64,000 nt of DNA from positions 6,262,001-6,326,000 of the forward strand of contig NC_060024.1 in NCBI RefSeq assembly GCF_021134715.1, in the 5' to 3' direction. A program made the position numbers and the translations under genes. Shown here piece after piece: positions 1-64,000 of the stretch; position 1 is the first letter of the stretch, and each line of letters opens with the position of its first letter. The stretch comes from Daphnia pulex (lineage: Eukaryota; Arthropoda; Branchiopoda; Diplostraca; Daphniidae). Under the pieces are notes generated by a model. The model was not told the DNA's origin. It worked only from the letters and a program-made list of their open reading frames with translations, and did no database searches.

Positions 1-660
1 GTAGGAAAAAGGGTGTGTCTCCTGTACTGGAATGAGGCGTCGTGCTGTAAGCTGCGACGATATAACCGAGGTGTTCGTCCCATTCTCGAGGATTGTTATG
101 CGTGTGGGTGGTTAGCATGTTTCCTAGAGTTTGGTTGATCCTTTCGACTGCTCCGTCGGTTTGAGGGTGGTAGGATGTAGTCCTGAGTTGTTTGGTTCCT
201 AACTGTTTACATAGCTCAGCCATTGTTTCGGATTGGAAGTTTGAACCTTGGTCCGTTAAAATTTGAGCTGGAATTCCTTCTTTTGTAATTACATGTTTTA
301 TGAACTTGTTTACTATAGTCTGTGCAGTAGTTTCTTTTAATGGGAAAGCAATTACATATCTGGTGACGTACTCCATCAGAACCAGAATGTATTTGTTTCC
401 TCTGTAGCTTTCTGTCACAGGTCCCACGATGTCCATTGCTACTCGTTGCCAGAGGTACTCGGCAACTGGGAAAGGCTGGAGGGGGGCTTTACATGCTTTA
501 GCAGCTTTTCTTTTTGCACAGATTAAGCAGTTGGTTACATGAATTCTGACATCCCTAGCCATTTTAGGCCAAAAGTATTTATTTCGGATATTTGCTAGCG
601 TCTTCTCAATACCCATGTGAGCTGCTAGTTTATGGTCGTGGTATCTTACCATAATTTCTT
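1..660 (-). pseudogene. Integrase part of the gypsy pol
   Basis: The minus-strand translation from about 655 down to 1 is open. It begins with an HHCC zinc-binding region (YHDHKLAAHMG, then NCLICAKRK) and continues into the catalytic core. The DDE residues are visible: D in AMDIVGPV, D in LTDQGSNFQ and E in AVERINQTLG. The domain inserts the cDNA copy into host DNA. It is separated from RNase H by a single in-frame TAG. Its C-terminus lies outside the window. Confidence 0.9.
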
Positions 661-663
661 TCT

Positions 664-2535
664 AGAATTCCATCGGCACGACTATCTTCTCTCGTGCTGT
701 GGCCAACAAGCCATTTGGTAATATTTTAAAGGAATCTTCTTCCCCGAAGTGGTCCGGGCACTCTTTTCCGGTATGTTTTTCCATGAGCATTTTGCAAAAT
801 TTGTCTTCTTGTTGTGCAATGATCCAGTCGTCGATGAAGAATTTAGGGGTAACGATAGCGTAGACAGGACTTCTACTTAATGCGTCTCCATTCTGGTGTA
901 GCTTTCCTGGTCTATAATGTATTTCCATATCGAACTGTTGTAGATAGAGAGACCAACGAGCAAGTCTTCCCGTAGGTTCTCTTTTACCCATTAAATATTT
1001 TAGAGAAGCGTGATCAGTCACAATAGTGAAAGTTGTTCCAAATAAGTATGGAAAGAATGTTTTCACCGTGTGGTAAATGGCGTACGCTTCTTTTTGTTAA
1101 TATTTGATTGACACATATGAACAATATATAACTTGAATATGAGATTTGTATTACCAGATTAGGATGAGTAAAGAGTACACGTCTTTCAGTATCGAACGAT
1201 GAAGAAGTAGGACTCAAGAGAACAAAATCTCATACGTACGATGAACGTAATAGAGAAACACAGAAGAAACGTTATAAGATTGACAAGTACTTAAACAGAA
1301 AGTAAGGCGATCGTCTGCGTGGGTTTGCATTGAGACATGACGGGTAGATGGCGTTGTGTAGATAACAGTCAACATCAACACTTTTTCCGTCGTGCACCAC
1401 TTTATTTGAAGATCGTTTAGATGTTTTGATGTATATGCAATTGGATGCTCTTTTGAGTTCATTATGGACTCTTGCACAGATTCTGGTTCACTGAGAGCAC
1501 TCGGCATTTGTGATAAAATTCCGCCGACGCCGTAGCCGCACGCATCCATGTGAATGATGAAGGGTTGCGCAAAGTTTGGATACGCGAGCACGGGCGCTGA
1601 GCAGAGGAGCTCCTTTATCTTGTCGAACGCTGTCTGTGCTTCAGTTCCCCATTGCCATTGAACTTTGCTGCGTGTGAGCTGGGTGAGTGCATGGACGATA
1701 TCTGCAAATTGGTCGATGAATTTCCTGTAATACCCTGCAATTCCTAAAAACGATCGTATGTGTTCCATTTTCTTAGGTATGGGGAAGTTGCGAACGGCTT
1801 TTACTTTAGCCGGATCGACTTTCACACCTTCTTCTGAAACTATGTGTCCCAAATATTCCACTTCGCTTTTGGCAAATTTACATTTTTGTATTTTAATTTT
1901 CAAACCAGCATCTAGTAATAAAGTAAAAACTTGTTCAAGATGGTAGATATGGTCTTGAATATTTTTGCTGAACACAATAATGTCGTCGATGTATACCATG
2001 ACAAATTTGTTAATGATAGGACGTAAGATGATTTCCATTGCACGTTGAAACGAACTGGGTGCGTTGCATAGTCCGAATGGCATGCGCGCGTACTGGAAAT
2101 GACCGAATTCGCATGAGAAGGCAGTTTTGAATTTGTCTTCGTCTGCGATTTCTATTTGCCAGTATCCACTGAAAAGATCGAGTGTGGTAAACAGTTTCGC
2201 TCCGTGCAGTAAATGAAGGATGTCCTCGATGAGTGGTAACGGGTAGCGATCTTTGATTGTTACGCTGTTGAGATTTCTGAAGTCGTTGCAAACTCGAAGT
2301 TCTCCATATTTCTTCTTTACCATTAACAATTGTGCACGATAGGGGCTGGTACTTCTTTCGATTATGTCTTTCCATTTCATTTAACTGTTTTTAAGGAAAG
2401 GGCGTAGAGCGAAGGGGGTTTTAAATGGGCGCATCGATACTGCGGTACCGTTTGTTGGTATTGTGTGTTTTAATACATTTGTTTTACCTAGCTCTGTTAA
2501 TTTACATGCAAAAATTGTCATGAATTTTACTAATA
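664..2535 (-). pseudogene. Reverse transcriptase and RNase H part of the gypsy pol, interrupted
   Basis: The block 1386-2380 (minus) reads as reverse transcriptase, with the finger motif SPYRAQLLMVKKK, the palm motif LDLFSGYWQI, ARMPFGLCNAPSSFQ and the catalytic box VYIDDIIVFS. The connection and the first RNase H motif (HMDACGYGVGG) follow. RNase H is then cut by the solo LTR at 1095-1380 and resumes at 664-1089 (IVTDHASLKYLMG, then LARWSLYLQQFD). A stop codon directly precedes the RT block, and the pre-RT segment (about 2382-2535) matches the usual linker only loosely. The family supplies cDNA synthesis and RNA-strand removal. This copy cannot make a full polyprotein. Confidence 0.92.
1095..1380 (-). 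repeat. Solo LTR (286 bp) with 5-bp target duplication CTTTT, inserted in gypsy RNase H
   Basis: The insertion is bounded by TG...CA ends (TGTTAATATT at 1095, ATCAACA ending at 1380). It is flanked by CTTTT at 1090-1094 and 1381-1385. The flanking RNase H protein stops exactly at one duplication and resumes at the other, so the boundaries are certain. The ends resemble the complete copia LTR at 14188, which suggests but does not prove a copia origin. No internal coding region is present, as expected after LTR-LTR recombination. The strand given assumes the copia-like orientation. Confidence 0.88.
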
Positions 2536-2565
2536 CTCCATAAATAAAAAAACTTGCTTACATGA

Positions 2566-3026
2566 GTTTCCTGTTGACTTTCTGGCTGCTCACTACATAT
2601 CGTTTGGAACACGGTACATCACCAATATCCTCTTGAATCCTTTTTGAACCATGAGGTGCAGTAAGTGCTACTTTTTTAGCAGCTGTCAGCCTGCCAGGTT
2701 CTTTTGACCAACGTCGAGTAGCTATATGAAATAAATGAAACATGTAAACAGTAGTTTTAAAATTATGAAATGTCACCACTTACCTCTTCCTTCTCCTTTT
2801 CTATTTGTTTTAACCTTTGGTGCAATCCCATGTCAAAAGCCTTCAAATAATATAAAAGTTGTACTAAGAAAGCCTGTGACTGGAAAGCAAAGTACTTCAA
2901 TTGCAACCAAGTTTTTCCCTTTGCTTTTTCTTTTCGCTGTGCTCTGTTCTTATTTCGATTACTTTTATGTTTTGCATAGAGTCTGAATCTTTCCTGTGAC
3001 ATCATTTCCTCTTTGTTCCTCGACAT
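2566..3026 (-). other. Possible coding exons of an unrecognised basic protein
   Basis: On the minus strand an open stretch at 2784-3026 encodes a Lys/Arg/Glu-rich protein (MSRNKEEMMSQERFRLYAKH onward) and ends at a good donor (GAG then GTAAGT). A second open stretch at about 2566-2722 follows an AG acceptor and ends at GTAAGC, also with basic, charged composition. I could not join the two in a consistent phase without assuming another intron, and I do not recognise the family. It may be a fragment of a host gene into which the gypsy remnant downstream was inserted. Confidence 0.3.
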
Positions 3027-3439
3027 TTAGATTATTTTCTCCTCGTCTTTTGTCATTTTTCTCCGTAAATTCACCATTTGTATTCCTCATATTTGCGACA
3101 GTTTGTACACAGTAACTTTTTAACAACTGCTCTTACAGCAGTTATTTTTGGGGGTTGTCAATTTTTAATTTTATTTCAAATTCTCGTTCGCGGAAGTCTT
3201 CTTCAATTCCTTTTCTCCAAATTGCTCTCATCGCAGCAGCCAGCATTTTCTTTCCCTTTGTTTCTGATTCAATTTGCGTTGCTCTCATAGTAGCAGTTTT
3301 CCCATTGCAAACTGGTCAAAGTTGCATTGTTTTCAGCAGTTTTTTATGTTCTTTAATGTGAATGTTTATTTTTAACACTGCATATACCGTCTATTTTTCC
3401 TTTGGAATAATTGCAATTTTTCATTGCAGTAGGATTATT

Positions 3440-4680
3440 ACTTCAGATTTAAGTGTCCAAATTTGAGGCTTTCAGTCTTCCGTAAGACTGTAAAGTCTTT
3501 TGCGATCGACGACCTAATCAAAAAGTTGAAAAGCGACTTTGCCCAACAATACAGAATAATTGATTGTTATTCCATTAATGACTGTGGTATGCTTTCTCGC
3601 CAACTTGTTGAAGTTGGAATACCAGTTTCTTTTTATCATTCCTAGTTACCAAAGGTCAACAAAGTCAAAGCTTATTTCAATTGGATGGAAGGTGTATCTA
3701 TAGTATGGTATCTACTGACTTTTTTGCCATTGGTAAGAAAAATTATGGTCTACTAATAAATTGGTACTTTAAGGTAGTGTGCTACGGTATCTTTTGGAAT
3801 GGGCATCGAAAAAAGAGATATTCAAGGTGTCTTAATCTTTATTTCCATTGTTGATGACATTTTCATTGTTTTTTTTATTTGATCACAGATTTGCACTGTG
3901 TTATTCATTTAACAATGCTAAAGTCTCTATGGAAGGATATTATCAGCAAGAAGGTGGTCGAGCCTCACTAGATAGCAACATTGTCCACTACCCTCTTAAC
4001 GATAGATACACCGACAGTTATTACATTTGTCAAATGATTGAAAGTATGTTTGTACTATTGATTTTTAGTGTTTTGCAAGTTTTCGAAGAGACATGTCTGT
4101 TGCATAGAGAGCTGACCCAGACGATGCAGGATTCTTCCCTGAAACGGAAAGGTTAAAGGACGATGGAAGATGTTATTCTCTCTGCAGCTATAGTCAATTT
4201 AATTGGTAAACCAATTTTTCAAGGGAAAAGTGTTACCATCTCTTAGCTTGTTGATGTGCTCAAAGGCAGCTCTTACAAAAAACTGTTGACAGCGGTAATT
4301 TAATCTTTAATATAATTGCAATGGTTTCATATTAATGGATTGAATGTATTTTTAGGACGGTTACGTGCCATATTCATGGTTAACTGACGAAATGGGTGAA
4401 AAACTGAAAAGTGATGTTGAACGCTTTGTAAAATTCCTTTTATTACAGAAACATCTCATTGAAGCTAGATTTGGCGTTTGAATCACAAGGACTAGTGTGT
4501 GGTGTTTTAAGACCTGGTTTAAAATCAATTGACGGAATTTTTTTAAAATGTGGAACTATATCTTATCAAATGGGTAATCCAATATTGTCAGGTTGCACTG
4601 CCATGCTGAACATATGGATATTTAGCGATCCCATATCAGACGATGAGACCGGGGCTGCTTGATACATTTTCGTAAAAATC
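3440..4680 (+). pseudogene. RecQ/BLM-type DNA helicase pseudogene (second helicase domain and RQC region)
   Basis: Plus-strand pieces match RecQ helicases in order. At 3463-3645 there is helicase motif IV-like sequence (DDLIKKLKSDF, then SINDCGMLSRQLVEVGIPVSFYHS) followed by a stop. Near 3790-3830 SFGMGIEKRDIQG corresponds to the family's FGMGIDKPDV. At 3925-4050 EGYYQQEGGRASLDS corresponds to the motif VI GYYQE-GRAGRDG. At 4195-4480 come RQC-like residues (NLIGKPIFQGKSVTIS, stop, LVDVLKGSSYKKLL, then YVPYSWLTDEMGEKLKSD). Several stops and frame changes, and motif VI changes (GRASLDS), mark it as dead. Family role: 3'-5' unwinding in recombination repair. Confidence 0.75.
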
Positions 4681-4849
4681 AACTTTGAATATTTTTAACA
4701 GTAAAAAAAATTTGTCAAACTGTTTATGTGTTTTAAAGCTTTTTATTTCCTTTATTTCAAAAAAAATTTTGAATTTTTTTTTTTTTAAATTATACTTCGA
4801 ACTAGAAGTATTTTAATGAAAGGATTTTTTTGTCAAACACGAAAAAAGC

Positions 4850-5440
4850 ACGGGGTTGGTTTGGGACACTTGACTAAAATCGTTTTTTTTTAAGTGTAAT
4901 TTTGAGATTAATTAAATTCTGTTATTCCATTCAGAATTACATTGGCATTCTGATGGTGTACAACATTGATAATCTTTTGTTTTAATCCTTATAAAGGTCA
5001 AAAGCTATTTTTTTTTCGTTTTTTTTACCCTAGGGGTTAAAAAAACAAGGTCAGTCTTGTCCAAAACCGTCCCAAACAACCCCAATCTGGATGTCCCAAA
5101 TAGCCCCGCACAAAGTAGTAGCCTATTTCTATTTCCTACATCAAAATGAAAACAGCTGCAAAAAAATTCCCGTTCGAATGCTTCTTGTAGTTTTTTTGTG
5201 ACATTTTGATAAAGTACTAATTTTTTAGTTTAAAGTTTTAGAAATTTCGATCAATGTATAAAAAAAACATTTTTGCCCCTAGTAAACGACTTATTAGTTA
5301 TTACAATTGAATAATTTCTTTTGACAACATGTGTCATATGATTTCCCATGTTTGGTAGAAAAAACATTTTAAAAAATGGTTACATACCAAAAACTGCGTT
5401 TTCCCACTTAACCCCTGTCCCTCGCAACCCCGGTTTCCCC
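4850..5440. repeat. Degenerate DNA-element-like inverted ends (CGGGGTTG...)
   Basis: The left end (CGGGGTTGGTTTGGGACA, about 4852) has an imperfect reverse-complement partner near 5405-5435 (TGTCCCTCGCAACCCCGG). The interior has repeated GTCCCAAA/GTCCAAAA runs. The ends resemble in style the better preserved inner element at 8777-9620. Boundaries are approximate, and no target duplication was identified. Confidence 0.4.
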
Positions 5441-6847
5441 TACTAGTCTCACTAGTAGACGAGGAAAGAATCGAAAATTTTGAAACTAATTTAGATTCTT
5501 TTTTTTATGACGATATAATTTTTTTAAAATATAACATATCTTTGGTTCTTGCTGCTTATCCATTGTTATATTTCCCCGTCTCGTACACTAAAGAATTGCC
5601 TCAATACTGCCATCTTCAATAGTTTCGCCTGAATGCAGACTCCGTACAATTTCATCGCAAAAACCTCCAATCTTGGCGCGTAATCTACAACCTGTTCCCT
5701 TGATGCCTGCTGGCATTGTTGGAACTTGCTCTCCAATATCCCCTCAATCTCATCCTGGAATCTCTGAAGATACATATCCTTCGAGCCTTCAAATTCCTTC
5801 ACTTTCTCCTCTGAAACCGAAACAAAATCAACTACGACCACTTTTCCACTAATCTAAAGTGAATCGCTTCTAACAGTTCTTCCTGATCGTCAAAAAAGAT
5901 AAATCAATAAAAATAAAAATCTATAAATAATTAGGCCAACTTTTCACGACCATTCCTCCACATCGTCTGTATTCTCCCCCTTGAAAACGGGCCCCCTTTT
6001 TAACATTTTGAAAGTGTATATGTTCCGCTAACTCGTGTTTTCTCCTCCACTTTGACCGCCTGTATGCTTTTTTCGATCTCTTCTGTCCCGCATTAGTATC
6101 GTCCTCCTCCTCCTGTCCTTTTATTTTCAGTTGTTTGTACTATTTCCCTATTACAATTTTAGTCGCAAATGACTCCTTTTAATCCCCTAAAATTGAAACA
6201 CTTAGATTTTTTTCAAACATCTTCTTCTTTTCGTCATATACTCGACCACGCACCCCGTTCTTTATCTTTCACTACTGCCTTCCTTTCTTGTTCCTCCTTT
6301 TTCATCGTTTCTTCGACGTCTCACCTTCTTCGACGATTAAATTTCGTGGTTTGGCTTCCTCCGTTTAATCCGGATACCCTGATCCTCATTTATCCTCTTT
6401 CATTTGTGCGAAACAGAGAATTAAAAAATTATTTTCTACTTTTGAAATATCAATATTCCAATGCAACAAAATCTAAAATTTTGGACTATTTTATTTTTTC
6501 TTTAAAAAAATTTGGTCTGGATTTCGATATCCATGTAGTAAAGAAATGCAGAATGAATTGATCTATCCTATCTTTGATTTCTAATTACACACACAACGAG
6601 CGAGAAATTGATCAAAGACAACATCTGTCGGCGTCCCACTTCAAAGATGTTTTCGCGTTTTACTTTACGAAGAATGCCGCGGTTATATTGGCGAGAAACT
6701 CTCCTAATGTGCTAACAGGGAAGATATCAACCCTAGTTTCAAACTTCATTCACCATGTCCCAAAAGGTGACTCGTAAAAGTAAAATTGGGTATTATTTAT
6801 ATTCATAGACTCATCATTGCATCTACTGAAAAGAAGTGGAATCCCTC
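5441..6847. other. Gene-poor stretch
   Basis: AT-rich sequence with no recognised gene. An open minus-strand segment at 5566-5841 (91 codons, Glu/Gln-rich, ending at a stop) vaguely resembles a retroelement gag fragment but has no diagnostic motif. Plus-strand open stretches at 6169-6561 and 6574-6777 show no recognisable domain. I see nothing else. Confidence 0.4.
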
Positions 6848-6878
6848 AAGCTTGACGCTTGACGCTTGAAGCTTGACA
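6848..6878. repeat. Short tandem repeat of a CTTGACG-type unit
   Basis: Four near-copies of a 7-8 base unit (GCTTGACGCTTGACGCTTGA, then AGCTTGACAG) lie in tandem. No function is evident. Confidence 0.7.
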
Positions 6879-7809
6879 GTTTTGTGTGGTCCTACATGGG
6901 TGGCCGATATCAGTCAGGATGCATGTTGAACAAATGTAGCTTTTCCATGATGGCATCCTAGAAAAGAATATAATGTTATCAACAAAGTGTTATTACTGGT
7001 AAACTTATTGGTTACTTACTGGACACATTTAAAAATCCTTCTAGGGCTCTCATAGTTTCTCGTTAAGAGTTGTCTGCCTGATTCATTCTGAAATTGGTGC
7101 AGATTGCTTGCATTCCAATTTCACGCGTTGTCAGCCTCTCTGATGACCCTCCCCAAGATTTACATTCCTTGATAACAACCCTGTTTTGCTGCTGAGTTTA
7201 GTGTGGGTAGTTTTTCAAGACTCCATAACAACTCCTTTATGTTTGGTGCTCTGAGTGATTCCCTTTTTTCAGCACCTTTGAAAGAAAATAGAAATCCAGC
7301 AATTCAGATTAAATGAGTAAACAGCAACGCGTCCAGACATTTAAATTAAAACCCTAATCTTCCAGGGAAGGCGCGTAGATAACTAGAAACAAATTAAAAC
7401 TATTGTTTACTTTTTGAAAACAATACACACCGACGACTGCAAAATCAAAATGGCGACGAAAACGAAAATACGTAGGGAGAGGGGTTGTCACGTGATGATG
7501 ACTGGCCAATCAGGGAGTGTGGTGTATGGCCTTCGGCTGACGATGGCATGTTCAGCATGTATTGAACGTTCATTGGAGGCCAAATTGAAAATGACCGCTA
7601 TGAGTTGTCGAAAATAAAGTGGAAGTGGGCAACGTTGCATGATTTCTAAAATTGCAGTAATCTAAAGATTTATTTTTAAAAAGTCACTTAATGCTTGAAG
7701 CTTCTTAAAGAGAAAACTCGCTAAATTAAACGAAGCAACCGATTAATCTATTATGATATAAGAAGTAAAAGTATTTAAAAAAATAAAATAAAATCCTTCC
7801 TAGACTTCA
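6879..7809. other. No gene seen
   Basis: Low-complexity intergenic sequence. A 67-codon open stretch at 7414-7617 has no recognisable feature. Nothing else can be supported. Confidence 0.4.
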
Positions 7810-8407
7810 CAAGCGCCGGATTAGAGTTTGGCGGGCTCTGGGCAAAATTGATATCGCGGACCCTTTTTTCCACCTTTTTTCAAGAGATTTTCTATCTCAA
7901 CAAGCAAGACATTCAAAAGATGCTGAAAAGATTCTATTTTAGAACATATACATTCAATACACTTATCAAATTAGTAAATTTTATCAAATAAGTGGGACGA
8001 GGGTAAAATTTAGTTAGTTTTGACAGAGTTATTACAAACTGATCATGTTTATCCCTCTTTGCACTGTTTTTTACACCCACTTTCTGTGAGCCGAAACTGT
8101 TTTCACTCTTAGTCTTTCTTCGACTCTTTTTTTCTTTTCTCTTTGTCCGTTTCCAGACACGCTTCTTCGTGTAAAGTTACGCTTAAACTGAGGCAATTAC
8201 AGTGATTCCCTTGATGACGACGTACTAAAAAATCAAGTTCGAACTTGTTAACGGAAGTCTCAACTCGGGGAGTAAAGGGAAAGGGTTAGGAGTAGAACTA
8301 AGAAGTATAATCAGAATTTTGAAAAAGCCGGAAAAAGCCCTGTAGGCACATTGAGTTACTGACGGCTTTACGAGTTAAAGATGTTTTCTCATTTCTTTTT
8401 CACCTCC

Positions 8408-9731
8408 TATACACTCTCGTCCTTTTTCGGGCTACATATTTGTAGCTGGTGTACAAATTCGTCTTTGTACACCTTTTGCACACGTATGTATACAATTTGC
8501 GATTTTAAATTTGTACGCCTCCTTTACAAGTATGCAAATTAGGTTTTTTTCGAGTTTTTCACTCTTTTAGCGAAAGGAAGAGACCCAAAAATCTTTTTTT
8601 CGGCCGATGAAATAAAATGATGATTGAATGGAAGTGAAAGTAAATAGAAGGAAATGAAGGAAGCAAAAAATGTTTCCTTTCATTCTTGAAAGTGGGGGAT
8701 GGGTGAGAAAAATGGTGGTCGCGCGAATTTGATAAAACAAAGACGTTATGACCTTGTGCCAGGGTATACAAAGGGTGTAGGGGAGACCGGACCCACTTGG
8801 GACAGTTCCGGTTTTTCCCCCATATCTCCAATCCCCTTACGCGAAAGAGAATTTTTTTTTGCAAAAACACGCTTAAATAGTTACCGCACACCCATGATTT
8901 TTTTCAGTTACGTACCTTTAAAAGTATAAAAGTTATTGAGGTTTGAATTTTTTCGTGTTTTTTTACCAGGCCGGGGTAAAATTGGACAGACGCCTGTACC
9001 ATGTTAGACAGGGTATTAAAAGAGAGATAGGATGAATAAAAAATTATGAAAAAATCAGGAAATGTAGATGGTAATGTAGTTTAACCCCAAACAAATTTTG
9101 GAAATTATATCTTTAAAACTGAAAAAGTTTTCTTAAAGGGAAAGAATTACATCTTTTATATGGGGAGAGAATGGGAAAAAATGTAGGTGGCGCTGAAGTC
9201 CATATATTACCCATTGTCCAATATTACCCATTGGAACTGTCCAAAATTGCCTCAAAATCATGCCCCCCGCAAATTAATTAATTGTAGGTACACCAAAGCA
9301 CCTAAAAATAATTTTCTTACACACAATTGTAAAGGATAAACAGTTTTACACACTGATGTGTTTAAAAAATTTTTTACTCAAACAAACTTGGAGCAAGATC
9401 AATAATTCGGGTGAAAAATTTTTCAATAATTTATCGTGTTTTTTTCTTCCTCCTATAACTCCCGTTCTACTGTCGGGAAATTAATTAAACTACACAGGAT
9501 CTAGCATCATCACATCTAGAACAATTCGTGTGAAATCTAGAATTTTAAAGCAATTTTTACTATATTTTAGGACACTGTCCAACTTGGAACAGTGTCCAAC
9601 ATGGGTCCGCTCTCCCCTACAAAAGAAATATGAATACCTTATGTATACCCGGGTGTACAAGCTTGTACCCACTTTCATTTAACACCAAGTATGTCCACTC
9701 TTTGTACACCCAAAAAGGACGAGAGTGTATA
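8408..9731. mobile_element. Middle nested element with TATACACTCTCGTCC inverted ends
   Basis: The left end TATACACTCTCGTCCTTTTT at 8408 is matched in reverse complement by AAAAAGGACGAGAGTGTATA ending at 9731 (about 20 bp). Inward, both arms carry GTGTACAAA-type repeats, so the element is a palindromic fold-back or MITE. It is interrupted by the inner element at 8777-9620. The terminal TATA makes a TA target duplication possible. Confidence 0.7.
8777..9620. mobile_element. Inner nested element with GTAGGGGAGA inverted ends
   Basis: The left end reads GTAGGGGAGACCGGACCCAC (8777). The right end, read in reverse complement from 9620, is GTAGGGGAGAGCGGACCCAT, followed by GTTGGACA-type sequence on both sides. 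The interior is AT-rich with no transposase. It sits inside the fold-back arms of the middle element and so is the youngest layer. Confidence 0.7.
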
Positions 9732-9874
9732 TTTCCGACATCAAATTTATTACAATTTTATATATTTATAAAAATTGGCGGTCAATTTTTTTCGTAAATT
9801 TGGCTTCGCGGGCCCTTGATTGCGCGGGCCCTGGGCATTTGCCCACAGTTGCCCATTGGCTGATCCGGCACTTG

Positions 9875-10477
9875 ACTCACAACCTACACGACGTTGGAAA
9901 AATCACGTTGCTCAATCACAAGTGGTTGGAGAAATCGTCGTGCAGTCTGCAAAACTAAAAAACACCCGGTACTGACGATAACAGCGTGTCTCATTAGTAT
10001 CGTACCCTCAATGCCCCATTACTTTAACCCCGACAAATTTGTAAATTTTAGGCGAATTGAAATTTTCTCTTTTTTAACGAGCGATCCACGACTCAAGTAG
10101 ACCGAAATCCCGGAGCGGCTTTCCAGATCTAAATCCGGAAAAGGCCTTAAAAATATTTTTAAAAAATTACCAAAAGCATTTACCCAAAAAGCGATACCAA
10201 AGACCCCCCAAAATTGTTAAAATTTGAAAAAAAAACCATACTTTAACATTAAATATCTCCCGAACGGCAGGGAATATTTAAATTCTGCAAAAACAGGTGA
10301 ATCCGGAGTAAAAAACTGGATATGCCTGAATTATTTCAGATTTTTAGATCTCATAGCGGAATGGGAAAAAAATGGGGAGTCCATGGATTTGGTGCGCTTG
10401 AGTGGTGGATTGCTTGTTAAAAATATGAACTGTCATGGGTATCTTAGGTCCCGGGCCAGGAAAGCGTAGCTTCGACT
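9875..10477. other. No gene seen
   Basis: AT-rich intergenic sequence without a supported gene or repeat. Open stretches of 68-81 codons have no recognisable features. Confidence 0.4.
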
Positions 10478-10495
10478 TAGCCAGAAGGCATCCTT

Positions 10496-10588
10496 AAACA
10501 TAGCCAGAAGGCATCCTGTCCCTCTCATACAGCATTACTCATACATCAATGCTTTATGAGAGGGACAGGATGCCTTCTGGCTATGTTT
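10496..10588. repeat. Perfect 34-bp inverted repeat hairpin with extended stem
   Basis: The left arm 10496-10529 is the exact reverse complement of the right arm 10555-10588 (core CATAGCCAGAAGGCATCCTG). The 25-base spacer itself contains GCATT/AATGC, so the stem can extend to a loop of about 11 bases. An additional direct copy of TAGCCAGAAGGCATCCTT lies immediately to the left at 10478-10495. It could be a microRNA-like hairpin or a small fold-back repeat, and the sequence does not decide between them. Confidence 0.85.
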
Positions 10589-10750
10589 TCTCTGCTTGCA
10601 GGGGCGAACGTACGATGATAGGCCGTAACTTACGTAGGCTATGATCTACATATACAACACATCAAGTGTAACGTGTATTCAGTCATGGGATGAATTTGCA
10701 TAGGATTGCAAATTATAACTCAGGAAGGAAGGAAGGATGACCAACCCACC

Positions 10751-10984
10751 ACTGAAAAACGAATATCTCCTAACACGCTCGACTACGGACCTGAACCCTG
10801 CCGACCGGCATATCCAACATACAGGTTGGGAATATGTTCACGCATAATCTTCAACCTGTCCTGGGGGAGGCTCTCCCGCGAAGCTCCAGTTGGTATAATT
10901 GTGCAAGTTGGTTAGCTCAGTGACACATGTGTCCTGTGTTAACTAATAGGCACTCTCCAACTGAGAGTAGATATTCGTTTTAGT
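10751..10984. mobile_element. Small MITE-like element, 234 bp
   Basis: The left end ACTGAAAAACGAATATCTCC (10751) and the right end read in reverse complement from 10984 (ACTAAAACGAATATCTACTC) are imperfect terminal inverted repeats. No coding capacity is present. Target duplication was not established. Confidence 0.55.
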
Positions 10985-11557
10985 CATCATTACATTTGAC
11001 TTCGTTTTCCGTTTTCTATCAGCATAAAACTAATTACTATTTTTACATGTCCGACAAAGGAAAGTACGAGCCAGAATAAAACAATACAAAAGGCAAGTGC
11101 GGATTGACGCAGTATCACGAAACAATGGTCCAATTTTGAGAGGTATAAAGACAATCCCGTTCACAAATTAACGATTCTTACAGAGCAAATTACAAGCCGA
11201 TGCGAAATGTCGAAAGACTCGTCAAATCAGTTTGCCTTCTAGTATTCCGTGTTTTTGAAGAGTTGGGACAATAATAAACAATTCTACTTATTTTACGTTA
11301 TTTCTTTTAATCCGTAGAAACGTCACTTATCAATTAATCTAATTAATACTATCAGAATATAAAGATTGTGTTATTATGTTGAATTCAGACGATATGATAT
11401 TTTCCGGATCTACAAGAAAGTGGTTTGACAAAAAAGATCAGACAAGAAAAAGGCCATCACTAAATTATTTCTTTGTTTCAGTAAAACACGCAAACGTTCT
11501 AAGCCAATAAAATAAACTTTAAACTAGTCTTTTCTAAAAAGACTTTGTACAGGTGGT
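10985..11557. other. Intergenic and Dnmt3 3' flank
   Basis: AT-rich sequence with no supported gene. The part next to 11557 presumably carries the 3' UTR and polyadenylation site of Dnmt3. Confidence 0.5.
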
Positions 11558-13944
11558 TTACACAGTATAACCCTTAAGGTTAGAAAAAATAGATGCAATA
11601 ACAGGAACGGACCATGCGTGCCCCAATAGTTTCTGCCGATCAGTGCGAGACATGTTCCCGACATCGGTAAAGTGGCGAGGTAGTCCAAAGACATGTTCGA
11701 TTTCCTGAAGCCACAATACGTCAGTTTGCAAGTTGTCATCTTCATCACCTACCTAAAAAAAAACGAAAATCTGAATTGAAAATTATTAGTGACTTTAAAG
11801 AAAGGAAAATACCGATTGTAAATGGTCCGATCGAGATTCACCAACATTTTTCCCTTTACGATAACCCATTTTTCCTTTGTTTGGTTTTTTGGCAACACCA
11901 TTTTCGACGTCAATGCTCTTCAGCTCATCTTGTTGGAAGGAGAAGCGTACAGGAAAGAGTGAAGCCAAATCCCTACTGCTCTTACAATTCTCCGTCCTGC
12001 CTTGCAGCAGCGAGTTAGTGTTGGTGGTCAGAGTGCGGATCTTTTCTTGGGCAGCTCGTCGACCAGAATTGGGCATAAGCGATTTTTCGAGACTTAACGA
12101 TTCCCCATCCTGTGTCAACTGTTGTTCGTGAACGGTCAACAGACCTGGGATGTTTCCCCAAAAGAGACGCCTGCACAATTAGACAATAATTCAAAATCAC
12201 CAACACAAATTCCAAAAAAAAAAATGTTAATCACCTGCGCAGTTGTGGGCTAAAGTTCTTGGCATCAATCACGGCGGGCTGGCAATCCAAATGCCTAAAT
12301 TGTTTAAAATAACAAAATAACAATAACATAAAACGGTCAAGTCACTTCATTTTTGTAACATTGACACCTGGATATTGTCTCGCGATAGTGTTGGGGCATG
12401 GACGCGACATTTTCAAATAGCCACAGGAGATGTTGATATTGCCCGTTAATCTTTCTCATCAGATTCAGTACTCGAACAAAATCAAAGAAATGCATTGAAT
12501 AACCTCTTGGATCTAATAAAATCATACACATTTTTGCTACGAAAAATACAGTAATTAAGAAAAAGAAGTACCGTAAAAATCCTTAGGGAAGCGATTGATG
12601 GCACTAAAATCATTGCAGGGCGATCCGCCGATGAGTAAATGAATGGGCGATATCTCTTCTAATCTCTGTTGTGTTACCTCCCCTACGCTGCCAATATGCT
12701 GCAGCACTCCGCCTAATCGAGTTCTGGAGACAGCGGCAGCAGCTGTTAAAACCTCAGATGCGTAGTAGACTTCTACCTCGATTCCTAGATTCCGCAATGC
12801 CACCAAACCTTTTGACATATGTAAAAATGAACGCGTCTTAATTTTAAATTTAGATTTTAATTATATACCAGTTCCAATTCCATCAAAGAGGGACAGAACA
12901 CGGAGGGGTTGCCTTTTCCAGTACAGAGCTCGTGACGCATATACAGCTAGAGGTTCATGAAAGTGCAACACCTGAGCACTCAGAAGAAAAATATTCAACA
13001 AGGTGACATTATGAATGACAAACATCTAAAAACAAACCTTCTGTGCCCAATTGTGATGAGCTTTCAATATCTGATTTGGTTCAGGAAGGCAAAGAAAACA
13101 AAACCATTTATCAGAGTTCTTAATCAGCTTATCACTGTGGTCAGTCCAGATATTTAAGCAATTCACACAATACTTTCTAACAAGGTTTAAGAAAATTGGG
13201 ACATTTAAAAAAATCCAATTAGTATGTACTATTGAGTAATACCTGTAGCATTTATCATTTGAGCAACTCACACAGACATTTGATTTTGATCCACAAATGG
13301 TGCAATAGAGCTGTTTTGACATAGGAATTGTAATACGTCAGAGGATAGTTAAGTTTAAAGTGGGCATAATTAACATAATATGTCAATTGATCTTACATGA
13401 AAACCATCAACGGTTTTGGAAAACATTGTGCGTAGTAATCTTTCCTGTAAAATAAAGTTTACCACGAAAGCAGAAATAAAATTACTTTTTGACTAGAGAA
13501 GTATTTACAATTAAGCTGATGAAAAGATCAAACTCACTTTGCACTGTTGACACAAAGCACCTACAAAAAAAGGATGGGGACAGGTTCCTTTTTCCCAACA
13601 AGCCAAACAAACATTTTCCAATTTGTTTACATCATTTTGGATGGTTTGTAGATGACCTTGAAAAAGACCACTCGATTTAATGACAAGTTTATAAGTTCAT
13701 TTGTCATGGGGAAACCCAGTATGAACTATTCAACCTTTGGCAAGATAGAAAAGAGGTGGAATCCACTTTTCCAGCAGAACACCATCAGCTTCCACTCCGA
13801 AATCTCCATCAGCATCATCGTCGTCCGAACCACTAAAATAAGTAGCGTCGCTGTCAGAATAATCGTCTGAGATGAAAATAAGGGATATCATATCTAGCTT
13901 CAATCTATGAAAAAATTAATTAGTTTACCTGAATCAGAATTCAT
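11558..13944 (-). CDS. Dnmt3: DNA (cytosine-5)-methyltransferase 3, short form (ADD plus catalytic domain, no PWWP)
   Basis: Twelve exons (13929-13944, 13735-13866, 13538-13656, 13397-13444, 13243-13310, 13038-13176, 12869-12971, 12572-12808, 12346-12512, 12235-12278, 11813-12170, 11558-11752) sum to 1626 nt, giving 541 residues. The acidic N-terminus (MNSDSDDYSDSD) is followed by a cysteine-rich ADD domain at about 65-170 (CLACW, GALCQQCK, LYCTICGSKSNVCVSCSN, KYCVNC, WFCFLC). The catalytic motifs are intact: SLFDGIGTG (motif I, AdoMet), GGSPCNDFS (motif IV, catalytic Cys), LFENVAS (motif VI), KIRTLTTN, then FGLPRHFTDVGNMSR and LLGHAWSVPVI at the C-terminus. The family sets CpG methylation, with ADD reading unmethylated H3K4. 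A PWWP domain is absent: only about 50 residues precede ADD. A young copia element lies 244 bp upstream of the start. Confidence 0.95.
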
Positions 13945-14187
13945 ATTAATGGTCGAAAATAATCTCAAGTTCTCAACTTCGTCTAGGGAAATAAAACAAA
14001 AACAACGTGCTCACAGACTAAGAATGTTCGCCATGACACTACATCAAAATTCAAATGGCGATAAATTTAACCCACTGGGCGCTAGCTGACGCTAGTGTCG
14101 CTTTGAATAATTTGGAATTTCTTTTTTGAAAAAAAATTAAATCAGATCTCTGCAGCATTAAGACGCTAAGAATTCCTTGTTGTACCT
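13945..14187 (-). promoter_or_regulatory. Presumed Dnmt3 promoter/leader, cut short by the copia insertion
   Basis: The 243 bp between the Dnmt3 start codon and the copia target duplication (TACCT, 14183-14187) is AT-rich. No clear TATA box was found. It is assigned as promoter or leader only by position. Confidence 0.4.
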
Positions 14188-14666
14188 TGTTAGAATTCAA
14201 ACACCAAAACCATACCTACGCATCCCGATCGTCTTTTGTTCTCCCATCTCCCCTTGACGACACAAACGTCATCTGTTCGTCTCTAGCGTCGTCATCGACC
14301 CTGCATCTTTACTGTGTGTCTCACATCAAGAAACGTTTCCTATATTTCTCTTTCTCTCTCTCCCCGTCTTCTGTTGGAAGACATTCGTCTCGTTATACTC
14401 TCCCTCATACTTTCTCATCTTGGTTATTATTCCAGACGTGAGTTCAATTCTTTATCTATGTGTATGCTAATGTCCTCAAGTAGTGTTTGACATTACTATT
14501 ATCGTAATCAGGTCATATTGTATTCGAGCCATAAGGGCATCTGGCCCTCGCTGTATCGAGACGGCACGAAGAGACCCTCTGAACAACAAGAGACGGTATA
14601 TTCAATACAATCAGTATATTGCCCTATTGAAGGCTAATCCCTTGTACGTGTCAATTATATTCAACA
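14188..14666 (+). repeat. copia 5' LTR
   Basis: Starts TGTTAGAATTCAAACACC and ends TATATTCAACA. It matches the 3' LTR in length (479 bp) and in every stretch compared by eye. It is preceded by the TACCT target duplication. It would contain the element promoter. Confidence 0.95.
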
Positions 14667-14681
14667 GGTTATGGGCCCAGT
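14667..14681 (+). other. Primer-binding site, half-tRNA type (initiator Met tRNA)
   Basis: GGTTATGGGCCCAG directly follows the LTR and is complementary to the anticodon arm of initiator tRNA-Met (CTGGGCCCATAACC). Copia elements of animals are known to prime on an internal tRNA-iMet fragment rather than its 3' end. Confidence 0.85.
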
Positions 14682-14715
14682 TACCCTAACGTGCTGCATA
14701 GCATAACACAACAAG

Positions 14716-16410
14716 ATGGACACAATACCCTCAAGAGAAGGAAGCATTCAAACTGTAAAGTTTAACGGCAACAACTTCAACATATGGAAGTATAGTCTGT
14801 TCATCAGACTACGAGAACATGATCTCGTTCCCATTGTAGAAGGAACAAGGCCAAAACCAGCAGTGAACAGAGTAGCTGGAGAAGTCACCAATCAAGTTCA
14901 GATAGACGCATGGATAAAGGATGATAACTTGGCCATCCATTATCTCTTTAATACATGCCTCGAAGAACAGCAAAGTTCCTTGCTGACCTGCGAAACTTCC
15001 AACGCTATATGGACCTCAGTCACAAACCAATACCAGCGAAACTCTATTGAGAGAAGGCATGATATCCAACAGCAATTTTTGAATCTTACCTTCAACGCTG
15101 AGCAAGGTGTAAGAACTCACGTAGAAAGAATAAAACTTCTTTCAAAGGAACTGACAGATGCAGGGTGCCCAACAGACGAGGGAAGCATCTGCAACAAGAT
15201 TCTTACATCCCTGCCAGACGCCTTTGTCGGTTTTTTCACCGCCTGGGAAAGCACTTCAGCCGCTGACAGAACTTTGGCAAATTTGACGACAAGGCTGTGC
15301 AACGAAGAAGAGAGAAACAAACGACGACGTGTAAACGGCAGCAGCAGTTCAGATAATCAAGCATTCTGGAGCGGACAACCAAACTCACCGCAATCTTCGG
15401 CTCCCGGCCCTTCTCAACGAAGCTCTTCAAATACCAATTCGAGACCCTACCCACCACAAGGAGGAAGGAGAGGATCTGGTGGGCGAAACGTTCGCTTCGA
15501 GTCGTCGAATCAAGGAAACCCGAGGAGAAATGGTAATTGCAACTACTGCGACATTTACGGCCATTGGGAAAAAGAATGTCGTTTCAAGAAGGAAGATGAA
15601 GCCACGCGAGCAAATACTCGAGCCAATTCAGCTTTATACGAGAACAGAGACCTGACCGCAAATTTCGTTCAACTAGATCTCACCGGCCCGAACGTCGGTC
15701 TCGTCGCTCACTCAGCATGTTTATCACCTCGCGCTTTACCGTACAGCGATTTTTATCTGGACTCCGGCGCCACCCAGCACATGTCCCATCAACGCTTACT
15801 ATTCACTAATTTTCAACCCATCCAACCGGGACTAAAATGGATAAGTGGAATCGGACAAAGTCGTGTCGAGATCCTCGGGACAGGAAACATCATCATCACA
15901 TCGTTGGCGGAAGGAGCTCATCAAACCATTACTCTTCTCGACGCCCTGTACGCTCCCAGCCTTGGAATAAATTTAGTGTCCGTTGGATCTATCACAGCCA
16001 AAGGTGGGGAGATTCGTTTTTCCAAATCTCACGTAAACGTCGTTCGAGATGGAAACCTGCTATTTACTGGCGAACGCGTCGGCGAAACCTTATACCGACT
16101 CAATACTTCTAATTCGAGTACCAGATATGCCAGCCCAGACCCAGTCGTCGCATCACTATCAGCTCTCCCGAAATCATCTCCTAATTCCATTCAAGAGTGG
16201 CACCAACGTCTCACTCATCTAAACTACCAGACCATTATTAAAATGGCACACAGCGACGCAGTAGTCGGCCTCGACCTCCCAACCGGCGCGCAGCTCCCAG
16301 CAGAGAGCTGTCGTGATTGCGCCATGGGGAAAATGAAGAGGACATCGTCCAACCTAAGCTCCACACCCAAATCCTCTCGCATCGGCGTAGTTCCAGTATC
16401 ACAAGATTAG
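14716..16410 (+). CDS. copia Gag-protease polyprotein with truncated pre-integrase domain (564 aa)
   Basis: The protein opens with a copia-type capsid region (residues about 10-200; motif FNGNNFNIWKYSLFIRLREHD). A basic Ser/Asn/Gly-rich linker follows, then a CCHC knuckle (CNYCDIYGHWEKEC, about 275-288). The aspartic protease active site is YLDSGATQHMS (about 350). The gag-pre-integrase zinc region has WHQRLTHLNYQTI and CRDCAMGKMKR (about 495-545). The reading frame ends 10-20 residues into what should be the integrase core and is closed by SQD and a stop. The capsid would assemble virus-like particles around element RNA. Without polymerase the copy is non-autonomous. The frame has no lesion, so it is probably translated. 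Confidence 0.93.
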   Translation: MDTIPSREGSIQTVKFNGNNFNIWKYSLFIRLREHDLVPIVEGTRPKPAVNRVAGEVTNQVQIDAWIKDDNLAIHYLFNTCLEEQQSSLLTCETSNAIWTSVTNQYQRNSIERRHDIQQQFLNLTFNAEQGVRTHVERIKLLSKELTDAGCPTDEGSICNKILTSLPDAFVGFFTAWESTSAADRTLANLTTRLCNEEERNKRRRVNGSSSSDNQAFWSGQPNSPQSSAPGPSQRSSSNTNSRPYPPQGGRRGSGGRNVRFESSNQGNPRRNGNCNYCDIYGHWEKECRFKKEDEATRANTRANSALYENRDLTANFVQLDLTGPNVGLVAHSACLSPRALPYSDFYLDSGATQHMSHQRLLFTNFQPIQPGLKWISGIGQSRVEILGTGNIIITSLAEGAHQTITLLDALYAPSLGINLVSVGSITAKGGEIRFSKSHVNVVRDGNLLFTGERVGETLYRLNTSNSSTRYASPDPVVASLSALPKSSPNSIQEWHQRLTHLNYQTIIKMAHSDAVVGLDLPTGAQLPAESCRDCAMGKMKRTSSNLSSTPKSSRIGVVPVSQD

Positions 16411-16520
16411 AACGACATCAACAGAACATACAGATCACGACATTTTTTGTTTAATCATTATTGTTTTTAATGTCATGCTGCTGTATCGGATTGAGGGGAA
16501 GTATCGCCCCATGTTTTTGG

Positions 16521-16532
16521 TTTGAGGGGAAG
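16521..16532 (+). other. Polypurine tract of the copia element
   Basis: TTTGAGGGGAAG lies directly against the 3' LTR and would prime plus-strand DNA synthesis. A near-copy (ATTGAGGGGAAG, 16491-16502) lies 30 bp upstream, so the tract is duplicated. Confidence 0.8.
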
Positions 16533-17011
16533 TGTTAGAATTCAAACACCAAAACCATACCTACGCATCCCGATCGTCTTTTGTTCTCCCATCTCCCCTT
16601 GACGACACAAACGTCATCTGTTCGTCTCTAGCGTCGTCATCGACCCTGCATCTTTACTGTGTGTCTCACATCAAGAAACGTTTCCTATATTTCTCTTTCT
16701 CTCTCTCCCCGTCTTCTGTTGGAAGACATTCGTCTCGTTATACTCTCCCTCATACTTTCTCATCTTGGTTATTATTCCAGACGTGAGTTCAATTCTTTAT
16801 CTATGTGTATGCTAATGTCCTCAAGTAGTGTTTGACATTACTATTATCGTAATCAGGTCATATTGTATTCGAGCCATAAGGGCATCTGGCCCTCGCTGTA
16901 TCGAGACGGCACGAAGAGACCCTCTGAACAACAAGAGACGGTATATTCAATACAATCAGTATATTGCCCTATTGAAGGCTAATCCCTTGTACGTGTCAAT
17001 TATATTCAACA
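16533..17011 (+). repeat. copia 3' LTR
   Basis: Same 479-bp sequence as the 5' LTR as far as comparison by eye goes (TGTTAG...TTCAACA), followed by the TACCT target duplication at 17012-17016. Confidence 0.95.
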
Positions 17012-17524
17012 TACCTTCGATACATTATTTTATTGTTTTCTAATTGTATCAATCAGCAAGATTAACAATAAATATTCAAACTTCATTTTCATCACATGAA
17101 AAAGGATTGTTGGATTGGGGCACGACAAGAAACAAAGCCAAAATCAAATCGCGAAGAGGAATATAGTTTGATGAGGAGGATGGGGTCATATTGCTGAAGG
17201 CGAAGGTAAAACAAATTCACGAAAAGGAGAAGTAGAAAAAAACAAACAAATAGCGACAAAAAAGGACGTAAGTGTTGAGGTTTCCGCGTATTCGAGGCGA
17301 AAAACCCCAAATAAAAGGAGCTGCCTTCGAGTTTTTAGTAAAGCAAATTTTTTTGTTTTCAAATGAAAAACTTGAATAATAACAACCACCTGGTAATATG
17401 CGACAAGTACTTGCATGATTGGGGTGGAGGTCGGGAGGGAGAAATGAAGAAAGCCCAAAATAAAGGAGTCACATTGCAGCAAACAAGTTTAGTTTCTTTT
17501 TGCTTTTTTCTTCACACGTCCTTA
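17012..17524. other. 3' flank of the PAWR-like gene
   Basis: No independent gene is supported. The stretch next to 17524 is presumably the 3' UTR of the minus-strand gene that ends at 17525. Open stretches here have low-complexity content. Confidence 0.45.
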
Positions 17525-18700
17525 TTATTTCTTGTTGGCCAGGGCTTGATTCCGCAAGCCGAGATTCTGCTCCCGCAGGAAATCCCGTTCAGCTTTGAGC
17601 AGAGAGATCTCTCGCCGGGCCTCGCCCAGCTGAGAGTTGAGTTGCTTCATCTCTTGCTTGGCTCTTTGCAACGCCTGCTGGGATTCAACAACGAAGTCAA
17701 TAATAACAAAATGTAATGACAAATGGGTTCAAGTGCTGTATAATCCTGTTATTACCTCAGCCAAATCGATCGGCGGGGACTCTGGCGTACTGTCGTGCGA
17801 CGTCGACAGCTGCGAGTCCTCTTTGATGTTCAACTCCGTCAGATTAATGTCGAGTTTCAAGTGATTTAACGAATCGCCGTCCTGCGTATCCTCATCATCC
17901 GCTTCCAAATCCGATGGTCTAAAACGTTTCAACATATATCTGTTTACCATCCATCAAGGGATTGAGTTATGAAATGTTATTACATACCCAATGTAGTTGC
18001 GCCCACCACTTTTCGGATCACCTTTACCCTGAAAATACAAGTAACGGATTAATGGCCTGTGAAAAGATACTCAGCCTGCTGCACAGTGATTTATTGGGAA
18101 AACGGATGTTTGCTTACATCCATACTGCTGCCTTCATTAATGACTGTGTTTTTCTTGGTCTCATCCCAGGACGGGGATTGCTCACCATCATCCTCTCCCG
18201 TACTGCCGCCAGTTGACTGTGAATGAAACAAACTGGTAGGAACAAAAGACATTGTTGAAATAGTTACAGAATGATGCATACCTCTGTCGACTGCAAATGA
18301 ACTACACCCGTGCTGCGCCTTTTTTCTCGCAGCTTACGTCGATCCCTCTGAAGTTTGCCTTTGTTGACAAAGTTTTGCCTAAATGAAGACCGATGAGTGA
18401 TGGTAATAAAATTAATTTGGCTGTCTGGGACTCACCTTTCTGTTCTGACTGCTCTGCGTTCCTTGGTCTTGCCAACTGGTTTGGGACTTTCTTCTCTGTC
18501 TTCAGCCTCCATCTCATCTGCAATGCAAATGCATACATTAAGTCGTACTTAAAACAAGACATCAAGGAAAGAATAAACTTACCTGGCCTCTGTGAAAATG
18601 ACAGGGGATTTCTGGCCCTTGCTGTTCGGATCTTGCTGCGTCTGCTCAGCAGCTGGAAATCCTTCTCCACATCCTCCTGACTCACTGAACTAGATGCCAT
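17525..18700 (-). CDS. PAWR/Par-4-like protein (SAC-type motif and C-terminal leucine zipper)
   Basis: Seven exons (18583-18700, 18436-18517, 18282-18378, 18118-18216, 17988-18028, 17756-17918, 17525-17677) sum to 753 nt, giving 250 residues from MASSSVSQEDVEKDF. At about 80-98 the basic stretch RRKLREKRRSTGVV matches the nuclear-localising SAC core of vertebrate prostate apoptosis response protein 4. The middle is acidic and Ser/Thr-rich. The last 50 residues form a heptad coiled coil (QALQRAKQEMKQLN, then REISLLKAERDFLREQN), as in the Par-4 leucine zipper. That family acts in apoptosis and kinase regulation. The function here is inferred from these two motifs only. An alternative in-frame start lies 24 nt upstream (18724). 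Confidence 0.68.
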
Positions 18701-20306
18701 TTTCTTTTTTGCAAAACCTTCCAACGTGGTGAGTTTGGGAGGAGGGGAGTTGTTGAAAAAACAAAACTAGAACCAGGGGATTAATGAGTGGGCAGGGGGG
18801 AGAAGAAAAAAAAAAACAAGTCCAAACTGACTATAGATAGATGCCAACTGCTGGTAGATGTCTGCGGCACACAGACGCGGGGCGATGATATCACAAACTA
18901 TTACCAGTATTTTACGACGAGGATAAATTTAGAACGATGTATAAGAGAGCGTTGGACGTATCAGACGATCGTTATAATACCTCCCACCATTCAATCAACA
19001 CATTCGTGTAAGGAAACCCAATTCCTGGCTCTTTCAGTGAGCTCGACGATTAGAAGCTGCACGTGTCAACCATGACAGAACGATGGTTTTAATCGAGAGA
19101 GAGAGAGAAAAAAAACTCAAATCACTGGAATAGATAGAAAATTAAAAAAAGAAAACTGCGGCTGTAGACGTATGATGACGAGTGTGTTGAGGAACTGTGC
19201 GTGTGTGTGCTCGATGAAACTGTCAACAAAGGCGAGACTTTTCAGGGCCAACTGTCAGAAATGTTGAGTCTTTCCTTGCAACTTTCTACTATGATTCATA
19301 GATGGCGTCAAGGTTATTCACCGACTTTCTTTCATTTCAAAAATGCTTAGCTACCTTATTTATTATTTTGATTGAAATTTCGAGCTAATTAGCCTAGTTT
19401 CTGCAACTCAATCAAAATAAAAGTTTCAATTTCAAATCCACTTTGCTTTTATGGAGTTGATGAAATTTGGTCTGCATGCGATCGATTTGATTAATACAAG
19501 TCGCCATAAGCCTGTTTTTTTGTGTCTCTACTCTTTTCCATATGTCGTGATGGAGATTCAAAACATGAACATGTAGCCAGAATAACATCAACTTCCACAG
19601 GCCAGGTATTTCCCGGCGAATTCAGGTTGGCAGTGTCGTGCGCACGATCGCATAATCTGACAGTTCTGACGCATTTCAGATGGGGAAAAAAAAGCGCCTT
19701 TTACACATATGGAAATGAATCAAGAGCCCAGGCCCCACCCACATTCTAGAACCGAAAAAAGAGATCATCAAACTCTCTTTCTAAATAATACCGACTATGG
19801 GTAGCACACAGAAAACTAAATTATAACATATGTAGTCACCAGCAGATCGAAAAACCGCAATAATAAAATAAGATGCGCACAACAATTTGATAATATACGA
19901 GATATACATGGATGTGTGTTATACCTGGCGATTATTTACATTTCTCCTCACCTGGCCTGCGGCTTCTGCTTCATTTCGATGGTTCCGACAAAACCATCAA
20001 CTTTCCAAAAAAAGACTTGGGAAAAATGAAAAATAAAAATTAAGGACGATGTACGAGATTCTCCAGGGGTCATTATAACCAAGGTGAAACAAAAAAACCT
20101 TTTCCTTTTTTCGCTCGTAAACAGGTCATGAAAAACAAACGGCGGGGAAAGACTATAGAGCTACCGACCAATGGAAACGACCGATACAAATAGGGAAAAC
20201 TCACTTTTAAGAAGTCGTTATGTATTTTAAAAAAACGAATGAAAGAAATCCTACGTAACCAGTTGGAATCGAGAGCGGGAAAGTGTGTACCTGTACCCCT
20301 AGTGAC
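18701..20306. other. Intergenic region between the PAWR-like gene and SOD
   Basis: Promoter side of both divergent genes. The sequence is AT-rich with poly-A and GA runs (about 19094-19115). An open stretch at 19522-19749 has no recognisable domain. No gene is supported. Confidence 0.5.
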
Positions 20307-20316
20307 TATATATAAA
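20307..20316 (+). promoter_or_regulatory. TATA box of the SOD gene, initiator about 20338
   Basis: TATATATAAAGG at 20307 is followed about 30 bp downstream by CCGTCAGTC, which fits the arthropod TCAGT initiator. The transcript start is inferred near 20339. Confidence 0.8.
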
Positions 20317-20372
20317 GGGCAGGTCCTCCATTCTCCCGTCAGTCTTTCTCCTGTGCCCAATTCGTCAACAAG

Positions 20373-20465
20373 GTAAAACATCCATCAAAACACCCCATTT
20401 TCTTTCCTCCCCGATGGCCCGATCTCGTAACTTTAATTAAAATTGTGTCATTTTTATTTGAATAG
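20373..20465 (+). other. Intron in the SOD 5' UTR
   Basis: AACAAG then GTAAAA at 20373, and TTTGAATAG ending at 20465, two bases before the start codon at 20467. GT-AG ends, 93 nt. Confidence 0.7.
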
Positions 20466-20466
20466 A

Positions 20467-20997
20467 ATGAAATTCTTCGCTTCGATTGCTTTGTTGGTCT
20501 TGATGACATCCTCGTGCTGGGCGCAGGAACTAAATGCCCGCGTCTTTCTGGCCGGAAAGTCACCTGTTAGCGGTTCACTGAATTTGACGGAATCAGCGGC
20601 CGCTGGCGGAGTCCGAATCATCGGCCGGGTGACGGGATTGACTCCCGGCAATCACGGCTTCCACGTCCACCAGTTTGGCGACGTCTTCACCAACGGATGC
20701 GACTCTACCGGCCCGCACTACAACCCCCGCAAGGCCCTTCACGGTGCGCCGCACGACAACGCCGATCAGCGTCACGCCGGCGATTTGGGCAACATCGTCG
20801 CTGACGCCAAAGGAGTTGCGCTCATCAATCTGGTCGACACTGTCGTTTCGCTGAGCGGGCCCGAGTCGATCCTCGGACGGGCTTTTGTCGTTCACGCAGC
20901 TGAAGACGATCTCGGCCGCGTAGAAAATGAAGGCAGCACCAAGACGGGCAACGCTGGCGCTCGACTCGCTTGCGGAATTATCGCCATCGTTCCGTAA
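20467..20997 (+). CDS. Secreted Cu/Zn superoxide dismutase (176 aa, single coding exon)
   Basis: Converts superoxide to hydrogen peroxide and oxygen. A signal peptide (MKFFASIALLVLMTSSCWAQ) directs it out of the cell. The mature enzyme keeps all the hallmarks. Copper/zinc ligands are in FHVHQFGD, HYNPRKALHGAPH and HAGDLGN, with the late copper histidine in VVHAAEDDLG. The disulfide cysteines are in NGCDSTG and RLACGII, and the substrate-guiding arginine is in GNAGARLACG. The start chosen follows the 5' UTR intron; an upstream ATG at 20443 lies within that intron. Length is typical of extracellular arthropod SODs. GC-rich codon use contrasts with its AT-rich surroundings, as expected for a well-expressed gene. 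Confidence 0.96.
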   Translation: MKFFASIALLVLMTSSCWAQELNARVFLAGKSPVSGSLNLTESAAAGGVRIIGRVTGLTPGNHGFHVHQFGDVFTNGCDSTGPHYNPRKALHGAPHDNADQRHAGDLGNIVADAKGVALINLVDTVVSLSGPESILGRAFVVHAAEDDLGRVENEGSTKTGNAGARLACGIIAIVP

Positions 20998-22808
20998 TTT
21001 CATTTTCTGTGTTTTCTCCATTCATTTTTTTAAATTTTTCAAAATGTTTTTATTACGGTTTTTAAATCTTATTTTTCAAAATCGCCTGAATGAGTCAAAT
21101 AAATCGCGTGATCGGATCCTGTTTACCGAGTTTCTAGTTTCAATCGCCGTTGGCGCTAGAGTAGTTGTCACGCTCTTTTCGTTTTTGTGTTTACTCACAG
21201 GTTCGTACCGAGTTCAACGTTACGATTTGACAGATGGATAACAGATCGTTAACTATGCGTCACGGTGTTTTCGATTAATTTCGGTAAAAGAATGAAATGC
21301 AGTTAAGAATTCCGGCATGAAAAATGTTCAAATTTTCGCGTATAGCCTCCAATCGATTCAATTGTATTCGATAGCTTTTTATATACGAGTTTAGTTTCTT
21401 ATCTGCTCATCCCAAAAAAAAAATTTTAAGGTTAAAGAAGGTTTTACATTTCGGGGGGGAAAGTTAAAAATTAATTATCATCACACACGCACGTACATAC
21501 ACACAAACACACGAAGCCACACTGTTACGTAACAGCTTCAATAAAAACTAACAAAAAGGGAAAAGTTTGTTTATAAAGTGAAACTAGTTTTCTCTTTTCT
21601 TGTTAAAAAAAAGCCTCGTCTCAATTAGATTTTTTTCGCTGGAGGGAGAAAGTGTTAAAAGAGTGAAAATTAGCGATTGTTTCGAGTCATACAAAGCGCG
21701 TTCACAACAGGATGTGCGGGAAAAGGATTTGACACGGGAAAAGAAATTAGCGATAAAAGAAGCGGACAAATGTTGTGTACGTATGTTTTTCTTTCTGACC
21801 ATTGCTAAAAATGTTCCGTGTTAGTTGGGGCGGGGCGTGTGGAATGGGTGAGAAGAAAAGGTGATGTATCCATTTCATTTTGTATTTTTTTTTTGTTTTG
21901 TTTTAGAATTAATTTTTGGTATCATTATTGTTATTTTTTTTTTTCTCATCATTGTAAATATAGGAACAAGAAATGAAGAAGGACCAGATTAATGAGGGAG
22001 AAAATAGTACAGTATTTGATTAGCCTATTACATGTATATATAAGAGTCACTCAATTATTATGATTAAGGGTCAAAATAGAAAGAAGGAAATAAGCGAAAG
22101 AGAGAGAAAAGAGGAAAGAAAAGGGGCACTCTCTAAATCTTTTGACTCAACAATGCACTTGCCAGACGATGATGTGGCTCGTTTCACCGTGAGACAGTCC
22201 GCGGTAATCCTCATCATCGTCTTGACCTATTCATTTTTTTTTTTGTGTTTGAAATTTTTTTGGTTGAACACGTCGTTCAATACGTACGTCATTTTTGCGC
22301 GCGAACCACCACATCATCACATCATGACACCAGCAAAACAAGACACCAACCAAAACACCAACCCGCGCCAGTAGTCCGAATGTCACAATAAAAAAAACGA
22401 AAAAACAATAAAAAACAGAACAAAAAGAAAAAAAAAACATAAAAATCATAAATACAACAACGTGTAAAACTTTTGCACATGGAGGAAATATTGGGCACAT
22501 TCCACTAAAACCCAACCCGACAGTTAAGGACATGACAACGGACAAAAAAAAAAGCTCCTCACCGGAATGAAAAGTTGGCCAAAATGACATTTAAAAAGCA
22601 AAAATCACCCAATTCATTTTTGTTTTCTTTTTTAAATATAAAGAAAAGGGAATAATATATTTAAAGCTAAATTTTGGAATATCAATTATTTGACTTTGGG
22701 GGATGACAGTTTTGAGTACACGCCAGTCGACCATTGAGTTCAAATATGGAACCAAATCTTTTGTTTGTTTTCTTTTTCAATTTTCTAAGTTTATGGATTT
22801 TTTAGTTT
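20998..22808. other. 3' flanks of the SOD and JIP3-like genes
   Basis: Convergent gene ends with long poly-T/poly-A runs. Presumed 3' UTRs. A CA-rich tract occurs at 21481-21515. No coding sequence can be supported. Confidence 0.5.
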
Positions 22809-25800
22809 TTAGCAGTCGGACTCGCGAGAGGGTCGGCTGGTAGCGGGTAGTTGGATGGGCAGTGCGACTTGCCACACAATCAAATGGCTCGCCGTTTCCT
22901 GTAAGTCGTCCGGCTCTGCGCGCAACACCAAAAATCATACGACCGCAATTGGATTTTTGTGCTTTTTCTCTATTGTTTTGTTTTTTTTTTACTTTTGAAT
23001 GAAAATGACTCCCAACCCGTCAAGAAATTGTGTATGAAAGAATTCCCCAGGCTCTAGTTTTGGATAATTGCAAATTTAAATGAAAATGAAATTGGTTACC
23101 TTGACGGAAGTCGACGTAACCTTCTCCGCCGGATAAAACGAGCATCGATGTAGGACTCGGTGCCGACATGGTGGACCCCTGTTCGGACGGCTGGGCAACT
23201 TCGCAAGACGCGGCTGAGGCTCCACCTTGTCCTGGGAAATTAAAAAATTAAAAATGAACATTTTCAGAATTTAAGTGTTTTTGGTTATTGTACCTGGAAC
23301 AGCTACAAAGAACTTGACGGCATCTTTATGGCCGTGGAACGAAAGCTGCGCTTGGGCCATGGAGCAGTAAGGAATGAAACTACCGGCCACCACTCGATCC
23401 CTCGGGTCACTGCAAAATATGTTTGCCATCCAATGAAATTTTTTGAAAATTTAAATATCCGGAATATTGGAGGGTCACATACCTGTAGACGGAAGCACTG
23501 GAAGGAGGCTGAGATGTTGGCTCTTCCCCGCCCATTGAGGCTGGAGCGTTGATGGCTGCCGACTGGTTGTGATTGAGCGAAGACAAAATGTCTTTGATGA
23601 CGACCGGCTTGCCGCTGGCGCCGGAACTCTCCGAAAGCGGAACGGAGATGATGACTCCGTTGCCGGTGCCCATCCACAACCGCTGCAGGCTAATCATCAT
23701 CGACGTGATGCGGACGAAAGAAAAGCCCAACTTTCCTGTTCCTGTTTTTTTTTAGATTTTAATTGTCAATTTATTTCTTAAAATGAGTTGAATTTGATCC
23801 AATCTACCGAGCATTTTGGAGACGTAGGGTTCGACATCAACGTCCTGCAGGTGACGGAAATCGTGGGCATGGAAGAGTCGGATAGAAGAATCCAGCCGGA
23901 TTGAAATCCAGACTCCATCACCAGCCCAGCACAGCTGCCGAATTTGACTTTCCTTGCGTGGATGAGCTTCGAAACAAGTCTACAAAAAAATAATAATCAA
24001 ACAAATAAAAATAAAATTCCCAAGTTGGGATGGACGTGACATTTACTTCGACTCGAAGAGATTCAGGATCGATGACGGCAATCTTGTTGCGGAAGGCAGC
24101 CCAGACAGTCGAGTGGACTCTCGTCAGGCATCGAACGGCCACTGTGGGTGGGGCCAATTCTAAAAGCCAATAGGCCGACAAGTCCCACTCTCCATCGGTT
24201 GCCGAGCGGGCAAAGATGGCCACTTGACCGTTGGCCAGCGCGGCCAAAACTCTTCCACGAACATGTCTAATTTTTTTAAATAAAAAGAGAATTAAAACGA
24301 AATAGATAAAACAAATTTAAAACTGACATGATGGCCAGGACGGCATCGGGTAATTTGATGACACGCAGCGGTTTCTTCCAGTGGAGAACGGCTGAATGGA
24401 TGTACAGACGGCCGCATTGGCATCCCATCCAGACGGTGGCCAACGCCGTTGAAACCGGACCGAAATCTGCGATTCAAAACATATTGAATTAATAAATTCA
24501 AATTTTTTTAAATTTTCGAATCGAGTTTACTTTCACTAGATTCAGAAAGTCCATCTTTAATCACGTCACTCCAAGGTGGAATATTCCACGTGTTGCGGAA
24601 CGTTCGGTTCCGGGAAGCGGGTTGCTCCGGTTCCGAAATGGCGGCCTCTCCTATTGAATTAAAAGTGAGCGGATTACATTAAAAAAGGACAAACAAATCT
24701 CCCACCCAGAGGGTAAAAGAAACACAAATTCACGGTAAATGTGTGTATACCTTCGACAGAAACCATCCGCTTAGACAAAGTGGGTTGAAAGACTGGGTCG
24801 GGACACGCCCACGGAAAAATAAACAAATGAGGGGGGAATAAAAAAAAATAGAAGCACGAAATAAAAAAGTTAAACAAAACGGAAACGTCACGCACACGAT
24901 ATGATGAAATCGTCACGGACCAGTGAACGCAAACGTATAAAATGCACCAAAGCGGCAAATGAATGTCAACGATAACCGAGATTGTGTGTACTACTACATC
25001 AAAATATGGATTTTACCTTCGTCATTTTCCTTGGGGTTATCAAGCGGGTCGGAGCCGGCCACGCTACAGCTGACGAAACGGATACTACCAATAATGGCGT
25101 CACCTTTCGATGATGATCCATCGCCGTCGCTGCGCATCGAAGTCGGTTCTTCGTCGCCAATGATGTTGTTGTCGTCATCGTCGTCGTCTGCTCCTTTGGC
25201 GTCCGTCGACGACGTCGGTGGCACCGTTTCCTTCGGAGGCCCAAAGTCGTTGTCTTTCACTCCTGCAGGATTTTATTTACTTCATTAATATTCCAAGTAA
25301 TTGATCATTAAAATAATACCGGCAACGGTGGCGATGCAGAGAACGTTGGCGGCGTGAATGTCGAAAGTCAGGATGACGTCACCGGGCCGATTGGAATCAA
25401 TGACGTTGACTCGAGATTTACCTATCAACAAAAGAAATCAATGATTTTTGAGTTGGGAATGAATTAACCGCCTGAATTGATTTACAAGATTCACCAGTGG
25501 CCGAATTGATGATCCAGACCAAACTGGACAAGCGCCTCTCCCACATTTCGGCATCTTCACGTTCCCATTGGCTCTCGGCCAGTTCGGCCGCCAGCGTTTG
25601 AATGGCGTCCGATTTGTTGGCATCGTCTGAAATTTCATCGCCAATATGCAACGCTGTTGGGCCGGAATCACCCGGAAGCGGGTTGTAAAAGACGCTGGAG
25701 CCGACCATCGAGCCACCGTCTTTGGTCTGGCCGCCGGTTAAATCAATGCCAGCAGCGCACCAAATCTTCATTCCCGGCTCTTGATCCTCCAAAGGACGAC

Positions 25801-28800
25801 AGTAGACGGGCACAGGAACGCCGACGGTGGTCGATGCGATGGACACTCCTTTGGGAGGTGTCGCCGGAGGTGTTCCGGAAGCCATTGGAGCCGATCCGAT
25901 AGCAGGGGGCACGGGTTGACGTGATGGTAAAGACCAACCGTAGGCTTGAAGGCGCCCGTCTTGACGGCGGACGTGAGCCCTAACTCCCGGAGCATCCGGC
26001 CGGTCACTGTTCAACACGTTATCCTTGCGCCTGGGTGGTCGGGCTGGATCGCTGCCAAAACGAACTGGCGAACCGGGACCAACTTTGCCGCTTTGGGCGT
26101 GAAACTGAAGCGACGGAACAGTTTGAGATTGCCTTAGTAGAGTTGTTGGGTGCTGGCCGAGCTCACGTTCGTTGCCGGCGTTGAACAAGTTGCTGAAACT
26201 GAATTAGGAGGGTAAAAAATGTTGCAATGAATGAAAATAAGTCTTTTATTTCAAAAAATAGTAATAGGAACCTACAATTTCCAGACCGACTGTTTTTGAC
26301 GCTTGTCCGTCTCTTCCTGTTGTCCTGCGGCTTTCTGGGCGCGCAACATCTCGGTCCAGCGAACCTGAAAACCGCAACAAAAGAAAAAGGAAACTTTTAA
26401 CAATTTTTTTTCCACCAATGATTTAATAAAAAATTTTTTAGAGGTTACCGCTTCCTGGAGCTCCATCCAGCGTTCCTTGTACTGGTTACGCTCCATAAGT
26501 ACACGGGCCATTTCGACGCGGGTGAAACGCTTCCGTTGCGACAGTGGCACATCCTCTTCTTCTTCCGATTTGGCCGCTTTGCGAGCGTTTTCAATTTCCT
26601 CCCGGAGAGCCTTCACCTCGGCTTCCAGCTCGTCCGTCCGCAATCTCAAACGGGTCCGCATCGAATGCAGCGATCGGATTTCATCGCGAAGGATTTCTTG
26701 CTCGCTAGAAATTTTTAATTTAATAAAAATTCTTGTTGGTATTATTCCATGGGAATTACCTCGAGAGTTCGTCCACTTTGGCTATCAGATCATCTTTAAC
26801 AATATTGAGCGCGTTCCTAGAATATTACAAAATGGCAATTAGTTGAAAAATAAAAACATTTAAAATTCTGATTTTGAATAGAATAAATGAATATCTCACT
26901 TGGTTGCCAAAAGCTCGTTGTTCTCTGAAATGAGGTTCTCCACTTCTTTGCCCATGCCATAAAAATTATCCGTGACTAAAATTGCACAAAACATTCAATT
27001 AGAAAAATAAGAGGAAAACCGATACTTGAAGCTGGACACGATAAAAAAAATGAATGGAACAAAGCCAAAAAATGGGACACACTAAAACCAGCGGAAATGG
27101 TCAAGGATGGAGGAAAGTGAACGGACGGGAAATGGCGTGCAAAAATAAAAAAATACGAGAGAGAAAGAAGGACAAAAATAGCGACTCTTTTTACCTTTCT
27201 TCCTCCTCACATCCACATCCTCAACGTGATCTTCCAATTCCGGCTCGGAATCTTTAATTTGTGTGTACAATTTTGTTTTAAGAAATGTGTGTGAGGGTTT
27301 TGTTTTTCCATTCAGCCCAGAGTGAGAAGAGATTTCAAGATGAGCAAATAATCAAAGATAAAAAAAGAAAGAAAGAGAAATGTTTTGGCGTGTGTGCAAC
27401 CAATCAAAATACGTAAATAATAATAGACGCTAATAATTCACACCCAAAAACAACAAAGGGCAGCAAAAGAAATAACGGGCAGATGTCTGGAAACAAAATG
27501 AATTCGAGTTTTCTTTCTTTTCATTTCCACACCCGCAGACAGTCACCGTGAGAAAAAAAAACCAGCGACCGAAGAAAGGGGGTGGGAAAATGTGTGTGTA
27601 CGTATAAGTGTATATCTAAAGAAAAAGAAGAAACAAAAATACCTGACGAAGCAAACTCGCCCGGATGAACCCAGTTACCTGCGGAAACAGGAAACACGCC
27701 ATGAAAGAGCAGAGATAAGATAATAAGCGGCTTGACAATTCTTTGTATAAATACCCGTAATTTCACTAGAATCTTCCAGGATTGACGACTCTTGAAAACT
27801 AAGCTCTTGATAGAGCGTGTTACTCGATCGCTCCTCCCTGTAGGAAGGAAATTAGTAAATCATTTCGAATTAATCGACATTTAGCACGCAACAGGCTCGT
27901 ACTTTCGTTTCAGACTTTTGCCCTCGTGGTGAGGACTAGAAATGGCTTCGTCAAATTTCTTGAGCACGTTCGAATTCTTCTTCTCCGATGACGAGGACCA
28001 AACATCTCCTGGAACCAAGGAAATGAATGTCATAAACGTGTTGAATGACAATTTGATTGACACGAAATTATACTCTGATCCATTGTTCCGTTCTGTTCGA
28101 ATCCAGAGACGTCGCCAGACATTTCCAATTCCGAGTGCATGTCCATTTCGGTTTGAAGAGCGTTGGGTTGAGAAAGCGAGGATGGCGTTGTATTGATGCT
28201 GCTGGCCAAATCAGCCACTGGATTGGAAAAGAATTTTGAATTGCCAGGAGTCAGGACGGCATTTTCCAGTGAGATGAAACCAAAAGACAATGGCCCTGTA
28301 GATCTTTTTAAATGAAAAAATAAAAATCATCAATTTGCCAATTTTAGTAAATAGTATGACATTTCATACCTGATTATTTGATGAGGAGGTGTCAGATTGA
28401 CGTTCAGATTCCACGATTGCATTCCCGATTGTCTGGACGATAGTCCAGCGCCTTCTAGACGATCAGTTCCCAACAAACCTCTCGTTCTTTCCACATGATC
28501 CATGTGGACTTTCAACAATTCTGTGTATCTGTCATGAACTTTTGTAAATTCTTTCCTCATTTCATTTTCCTTCTCCTCCAGGCGAAACACTGTGGAAAAT
28601 AAAATTGAAAAAGGTGTCTGGATCAAACATGGTTTTAGTTTAATTGAATAATTACCATGATCAGTGGCGTTCTTTGCTTTGAGTTCCAACATCCTAACGA
28701 TAGATTCAAGACTCTCTACTTTGGCTTGCAAGCCTTTGTTTTCTTCTTCAGTCACATCCTCCAACTCCAAAAGTTTCTGTAGAAAAAAGACATTCAAAAT

Positions 28801-29209
28801 CCAGTTTTTAAAATTATAACAATAAAGAAGAAGGGCAACTAACAGAGTCTGTAGTCCTGCGTAACTGCTTTTCTCTCTCATACTGTGTCACCAACTGTTC
28901 ATTATCTTCCCTAAGAAGTTCTAGCTCCACTTCATGTTCTTGATTAGCTGTGTAGGCCAGGTCCAGACATTCCAGCATGTTGACAATGTTGGGCATAAGA
29001 TCCTGAAAGGTAAACACAGCATTAAGGTCAACAGCAAGAAGGAGGAAGTTGAATGATGTCGTCTTTTAATTGCTCACCTTGACTACATCCTCGTCGTACT
29101 TTTGAATCATACGCTGAAACTCCTGGTAAATGTTTCTGGCCAAAGTCTGAACTCTTTCAGACATGACGCTTTGCGAGTCTTCCGAGCCGTAAAGAGTCTC
29201 GCCCTCCAT
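22809..29209 (-). CDS. syd: JNK-interacting protein 3/4 (sunday driver, JIP3) motor adaptor, 24 exons
   Basis: Exons: 29078-29209, 28844-29002, 28656-28776, 28370-28589, 28074-28303, 27903-28008, 27755-27837, 27643-27678, 27195-27251, 26900-26975, 26760-26816, 26449-26704, 26276-26364, 25486-26198, 25320-25421, 25017-25262, 24531-24650, 24328-24466, 24047-24266, 23808-23979, 23483-23741, 23294-23409, 23100-23231, 22809-22915. The sum is 3948 nt (1315 aa), close to vertebrate JIP3. The RH1 domain and coiled coil are N-terminal ([20 protein letters not shown], then [14 protein letters not shown]). The RH2 region spans about 380-540 ([13 protein letters not shown], then [11 protein letters not shown]). 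The C-terminal half is a WD-like propeller ending GGEGYVDFR and SHLIVWQV. The family links kinesin-1 and dynein to vesicles and scaffolds JNK signalling in axons. Several in-phase small exons (e.g. 36 nt at 27643) look suited to alternative splicing. Confidence 0.95.
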
Positions 29210-30319
29210 TTTTTTAGTTCACGTTCTATCGTGATTATGCAATGGGGTTATGCGATGGAAAAAAATACACACACACACAATTGAGGAAAGAGTGAATACT
29301 CTCAACTCATCTCGCAATAGCTCGAATCCTATCAAACACGCACATTAGCAACACAGAGAAGTGAAAGCAGCGCAGAAATCCTCAACAACACACGGAGAAA
29401 CTTTTAAGCGTTCATTGACATTATGACTCGTCGCTACCAACACATACAGAAGAGAAAAAGTCTTTTTTTCATGGACTTGTGCGTCTTCTGCTGCTTCGTC
29501 AGCTGAGTCCGAAGGGCGTGTAGGGTTTCTAAAATGTGGATACCCAAACGCGGAAAGCTAAGCAACTACAACGAAAACCCTTCCATGCGGAACTGTAGTA
29601 TAAGTATTTGGGACTAGATTGTAGAAAAGCACTTTTCTTAAAGTTCCTTATCAATTACGTGAAATAGTTCTTATCAATTTTATGTAGTGATTCAAAGAAA
29701 ATGAATCCATACAAAATCTTCAATCCTTCCGGGGATAGAAACGCGCTAAAGTTAAAAGTTTCATGAAATGTTTGTTTTTAAAATTTTTATTTCGCCAAAT
29801 TTTCTACACTTTTAAGTGTTCTTTGATTGGACAACAAATTTGCTAATTTTTTTGTTTGCTTTCTGCATTGACGTTTTGGCGTTTTAGTTGTTCCACTTTT
29901 TAGTTGCCCAGAAAACCCGCAGATTAGAAAGTGACGACGTGTGAAGGAATAATAACCAGCAGAGGATAACAAATGTGTCTCGGTGTGTATGTAAAGAAAC
30001 ACTGCCCCCACCCACCCTATATCATATGCTCTGCTGGACGTTACTATACACATCGCTCTATCCGTCAACCAACCGGCCGAAATAATCCCCCAACGTGTCG
30101 AAAAAGGGGGAAACATTCAGCTAATGTCCATATAAGGAGCTCTTATTTGAAATACAATCGCTTTCGATCTGTAATACTAGACACGAGGTATTAGCTCCCT
30201 ATGCTTAATGTAGCACGTAATAAAAATAGACGGGATCGCATTAGTCGGATTGTCTTACACATTTCTTGTATTATTGAAAACGACATGTCATCATGTAACA
30301 TTTAGTGAATTAGATTCGA
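29210..30319. other. Upstream region of the JIP3-like gene
   Basis: Promoter and leader of the minus-strand JIP3-like gene by position, then the 3' flank of the next minus-strand gene. Short CA repeats occur at 29267-29280. No gene or clear TATA box is supported. Confidence 0.45.
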
Positions 30320-31312
30320 TTAAGTCTGACCGAAGGTAGGCGAGTACATCAATCCAGCAGTAGCGAAACACTTGTCGTAAACGTGTCGGTTAAAGTCGGT
30401 GCAAACTTGGCAGGATTTTCCGGCAACGTCCGTCTTGACCGTGAACAAGCGGATGGCCCTTTCGATTTTGTCAAAGATGTTGTCCAACTCCCGTGGATTC
30501 CAGTAATGGTAAACGATTTCCGGCAGCCAGCCCCTCATCTGGAAAAACTCTCGACCTTGCCGGAAGTAAAACTGGTCGTCGGCCGCTTCCGTTTGCGGCT
30601 CCAGGATCAAATGGTTGGACATGACGCACTGGACGTATTGGTAGCGATCCTGGCAGAAACTGCAGGTGGTGTTGTGGGCCGTATTGGCGGCGGAGCTGCT
30701 GCACCTGTGGACGAATCCCGCCAACGCCCACGGCTCGATCGATTCGTCCAATAAAGTCGTGACGACAATCAGCCGTGATTTCGAAAGCGGCGGGTACATG
30801 TTGAGCCATTCCGACACTGTTTTCGTGTCCCGTATGCCGTTGAGAAACATTTCGATGGGCGGCGGTGGTCGACGAGTTGGGCAAGGTGGAGCTGGCCGGC
30901 ATGTTCCACTAGGACAGGGCATGGCTTCCGGACAGGGTTCCCTCGGAGGAGCTGGTGTCGTGAAACAAGGAGGCGTCGATGATGGAATGCAAGGTCTTGG
31001 TTTGCATGTGACGACTGGGCAAGATGCTGCCACCAAAGTCGGACAAGAAGTTTTACCAGCAAGAGCGTCGAGCTGGTTAGATGCGATTTGGGCCATTTCC
31101 TTGACAGCTGCGATGACGTTTCCATTAGATCCGGAATGATTATTAGTGCGCCAGCCGTAAACTGCATAAACCGTTCCGCCCGAAATGGTCACCAGGGCGA
31201 CATAGACCAGCAGGACAAACAATCCAATTGCCAATTTGCTCACTTCCACTTCTGTCCCGTCATCATCAATGGAAGGCGTTTGCTTGAAATTCGCTTTATT
31301 GTTCATTTTCAA
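30320..31312 (-). CDS. Single-exon type II membrane protein with Pro/Cys-rich stalk (330 aa), function unknown
   Basis: One intronless frame. A short cytoplasmic N-terminus (acidic SIDDDGTEVE) precedes one membrane span at about 27-53 (LAIGLFVLLVYVALVTISGG). An extracellular stalk at about 88-150 is dominated by Pro and Cys-Pro pairs (CKPRPCIPSSTPPCF, EPCPEAMPCPSGTC). The C-terminal domain (about 155-330) holds a CSFCQDRYQYVQC motif, repeated aromatic/acidic segments and CQVCTDFNRHVYDKC. There is no classical signal peptide, so type II topology is inferred. I do not recognise the family. A second Met two codons later is an alternative start. A TATA box lies 37 bp upstream. Confidence 0.8.
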   Translation of the reverse strand: MKMNNKANFKQTPSIDDDGTEVEVSKLAIGLFVLLVYVALVTISGGTVYAVYGWRTNNHSGSNGNVIAAVKEMAQIASNQLDALAGKTSCPTLVAASCPVVTCKPRPCIPSSTPPCFTTPAPPREPCPEAMPCPSGTCRPAPPCPTRRPPPPIEMFLNGIRDTKTVSEWLNMYPPLSKSRLIVVTTLLDESIEPWALAGFVHRCSSSAANTAHNTTCSFCQDRYQYVQCVMSNHLILEPQTEAADDQFYFRQGREFFQMRGWLPEIVYHYWNPRELDNIFDKIERAIRLFTVKTDVAGKSCQVCTDFNRHVYDKCFATAGLMYSPTFGQT

Positions 31313-31348
31313 TAGAGTTGCAGTAGAGGGAGGTGTATACGAGGGAGC

Positions 31349-31356
31349 TTTATATA
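31349..31356 (-). promoter_or_regulatory. TATA box of the type II membrane protein gene
   Basis: Minus-strand TATATAAAGC. The sequence about 30 bp downstream (CTACTGC) is a plausible initiator just before the start codon. Confidence 0.65.
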
Positions 31357-31936
31357 GACTTGGATGGTATAGAACAGGGTTGGCAAGGGGTCTCGGTCGT
31401 CTGACGTCAACGTTTTCTATATTTGATTGAAAATTTAATCGAATAAGTGCAAGTTAATACTTTTGTTGACATTTTTACCCATAAAGTTCAATCAATAATA
31501 ATGGTATTAACCAGTCAGTTATTGATTTACGACCTACTTTTCGTTGTAAGGACTCGCTGAGATTATGGCCTATCAGGTTTCGCCGTATTCTGCAACAGAG
31601 TATTCCAGTACAGCGTACGGTTTTTTGCGTTATTAGTTCGTTTCATTCTAAATATAGGCCTGCTAAAAACAATTGGCTAATGTTTCTGTATGGCTTCACT
31701 TTGGAAACGCACTAAAACTATGTACGTATAGTATCAAAATCATCGATCCAGGAAAAATGAAATCGGATCTTCTATTCCTCCTAAAAATTCAAAACGGCAC
31801 TGTATTTCAATCAATTATTTATTTAGTGAATCATTTTATTTTATTTAACACTATACGTGTTTAAACGTTCTTTTTCAGTACAAGTTATGTCGCAACTTTT
31901 ATTAGCTTTGCATGATATTTCCTAACTAGGTTAGTC
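31357..31936. other. No gene seen
   Basis: AT-rich spacer between the membrane-protein gene and the first receptor-array tail. Confidence 0.5.
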
Positions 31937-32110
31937 AGGGGATCAGTAGTGTATGGTCTGCCAAAGTCGTAACAATTGGTGACGCAGACTTCAATCATTT
32001 CGAATGAATCAATCAACTCGTCATTTCCCCTTTGACCTAGAAGAATCATACAGTTGATAGGAATCATAGTGCATTATGTATCTTTTGACAAAGCGATTGT
32101 GACTGATGTT
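31937..32110 (+). repeat. Receptor-array tail repeat, copy 1 (no gene attached)
   Basis: Begins GGGGATCAGTAGTGTATGGT, continues with the GACGCAGACTTCAATCA and CTCGTCATTTCCCC blocks, and ends near the GTTTTCGCTTCCC segment. The same tail follows the receptor units at 35719, 40731, 41466 and (degenerate) 42480. A complete receptor unit once upstream of this copy appears lost. Confidence 0.8.
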
Positions 32111-32190
32111 TTCGCTTCCCGTCAACTGCACCAAACACATTTATTAATCTCCTCATAAGTGCCAAATCAAGTTTTAACAGTGCTTGACGA

Positions 32191-32880
32191 AAAAGCAGTT
32201 AATGTTCTTTTATTCTGTGATTGTCTCAATTTGAGTGTGAATTTATTTAGACGGGAAATACTATTGCGCTGTATTTTTGTGTTCTACCCGAGTCCAGATA
32301 TAGCAAATATAAGCAACGGGCGGCAACGGGTTCTTACAAAACCCACCAGGTTTTTTTTTTGTGCGGGAATTTTTTTTTGTTTTGAAAAGGTGCGCTCATT
32401 ATTCAAATTTTTATTAAATTATTATTATAATTTTCATTAAATATTTATGTCCGGGTTGTCACTTTTTGAAGAAACGACGAAATCTGATTTTATTGAATGT
32501 TGTCGTCGTCAAAATTCTGCCAACATTCAGACGACAGAGGAAATTTTCAGTGATGTTTGACATCGACTGCATGATAGACTACTTCAGTCACAATAATAAT
32601 TATAAATAAATGATTATAGTTCATAAAAAAGCTGTTAATGTTCTTTTATCTGGTAATTCGTCTCTAATTTAAACTTGAATACAAACGGGAAATAATAACG
32701 CTGTATTTTAATGTGTCTGCCAGATGTCTACACACAGCGGATTATTAACGGTTCGTACAAAATCCACCAGGTTCCTTTCTATATGAGGGAGAATATTATT
32801 TTGGAAAAGACGCGCTCGTTATTTAAACATTTGAAGTAGTGACGTTTGTGATTGCTTTGCGGGCCACTTTGTCATTTTTC
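32191..32880 (+). repeat. Receptor-array spacer block, two tandem degenerate copies
   Basis: Two copies (about 32191-32440 and 32630-32880) share GTTAATGTTCTTTTAT, the ACGGGAAATA segment and a CCACCAGGTT block. The same block recurs at 36069-36140, 37511-37580 and 41782-41870. It is a spacer of the duplicating receptor unit. Confidence 0.7.
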
Positions 32881-33342
32881 AGAGAAACGATGACATTTAA
32901 CGCATTTAACTTTAGAAATAAAATCTTATTCTGTTGCTGTCGTAACATGCTATAGAACGAAAATACCAACATGAGGGGGGGCGGAGCACTCTTTGAATTT
33001 CTAAATGTAGACTGCAAGTGTCATCATTAAAAATTGACCACAAATTGAGCTGAAATAAAAGACACTGATGTCGATGATCTACCCAAAAAAAATTTTCTTC
33101 TGACGCAATTGGGTTTCATTTTAAAATAAAAGTCAAATGTAGTTGCGAAGTCTAAGTCAGTGCGGTTGTTACGAAGTCTACTCTACACACCTCTCTCTGA
33201 TTTGCATGTACTAAAACTAAAGCTTTATCCTGCTGGCGCATTAATAACCACAAGCGAACGTATATTAAGGTAAATTGCAACTGCAGCAGAAAATGATTGT
33301 TAAACATTTTAAAATTATTTTGTAATTTATTTTCAAGCGAAG

Positions 33343-35541
33343 ATGTCGAAACTTATTTCTCGCCTAGCATTCGTCATTGTAGTAAACTGTTATCTGGGCT
33401 TAGCTGCCACTGCTGATTCTTCTCCGAGTTTGATCACTAACAAGAACTTTGGCCAACTGAACGGTGCACATCTCAAATTCGCAGTCGCTCACGTAAATGA
33501 AAGATGTTTTTCTAAATATTCTTATATACAATTGCATTCCGATAAACTATAGCCTTATATATGATTTTTCAATCGGCCAAATATTTCAAAAAAAATACTA
33601 ATATTAATTCAACACAAATAAAGGCTCCGCCTTCAAACGTGTTGACCAAGGAACCCGGTGGAAACTACACTCACACAGGAATCAGCACATTACTTATCGA
33701 CTGGCTTTCAAAGAAACTCAATTTTAAGTAGGTTTTATATTGTTTATTGGACGTAATTATATTTTTTTGAAGATGATAGGTATATTATTGATGTTATTGA
33801 TCATTAGGTACACTTATTTTTACATACCCAACAACACGCTGGAAGTTAAATACGGCAACGTGAGCGAGTTTGTCATCCTTTTCAGACTTCTTACCAATAA
33901 GGTGAACAACAAATTTAGATAACAATGCAAAACGTTTGTTTTGAATGAAAATTCATTTAAAATTTTAATGTGCGATGCCAGGAAGTTGATGGATTAGCTG
34001 TCCCTGCGATTGCCACCACACAGAGGAAAAAACCGTGGATTTCGCATACTTCGTATGGACAGATCCTCACGCCATTGTGGTGCCTCGACGAGGAGAAGAG
34101 CCTCGGCTCCTTGCCTTCACTCGACCATTTCAAAAACCAGTATAAACGTATTCTTTTCAATATTTAAAAAATGTCGTTCAATTTTATTTCAAGTCAAAAT
34201 GCCAAGCATAAAAACAAATAAATATTTCTTGGATAAATTTTAATTTTATTTTACATACTATAGGTGTGGGTATGCATCTTGTTTGCCATGTTGGTAGTGG
34301 TGTGCTTGATGACTCTCTTATCAACAATCCAATCTCGATTCTTTTCAAACAAATCCTCGAATAAAACGAATGAATCGATACATTCCATTTTGCAAACTGC
34401 CAGTTTTTACGCGATATACGTCATCAACATAATCACGAACCAAGGCAATTGATCTCCTATACGTAACTATATATACTTTCATGAGCAAGAAGAAAATAAA
34501 ACTTCATTTTTTATTTGACAAATTTAAAAGAATTTTCCATAATTACAAATTTTTACTTCTTTTTCTCATTTTTATGGAATAGGAGGCAGTGTTCCGGGTT
34601 CGCGGTTAAGTTTCCGAATTCTTATGGGTGCATGGTTATTGGCAGCCATGGTCTTGGTGAACAGCTATTCCGGCACAGTCGTTTCCTATCTGACCGCGCC
34701 CAAAATGATGCCATCGATCAATACGTTAGACGATTTAGCAGCCAGCGAAGATGTTGGCATACTGATGGTTGATAACAACGTCATGGGACAACAAATAATG
34801 GTATTGAGATATCTGATAAAATAATATCTCTCTATTTAGTCGGTTTCTATAATGTTCAATTTAAATTTGTTTTCCAGGACGCTAAATCCGGTCCATTAAA
34901 GATACTGGGTGACCAGGTTCGTCGCAATCCCAGTCGCCTATTGAAAAACATGTTGCAAGTAGAAACTCTTTTAGAAACTGGACATTACGCATTACCTATT
35001 GCAAGTTACCTTATTTTTTACGTAATTCTTTAGTTTAAAAAAACCGATGATATAATGTGTCTTATCTCTGATTCTAGTTTCAAACTTTTTGCGACGATTT
35101 TGTTGCCAATAGTTTCAAGAAGGAGGGACATTGTCGTTTCAAAACAACCGACCCAATAACCAGTTCCGCATTCTTTTCTTTGCTCCTGCAGAAAAACAGC
35201 AAATTCACTTCAGAATTTTATTTGGCGTACGTTATACCTTACTACAATCTTACTGTAAAATCGCATTTCTGTTTGAAAAATGAATCTGTGTTTTGTCGGT
35301 TTTTTAGTCAGATGAAAGCTTGGGAGATGGGACTTCCTCCGTATTGGATGAAAATTAACATCCAGCAGGCGCCCAAGTGTTTCACCAAAAAACGACCGGA
35401 AACTGCCAAAAAGAAGCCTATCGGAATGGACGATTAATTCGGCGCATTTCTTATTTTGGGCGTCGGACTTGGACTGGCGACAATTGCTTTTTTCATGGAA
35501 AATTTAATTCTCTTTCACCGAAAACATGTATTGAAAACTTA
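33343..35541 (+). pseudogene. Ionotropic glutamate-like receptor (IR), copy A, two disabling lesions
   Basis: Nine exon equivalents match the intact copy B: 33343-33492, 33624-33727, 33808-33901, 33982-34139, 34264-34444, 34583-34800, 34878-35000, 35078-35226 and 35308 onward. There is a signal peptide, an S1 lobe, M1 (VCILFAMLVVVCLMTLL), a pore/M3 region (LMGAWLLAAMVLVNSYSG) and S2. Exon 4 is 158 nt against 159 in copy B; the missing base shifts the frame in the S1 lobe near 34030. In the last exon GAT-TAA replaces GAT-TTA, so a stop at 35435-35437 removes M4, although M4 codons continue to 35541. Exons 5 and 7 end in GC donors. Family role: ligand-gated cation channels used as chemoreceptors. 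Confidence 0.88.
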
Positions 35542-35718
35542 AAAAACGACCGCAATTTGGTCGCTAAGTGGTATTTGTCTTTATGTAGTTTTTCTTTGAA
35601 ACATGTGAACACTATTTCCTGTAGCAGATGTTTTAGTGGGTTTCAGAGGGCACTTACTGCAATTTCTGATACAGGCACTCGCTGCGATGAATTGTTTTAG
35701 TTTGGTTTGAATAATTAA

Positions 35719-35900
35719 AGGGGATTAGTAGTGTATGGTCTGCCAAAGTCGTAACATTTGGTGACGCAGACTTCAATCAATTCGAATGAATTAATCAACT
35801 CGTCATTTCCCCATTGACCTAGAAGAATCATACTTCGATAATGTAACACGGCAGTTTATGTAGCTTTCTTTGAACTTACCGTGACTAGTGTTTTCGCTAG
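35719..35900 (+). repeat. Receptor-array tail repeat, copy 2 (after IR copy A)
   Basis: GGGGATTAGTAGTGTATGGT, GACGCAGACTTCAATCAATT and CTCGTCATTTCCCCATTGAC, then GTTTTCGCTAGCCC. It lies about 180 bp past the last receptor codon and closely matches the tail at 41466. Confidence 0.85.
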
Positions 35901-36068
35901 CCCTTAATTTCATTATACACATTTATGTTGCTCCTCAACCGTGCAAAATCATGCTTAAATTTTTCTCAATTAAATAGAGATGATTGTTCTTTAGTAGTAT
36001 GAATATCGTCTCAAAAGAATGAATTTATTATTTACACGTGAATAAATAGTACCGTTGTATTTCTTTGC

Positions 36069-36350
36069 TTCTACCAAATGTGGACAGCGGTTTAGTGATT
36101 CTTACAAAGTCCGCCAGGTTCCTTTCTATGCGGGAGATTTTACCTTTGAAAAGACGCGCGCTCGTTATTTAAACATTTACGACCGCATTGTCACTTTTAA
36201 CAGAATCGAGATATTTAATTTTGGATATATATTGATGTCTTTGTCAAAAATTCTACCAAAATGTATAGGCGACTGTGAACACTTTTTGAGTTTTCGACAT
36301 CATCGACTCCATGCTGACGGGCTATACACTTCTTTCACAACATAATTAAT
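36069..36350 (+). repeat. Receptor-array spacer block, copy matching 41782
   Basis: CTACCAAATGTGGACAGCGG, then TCCGCCAGGTTCCTTTC, recurs almost unchanged at 41782 and continues with shared sequence for roughly 270 bp. Confidence 0.8.
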
Positions 36351-36503
36351 ATGCTGGGAACATGAGCGAGTTTGCTATTCTTTATTAAATAAGTCTTCTT
36401 ATCAATAAAGTGGAAATATAAAATTCAAATAAGAATTTAAAATACGCGCGTCCAGTATTTCACATTAAATTATTTCAAAATGCATTTTTGTATATGATGA
36501 TAG

Positions 36504-36857
36504 GAAGTCGACGGAGTAGCTGTACCTGCGAGATTGGCACACCAAAGCAGAGGAAAGAACTCTTGGATTTTGCATATTTCATGTGGGTGGACCCTCACGC
36601 CATTGAGGTACCTCGACGAAGAGAAGAGCCTCGGCTTCTTGCCTTCGTTTGACCATTCCAGCAACCAGTGAGCGCTGGCACTCTTATTTCCTATATTTAT
36701 TTTTTAAATTATGTTTAAATTTTTTTAATTGGTCCAATAAAAATACGCTGGGCTTATTAATTCTCTGGTTAAATATCAAATGAATGTCACTAGTTTTTAC
36801 ACTGCATCCTGTTTTCCATGTTGGTAGTGGTGTGCTTGATGACTCTCTTATCAACAA
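36504..36857 (+). pseudogene. IR receptor fragment, copy C (exon 4 and part of exon 5 only)
   Basis: Exon-4-like sequence begins GAAGTCGACGGAGTAGCTG at 36504 (EVDGVAVPA, then CCTCGACGAAGAGAAGAGCC), is out of frame in its second half and reaches a stop. A short M1 piece (TTCCATGTTGGTAGTGGTGT, about 36816) follows. It stops at 36857, where the sequence switches to an inverted piece of the tail repeat. All other exons are missing. Confidence 0.8.
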
Positions 36858-38201
36858 TATCGCGACTGCGGCAGACCATACACAACTGACCCCGACTGAG
36901 CCCAAAGGTGAAAATACCAGAAATAGTTAGGAAGTGCTGTTTGAAACATAAAGTGAATTAAGCAGTGCACAGATTTCAGAGAGAGAGAGAGAGAGATTAC
37001 TTTTACGTAATTAATTTTTGATTGTTATTTTATGTCACTAAGGTAAATCGTTGTTAAAGGGAAATTGGGTTTCCATAAAATAAAGGTAGTATAGTTGCCA
37101 GTCCGAGTCCGGATCCCAAAATAAGAATGGCGCAACAGTCGCCAACAATTGGTCAATTGGTGACACAGACTTCATTCCAAACGATATGAGGTTCGACGTT
37201 TAATGCGTTTAATTGCCTCGCATCAGTCTCGTCGTTTCCCCAATCAACTTGTAAAAGATTTAGAATTATGACATGCAACATTACATACGGGTTATCTATA
37301 GCTTTCTTTGAGCTTATCGTGATAACTGATGTTTTTACTACCCTTTATTCACACTAAACAAATTTGTTATGCCCCCCATTTTTTGAAAATTCATGTTCAG
37401 ATGGTGCTTGATAAATAGAGATGAATGCCCTTTAATTTCAATAATATCGTCTCAAACTATCCGTAGATCTTTATTTACTTAGGAAATAATATCAATACCT
37501 TTTGTGTGCATTCTATACCAAGAGCGGTGGATTGATATAGTTATTATAAAATTCACTATTTTTGTGGGAAATGTTTTTGAAAAGAAGACTTCGTTATAAT
37601 TATTTTTAAAACATTTCTATTATATGGTGACTTCGATATGTCACTTTTCCGGAGAACGATGACATTTTACTTATGGAATGTTTATATGACTTCGTTGTCA
37701 AAGTGCGGGCATCGGAAAGACATGCATGCATTTTTGAGCTATGTATTGATGGCAACGATTGCGTGACACACCATTGCAGTCGCACTATATATCCTAAGGC
37801 TTGATGAATGTCCTGAAAATCAACAGCATTTTCTTTGTCGCTATAAAATCAAAATCGATTGTGTGCAAACAATAAATAAAAGTCCACCACAAATCGAACT
37901 TAAACAAAAGACAGCGTATATATCGACAACCTATCTGACAACATATTCATTCTTTTGGCGACGCGGCGCGGTTTCGTATTTAAATAAAAGCCAAATAGTT
38001 TCGAATTCTAAGCCACTGTTCTTGCTAGGAATCAGAACTATCTGCACAACTCGCTCTCATTTCCTGGTATAAAGGTACGAAAGACTGTGTTGCTTGATAA
38101 TAACTAGGCCTACTTGCACGGATATAAGGTAAAATCGCAACTAGACCAGATCTTGATTTTTAAACATTACAAGTTTGTTTTTAATTAATTTTCTAGAGAA
38201 G
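36858..38201. other. Rearranged receptor-array spacer
   Basis: An inverted tail fragment (GGCAGACCATACACAACTGA) lies at 36870-36889. Degenerate tail-like sequence follows at 37140-37260 (GGTGACACAGACTTCATTCC, CTCGTCGTTTCCCCA) and a spacer block at about 37511-37580. A GA dinucleotide run is at 36978-36997. The sequence upstream of 38202 is the leader of copy B, with a likely 5' UTR intron from GGATATAAG/GTAAAA (about 38129) to TTTTCTAG (38195). Confidence 0.6.
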
Positions 38202-40574
38202 ATGCAGAAACTTACTATTTCTCGTCTGGCTATTCTCATTGTGGTAAACTGCTGTTACCTGCGTCTAATTGCTGCTTCTGCTGCTGATTTTTCTCCGTCT
38301 TTAATCGCTAAAAACTTTGGCTACCTGAACGGGGCACATTTGAAATTCGTAGTCGCTCACGTAAATATGAAGATTGATGTTTTACGTTATTTTTATTCTA
38401 TTTCACCAGTTCTATATGATAAGCTACTATGTATAGCCTAAAGTCTATACATTTTTTTTTTAAATTCACCAATCTTTTTATAAGCAATAAAGTATAACCT
38501 TATATAAAGTAACCTTAAATCAAAAGGCTCCACCTTCAATCGTGATGACCAAGGGACCCGACGGAAACTACACTCACACAGGAAGTAGCACATTACTTAT
38601 CGACTGGCTTTCAAAGAAACTCAATTTCACGTAAGACGAGTCACCATTTTCGTGTTATTTAATAAGATTTTTATAATTGCATTTTGTTTCGATGTTAGGC
38701 TATATAAGTATAGGCCTATAGTGCGTTTTTAGTTGAGAGGTTTACATGTGTGCTGCACAATGGCTCATCAAGCGTGCTGCATCAAACAGTTTAATATAAT
38801 AATTGGTAATGGAATTTGGTTGGGTTTTTCTTTTTTAACAGGTACACTTATTTCTCTATCCCCAACAACATTACGAAAGCCAAATATGGGAACATGAGTG
38901 ACTTTGGCGTCATTTACAATCTCCTTGTCAACAAGGTGATCAAATTTGTAATAAGACAAACAAATAAATTTAAAATACTTATTAGATAGTCATCATTATA
39001 TCACTGATATTAGGAAGTTGATGGATCAGCTCTACCAGTGGTTACCAACGCAGAAAGGATTAAAAATGTCGATTTTGCATACTTCATTATGTCGGAGCCT
39101 CAAGTTATGGTGGTACCTCGACGAGGGGAAGAACCCCGGCTCTTTGCCTTTATTCGACCATTTCAACAATCGGTAAAAAAACATATGTATTAATCAAAAT
39201 TGTTTCACTATTACAATTCTAAAATTACGAGAGATGATGGGCATCCAACAGTTATTCATCAACTTTTATTGAATATATCATTGATTTTACACTATTTAGG
39301 TGTGGTTATCCATCTTGTTTACCATGGTGGTAATGGTGTGCTTGATGACTGTCTTGACAATAATTCACTCTCGATCCTTGACAAACAAATTCGAAACGAG
39401 AGAGACGACGAGACTTTCCATTTGGCAAACTGCCAGTTGCTACGCAATATTCGTCATCAACATAATCGCGAACCAAGGCAATTGATCTCCTATACGTAAC
39501 TATATATACTTACATGAGCAAGAAGAAAATAAAACTTCATTTTTTATTTGACAAATTTTAGAGCAAGTTTCCATAATTACATATTTTTACTTCTTTTTGT
39601 CATTTTTATGGAATAGGAGGCAGTGTTCCGGGTTCGCGGTTAAGTTTCCGAATTCTTATGGGTGCCTGGTTATTGGCAGCCATGGTCTTGGTGAACAGCT
39701 ATTCCGGCACAGTCGTTTCCTATCTGACCGCGCCCAAAATGATGCCATCCATCAACACCTTGGAAGATTTAGCCGCCAGCGAAGATGTCGGCGTAGTTCT
39801 GTTTGATAATAGCGTCATCGAGCAAGATATAATGGTATGTTAAGATCCGAGAAAATATGATCATGTGATCGAATTAATTTCTGAAGTATAATTTTCTTTC
39901 TAGGAAGCTACATCGGGAACATTAAAGATTCTGGGTGACCAGGTTCGTCGCTATCCTAATCGCAAATTGAACAGCATACCGCAAGCCATTACACTTTTGG
40001 AAACAGGACATTATGGTTTACCTTTTGTAAGTTATCTCTTTTTTCGAATTTTGCGCAGTTCCTATATAAAACAGCGTTGGTAGGCTATTAATTAGTCCTG
40101 TTAATGATTTCAGTTGCAAACATTTTGCAACAATTTCGTTGCCAATAATTTCAAGAAGGAGGGCAATTGTCGTTTCAAAACAACCGACCCAATAACCAGT
40201 TCCTCATTCTGGTATTTCCCCTTGCAAAAAAACAGCAAATTCACGTCGGAATTTTACTTGGCGTAAGTGTTTTACCTCTAGGCCCATTATAGTCTTGAAA
40301 TTATTAAACTCCTGTTTCTTTGATGTTCAGTGAAATGAAAGCTTGGGAAATGGGCTTTCTTCCGTATTGGATGAAAATTAACATCCAAAAGGCGCCCAAG
40401 TGTTTCACTAAAAAGCGACCGGAAACTGCCAAAAAGAAGCCTATCGGAATGGACGATTTATTCGGCGCATTTCTTATTTTGGGCGTCGGACTCGGACTGG
40501 CAACAATGGCTTTTTTCATGGAAAATTTCATTTCCTGTTACCAACGAATGGCGTTGGCATTTCGTAACGGTTAA
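38202..40574 (+). CDS. Ionotropic glutamate-like receptor (IR), copy B, intact (475 aa)
   Basis: Nine exons (38202-38360, 38527-38630, 38842-38935, 39014-39172, 39300-39477, 39617-39834, 39904-40026, 40114-40262, 40331-40574) sum to 1428 nt. A signal peptide leads straight into the S1 ligand lobe (HLKFVVAHAPP, TLLIDWLSKKLNFTYTYF), with no amino-terminal domain. S1 keeps the arginine position of glutamate receptors (AERIKNVDFAYF). M1 is VWLSILFTMVVMVCLMTVL, followed by the pore loop, M3 with SYSGTVVSYLT in place of SYTANLAAF, S2, then M4 (GAFLILGVGLGLATMAFF). The lack of an amino-terminal domain fits divergent chemosensory IRs. Intron 5 uses a GC donor (CCAAG/GCAATT). Tail repeats follow at 40731. 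Confidence 0.92.
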
Positions 40575-40730
40575 AATTGGTAGACATCGCATATACTATG
40601 TCCATAATTCAATTCCTATTTGATTATTTATATTATTTGTATGATGATTTAATTAGGATATTAGAAAAACCTTTCATCGTTATTTCTGTGTTTGATGTTC
40701 TCTAACTTATTGATTTAAATTGAAAAGGGG

Positions 40731-40890
40731 GATCGGTAGTATATGGTCTGCCCAAAGTAGTAACGTTTGGTGACGCAGACTTCTATATTCAAATGAATGA
40801 AATGACTCGTCATTTCCAAATTGACCTAGAAGTATCATACCTAATATTAGTAACACAGCTGGTTGATGTAACCTTTTTTTTAAGTAACGA
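40731..40890 (+). repeat. Receptor-array tail repeat, copy 3 (after IR copy B)
   Basis: GGGGGATCGGTAGTATATGG, GTGACGCAGACTTCTAT and GACTCGTCATTTCC blocks, about 160 bp past the end of copy B, as for copy A. Confidence 0.8.
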
Positions 40891-41465
40891 GGACTGGTGT
40901 TTTCGCTACTATATTCAGTTGGTTCAAAATATAATTTATCTCGCTCCGTAAAACTCTAGCACAGTGTTCGAAAATAACTGGACGTTTTACTAATAAATGT
41001 TCTTGAAAAATTAGTTCAGCTTCTCAACGCTTTCAATTCCAAATTATTAATTATTTGCATCCCAAATGCAATGTTTGCAATGTTCTTTGTATAGTTGTAA
41101 AAAATACACAAATTGGATTTCTCTATGTGCTCTGCTATTGGCCGTGATTTCTAAAGTATTTACCGGAATTTGTGTATACTCCGCTTCAATAAGCAATTAT
41201 GTCCTCCGCATGTTTAACTTCAAAAGAAATTAAAAGTTCGTGAGGCAAGAAAACATTCTGTGACCAAATTCTTAATAAAATAAATCTATTCGACTCGTCT
41301 ATTCGACAAAAAAACGAATGGGTTTTTATTTATTTGTTCATTTAATTAATTTGTGAATTTGCTTTATATGTTAATCTCGGTTGTTTGGGAGAAGGCATTT
41401 GTAACTCAGGTGTGGCACAGTTTATTCTCGATTAGAAAACATTCTAACTTATTTTGATGAATATA

Positions 41466-41700
41466 AGGGGATCGATAGTGTATGGTCTGCCAGAGTCGTA
41501 ACACGTCGTAACATTTGGTAACGCAGACTTCAATCAATTCGAATGAATTAATCAACTTGTCATTTCCCTATTGACCTAGAAGATTCATACTTCGGTAAGG
41601 GAACACGACAGTTTATGTAGCTTTCTTTGAACATACCATGACTAATGTTTTCGCTAGCATTTAACTTCATTATACTTTATACACATTTATATTGCTCCCC
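41466..41700 (+). repeat. Receptor-array tail repeat, copy 4 (no gene attached)
   Basis: GGGGATCGATAGTGTATGGT and the following blocks are closest to copy 2 at 35719. They are separated from copy 3 by about 580 bp containing no receptor exon, so the receptor of this unit was deleted. A small internal duplication (CGTAACACGTCGTAACATTT) is specific to this copy. Confidence 0.8.
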
Positions 41701-41781
41701 AACTGTGCAAAATCATGCTTAAATTTTTCTCAACTAATTTGTTATTTACACGTGAAATAGTACCGTTGTATTTCTTTGCTT

Positions 41782-42060
41782 CTACCAAATGTGGACAGCG
41801 GTTTAGTGATTCTTACAAAGTCCGCCAGGTTCCTTTCTATGCGGGAGATTTTTCCTATGAAAAGACGCGCTCGTTAGGCTATATTTAAACATTTACGACC
41901 GCGTTGTCACTTTTAACAGAATCGAGATATTTAATTTTGGATATATATTGATGTCTTTGTCGAAAATTCTACCAAAATGCATAGGCGACTGTGAACACTT
42001 TTTGAGTTTTCGACATCATCGACTCCATGATGGGCGTACTTTCTTTCACAACAAAACTAA
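41782..42060 (+). repeat. Receptor-array spacer block, second near-identical copy
   Basis: Matches 36069-36350 (CTACCAAATGTGGACAGCGG onward, including GATATATATTGATGTCTTTG), showing a recent duplication of the spacer and tail but not of the receptor exons. Confidence 0.8.
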
Positions 42061-42479
42061 TAATTAAACGGCTTGATAGCATTTCAGCTTTTGTTTGACG
42101 AGTGTGACCTTTTCAAAATAAATATTACAGAGGTAAGTTATATACAGTAGACACGACTATCATCGATGCCCTATTCCGAAAAGCTTTCTTTTCTTCTTGA
42201 CGCTGCGGGGTTTTATTTCTTAAATAAAAGTCAAATGTAGTAGCGAATTCTACACCAGTGACTTCGTGTAAATAAAAATTGTCTTTTAGCAACGAATTGG
42301 CAATTTAAAACAACCACATTTTGGTCGGCAACCGGCAAGCAGTATTTAACTTAGTGTATTTTCCTCTGAAATATGCGCACTATTTCACTTAGCAAAATGC
42401 TGTTTGTGTGTTGCAAAAATCACTTACTTTAATATCTGATAGTTGGACTCTGTTTTGGATTTTTTCCGCTGATTTGATT

Positions 42480-42560
42480 AATCGGTACGGTCTGCCAACG
42501 TCAAAACGTTTGGTGACGCAAACTCAACTTAATTCTAATTACAAATCAACTCGTCATTTC
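42480..42560 (+). repeat. Receptor-array tail repeat, degenerate copy 5
   Basis: GGTACGGTCTGCCAACGTC, TTTGGTGACGCA and AACTCGTCATTTCCCCATTG mark a diverged tail. It is the right boundary of the array. Confidence 0.65.
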
Positions 42561-42812
42561 CCCATTGGCTAGCGCGAATAGAATGATTTTTACATGCTAT
42601 ATTTGCGTAGTAACAGTGCTGAACTTTACTCTGCATTGGCCAAACCTGATTTTTTAATACACGCGAGCTATAAAGAGTACTCGTTAATCACTTAGGCATC
42701 TGGAATGGAATGTTTTTGTTATGTCGTAAGAAAGCAAAGAAATGGTATTCATGAAACGCTGGAGCCAAAGCTGTTGAAGATATAGATGTTAAAATTAGAA
42801 GTTTTCTGCATG

Positions 42813-42885
42813 GCCTGGCTAGCTCAGTCGGTAGAGCATGAGACTCTTAATCTCAGGGTCGTGGGTTCGAGCCCCACGTTGGGCG
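42813..42885 (+). tRNA. tRNA-Lys (CTT)
   Basis: 73 nt cloverleaf. Box A TAGCTCAGTCGG and box B GGTTCGAGCCC are present. The anticodon loop ACTCTTAAT gives CTT. The acceptor arms GCCTGGC/GTTGGGC pair with G-U wobbles. A T-run terminator follows after GAAAA. Confidence 0.95.
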
Positions 42886-43163
42886 AAAATTTTTATTTTT
42901 CATAATTTGTGCAACAAAATTATTTATACGTTTTAATCCCATGACTCCCCTAAACCTAGATGTCGACTAACTGATAAATATGCAGAATAATTTTGTTTCC
43001 CTTTTTTCTATTAATTCAATTTAATTAAAGACATTAAAAACAAGTAAGTTTTTTGTGTTAACTGTTTTTTAAGTTAACTCTTACCTGAATTGCAGTAAAA
43101 TGTAAAAAATAATTTACAACTACTTGTCAAGTTTAAAAACTAAAAAGTTTATTGATTCTTTCA

Positions 43164-43236
43164 GCCCGGTTAGCTCAGTTGGTAGAGCGCGGGACTTTTA
43201 ATCCTGAGGTCAAGGGTTCAAGTCCCTTATCGGGCG
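43164..43236 (+). tRNA. tRNA-Lys (TTT)
   Basis: 73 nt cloverleaf with box A TAGCTCAGTTGG and box B GGTTCAAGTCC. The anticodon loop ACTTTTAAT gives TTT. The acceptor arms GCCCGGT/ATCGGGC pair. A long T run follows. Confidence 0.95.
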
Positions 43237-43617
43237 GCCTCTTTTTTTTCGATTTATTTGCAAAATAATTGACAATGGAAGAACAGATTTGGATTTGAAG
43301 TTATCGTGAAAAACTACTTTCTTTTTCTAGGATTTGAAATTAAAAGTTTGAAAAAACACTTGGTTGAAGCAAAGAGAGGGAATCGTCATGAGCCGTCTAG
43401 CGGTCGGTGAAAAAACGGTTTTTATTATATGTGTATTTTCAAGAAACAGTCATTTTAGTCTTTTCGATAAACTTGAATTTTTTAAGTATTATTTTACTTT
43501 CAATTTTAAATTAGTTGACCGAGATGTTGGAATGTTGACCATTTAAATAAAAGCAAATGTTTTGAAACTATAGAATCCTGACATCTATTGAATATTGTGT
43601 TGAATTTTACTAGCCAA

Positions 43618-43691
43618 GGCTTGTTAGCTCAGTTGGTTAGAGCGCCGTGCTAATAACGCGGAGGTCATGAGTTCGATCCTCTTACGAGCCA
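43618..43691 (+). tRNA. tRNA-Ile (AAT), copy 1
   Basis: 74 nt. GGCTTGT/ACGAGCC acceptor arms. The anticodon loop CTAATAA gives AAT. Box A and box B (GTTCGATCC) are intact. Identical to the copies at 51032 and 51197. Confidence 0.95.
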
Positions 43692-43987
43692 TATATTTTT
43701 ATAGAGATTGTCAGCAGTGTAAAATAATAAATCTAGTTGGTGTCCTCCACTTTGCGTTAATTACTGAAGAAAAGTTTATGCACGATAAAAAGAGACGATT
43801 TCCTGCAATATTATTGATTTCATAAAAAAATGTTACTTTTGGAGTTAAATCAAAATATGTAGGCCCGTGAAAATCAATCCAACAAAGCAATTCATTTTAT
43901 TATTATACAAAATTTATAAAATGATAGAAATCAAGGAATTCATAGAAATGTGTGACATTGCTAAGTCGTTTTTGTCGCAAAGAATAT

Positions 43988-44071
43988 GTCAGGATGGCCG
44001 AGCGGTCTAAGGCGCTGCGTTCAGGTCGCAGTCCAGTTCTCTGGGCGTGGGTTCGAATCCCACTTCTGACA
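43988..44071 (+). tRNA. tRNA-Leu (CAG)
   Basis: 84 nt with a long variable arm. GTCAGGA/TTCTGAC acceptor arms. The anticodon loop TTCAGGT gives CAG. Box B is GGTTCGAATCC. A CTCCTTTTATTTT terminator follows. Confidence 0.94.
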
Positions 44072-45303
44072 ACTCCTTTTATTTTAAATTACTAATTTGA
44101 GTGTGTGATAATTTCCATCGATAACAAATAACAAACATGGAATTCAACAGAATTCCAATTTCAGCGCATGGTAGAACTACAGGCCTAAAACCGGTTCGCT
44201 TCAAACCGCGCTTTACCGTTCAAACATTATATTCAGAACAATTGGAAATCAAAATGAAAATTTATGTCCATCATGCTGTTTGTATACATAATGTACAGGT
44301 ACAGGTACTACATGAAACCAACAGGTTTATTGCATATACACCAACATTATGGGTTTGTTGATCTGCTGACTCATATTGACAAATTCATTTCTGTACAATA
44401 TGTCTTGATGCTTTGTTGTAATACGTTTTAAATGAAACGGACACAACAGTTATTGTGGAGTAGAATAGAATAATCACGTTTAATAGGACAACACTGTTCT
44501 TTGTTTCGACTCGAATGAGTTGAATAGCAATACAAAAACGCATAAACGCTTGTCGATTATTTGCAGTGCAAAAACCAATTGATGTTATATTGCCCTTGCC
44601 CAAAGACTTTCATATTTCCCATGTCGGCGATTGTGTGAGCGTCAGTGCGCAGTAAGACTTCGCTACAAGGCCGACCTTCGTGAAACAAGTCAGCACTTTA
44701 ATATAAATACTTGCTATAGCCTATAGTGTTCGTTCTATCTCTGCACGATACTGCGCAGCACGAACCAATTTCAGCTTATTTTTCAAGTTCACAAGCCTGA
44801 AACAGTTGAACAGCTGCTGCTATAGTAAATATAAACACAATGACGAAATGTTTCACATATTGCGCTTCGGGAAATCCAAAAATTCCTTTCGACTTCCGAA
44901 ACACAATTTTAAAGCGAGTATACGTATAGATTTTCGAGATATAACAAAGATTATGATTGCATAGAACCGGTAAGACCACCGACCAAGACGGCAGCAAAAC
45001 CGCAAAAATACGACCAAGGTGGATATAATTTATAATATGCGACAGCTGCTGGAGGACTCGTGTAGCAGCCGCAGCAGCATGTGTATGTAACATCACAGTC
45101 ACAGCAAGCTATTGAGCTGTAATTTTTCCAGAACGGTTATTGGGTACGAAGACCTTGTAATTGCAAATAGCACATTTTTAAAATGGGGGAATAAGAACCT
45201 TTACGGTCCGCTACAATGCCCAGAAGAGAGCAGTTCATTTTGCTGCTGCCGTTGCGGTCGAACCAGTTAATAATTCACGGAAGGGCGAACTTCCTTACTC
45301 GTG
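44072..45303. other. No gene seen
   Basis: AT-rich spacer between the tRNA cluster and the His/Gly-rich peptide gene. Open stretches (for example minus 44776-45102) have no recognisable domain. The last 100 bp is the promoter of the next gene. Confidence 0.5.
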
Positions 45304-45310
45304 TATAAAA
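45304..45310 (+). promoter_or_regulatory. TATA box of the His/Gly-rich peptide gene
   Basis: GTATAAAAAGAGG at 45303, with CAGTATCATTC about 28 bp downstream as a possible initiator. Confidence 0.8.
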
Positions 45311-45378
45311 AGAGGAAGCAAATCGTCGAAACAGTATCATTCACGCCAAGCAACTACGTCCAGCAACATCAGATCAAG

Positions 45379-45894
45379 ATGAGCCGCCTTAGTTTGGTGA
45401 GTTAAATTCATTTTTAAAATTATAAGATGAACTATAAGTTTAATTCTGGAAAGTTCTTGTTAAGTTGTTATTATTATTGATTTTGTTTGCAGATGTTTGT
45501 TGGTTTTCTGGTGGTATTCGTGATGATTGTCTCAATGGTAGATGCCGAGGATCGTGAAAAACGAGCTCCCATTTTGGGCCTTTTGCTCGCTAAAAAGCTT
45601 TTACATGGAGGGGGTAAATACATTTTAGAGTTTTATTTGAAAATTTGTATCATTTTTATCATTGTCATATTGATTATTTTACAATCCATATAGGTCACCA
45701 TCACCATGACCATCATCACCATGGGCGTCATGGAGGTTATGGTCACGGAGGAGGACATGGTCACGGAGGATATGGAGGTTATGGGTAATTATTAGTACCC
45801 CCCTTATTCAGATGTTTTAAGGATTTTAAGATTATTAAACACATGTTTTGTTATAATTATTTTTACATCAAGACATGGCGGCTACCACCACTGA
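45379..45894 (+). CDS. Secreted His/Gly-rich peptide precursor
   Basis: Exons 45379-45396, 45493-45613, 45694-45784 and 45873-45894. If intron 3 is not spliced, the frame stops at 45788. MSRLSL joins a hydrophobic core (MFVGFLVVFVMIVSMVDA) as signal peptide. A short acidic segment ending in EDREKR is a probable dibasic processing site. The mature part starts APILGLLLAKKLLHGGG and becomes HHHHDHHHHHGRHGG, then GYGHGG repeats, ending GGYHH. There are no cysteines. The amphipathic start plus His/Gly tail suggests an antimicrobial or metal-binding secreted peptide. I infer that from composition only and recognise no family. Confidence 0.75.
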
Positions 45895-46613
45895 ATCAGA
45901 ATTAACGAACACCATCAGCATTCAGCCCTGAATTTTGCTCCGACAAGCTTCATTTGTTTTTTGTTACTATATAGCGTTACGGTATACGCATTTCAACTCA
46001 ATTGTTACATGTTAATTATCCAAAGTTGAAGGACCTTTTCTCTGTTATTGGTGGCGTCCTGTATCGGTTTCTTATACAAAATACATGCAACTCCATGTTA
46101 ACATTTTTTTCCGATTTGTTGAACTGATGTATCCTTAAGAGCAACAATTATTACGTAATACTTTTCTTTTTGCATTGACCGAATGGAGTGGATGAATTAG
46201 AAATAATTCACTTCCGAGTTGTCAGAGGATATTCCCAGCTGCTGCTTGGAGAGTAAAGCAAACACAATGAATATATATCTGCGTGTTAAATAACTGAACG
46301 TTACGTCTCTTTTCCAACCTGCAACTTTTGATGGTTGCCACTAATTGGATCGATATCAGCGCTTCAGCCATTTCCGCTTGTATAGCCACGGCCACGCCTT
46401 TATTAATGCTAGCCAGCCTTATTATGATTTATTGGGAACCATCATGCTCCCTATTATGGTACGCGCACCTGTAATTATTCGCACGCTCCTTGTAACATCG
46501 ACATATATAGGCCGATGGGCTGACATAATCGATTGCTTTGTTTTCATGTTTCAAACAAAACAATGCTGGGACTCAGTTTAACTAATGACAGCATTGCAGG
46601 AACACAAGACTGG
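45895..46613. other. Intergenic, upstream of the ENaC-like gene
   Basis: No coding feature is supported. A 5' UTR exon of the channel gene may lie here (possible acceptor GCATTGCAG just before 46600). Confidence 0.45.
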
Positions 46614-49600
46614 ATGTGGTCAGTCATTCGTGCACAAATGACGCAAAAATCATTGCCGAGTCTGTTTTCTTCGTTTCCAAACGACGACACGATCCAGAAT
46701 CACGAGTAAGGATTTATTTTAACCTATATTGATTAAATTGTCATTAAATGCATTGTTAACATTTTCAGTGGTTTCCGACAAAGGCGCGACATTCATCATC
46801 GAAGACTAGCGTGGATGATTCACGACCACTCAAGCGATGATTTTCAGGCGTCATATACCATCAACGGAATTACATATCCATTTCCTTCATCTGTTGGGAT
46901 TCATCCTCAGCCGCCGTCATGTTGGAGCGACATTGGTATCGCTGGCTTCCAGACGGTCTTGGACAGTCAAGCTAACTTGATCAGGTTTGGTTTTCAAATT
47001 TATTCCATTCCATTTGGTCACTTTGATCATGAACTAATAGATTTCCATTTTTATTAAATAATAGGAGGCTAATTTGGTTGTTGGTATTGACGACCTGTTT
47101 CACCTTAATGCTGCTACAGACTCGCGACCGTTTAAATTACTACCTGGTTTGATTAGCATAACATATCTTATACCTGAATTTTACTAATTCAGAATTTATT
47201 TTCATTTGCGCGTAGACTCGACCGGTTTCGACTACAGTGCGATTCATAAGAAATGATTCGCTAATGTTTCCATCCATCACACTCTGCCCTTATCGCGACA
47301 CTTTGTAAGTCCTCTTGGATTATTCAATTATACCGGTACTATATAAAGGGTAATAAAATGTTAATAATGGGATATAATAATTTAGGACTAGAGACACGTC
47401 TCATTTAGACCTGGTTAAGCTCCAATCGCTCTACGAAGTTCATTTTCCAGAAGGAGAACAATTTGGAGATCCCGTCGATGCCATGTACAAACTGGCTGAC
47501 GTGTACGACGTAGTCACTTTGTGGAAGCTAGCCGGCTGGGAATTGGAAGACGACGTCACTAGCGTATAATATATACTAAAGATATTTTTTCATTAATATT
47601 ATTTTACATTTTTAAACTGAGAATTGCTGTGTGTTATAAAGTGTTTGCAGGCGAGGGTCAATTGCACGGAAAACGGGAAAATAATGCGAATTTTCACGAT
47701 TTTGGGTTACTGCCTCCATTTCCCCGGATTGCCGGTGACAGTCAGTGGCCAATTTTATGGTTTCAACATCAAATTGTGTAAAATAACAATTATGCGAATA
47801 ATTCAAACGCTATATAGGTCCTGTTTCAAATTAAAATAGATATTACTAATTGTATAGGTAACAAGGGCAACACGACGGATGTGCAAAGATTTTACATAAT
47901 GATCAGCGATCGGTACAGCACTCACGACATCCGCGCATTGACTCACGGCTTCTTTCTGGAACAGGGCTGGAACAAGGATGTCGCCGTTTCCCTCAAACAC
48001 TTTCAAGCCGAGAGTAAATACCATGCACCTTGTTCTTTTGACGAGTCCAAAACAGTTTCACGTTGCATCAGCCGTTGTTTTCACGAAAAAATGATCAAGA
48101 AATCGGGATGTCGGTATTTTAAAATTAAAATGGAAATTGAGAGAATTATTTTCCAATTAAGTTTGTTTCTTATATACGCCATCATAATATATAGAATGCC
48201 GTACATGAATTTACCGAATTTCACATCCGTACCGTACTGTAACACTTCACAGCAGTTGCTTTTTGCCGAAGACTTGCAGAAAGATTTATTGTGGGAAGGT
48301 AATGGATGGCATCCGGCTGCCTGTCAATGCGGATATTCCAGCACCTGTTCACAGTACCTTTACGAAACGAATGCTGATACCTTCGCCCGCCATGACGATT
48401 GCGCCCAGTACAAAGTACAGTGGGTACCTAAAGTATCCGTACGGCTGAGAGGAGCAGTACGGAAAACGCGTTTTTCAAAACGCTCCCATAAATTGAATTC
48501 TCGTTGGAATGCAATAAAATTTTTTTGTAAGGTTAAGATTAGGGAGGGGTTTCATCTGATTTTTTTTGGGAATTTTTCAACAACGCGATATGTGGTTTTT
48601 ATCGCGTTGCGAAAGTATCCGTACGGCCGAGAGGCCTAGTAGGGAAATGGGCTTACTTTGGAGGCCTCTTATTCGGTAAATAAGTAACATTAAAGGGTGG
48701 GAAAGTTCTTAAAAAAAAGAGCTGCATTAGCTCTATATGTGATCATAAGATCACATTTTTTAAGTTTCATTTATAGTAATGAAATCAAAAATGAAAACAC
48801 GAATTATAAGTTTTCCGTTTTCTTCCCCTCGATTCCCCATCACCAGTGTTGCCATATAAAAAGATATTTACCCTTTCTCTTTCTCCCTCTTCCGTCCAAG
48901 GGAAGAAAGAGATTTTGGGACATGGCAACACTGGTGATGGGCAATCGAGGGGAAGAAAACGGAAAACTTATAATTCGTGTTTTCATTTTTGATTTCATTA
49001 CTATAAATGAAACTTAAAAAATGTGATCTTATGATCACATATAGAGCTAATGCAGCTCTTTTTTTTAAGAACTTTCCCACCCTTTAATGTTACTTATTTA
49101 CCGAATAAGAGGCCTCCAAAGTAAGCCCATTTCCCTACTAGGCCTCTCGGCCGTACGGATACTTTCGCAACGCGATAAAAACCACATATCGCGTTGTTGA
49201 AAAATTCCCAAAAAAAATCAGATGAAACCCCACCCTAATCTTAACCTTACAAAAAAATTTTATTGCATTCCAACGAGAATTCAATTTATGGAAGCGTTTT
49301 GAAAAACGCGTTTTCCGTACTGCTCCTCTCAGCCGTACGGATACTTTAGGTACCCACTGTATATCCATATAAATCAAAACATTCTTATTTGGGAAAGGTA
49401 ATTACGTTTTTCTTTGTTCAGGTATATTTTACCGACATGACGTATGAGGAAACAAAAGAAGAATTTGCGTATGACATCATCTCGCTGCTTTGCGATATCG
49501 GCGGGACTATTGGTCTCCTCTTAGGGGCCTCAGGTTGAATTATTGAATTAATTACATCAACATTGCGCAAAATGATTTGGTTTTTCTTTGATATTTTATC

Positions 49601-49747
49601 GCAGTGCTGACTATGGTTCAGTTTGTCGACGCCTTATCACGCCAGATAGTCAAATGGCTGACGAAAGCACCCGGACTGGTGAAACGACAAAAATCCAGCA
49701 TGTTTAACATTGTACAAACAGCATTAGAGAGACCACTCGAACACTAA
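46614..49747 (+). CDS. DEG/ENaC (amiloride-sensitive) sodium channel subunit, 504 aa
   Basis: Ten exons (46614-46705, 46769-46984, 47065-47146, 47216-47304, 47386-47563, 47651-47777, 47858-48113, 48195-48414, 49422-49533, 49605-49747) sum to 1515 nt. TM1 is near 107-126 (WLLVLTTCFTLMLLQ). The extracellular region opens FPSITLCPY, contains NCTENGKIMRIF and a cysteine-rich part (PCSFDESKTVSRCISRCF, SGCR, then CQCGYSSTC). The C-terminal end has YEETKEEFAYDIISLLCDIG and pore/TM2 GGTIGLLLGASVLTMVQF, including the GAS selectivity filter. Family role: voltage-independent sodium channels gated by peptides, protons or touch. The N-terminus may be incomplete. Intron 8 carries the 942-bp fold-back element starting 3 nt after the exon. 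Confidence 0.93.
48418..49359. mobile_element. Fold-back DNA element (942 bp) with about 438-bp near-perfect inverted arms, TA target duplication
   Basis: The ends are CAGTGGGTACCTAAAGTATC and its reverse complement, flanked by TA at 48416-48417 and 49360-49361. This is the signature of a Tc1/mariner-type MITE. The arms (48418-about 48856 and about 48921-49359) are reverse complements with about three visible mismatches, around a loop of roughly 65 bp. There is no transposase. It lies in the intron of the ENaC-like gene, three bases into the 5' splice site: the donor read GTATAT before insertion and GTACAG now. Confidence 0.92.
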
Positions 49748-50413
49748 TTAAATTCCTAAAATAATCAAACACATTATTTAATTGCTATAAGCAGTTATAT
49801 GTATGCGTTTTTGTTTGTTACATCCTTTTATGTGCAAAATTAGGTCACTGGAGAATATAATAAACGATCCTGAAATAGTGTAGTAAATTCTGATTGAAAA
49901 TGGCATCAAATTAGTGATGTAGCGAGCGAATAAAAAATAATAAGCAAAGGGCAACAATCTATCTAAAAAGTGAGATATTAGCGCGAACCATATCCATTTT
50001 CTGGTACAGCTTGTAAAACTGCATACGTCAACACTAGACTAGAGATAATAATAAATAATGCGGACGTTGTGGCTCTGAAAAACAAAAATAAACATTAGTG
50101 CTTTCAGCGCCATCCTTGACAGAGGAAAAGAACTTTGTTCCTAAATTGGAAACATTTTTATGGTTACACACGATTGCCCATCATCAATCGTTTATAATCT
50201 CGTATGCCCTTATCCTTGGTATAATTATTGTTATGTGTAGGTACGTATGATAAATAATTAAGAAAGTTGCTAAGCAGATTTTTGTTGAAATTAATTTGTT
50301 TATTCCGAATCGAAATTATCTTGGAAATTATTGATCACCACACATTTTATTGTTGGTGTACAAAATGAATGGTATACATTATGCGATTGAATATCGTGTT
50401 TCCTGGTCTGTCG
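49748..50413. other. 3' flanks of the convergent ENaC and small membrane genes
   Basis: AT-rich sequence. An ATAATAAA-type polyadenylation-signal candidate lies at 49857-49864. No gene is supported. Confidence 0.5.
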
Positions 50414-50578
50414 CTATGAGGACCATAATAGCAGGTAGATAGCGTATAGCACGATTCCCAGGACAGCCAAGGTACCGATGGGAATCAGGGCGTACCATTC
50501 CCGCTGGTCACGCTCGGCTTGGTCTTCAGATTCTGTTGGGATTTTAATCAGATTACGACCGTATTCTTCATCGGACAT
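50414..50578 (-). CDS. Small single-span membrane protein (54 aa), function unknown
   Basis: MSDEEYGRNLIKIPTESEDQ leads into a polar segment and one C-terminal membrane span (WYALIPIGTLAVLGIVLYAI) ending LLLWSS. This is the arrangement of a tail-anchored or small inner-membrane protein. The frame is open further upstream to 50701 (95 aa). A minus-strand TATA box at 50711-50718 places the transcript start inside that extension, so the shorter form is preferred. I cannot name a family. Mitochondrial respiratory-complex accessory subunits have similar size and shape, but no motif proves that. Confidence 0.6.
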   Translation of the reverse strand: MSDEEYGRNLIKIPTESEDQAERDQREWYALIPIGTLAVLGIVLYAIYLLLWSS

Positions 50579-50710
50579 TTTTCGGACAGGTTTGAATACT
50601 CGATCGGTAATGAAATAGAGAATTTCAGAAATTATAAGGCAACACGCACCGCGAGTCTTATTTATAACTTGCTGTGCGGTGTTTTCCTTTCGCGAGGCCA
50701 CTTTCGATGC

Positions 50711-50718
50711 TATTTATA
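50711..50718 (-). promoter_or_regulatory. TATA box of the small membrane-protein gene
   Basis: Minus-strand TATAAATAGC. It predicts a start near 50685 and thereby supports the start codon at 50578. Confidence 0.5.
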
Positions 50719-51031
50719 GTTACCAGTCGAAAACTATATCTGCCATCCAAGGTTTGAAAAATAATTTCGATTGGCATCATTTTCTCCCATTTAGTTCACA
50801 CTAGGATTTTTTGTCTTTACTTTTTCTTCTTAAGAGAAAAACAAAATGATAGGACAATAAGTTCGGTCGTCCTGGTCGTCCTTATAGAAGCCGCAACATG
50901 GAGACGCGCATGGAGATGAATATGGCCTCATTTATAACTAGTTTTATAGCAAATGTATTCATTACACGTTAAGTAAGTTTGTTTAGTAAGATCATATGTA
51001 TATTTCCTGTATTTTTACTCGACTGCCCCAA

Positions 51032-51105
51032 GGCTTGTTAGCTCAGTTGGTTAGAGCGCCGTGCTAATAACGCGGAGGTCATGAGTTCGATCCTCTTACG
51101 AGCCA
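51032..51105 (+). tRNA. tRNA-Ile (AAT), copy 2
   Basis: The same 74 nt as 43618-43691, including anticodon AAT. The flanks differ from the other copies. A T-run follows. Confidence 0.95.
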
Positions 51106-51196
51106 AAACTTTTTTAAACTTTTCATGCTTTTCACTAGCAAGATTTCGACTGTCCATTGTGTTATCATTGAGTTATAACATACTTGATGCGTTGCA

Positions 51197-51270
51197 GGCT
51201 TGTTAGCTCAGTTGGTTAGAGCGCCGTGCTAATAACGCGGAGGTCATGAGTTCGATCCTCTTACGAGCCA
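51197..51270 (+). tRNA. tRNA-Ile (AAT), copy 3
   Basis: The same 74 nt again, 91 bp downstream of copy 2 and in the same orientation. Followed by a T-rich terminator. Confidence 0.95.
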
Positions 51271-51627
51271 TCTTTTTCTTGTTTTAATGTTGAGCAAAAT
51301 TCTCCCGTTAAGGTTTTGAATTTATTATGCCATACCTTTCGTGATTAATACCCATTCCATACAACAGTGTTTATGTTAACACTGTTTTATCTCGGTTTTA
51401 TCAAATATTTTATCCTTCATTCACGCAAACAAAGATCGGCAGAGACAGAAAAACTCAAGCTTTTTCCATCAATTTTATTCCTTGTTTATTTCCCACAGAA
51501 TTATTTTCACATACGGCAATAGGCGAATATATTTGCCCAATTTATGGGTGACAAGGGACATGAATTATTGCCATAGTAAATTAGTCAGGACTACGATAAT
51601 GTAATATGTCGCACCGTTCACCACCGT

Positions 51628-52178
51628 TCACCACTTACACTGTTTCGTCGCGGGATTGTAGGCACAGCGGACATTTTTAAGGTACCTTGAGGCACAACTT
51701 CCTCCATTGCGTCCAAAAAGATTGGCTTCTTGGTCCCCAGCAGAGTCCGCACCACCTCCGAAGATTGCCCATTCGCGTACGTCACTAATTTGCTTTGCCG
51801 TGGCTTTCTTATCATCCATAGAACCCGAGCAGGAGTACACCGCATTATAGTTGCCCATACAATGAAAGTACCTTATAAGACACCATTAATTAATTACAAG
51901 ACATTTATGGAACCTTTTAATAAATTGAATTATGAAGGAATTGAAACAAACCTGTCACAGTTTTTGCATTGCACCCGTTTCATTTCGTTGTATGCGTCCC
52001 ACATTTTCCTGGCAGAGCATGAGTTAAATGCATGGGCCACTCCAGCTACGTAAATTCAGCGTAAATTTATTCAGAACTTATCAAGCTAAAAAAAATAGCT
52101 AGTAAATGGAAATGGATATATATACTTACTGAAGCAAACGCATATAAGAAACAAAGAAATAAGCGATCGACAATTCAT
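51628..52178 (-). CDS. Serum amyloid A-like secreted protein, cysteine-enriched (128 aa)
   Basis: Three exons (52130-52178, 51952-52045, 51628-51871) sum to 387 nt. A signal peptide (MNCRSLISLFLICVCF) precedes the SAA domain. Hallmarks appear in family order: KMWDAYNEM, then RYFHCMGNYNAV, ISDVREW, GGGADSAGDQEAN and FGRNGG. These correspond to vertebrate SAA MWRAYSDM, KYFHARGNYDA, ISDARE, GAEDSLADQAAN and WGRSG. The predicted mature protein carries eight cysteines (including QCKNC, FHC, SCSG, SCASR, RCAY and QCKW), which vertebrate SAA lacks, so it is probably disulfide-bonded. Family role: acute-phase lipid-binding helical bundle in innate immunity. Invertebrate roles are less known. A TATA box lies upstream at 52400. 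Confidence 0.85.
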
Positions 52179-52399
52179 TTCCACTTTTCCACCTTCGGCG
52201 ATCGAAATGAAAGAATAATCAGGAAAATAAAAAAGTTACAGTTAGTAACATGCGTAAGTTGAAACCACAAGTACGTTATCTCTTATTACCGAATAAAGTA
52301 ATCTGAGAAATGGTGCTGAGTCTTCCTTTAGCAAGTTCCGTTCGCCAATGAACTGATAGCGCGATTATGTGCAGTGTCGTATTGTAGCCGGAGAAGACT

Positions 52400-52407
52400 C
52401 TTATATA
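52400..52407 (-). promoter_or_regulatory. TATA box of the SAA-like gene
   Basis: Minus-strand TATATAAGAG. It predicts transcription from about 52370, leaving a 5' leader of about 190 bp. Confidence 0.6.
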
Positions 52408-54356
52408 TCCCCGAAATGTTTATCTGCATCGTATGAAAGTCGTATAGTCTGCACTTTTTATTGACTCACAGCTACGCAATAAAAATGATTCATTTGGCAA
52501 TATTTTTCCGTTGAAAAGTTACTATTTGAACAGCTGCTAAACAGCTGCTGCTCAAAACCGTTTGCACAACAGTGTCGCCGATTGGTTAATCTGAAATTCA
52601 TATTTGTGGTTTGGTGCATATATTTTATTATTTAAGTGTTATAATTATTGCGTACCATGTGCTGATATTGCCATAAGCGATTGCAATGCGTGAGTAGGGA
52701 ATGATTCATCGTTTATATGACCATTTTATGGCGGGTGAATAATGGATTATAAATTAATAAATTATATCCACTGCATGCAGTATTAGCGATTCCTGTGGCT
52801 CACATCATTTCTTAACACCTGAAAGAAACACTTTCCTCCGCAAATATTAAAAAAAATGGCAGTCCATCAAATTATTATTATTGTCGACAGCAACTGGATG
52901 ATTCGAATTAACAAAACAAACATTTTGTTCACAATCGGGTTGGTCTGGTTGATCTTAATTGATGCAGTGCCACAGTCGTAGTAAATAATCTGAGTTTACC
53001 GTAGATCATATGTGATTAGGGCGTGTAATGTAGTCTAACGATTACAGGTTAGAATACACAAAGGTATTCATTATACAGCCGGAAATCGCCGTTGGCGCTA
53101 AGGTAAAGCCTCATCTGAGACAAGTCTGACAATCCAACTCGTGGCAAGCGTATAGAAGCCATTTATTCAAATTACCAATGGCGCAATACGTAAAATCCCT
53201 GAACTGTTGCTATGATGACTTCGAGGTATTGCGCCACGTCCACTCAAATAATAACAACCGGTTTGGATGGAGTGCCCTAGGAAAGTCTATGAAGTATAGT
53301 TTACTTTTGATTAGCTCAAGCACTATTATTATTTTTTCGCTATAAAAGGTAATATGTTTTTATAATTAAAGAGATGTTGCTCTACAAGTGCGCGTCCCTT
53401 GTGGTACTTACTTTGTACAATAAAACATGAATGCTTCAAAATTTAACACCATTTTTCTGTTTTGTTACATTGTCAGATTTGTTTAAGCATTAGTAAATTT
53501 ACTTGCAATTTTTGCAGCAACTTGGACGATTTCGTTTCGATTTTGAAATCAAATTCTTGATTGAATCCTGTAGGACCACATAACCATTAAACATATTTTC
53601 TAATTTCAGGTAATCATTTAGTTTTTTTACTTAAAAATTGGAAAAAAAGTAACCATGTTCAATTCTCATCAATCAAATCTAGCTCACCCGACTCGTGGGT
53701 AGTGGGTTAATCCAGGGCGACACATTTTGATTGCTTTCCGGATGGGCTGCTGACCCCTACGATTCATAGAAAACTCTGATTATAACTTGGTGGCCAAACA
53801 ACAGTTTTTGAAATAGTATAGGGGATTTGCGCCAACTATTGAGAATTCTTCGAGCACTACAAAATTCAAGAATAAATTAGAAAACACAAAAAATAATATG
53901 CAATATTTTCTAATATCTCCATTTGACACCTTTTTTTTACAAACCGCAAGGTTAGAATTGCTCAATAGTTTCTTTCACCTTTCTCTTAACCTTGCGGCAA
54001 ATTTCACAGTCCAACCTTGTCCATCTGGGCATTTTAAAAAGTCAATGTCTTAAGAATGAGGTTAACGAATGATTCAAGGGCTTGGTCCTGTAATGTCAAA
54101 CTTGCACAACACTGGATCAAACTTGACACGACATTCGTCTAATCACATAAACCTAAGTTTATTCTTGGCTGTAAATGAAAATGAGATAAAAAAAAGGAAG
54201 AATTAAAAAAAAAAATATGCGTCGTTAAAAATCACCAAAAACCGAAATAGATATGGCACTATTAGAAGAATACAGGCACGAACATGTTCGAATTCGTCAA
54301 CAATCCAGTCGAGGTATGGAGTTTTGTGGCTTTTGATTTGAAAATGGGATAAAATT
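52408..54356. other. Gene-free stretch
   Basis: AT-rich sequence. No open frame with recognisable content, RNA gene or clear repeat was found. The part next to 54356 is the 3' flank of the SAM-domain gene. Confidence 0.5.
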
Positions 54357-56943
54357 TCATCTGGGAATAGTCTCCAATCGTGCCACAAAGTCGGCCGTGG
54401 TGGCAGTCATGGTGGGAGTTAATCGGAAAACTCTTTCCTCGAAAAATTTGAAGAGCGGCTTGATGAGAACCGGATAATGCAACTGGAAAACAAAGTAGGA
54501 CGCAAAGAGATTCTTGAAAGCTGTAAGGGAATCGCTGCCGCACGGAATGATGTTGCCATCGATGACCAAGTTGAAGTACACTGGCTCCGTCATCGTTCCG
54601 ACACCGACGAGATACGGATGCGGAGTCGAATTGGTTTGATCCGTTGGGCGTAAGGCCACGAATTCTTGTAGGTTTCGGTTTTCCTAGAATAGAAATGAGA
54701 CTGATTTCAATCATTTTTTTGGGGTTGGATGAAATGTAACATACCGATACGAACATCACGAGTTGTTGAACTTTTTCATCGACAGAATTCTTGCGAATTT
54801 TTTTAATTTCTGGCATGATGAAGATGCATATCAGCAGCAAACGGAGAAAGTCTGAAGAAAAGATAAAATAGTTGTTTTTAACTATTCTATACGTATGGAG
54901 ACTATCTGGCTGTTACCATTATTGCAAACTGGGAGAGCATCCAGTTCTTTCTCGGCTAGAAAAATAAGTCGATCACCATACGTGTGAATGAAATTCTGCT
55001 CAATATCATTGGCCGAAGGATATTTTCTCTTGAAATCGTCGAAAATCTAATTTCCAAGAATAATTGCAAACTAAGCGTCAGGTGTCACATTTAACATAGA
55101 AAAGCCCTTATATTACCAATAGACCGTTGTTAAAGTCCACCATGCGCGGATATTCCGCCAGGATGAGGCTTGGAGTCTTGAGATTTCTCTTCATTTGATA
55201 CTGACGGAAGGGAAATGTCGATTCCATGGCATCGTTGATCTGTTCGGCGTTGGATGCAGTCGGTATCAAACTTTTCAGCAAACGAACCTGTTGATCAGAA
55301 CCAAAATCTGTGATAAAAAAAGCATAGAAACGGAACAGAAAATAAATTTTTACCATAAATTCGTGCATCTGAATTTCTTCTTCTTCCAGTTCTGGCCCGC
55401 AATCTTCGATATATCCTCGAGGAATTCTCCGGTGAATTTTCTGCTTCAGACTCATTTTCCTTTTCCGACATTCAGGTTGCTTTTTGCGCATCGTCTTCAA
55501 CAGTGTCTCTATGAAGCCGCCAGATTTGGCATGGTAGTAGTGACTGTGGATGAGATTGTTCCCGTCTCTAATGCCTAGGCAAGGGAAAGCTTGAATAATC
55601 GCAGCGGCCAACAGATCCTTTTCCTGCGTCGTAGGGTAAAGTCCAATCTCGTTGACCATGGCCTCTACCACTACAAAGACTATAGTCCTGCGCTCAGGGA
55701 CGGTTAGAAAGGTTTTTTCACGGGCTAAATAGTCCTCGTAAACGGCTCTCCCTTTACTCGACGCAAGGATCATTTCTTTAACGTTGAAAGTGCAGCACTA
55801 GGTACAGAAAAATCCAAATTAATTGACAGTTTTGGTGAACAAATAATGAAATTCAAATTAGGTATATATACCCTTTCAGATCTTCGCGGAGAGCTGGAGC
55901 TGTCTATGTTGGGAAGTTGTTGCATGAGAACTTTGTGAGTTACAGAAGGCTGAAGTTGAACTATTGGAATTGCAGTTTGCACGGGAATGGCACTTGCGGA
56001 CGATACTGAAACATTTGACGATGACATCGGGACACTTATCGGTGAAGATACCATAACACTTGTTGTCGGTAATACTGACGCACTTGTCGAAGGTAATATT
56101 GAGACACTTGTTGAAGGTAATACTGAAACACTTGCTGAAGATAATACTGAAACATTTTCTGGAGATAATACTGAAATATTTTCAGAGGACAGTATCGAAA
56201 CACTTTCTGAAGATAGTGGGTAGTTTGTTGGTGAAGAGACTGAAAAACTCGCAGAACATACTGGAAAATTTGGAGATGATACTGGAACATTTGGCGAGAA
56301 TACTGAGGGTTGCACTATAATTGGAAATGTTTCCATTGATGCCACATTCATCATTGATGGCTGATGGCTTGGCTGCACATTAGCGGTTGAAACTGTAGGC
56401 TCTGCTGTTTTTTTAGGCGGTGGGTTTTGGAGAGTCTGAATCAATCGTTCCACCTTTTTCTTGTGGCCTAGTTTCAGTTTGAGCTCATTAAGGTCCTCCC
56501 TTGTAAGCGTCAAAAGGCTATTTCCATCGATATCTTCATCTGCAAAGAACAACATTTTATCTCCAAACTGAAAACACAGTTACAAAAATTAAAGGAACAG
56601 TACCTTTAAAGGTATCAATAACTGATTGATCAAAGGATTCCATTTTTAGCTTCCTTGCAACATCTTCTGAAGTCCATTTTGTTACATCTGCATCAAGAGG
56701 TAGCTCACCACATTCCATTGCTATGTCATGAAACGATAATTCTTCTAAATCAGGACAATGTTCGGATTGACTGTCACTGTGCTCAAAATTTGAAGTGTCT
56801 TTAGCTGGCTCGGTTGTTATAAAGTGAACTGAACGGAAGTGCTCAAAGAGATCTTTTGAATCTCCTGGAATTTCTATGTTGCACAGAAAACAACTTGAAT
56901 TCATGGGTAAATTAGTACTGGTTCGTAATCTGCGTTTCGGCAT
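54357..56943 (-). CDS. SAM-domain protein (SAMD3-like) with N-terminal zinc finger and Ser-rich repeats, 728 aa
   Basis: Seven exons (56604-56943, 55872-56539, 55354-55797, 55117-55287, 54917-55046, 54745-54851, 54357-54683) sum to 2187 nt. A C2H2 finger lies at about 17-38 (CFLCNIEIPGDS, then FEHFRSVH). A SAM domain spans about 90-155 (TKWTSEDVARKL, then NSLLTLTREDLNELKLKLGH). A Ser/Val/Pro-rich tract follows at about 170-300, with near-repeats such as SVSILSSENISVLS. The C-terminal half (about 340-728) resembles the conserved tail of SAMD3-like proteins (YYHAKSGGFIETLL, FPFRQYQMKRNLKTPS, PHPYLVGVG). SAM domains mediate protein interaction; the exact role is unknown. An in-frame Met at 56958 is an alternative start. 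Confidence 0.82.
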
Positions 56944-57669
56944 GTTCAACAAGTGCAATCTGAAAAAAAGTATTATTTAGCCAGTTGACAAAATAAAAAA
57001 ATAAATAAAACCAAATAAACAAACATGTGATTTACCGGTTCAAAACACGATTGCGGTTTGTCGAAATATCCAATAAAAATCAATAAGACGAGTCACAATG
57101 AAAACCCGTAAAAGTAATGTTGGCTTGGCTTGGTCCTTCTGACAATGAACTTTTGGGGGTGACCAATTGTTAAACTGTTGGGACCTTCTTGAAGACTAAA
57201 ATGCCACGCATACGGCACGCATATTTTTCTGTTGTTTGCCACGTCGTCTGCGATTTGCTTATAACGTGGCTTGATGTTTTGGTTTGAATTCAATCTCCGA
57301 TATTTTCCACCAGATGACTTGTATGGCCTAAAGGCGGGAAGCTCTAAAAAAATGTAGCCAATCAAATCGGGGATAATTTATGAGCGCTCCAAGCGACAAC
57401 CTGAAAAGGGCGCGGATTTTTCAAACAGTACAACAATTTTATTCCAACTTTTTAGATTTTGCATGCGCCTATGCGGAACGGATAAAAATAACGGATGGGT
57501 TTAGAATGGTTTTCAGTAAACAATGTAGGATGAAATGATTTGTTGAATTTGACACAATAAATTTACAACGTACGTATGTTGTATATTTTAACTGAAATTG
57601 GTCAAACATGAAACAATTCGAAGTTCTAGATTTTCAGAGTCATCATAAATCACGGTAACCAGAATGTGC
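56944..57669. other. Spacer with a segment duplicated at 61365-61560
   Basis: The minus-strand open stretch 57093-57365 includes KSSGGKYRRLNSNQNIKPRY, repeated at 61319-61519. The surrounding DNA from about 57255 to 57500 is duplicated near 61365-61570. It is the 3' boundary of the duplicated RING-TDP2-like unit. No independent gene can be proved. Confidence 0.55.
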
Positions 57670-59484
57670 TTAAAATATACAAAAATCAACTAAAATCGCT
57701 GAGGAAATGGCTCTTCTGATGTTTAAAAATTCAATTTCACCATAGAATTTAGGTTGGGCGAAAACAGAATTTGAAGGACGTAAGTATACGCGTGCAAGAC
57801 GATGTTCGTCGCAATAGGGCATTTTACCGTTGAAACTTTTATATTCTAAGACATCGGTTTCAGTCATGCTGTCATAAGGCCAGATGAAGTTGCACATTCT
57901 TGGTTTTTTGCAAGCTTCCCAAACATCAACGGTGCGATGAGGTAGTCCAACGTCTCGCGTGTAGGTATGCCACTAAAATTAAAAATTTTCTATTTATTAA
58001 CTCAAAAGCAATGAATTGTAGAGAAAGAAAAACATGCATTTTGTTCATCCCAGCAACCCCCCATTCTCAAAATGATGTTCGCTGTTGCATCGGATTCATT
58101 TCCTAGTTCGTCCAACATCAATTTCGTAAAATTCTCCCGCCACATGTCACTTGCGTACATGTCAATCTCAGCGTTGATTAATTTTAGTTTCAGAGATCCC
58201 ACATGCGCCTTGAGTAAAAATAATACATATTAATAATAACGAGAATTAAAGGTCATAACAAACTAAAGAAATTAATAAAAAGGGGCAAGAAAATAAACAA
58301 GAAAGAAAACAAAATAATTCACTCAGGTTAATAACTCACTTCAACTATAAGAAAGTTATAGTTTAATGGAAGGTCACCATCAGTTTGCTCTAAGGGCAGT
58401 TGTACGACTTCGTGGGAATCATAAAACACGGAAGTGTTCAACAGCGTTACGCTAGAAATAATTTTTAAAAAATTACACAGATGCTGGACAGCTGGAGTTA
58501 AAAGTTCTGCAAACTCATGCTGGAGGTAAGTGACTAGGAATGTAGGCCTACCTCATCTCTTGATAGCTGAATTCAGAAATAAATTTGAAATTGGGAAGAC
58601 TCTTTTTAAGGCGATCGAGAGTGGCCGGCTTCACATGGTAGAGAAACACAACATCAGGATTTTGTGTTTTCAAGATATTAACAAGTGATGCCATCAACAG
58701 ATGAAAGTTGGAAGCATCATTATTGGCAAGGAAACGTTCCCAAGAAATAATTCGCAATTTAGCTGGTTTTTCCGTATCCGGAATCTTCATAGAAGCTTGA
58801 TGAAAATGGTTGACAACTTCTTTACTGCAATATTTACAACAGATAAAAAGTTATTCAATTAACTCTACAATTCTTAAAGGAAATGAATCAATATTTGACC
58901 TGGCGTTGAAAGACAAAACCTTTGGCTCATGATCATCTGTTACGACAAACACTTGGCATTCAGACTTGTTGGATTTGAAATATGCATCCAGTAACTTTGA
59001 GGATCTAGAAAAAAAGTGAATTAAATTTTATGGTTATTTAAACAACAAATTGAATAATTACATAATAAAGAACTAACAATTTGGCCTCTGCTTCAGCTTT
59101 CTCTAACTTCTTATTCAAAAGAATATTGTGTTCAGCATGGACATTGTTGGGTAGGGATTCTACTTTATCAATTCCAACTGCTGTTTTTCGACACATAGGA
59201 CATTTCAATGGATTCCCAGAACCAATCATAACCTGATGAAAGTAGGAAAAGCCATTATGCAGACGAGAAATTGCAACAGCAAAATGAAATTTAATCGCAC
59301 ACTACAAACCATCCAACCATTTTTACGACTAGTTTTGTTTCAAGAAACTTACTTGAATGCAGGTGAAACAGAATGTATGAGAGCAAGGCAGTACTTTGGG
59401 CCGATTCATGACAAGATCATACTTGATGAAGCATATGCCACAAGTTGATAAATAATCATCTTCATTTGAACTTCCTGTAGCCAT
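57670..59484 (-). CDS. RING finger fused to a degenerate TDP2-like (EEP-fold) domain, copy 1 (416 aa)
   Basis: Seven exons (59353-59484, 59078-59232, 58900-59004, 58552-58824, 58340-58451, 58038-58208, 57670-57972) sum to 1251 nt. A C3HC4 RING spans residues 15 to about 60 (CGICFIKYD, VLPCSHTFCFTC, LKCPMCRK), followed by a short coiled coil (KKLEKAEAEAKL). From about 160 the sequence follows tyrosyl-DNA phosphodiesterase 2 (LRIISWERF, NPDVVFLYHV, DVGLPHRTVDVWEACKKPRMCNFIWP). The TDP2 catalytic positions are changed: SWN is SWE, QEV is YHV, the GDTN site is MGGCW, and SDHW is not found. It is probably a ubiquitin ligase with a non-catalytic EEP-type binding domain. Intron 6 begins with GC (AAT/GCATGT), where copy 2 has GT. 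Confidence 0.85.
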
Positions 59485-60461
59485 TTTATTGCTTAGAATA
59501 AAATACAATGGATGAGTGTGAAATTATACAGCCTATTTTTTAAAGGATGTACATACAGCGTGGTGTGGCGTTTTTTCGATACAATTTTTTCATAAGTAAA
59601 CGAATGTTCCTACACGTACAGCATTCAGCAAATACATGTGTCATGCATGGGCTTGCATACATAAATGATAAATTATTACTTATCAGAGACAGACTGTGTG
59701 TCTCTGTTTGTATTCGAATTCAGACGTCACTTTTTTGTGGCGTGCAGACGACGTCAGACACAGAGCGGCGAGAGTCGCAGACTGCATGCGCCGCGCGGAT
59801 TACAAATAAAGGGGAAAAAAGAAAAAAAAAACAATCTCCAGCTAACTGATTAAATTTTAATGAAATATAGCTACAGTTCTCGGTAATCTCAAACTGAAAA
59901 CTTCACAAGTTACGTAAGGACAATACCCTTTCCAAACGGGATCAAAGGCAGCAAATGTTTAAATTTCGCAACCGTTCTATTCCAAGCTTACAATTTACAT
60001 TTTGCTAGGAAAATTAAAGCAATTTAATGAGAAATGTTCTGTTAGGTTACGTTCGCAAAATCACGTTTGTAATTACTATTGCAGCTCAGGGTATGTTAAA
60101 ATGGCCAATATTAAAGCGCAAAAAGATGCAAAGAAGCGCAGAAAAGAGCGCTAATTTGAGAAATATGAAGGATGAACTTTTCATTAATCTTGCATATGAG
60201 TCGCATTCATACAACCAAATAATGACACTGTGATTAAATGAAGGTTTCAAGCTAAATGAATGGTATTATAAAACTATGGATTTAAATCCTACAGGAAATT
60301 TCAAATTAAAAAAAAAAAATACTAAAGTCTGTTAGGTTCGTTGAAATCATTCATGTACATTCTGAGAGTGAAGTTTATTTAAAAATAAAGGGAACCAACA
60401 GAAGAAAATAGAAAGTTTTCTACATGGCAATGCTAGAGAAATCCATAAAAGGAGTCGATTG
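59485..60461. other. Upstream flank of RING-TDP2-like copy 1
   Basis: Promoter side of the gene by position. A short stretch near 60040-60095 (GTTACGTTCGCAAAATC, GCAGCTCAGG) is matched upstream of copy 2 near 63776-63820, so the duplicated unit includes upstream DNA. No separate gene is supported. Confidence 0.5.
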
Positions 60462-60534
60462 TGGAGATGCAGGGTATCGATCCCCGTACTTCTCGCATGC
60501 TAAGCGAGCGCTCTACCATCTGAGCTACATCCCC
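60462..60534 (-). tRNA. tRNA-Ala (AGC)
   Basis: 73 nt on the minus strand. GGGGATG/TGCATCTCC acceptor arms pair with one loose position. Box A TAGCTCAGATGG is present. The anticodon loop TTAGCAT gives AGC. Box B is GGATCGATACC. Confidence 0.94.
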
Positions 60535-60884
60535 GACGATTTTCCCTCTAAATTTTAAAATTAAATATTTAGACCACAGTGCGCCTAAAAAATTAATGAT
60601 CTTTGGAAGCGGATAAAAGTTGATTATGAGAAGGGGTACTGTCGACAATTTAAGAATTTTACCTTGAATTTTACTCACATTCACTTCGAGAATGAAATCT
60701 TTGCGAAGACTACCTGCATCTTTAGGAAGACTTAAGGTTAAGTGGGAGTAGGAGTCATTAAGAGACAGTTTCGTTAAGAATTACTAAAACTCTTGATGAA
60801 GTAAATCCAAAAGACAGAAATTAGCGAAATAATAAAACTGCTGTCCATCTTATTTCCATCCAAATTACCTTAGTTTTTCAGATG
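60535..60884. other. No gene seen
   Basis: AT-rich spacer between tRNA-Ala and the decayed RING-TDP2-like copy. Confidence 0.5.
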
Positions 60885-61330
60885 TTATAAATTTGAATTT
60901 TGAAATGTTTCTTTTAATAGACCTAGATCTCCATCAGCACGGTTAAGGAATACAATGTCGGGATTTTGTAGGAGCATAATCCAACTGAAACATATGCATC
61001 CACTGACCAATCGTCCCCAGTCTATAAATGAGAAAAATTTTGGGAGTTGGTTTAGATAAAACTTTGATGACATTACCGGACTACCATGGAATAGATATTT
61101 GGTATCGGCATATTACTAAAATGAATGTCCAAATAGAAATGAAATTTTTAGAAGTTGAATTTGTAAGGAGGCGCAAAATGTAACCCACCGTTTTATCTGA
61201 GCTTGAGCATTCCGTAATTTTTCACTGAGATGAATGATGGATTGAACATATTTGTTGTCCCGTAAGGTCAAAACGTTTCCAATTTCGACGGCCAAGCGTC
61301 GACAGTCGGTGAATCGACCTAGTAACTTTC
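60885..61330 (-). pseudogene. Decayed third copy of the RING-TDP2-like gene
   Basis: Minus-strand pieces align with copies 1 and 2. Around 61140-61325, DCRRLAVEIGNVLTLRDN and HLSEKLRNAQAQIK correspond to MCRKTAVGIDKVESLPNN and LLNKKLEKAEAEAK. At 60885-60980, LLQNPDIVFLNRADGDLGLL corresponds to LKTQNPDVVFLYHVKPATLD. Intervening exons are missing and frames are broken. Much more diverged than copies 1 and 2 are from each other, so it is an older duplicate. Confidence 0.75.
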
Positions 61331-61364
61331 ACTCATTAACTTAAAACTCCATGCTGGAATTTTG

Positions 61365-61570
61365 TAACGTGGCTTGATGTTTTGGTTTGAATTCAATCTC
61401 CGATATTTTCCACCAGATGACTTGCATGGCTTAAAGGCGGGAAGCTTTAAAAAAAATGTCCTTGGGGATAATTTATGAGCGCTCCAAGCGACAACCTGAA
61501 AAGGGCGCGGATTTTTCAAACAGTACGATTTGATTTCAACTTTTTAGATTTTGCATGCGCCTATGCGGAA
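61365..61570. repeat. Segmental duplicate of 57255-57500
   Basis: AACGTGGCTTGATGTTTTGG and the following roughly 200 bp (including GGGGATAATTTATGAGCGCT and GCGCCTATGCGGAAC) match the sequence at 57262 onward. It marks the 3' edge of the tandem duplication that made the two RING-TDP2-like genes. Confidence 0.85.
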
Positions 61571-61745
61571 CCGCCGGAACGGATAAAAATAACGAATGGT
61601 TTAGAATTGTTTTTAGTAAACAATGTAAGATGAAAAATGATTTGTCCAATTTAACAAAAGAATAACAACGAATGTTGTATATTTTAACTGCAATTGGCGC
61701 AACATGAATCCATTCAAAGTTCTAGATTTTCAGGGTCATCCTTAA

Positions 61746-63488
61746 TCACGATAGACAAAATGTGCTTGAAATATCGAAATCAACTAAGATTGCTGAATGA
61801 ATGGCTTCGGTGATGTTTAAGAACTCAATTTCACCATAGAATTTAGGTTGGGCGAAAACAGTTTCGGACGACCGTAAGTATACGCGTGAAAAACGATTAT
61901 GTTCGCAATAAGGAACTTTATCGTTAAAATCCTTATACTCCAAGACATCGGTTTCCGTCGTTCTGTCATAAGGCCAGATGAAGTTGCACATTCTTGGTTT
62001 TTTACACGCTTCCCATACATCAACGGTAGGATGAGGTAGTCCAACGTCTCGTGTGTAGGTATCCCACTAGAAATGTAAATTTTAAGAAGTTCTATTGATT
62101 ATCTAGGAAGCATTGAATTGCAAAGAAAGAAAACATACATTTTGATTATTACAGCAACCCCCCATTTTCATTATGATGTTTGCTGTTGCATCGGATTCCT
62201 TTCCTAGTTCGTCCAACATCAATTTCGTAAAATTCTCCCGCCACATGTCACTTGCGTACATGTCAATCTCAGCGTTGATTAATTTTAGTTTCAGAGATCC
62301 CACATGCGCCTTGAGTAAAAATAATACATATTAATAATAACGAGAATTAAAGGTCATAACAAACTAAAGAAATTAATAAAAAGGGGCAAGAAATTAAACA
62401 AGAAAGAAAACAAAATAATTCAGTAATAACTCACTTTAACTATAAGAAAGTTATATTCACCAGATTCCTCAACGGGAAGTTGTACGGCTTCGTGGGAATC
62501 ATAAGACACATAAGTGTTCAACAGCGTTACGCTAGAAATAATTTAAAAAATTAAAATATTATTCAAACTCATGCTGGAAATGGACTAGAAATGTACCTCA
62601 TCTGATCGTTGAATTCATAAATAAATCTGAAATTGGGGAGACTCTTTTTAAGGCGATCGAGAGTGGCCGGCTCGACGTTGTAGAGAAACACAACATCAGG
62701 ATTTTGTGCTTTCAAGATATTAACAAGTGATGTCATCAACAGAGGAAATGCAGGAATGTCATTAAACATGAAACCTTCCCAAGAAATAATTCGCAATTTA
62801 GCTGGTTTTTCTGTATTCGGTATCTTCACAGAAGTATGATGAAAATGGTTGACGGCGTCCTTACTGCATTGCAACAGATCAAAAATAAATCATTCAACTC
62901 AACATTTCTTAATGGAAATAAATCAATATTTGACCTGGCGTTGAAAGACATAACCTTTGGCTCATGATCATCAGTTATGACAAACACTTGGCATTCAGAC
63001 TTGTTGGATTTGAAATATGCATCCAGTAACTTTGAGGATCTAGAAAAAAAGTGAGTTAAATTAAATTATTTAAAGAGCAACTGAATGATTAATAAAGAAC
63101 AAACAATTTGGCCTCAGCTTCAGCTTTCTCTAACTTCTCATTCAAAAGAATAATGTGTTCGGCATGAACATTGTTGGGTAGGGATTCAACTTTATCAATT
63201 CCAACTGCTGTTTGTCGACACATGGGACATTTCAATGGATTCCCAGAACTAATCATAGCCTGATAGAAGTAGGAAAAGTCATGCAAAATTAGTTTTAATC
63301 GCACACTGCAAATCATCCAAACATTTTTACGACTAGTTTTGTTTTAAGAAACTTACTTGAATGCAGGTGAAACAGTATGTATGAGAGCAAGGCAGTACTT
63401 TGGGCCGATTCATGAGAAGGTCATACTTGATGAAGCATATGCCACAAGTTGATAAATAATCATCTTCATTTGAACCTCCTGTAGCCAT
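61746..63488 (-). CDS. RING finger fused to a degenerate TDP2-like (EEP-fold) domain, copy 2 (415 aa)
   Basis: The same seven-exon structure as copy 1 (63357-63488, 63105-63259, 62935-63039, 62597-62863, 62435-62531, 62139-62309, 61746-62066), sum 1248 nt. The RING is intact (CGICFIKYD, VLPCSHTYCFTC, LKCPMCRQ). The TDP2-like part again has SWEGF for SWN, LYNV for QEV and MGGCC at the GDTN site, and lacks SDHW, so loss of catalysis predates the duplication. Exon 4 is 6 nt and exon 5 is 15 nt shorter than in copy 1, both in frame. The C-terminus runs nine residues further (ending SSTFCLS). Intron 6 has a normal GT donor (AAT/GTATGT). Confidence 0.85.
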
Positions 63489-64000
63489 TTTGATGCCTAG
63501 AATAAAATTCAATGGATGAGTGAAACAAATCAGTTTTAAATTCGAGACAGACTATTTGTTTTCGAATTCAGACGAACTCTCAAGGCCACGCAATATTAAC
63601 GTCTGTGCATTACAGATGCAGACGTCGCAGAGCCAGAGGGGCACAGACCGCCAGAGCCGCGCAGACTACAAATAAAACATAAACAATCTCAAGCTCATGA
63701 CTCTTATGATTGATTAAATTGAAAAGATTTTGCTGGGAAAATTAAAGCGATTGCATGTAAAATGTGATGTAAAATGTGACGTTCGTAAATTCTAGTTTAT
63801 AGTTGTCATTGCAGCTCAGGCCCAGGGTCTATCTATGTAAAAAAGGTTAATAAATGCGCAAGGCAGATGCGCTCATTTTCTCGTTGAAAATCTAAAAATC
63901 AACATTTCATAATTCTTGCATAATTAGTTGCACATGAAAGTACTATGTACAACTTTATACAACAACTACCAATTTAAGTCCTATTCCTATAGAAAATTTG
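63489..64000. other. Upstream flank of RING-TDP2-like copy 2
   Basis: Promoter side of copy 2 by position, partly duplicated from the flank of copy 1. No other gene is seen before the window ends. Confidence 0.5.

Follow-up and report, generated by a model that had tools for sequence, protein, structure and literature searches.

Two related genes, each encoding a RING finger joined to a TDP2-like domain, lie on the minus strand of the window, the whole stretch of 64,000 nucleotides that was analysed. Gene A (type 1a, T1a) extends over window positions 57670..59484 and consists of seven exons (59484-59353, 59232-59078, 59004-58900, 58824-58552, 58451-58340, 58208-58038 and 57972-57670) encoding 416 aa. 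Gene B (type 1b, T1b) extends over 61746..63488, again with seven exons (63488-63357, 63259-63105, 63039-62935, 62863-62597, 62531-62435, 62309-62139 and 62066-61746), and encodes 415 aa. The intron phases deduced from the exon joins and open frames, 0,2,2,2,0,0, are common to both genes, which confirms the sequence-only reading of two intact genes with an identical exon plan, and the proteins are identical at 343 of 415 positions (BLASTP). Exons 1-2 (59078..59484 in A, 63105..63488 in B) carry the RING at residues 15-58, and exons 4-7 (57670..58824 in A, 61746..62863 in B) encode a TDP2-like EEP domain from which most catalytic residues are gone and which is 80% identical between the two genes. 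Exon 3 of gene A (58900..59004; 105 nt, flanked by phase-2 introns) begins with SSKLLDAYFKSNK. All introns of gene B are GT-AG; the exon-6 donor of gene A is GC and not GT (AAAT/GCATGT), as it is in the copy T1c, and both B and T1d have GT. Since pN is 0.113 and pS 0.252 in exon 7 between A and T1c, we take the GC-AG intron 6 of gene A to be used.

The two genes belong to a larger tandem array, with at least seven RING-TDP2 copies across about 24 kb (C8:6319670-6343475). Type 1 comprises four close copies (A, B, T1c and T1d), all intact and with exon lengths that differ by whole codons only. Type 2 is a divergent branch in which T2a and T2c are intact and T2b is broken: its exon 3 is frameshifted under the exon bounds tried, and its last exon contains an in-frame stop. 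All counts of intact copies given here refer to the four type-1 copies plus T2a and T2c, T2b being excluded throughout. The EEP domains of the two branches are only 31-33% identical, both branches are open in the six copies, and core residues such as NPD.VF are invariant across all six. Between A and B lies a stop-ridden type-2 relic (60676..61304, minus strand), which preserves the last part of RING exon 2 and a portion of the EEP domain, with stops inside (tblastn with the type-2a protein, E 3.6e-29).

These relatives were found with protein queries; a genome search with the Pfam family PF03372 returned 136 matches, many in frames that stay open for some 1000 aa or longer, as those of LINE elements do. 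A match at C4:7359041 (E 0.41) was dropped, as nothing TDP2-like could be seen by eye in its reading frames of at least 40 aa. The sequence at C2:7808.0-7808.8k is a partial TDP2 copy in four pieces 74-96% identical, which runs into other sequence after GGDL and is likely a pseudogene. A scan of viral contigs with the EEP alignment gave 86 pattern matches and no relative.

Origin of the RING and TDP2 halves

The N-terminal C3HC4 RING is borne out in both A and B, and Pfam RING families score above cut-off in all four copies scanned (A, B, T2a and T2c). The C3HC4 spacing, an Ile and an Arg/Lys, which we take to be the usual E2-contact position and the linchpin, are present in every one of the six intact copies. 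Among solved RINGs, a structure-database search with gene B placed TRIM2 closest and TRIM3 next. Outside the cluster, most of the nearest RINGs among the matches listed are on C7 (best E 6.3e-10). Pfam scans of four of the six intact copies (A, B, T2a and T2c) revealed neither a B-box nor a UBA family. By eye, the stretch after the RING is short, charged and helix-like. The type-1 RING is under purifying selection (omega 0.158, p 7.8e-5 against 1), and its residues and constraint predict that it binds an E2 and passes ubiquitin on.

The alignment of the C-terminal half with TDP2 was upheld: residues 151-379 of gene B match TDP2 4fpv (E 4e-12, phmmer against the PDB), and the motifs VGLPH.TVDVWE and CNFIWP are present. 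In the profile check that had been suggested, a six-copy family profile matched TDP2 at E 4.2e-20, and PF03372 was unmatched in A and B at E up to 1 and in T2a and T2c at E up to 0.1. The homology spans about 230-250 residues. The same genome keeps a complete TDP2 gene with intact motifs and with UBA_4 and Exo_endo_phos above Pfam cut-offs. All four type-1 introns downstream of exon 3 match TDP2 in position and phase (2,2,0,0), the TDP2 gene having one intron more. The shared intron positions, together with the full TDP2 gene that the genome carries, exclude a chance match to TDP2. Exon 3 of gene A corresponds to TDP2 exon 3 (RSLDAYFGAKK..), in which the final part of the UBA-like domain is encoded; in type 1, nothing of that domain but this leftover remains. 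The ends of the type-1 RING exons (phase 0, then phase 2 with ..TT/GT) recur in the RING genes L056 (C7) and L065 (C9). Intron positions and phases thus assign exons 1-2 to a RING family located mostly on C7 and exons 3-7 to TDP2, and this exon structure shows that the RING-TDP2 genes arose by exon shuffling.

Catalytic residues and variation of the EEP domain

N120, E152, D262 and H351 are described as the catalytic residues of TDP2 (PMC11369425). The sequence-only reading held that all such residues were replaced or absent in both genes. This is true of N120, E152, D262 and N264 in A and B. It fails for the His, which is kept in B, where IHSAIL aligns with SDHWGL of TDP2 and gene A has a Ser, so that a pair of copies both devoid of it was rejected. 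In total, H351 is kept in four of the six intact copies (T1b, T1d, T2a and T2c). None of the six retains N120, D122, E152, H226, D262 or N264, so phosphodiesterase catalysis should be dead. The Asp position of GDxN is occupied by Gly in five intact copies and by Arg in T1c, and this Asp was probably lost before types 1 and 2 split. The M7 loop, placed at the mouth of the TDP2 channel (PMC4925160), counts 24-27 residues in the copies compared to 16 in the genome's own TDP2, and W297, the Trp at the channel mouth, persists in all four type-1 copies and is absent from type 2.

The comparison of dN/dS between copies, carried out for type 1, separated the two halves: the RING is constrained, as given above, and the omega of the EEP domain, 0.891, is no different from 1 (p 0.49). 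Nevertheless, about 226 minimum changes in the type-1 EEP include no stop, compared to 7-9 expected (P < 0.001), and the pN/pS of exon 7 is 0.47. Site models, applied to the four type-1 copies only, favoured M2a over M1a in the EEP domain (p 2e-6 with one tree, 2.1e-5 with a tree per exon) and not in the RING and linker used as control (p 1). When columns within 3 of a gap were removed, the EEP values rose to p 0.005 (one tree) and 0.05 (per-exon trees), with no more than 2 of the 11 selected sites left. The fast-changing loops lie mostly near the former active site; for loop 242-250, no source linking it to the active site was found. Variable sites cluster at best marginally around catalytic positions (circular-shift p 0.046-0.16 and random-placement p 0.03-0.15 over six radii), with hardly any variation around H226 and little around E152. 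Gene conversion between copies is plain, since intron 5 is 98% identical between A and B compared to 78-90% for the other introns, and the best tree differs from exon to exon. Conversion can mimic positive selection, which clouds the selection test.

A putative ligase with a pseudo-TDP2 recognition domain

On balance, we moderately favour a family of TRIM-like ubiquitin ligases that arose by exon shuffling and use a pseudo-TDP2 domain for recognition. The ligase with a pseudo-EEP domain proposed earlier keeps its RING, its TDP2-derived partner and the loss of most, though not all, catalytic residues. Recognition is the best reading of the pseudo-EEP domain because the type-1 EEP stays open while its fastest change falls in loops that for the most part lie close to the former active site. 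The exon structure shows that a duplicated TDP2 gene received the first two exons of a RING gene at its front, the RING exons replacing the initial part of the UBA-like ubiquitin-binding domain. The TDP2 half would then have lost its Mg site and catalytic residues. In the resulting protein, the RING, from its sequence and constraint, would bind an E2 and pass on ubiquitin, and the dead EEP would serve as a binding module, with a recognition surface that loop growth and fast change suggest to be the old active-site rim and the channel-mouth loop. The tandem copies may have diversified against a changing target, as fast-evolving TRIM proteins do, and the most likely outcome would be that the ligand of the pseudo-TDP2 pocket becomes ubiquitinated. 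Our first guess for this target is a protein of foreign origin, or one that evolves antagonistically in some other way, and our second an endogenous TOP2 or TDP2 complex. It is doubtful, if conceivable, that the family is an invertebrate innate-immune ligase that arose when TDP2's ubiquitin reader gave way to a writer. In that case the dead pocket, whose specificity was once for tyrosine-linked nucleic acid, would trap protein-linked genomes of foreign origin (from VPg-type or terminal-protein viruses), or proteins belonging to them, and tag these with ubiquitin, its loops diversifying between tandem copies.

A DNA-repair ligase overlaps with the favoured explanation and differs in having a fixed target: the pseudo-TDP2 would still recognise 5'-tyrosyl DNA ends or trapped TOP2, and the RING would ubiquitinate TOP2 for removal, beside the active TDP2. 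TTRAP is presumably TDP2. TRAF6 is reported to ubiquitylate TTRAP (PMC3182262), TDP2 has been found with TRIM52 and the SUMO ligase ZNF451 (PMC12022042), and the four type-1 copies retain W297 at the channel mouth. We hold this account to be rather unlikely, though worth keeping in mind, as H226, D262, N264 and other residues around the phosphotyrosyl site are gone, type 2 lacks W297, and nearby loops vary between copies, which one would not expect if the ligand were a fixed one such as DNA or TOP2.

Simple decay, with the EEP domain jobless under relaxed constraint and the RING alone or nothing mattering, is in line with the EEP omega, the GC donor in A and T1c, and one broken type-2 copy and one relic. 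It appears improbable in view of the missing stops, the whole-codon differences in type-1 exon lengths, the exon 7 pN/pS and the six copies that are open in two so divergent branches. Pseudoenzyme paralogues commonly become regulators of the active enzyme, and the invariant EEP core (NPD.VF) would suit such a fate, the dead domain competing for partners of TDP2 as a dominant negative or bringing the RING to TDP2 complexes; diversification among four tandem copies is not predicted by this role, which we consider quite improbable.

Comparison with known systems

A RING and pseudo-TDP2 architecture was not found described in the titles and abstract openings listed by searches of an open-access library. 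The family would represent a repair enzyme turned binding module, whose likely donor families, joint and residue losses are all visible in one genome, and it makes testable whether the TDP2 pocket can be reused for the substrate choice of a ubiquitin ligase. Should diversification hold across species, the family would amount to a TRIM-like system whose recognition domain is of a type unreported in the titles and abstract openings listed.

With TDP2 itself the copies share the EEP homology, four intron positions and, in type 1, the leftover of the UBA-like exon. They differ from it by a RING in place of the complete UBA-like domain, by the loss of the six residues named above and by the longer channel-mouth loop. 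Plant Tdp2alpha, described as a repair protein, likewise combines TDP2 with a zinc finger, but the finger is of the RanBP2 type and not a RING (PMC5958304). TRIM52 is a RING protein reported in TDP2-containing complexes and under positive selection, and the authors of that study consider that it may work alongside TDP2 in a parallel route (PMC12022042). As far as these sources go, it is the nearest functional precedent found, and the Daphnia family would be a natural counterpart to TRIM52 of human cells. TRIM proteins (RING-B-box-coiled-coil) have recognition domains such as SPRY or NHL. Like TRIM52 and TRIM2/3, the copies combine a conserved RING with a variable recognition domain; unlike them, the four copies scanned have no B-box, and the presumptive recognition domain is a pseudo-TDP2.

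Two RING-TDP2 genes and their tandem family

Two minus-strand genes of seven exons each were rebuilt from the sequence, gene A at 59484-57670 (416 aa) and gene B at 63488-61746 (415 aa). They share the exon phases 0,2,2,2,0,0, their proteins are identical at 343 of 415 residues, and their splice sites are GT-AG throughout, apart from a GC donor at exon 6 of A. In a Pfam scan of both proteins, residues 14-60 matched RING families, several above the curated cut-offs, and Exo_endo_phos was absent at E up to 1. A search of solved structures returned TDP2 chains as top matches for residues 151-379 of B (E 4e-12), and a profile built from the EEP halves (the TDP2-like region, exons 4-7) of six intact copies matched TDP2 at E 4.2e-20. 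The sequence-only reading had described two intact genes with an identical exon plan, an N-terminal RING and a C-terminal region aligning with TDP2, and all of this was borne out. The nearest solved RING to that of B is TRIM2, followed by TRIM3.

A search of the genome (133.19 Mb, 13 contigs), in which the window occupies C8:6262001-6326000, revealed that the architecture recurs across C8:6319670-6343475. Type 1 comprises A (T1a), B (T1b), T1c (C8:6331447-6329701) and T1d (C8:6343475-6341671), all four with open frames. Type 2 includes the open copies T2a (C8:6328154-6326686) and T2c (C8:6339387-6337798), as well as T2b (about C8:6334.2-6332.7k) with a frameshift and a stop; a type-2 relic containing stops lies between A and B (60676-61304). 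EEP identity between the types is 31-33%, and identity to the genome's own TDP2 is 37-38% for type 1, 40% for T2c and 31% for T2a. The RING pattern C-x2-C-x(n)-C-x-H-x2-C-x2-C-x(n)-C-x2-C and the Ile preceding its second Cys are kept in all six intact copies, and the residue after the last Cys is Arg in five and Lys in one.

A tRNA-Ala gene (agc; 60461-60534, minus strand) adjoins the relic between A and B, and six more tRNA genes form two groups at 42813-44073 (Lys, Lys, Ile, Leu) and 51032-51270 (Ile, Ile). The segments 3' of A (57290-57540) and of B (61365-61620) look near-identical by eye, and the 300 bases past the stop codon are 86-91% identical among the four type-1 copies. Adjacent minus-strand reading frames at 55108-56976, one with a repetitive Ser/Val-rich stretch, gave no Pfam match for two pieces at E up to 0.01.

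Origin of the two halves

The single complete TDP2 among the matches found (C1 2465806-2464250, 358 aa) carries UBA_4 (22-58) and Exo_endo_phos (112-348), both above the Pfam cut-off, and intact SWN, QEV, GDLN and SDHW motifs. All four type-1 introns 3' of exon 3 occupy TDP2 intron positions with equal phases (2,2,0,0); an extra TDP2 intron, between Q and E of QEV, has no type-1 counterpart. TDP2 exon 3, which carries the end of the UBA-like domain, opens RSLDAYFGAKK, and type-1 exon 3 opens SSKLLDAYFKSNK. A partial TDP2 copy (L062, C2:7808.0-7808.8k) consists of four pieces of 74-96% identity, and other sequence takes over past its GGDL motif.

The type-1 RING exon 1 ends in phase 0, past the third Cys pair region (after ..CIQ), and exon 2 in phase 2 (between ..TT and GT). 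Both ends recur in the RING genes L056 (C7) and L065 (C9), and the RING gene L058 shares the first. The UBA-like domain of TDP2 binds ubiquitin. Because intron positions and phases, exon 3 and RING exon ends match, the joint put the RING in place of the front of this domain, exchanging a reader of ubiquitin for a predicted writer.

Among the best 100 of 103 candidates, C7 holds most of the top RING matches outside the cluster, with two groups at C7:283-327k and C7:577-610k. The first exons of L056, the one gene read there, have the exon plan of the type-1 RING half, followed by eye by a Cys-rich stretch and a long helix-like region. By eye, the RING relatives outside the cluster combine a stretch rich in Cys with long parts that are helical; Pfam found no B-box in L056 or the front of L065.

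Catalytic residues and selection

In an alignment of the intact copies to TDP2 (order T1a/T1b/T1c/T1d/T2a/T2c), the states are E/E/E/M/G/G at N120, F/F/F/K/L/L at D122, H/N/H/N/D/D at E152, E/E/E/E/E/Q at H226, G/G/R/G/G/G at D262, C/C/C/R/Y/Y at N264, A/S/L/S/D/D at D316 and S/H/Y/H/H/H at H351. The first six are thus lost in every copy, H351 is kept in four of six and D316 in two, and T1d additionally lacks the SW of SWN. N120, E152, D262 and H351 are named as catalytic in PMC11369425, and the numbering of D122 and RFDR follows PMC4925160. The earlier claim that all catalytic residues are replaced in A and B stands for N120, E152, D262 and N264 and fails for the His, which B keeps. Gly at 262 in five of six copies suggests that the enzyme had died before types 1 and 2 split.

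Among the four type-1 copies, pooled pN/pS is 0.14 and 0.24 in RING exons 1 and 2, 0.59 in exon 3, and 0.88, 1.75, 0.63 and 0.47 in exons 4 to 7. A codon model written for this analysis (F3x4, kappa, four-taxon trees) put omega at 0.158 in the RING (95 codons; test against 1, p 7.8e-5) and at 0.891 in the EEP part (267 columns; p 0.49). Over about 226 EEP changes (minimum-spanning count), no stop was observed versus 7-9 expected if unconstrained (P 9e-5 to 8e-4). M2a was preferred to M1a in the EEP part with one tree (2dlnL 26.2, p 2e-6) or a tree per exon (21.6, p 2.1e-5), and the RING-plus-linker control gave 0.01 (p 1). With columns within 3 of a gap removed (224 of 267 left), the values were 10.5 (p 0.005) and 6.0 (p 0.05), respectively. 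Eleven sites have a posterior above 0.8 (all columns, per-exon trees): 161, 162, 163, 165 and 170 directly past the SWN position; 242, 245 and 250 in the 242-250 loop, for which the sources consulted gave no link with the active site; 367 and 370 in the M7 loop at the channel mouth; and 403 near the SDHW position. Masking of gap-flanking columns leaves 242 and 403. Columns near the catalytic positions are more variable than far ones at radius 4 (0.55 versus 0.34, circular-shift p 0.046); at the other five radii p is 0.053-0.16, and random placement gave 0.03-0.15 over all six. This clustering is marginal.

The type-1 copies exchange sequence: A and B agree at 98% in intron 5 compared to 78-90% in the remaining introns, and the 5' flank of A has 48-49% identity to the other three copies versus 94-97%. 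Site tests can be inflated by exchange of this kind, and the EEP loops that change fastest adjoin alignment gaps; positive selection in the EEP part is likely rather than settled.

A putative ligase with an inactive TDP2

We read the RING-TDP2 proteins as putative TRIM-like ubiquitin ligases with an inactive TDP2 as recognition domain. A role in DNA repair is one form of this explanation, and the confidences of the two overlap; the variability of the loops between copies favours a changing target over a fixed DNA end. No description of a RING-TDP2 fusion was found in the titles and abstract openings of the open-access literature listed, and the architecture may be annotated elsewhere.

TDP2 is also named TTRAP. 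The pairing of RING and TDP2 is sensible in that TDP2 has been linked to E3 enzymes (TRIM52, ZNF451 and TRAF6). TRIM52, whose strongest interactors include TDP2 and ZNF451, limits TOP2 lesions and, in the authors' view, may act in parallel with TDP2 (PMC12022042), and TTRAP is ubiquitylated by TRAF6 (PMC3182262).
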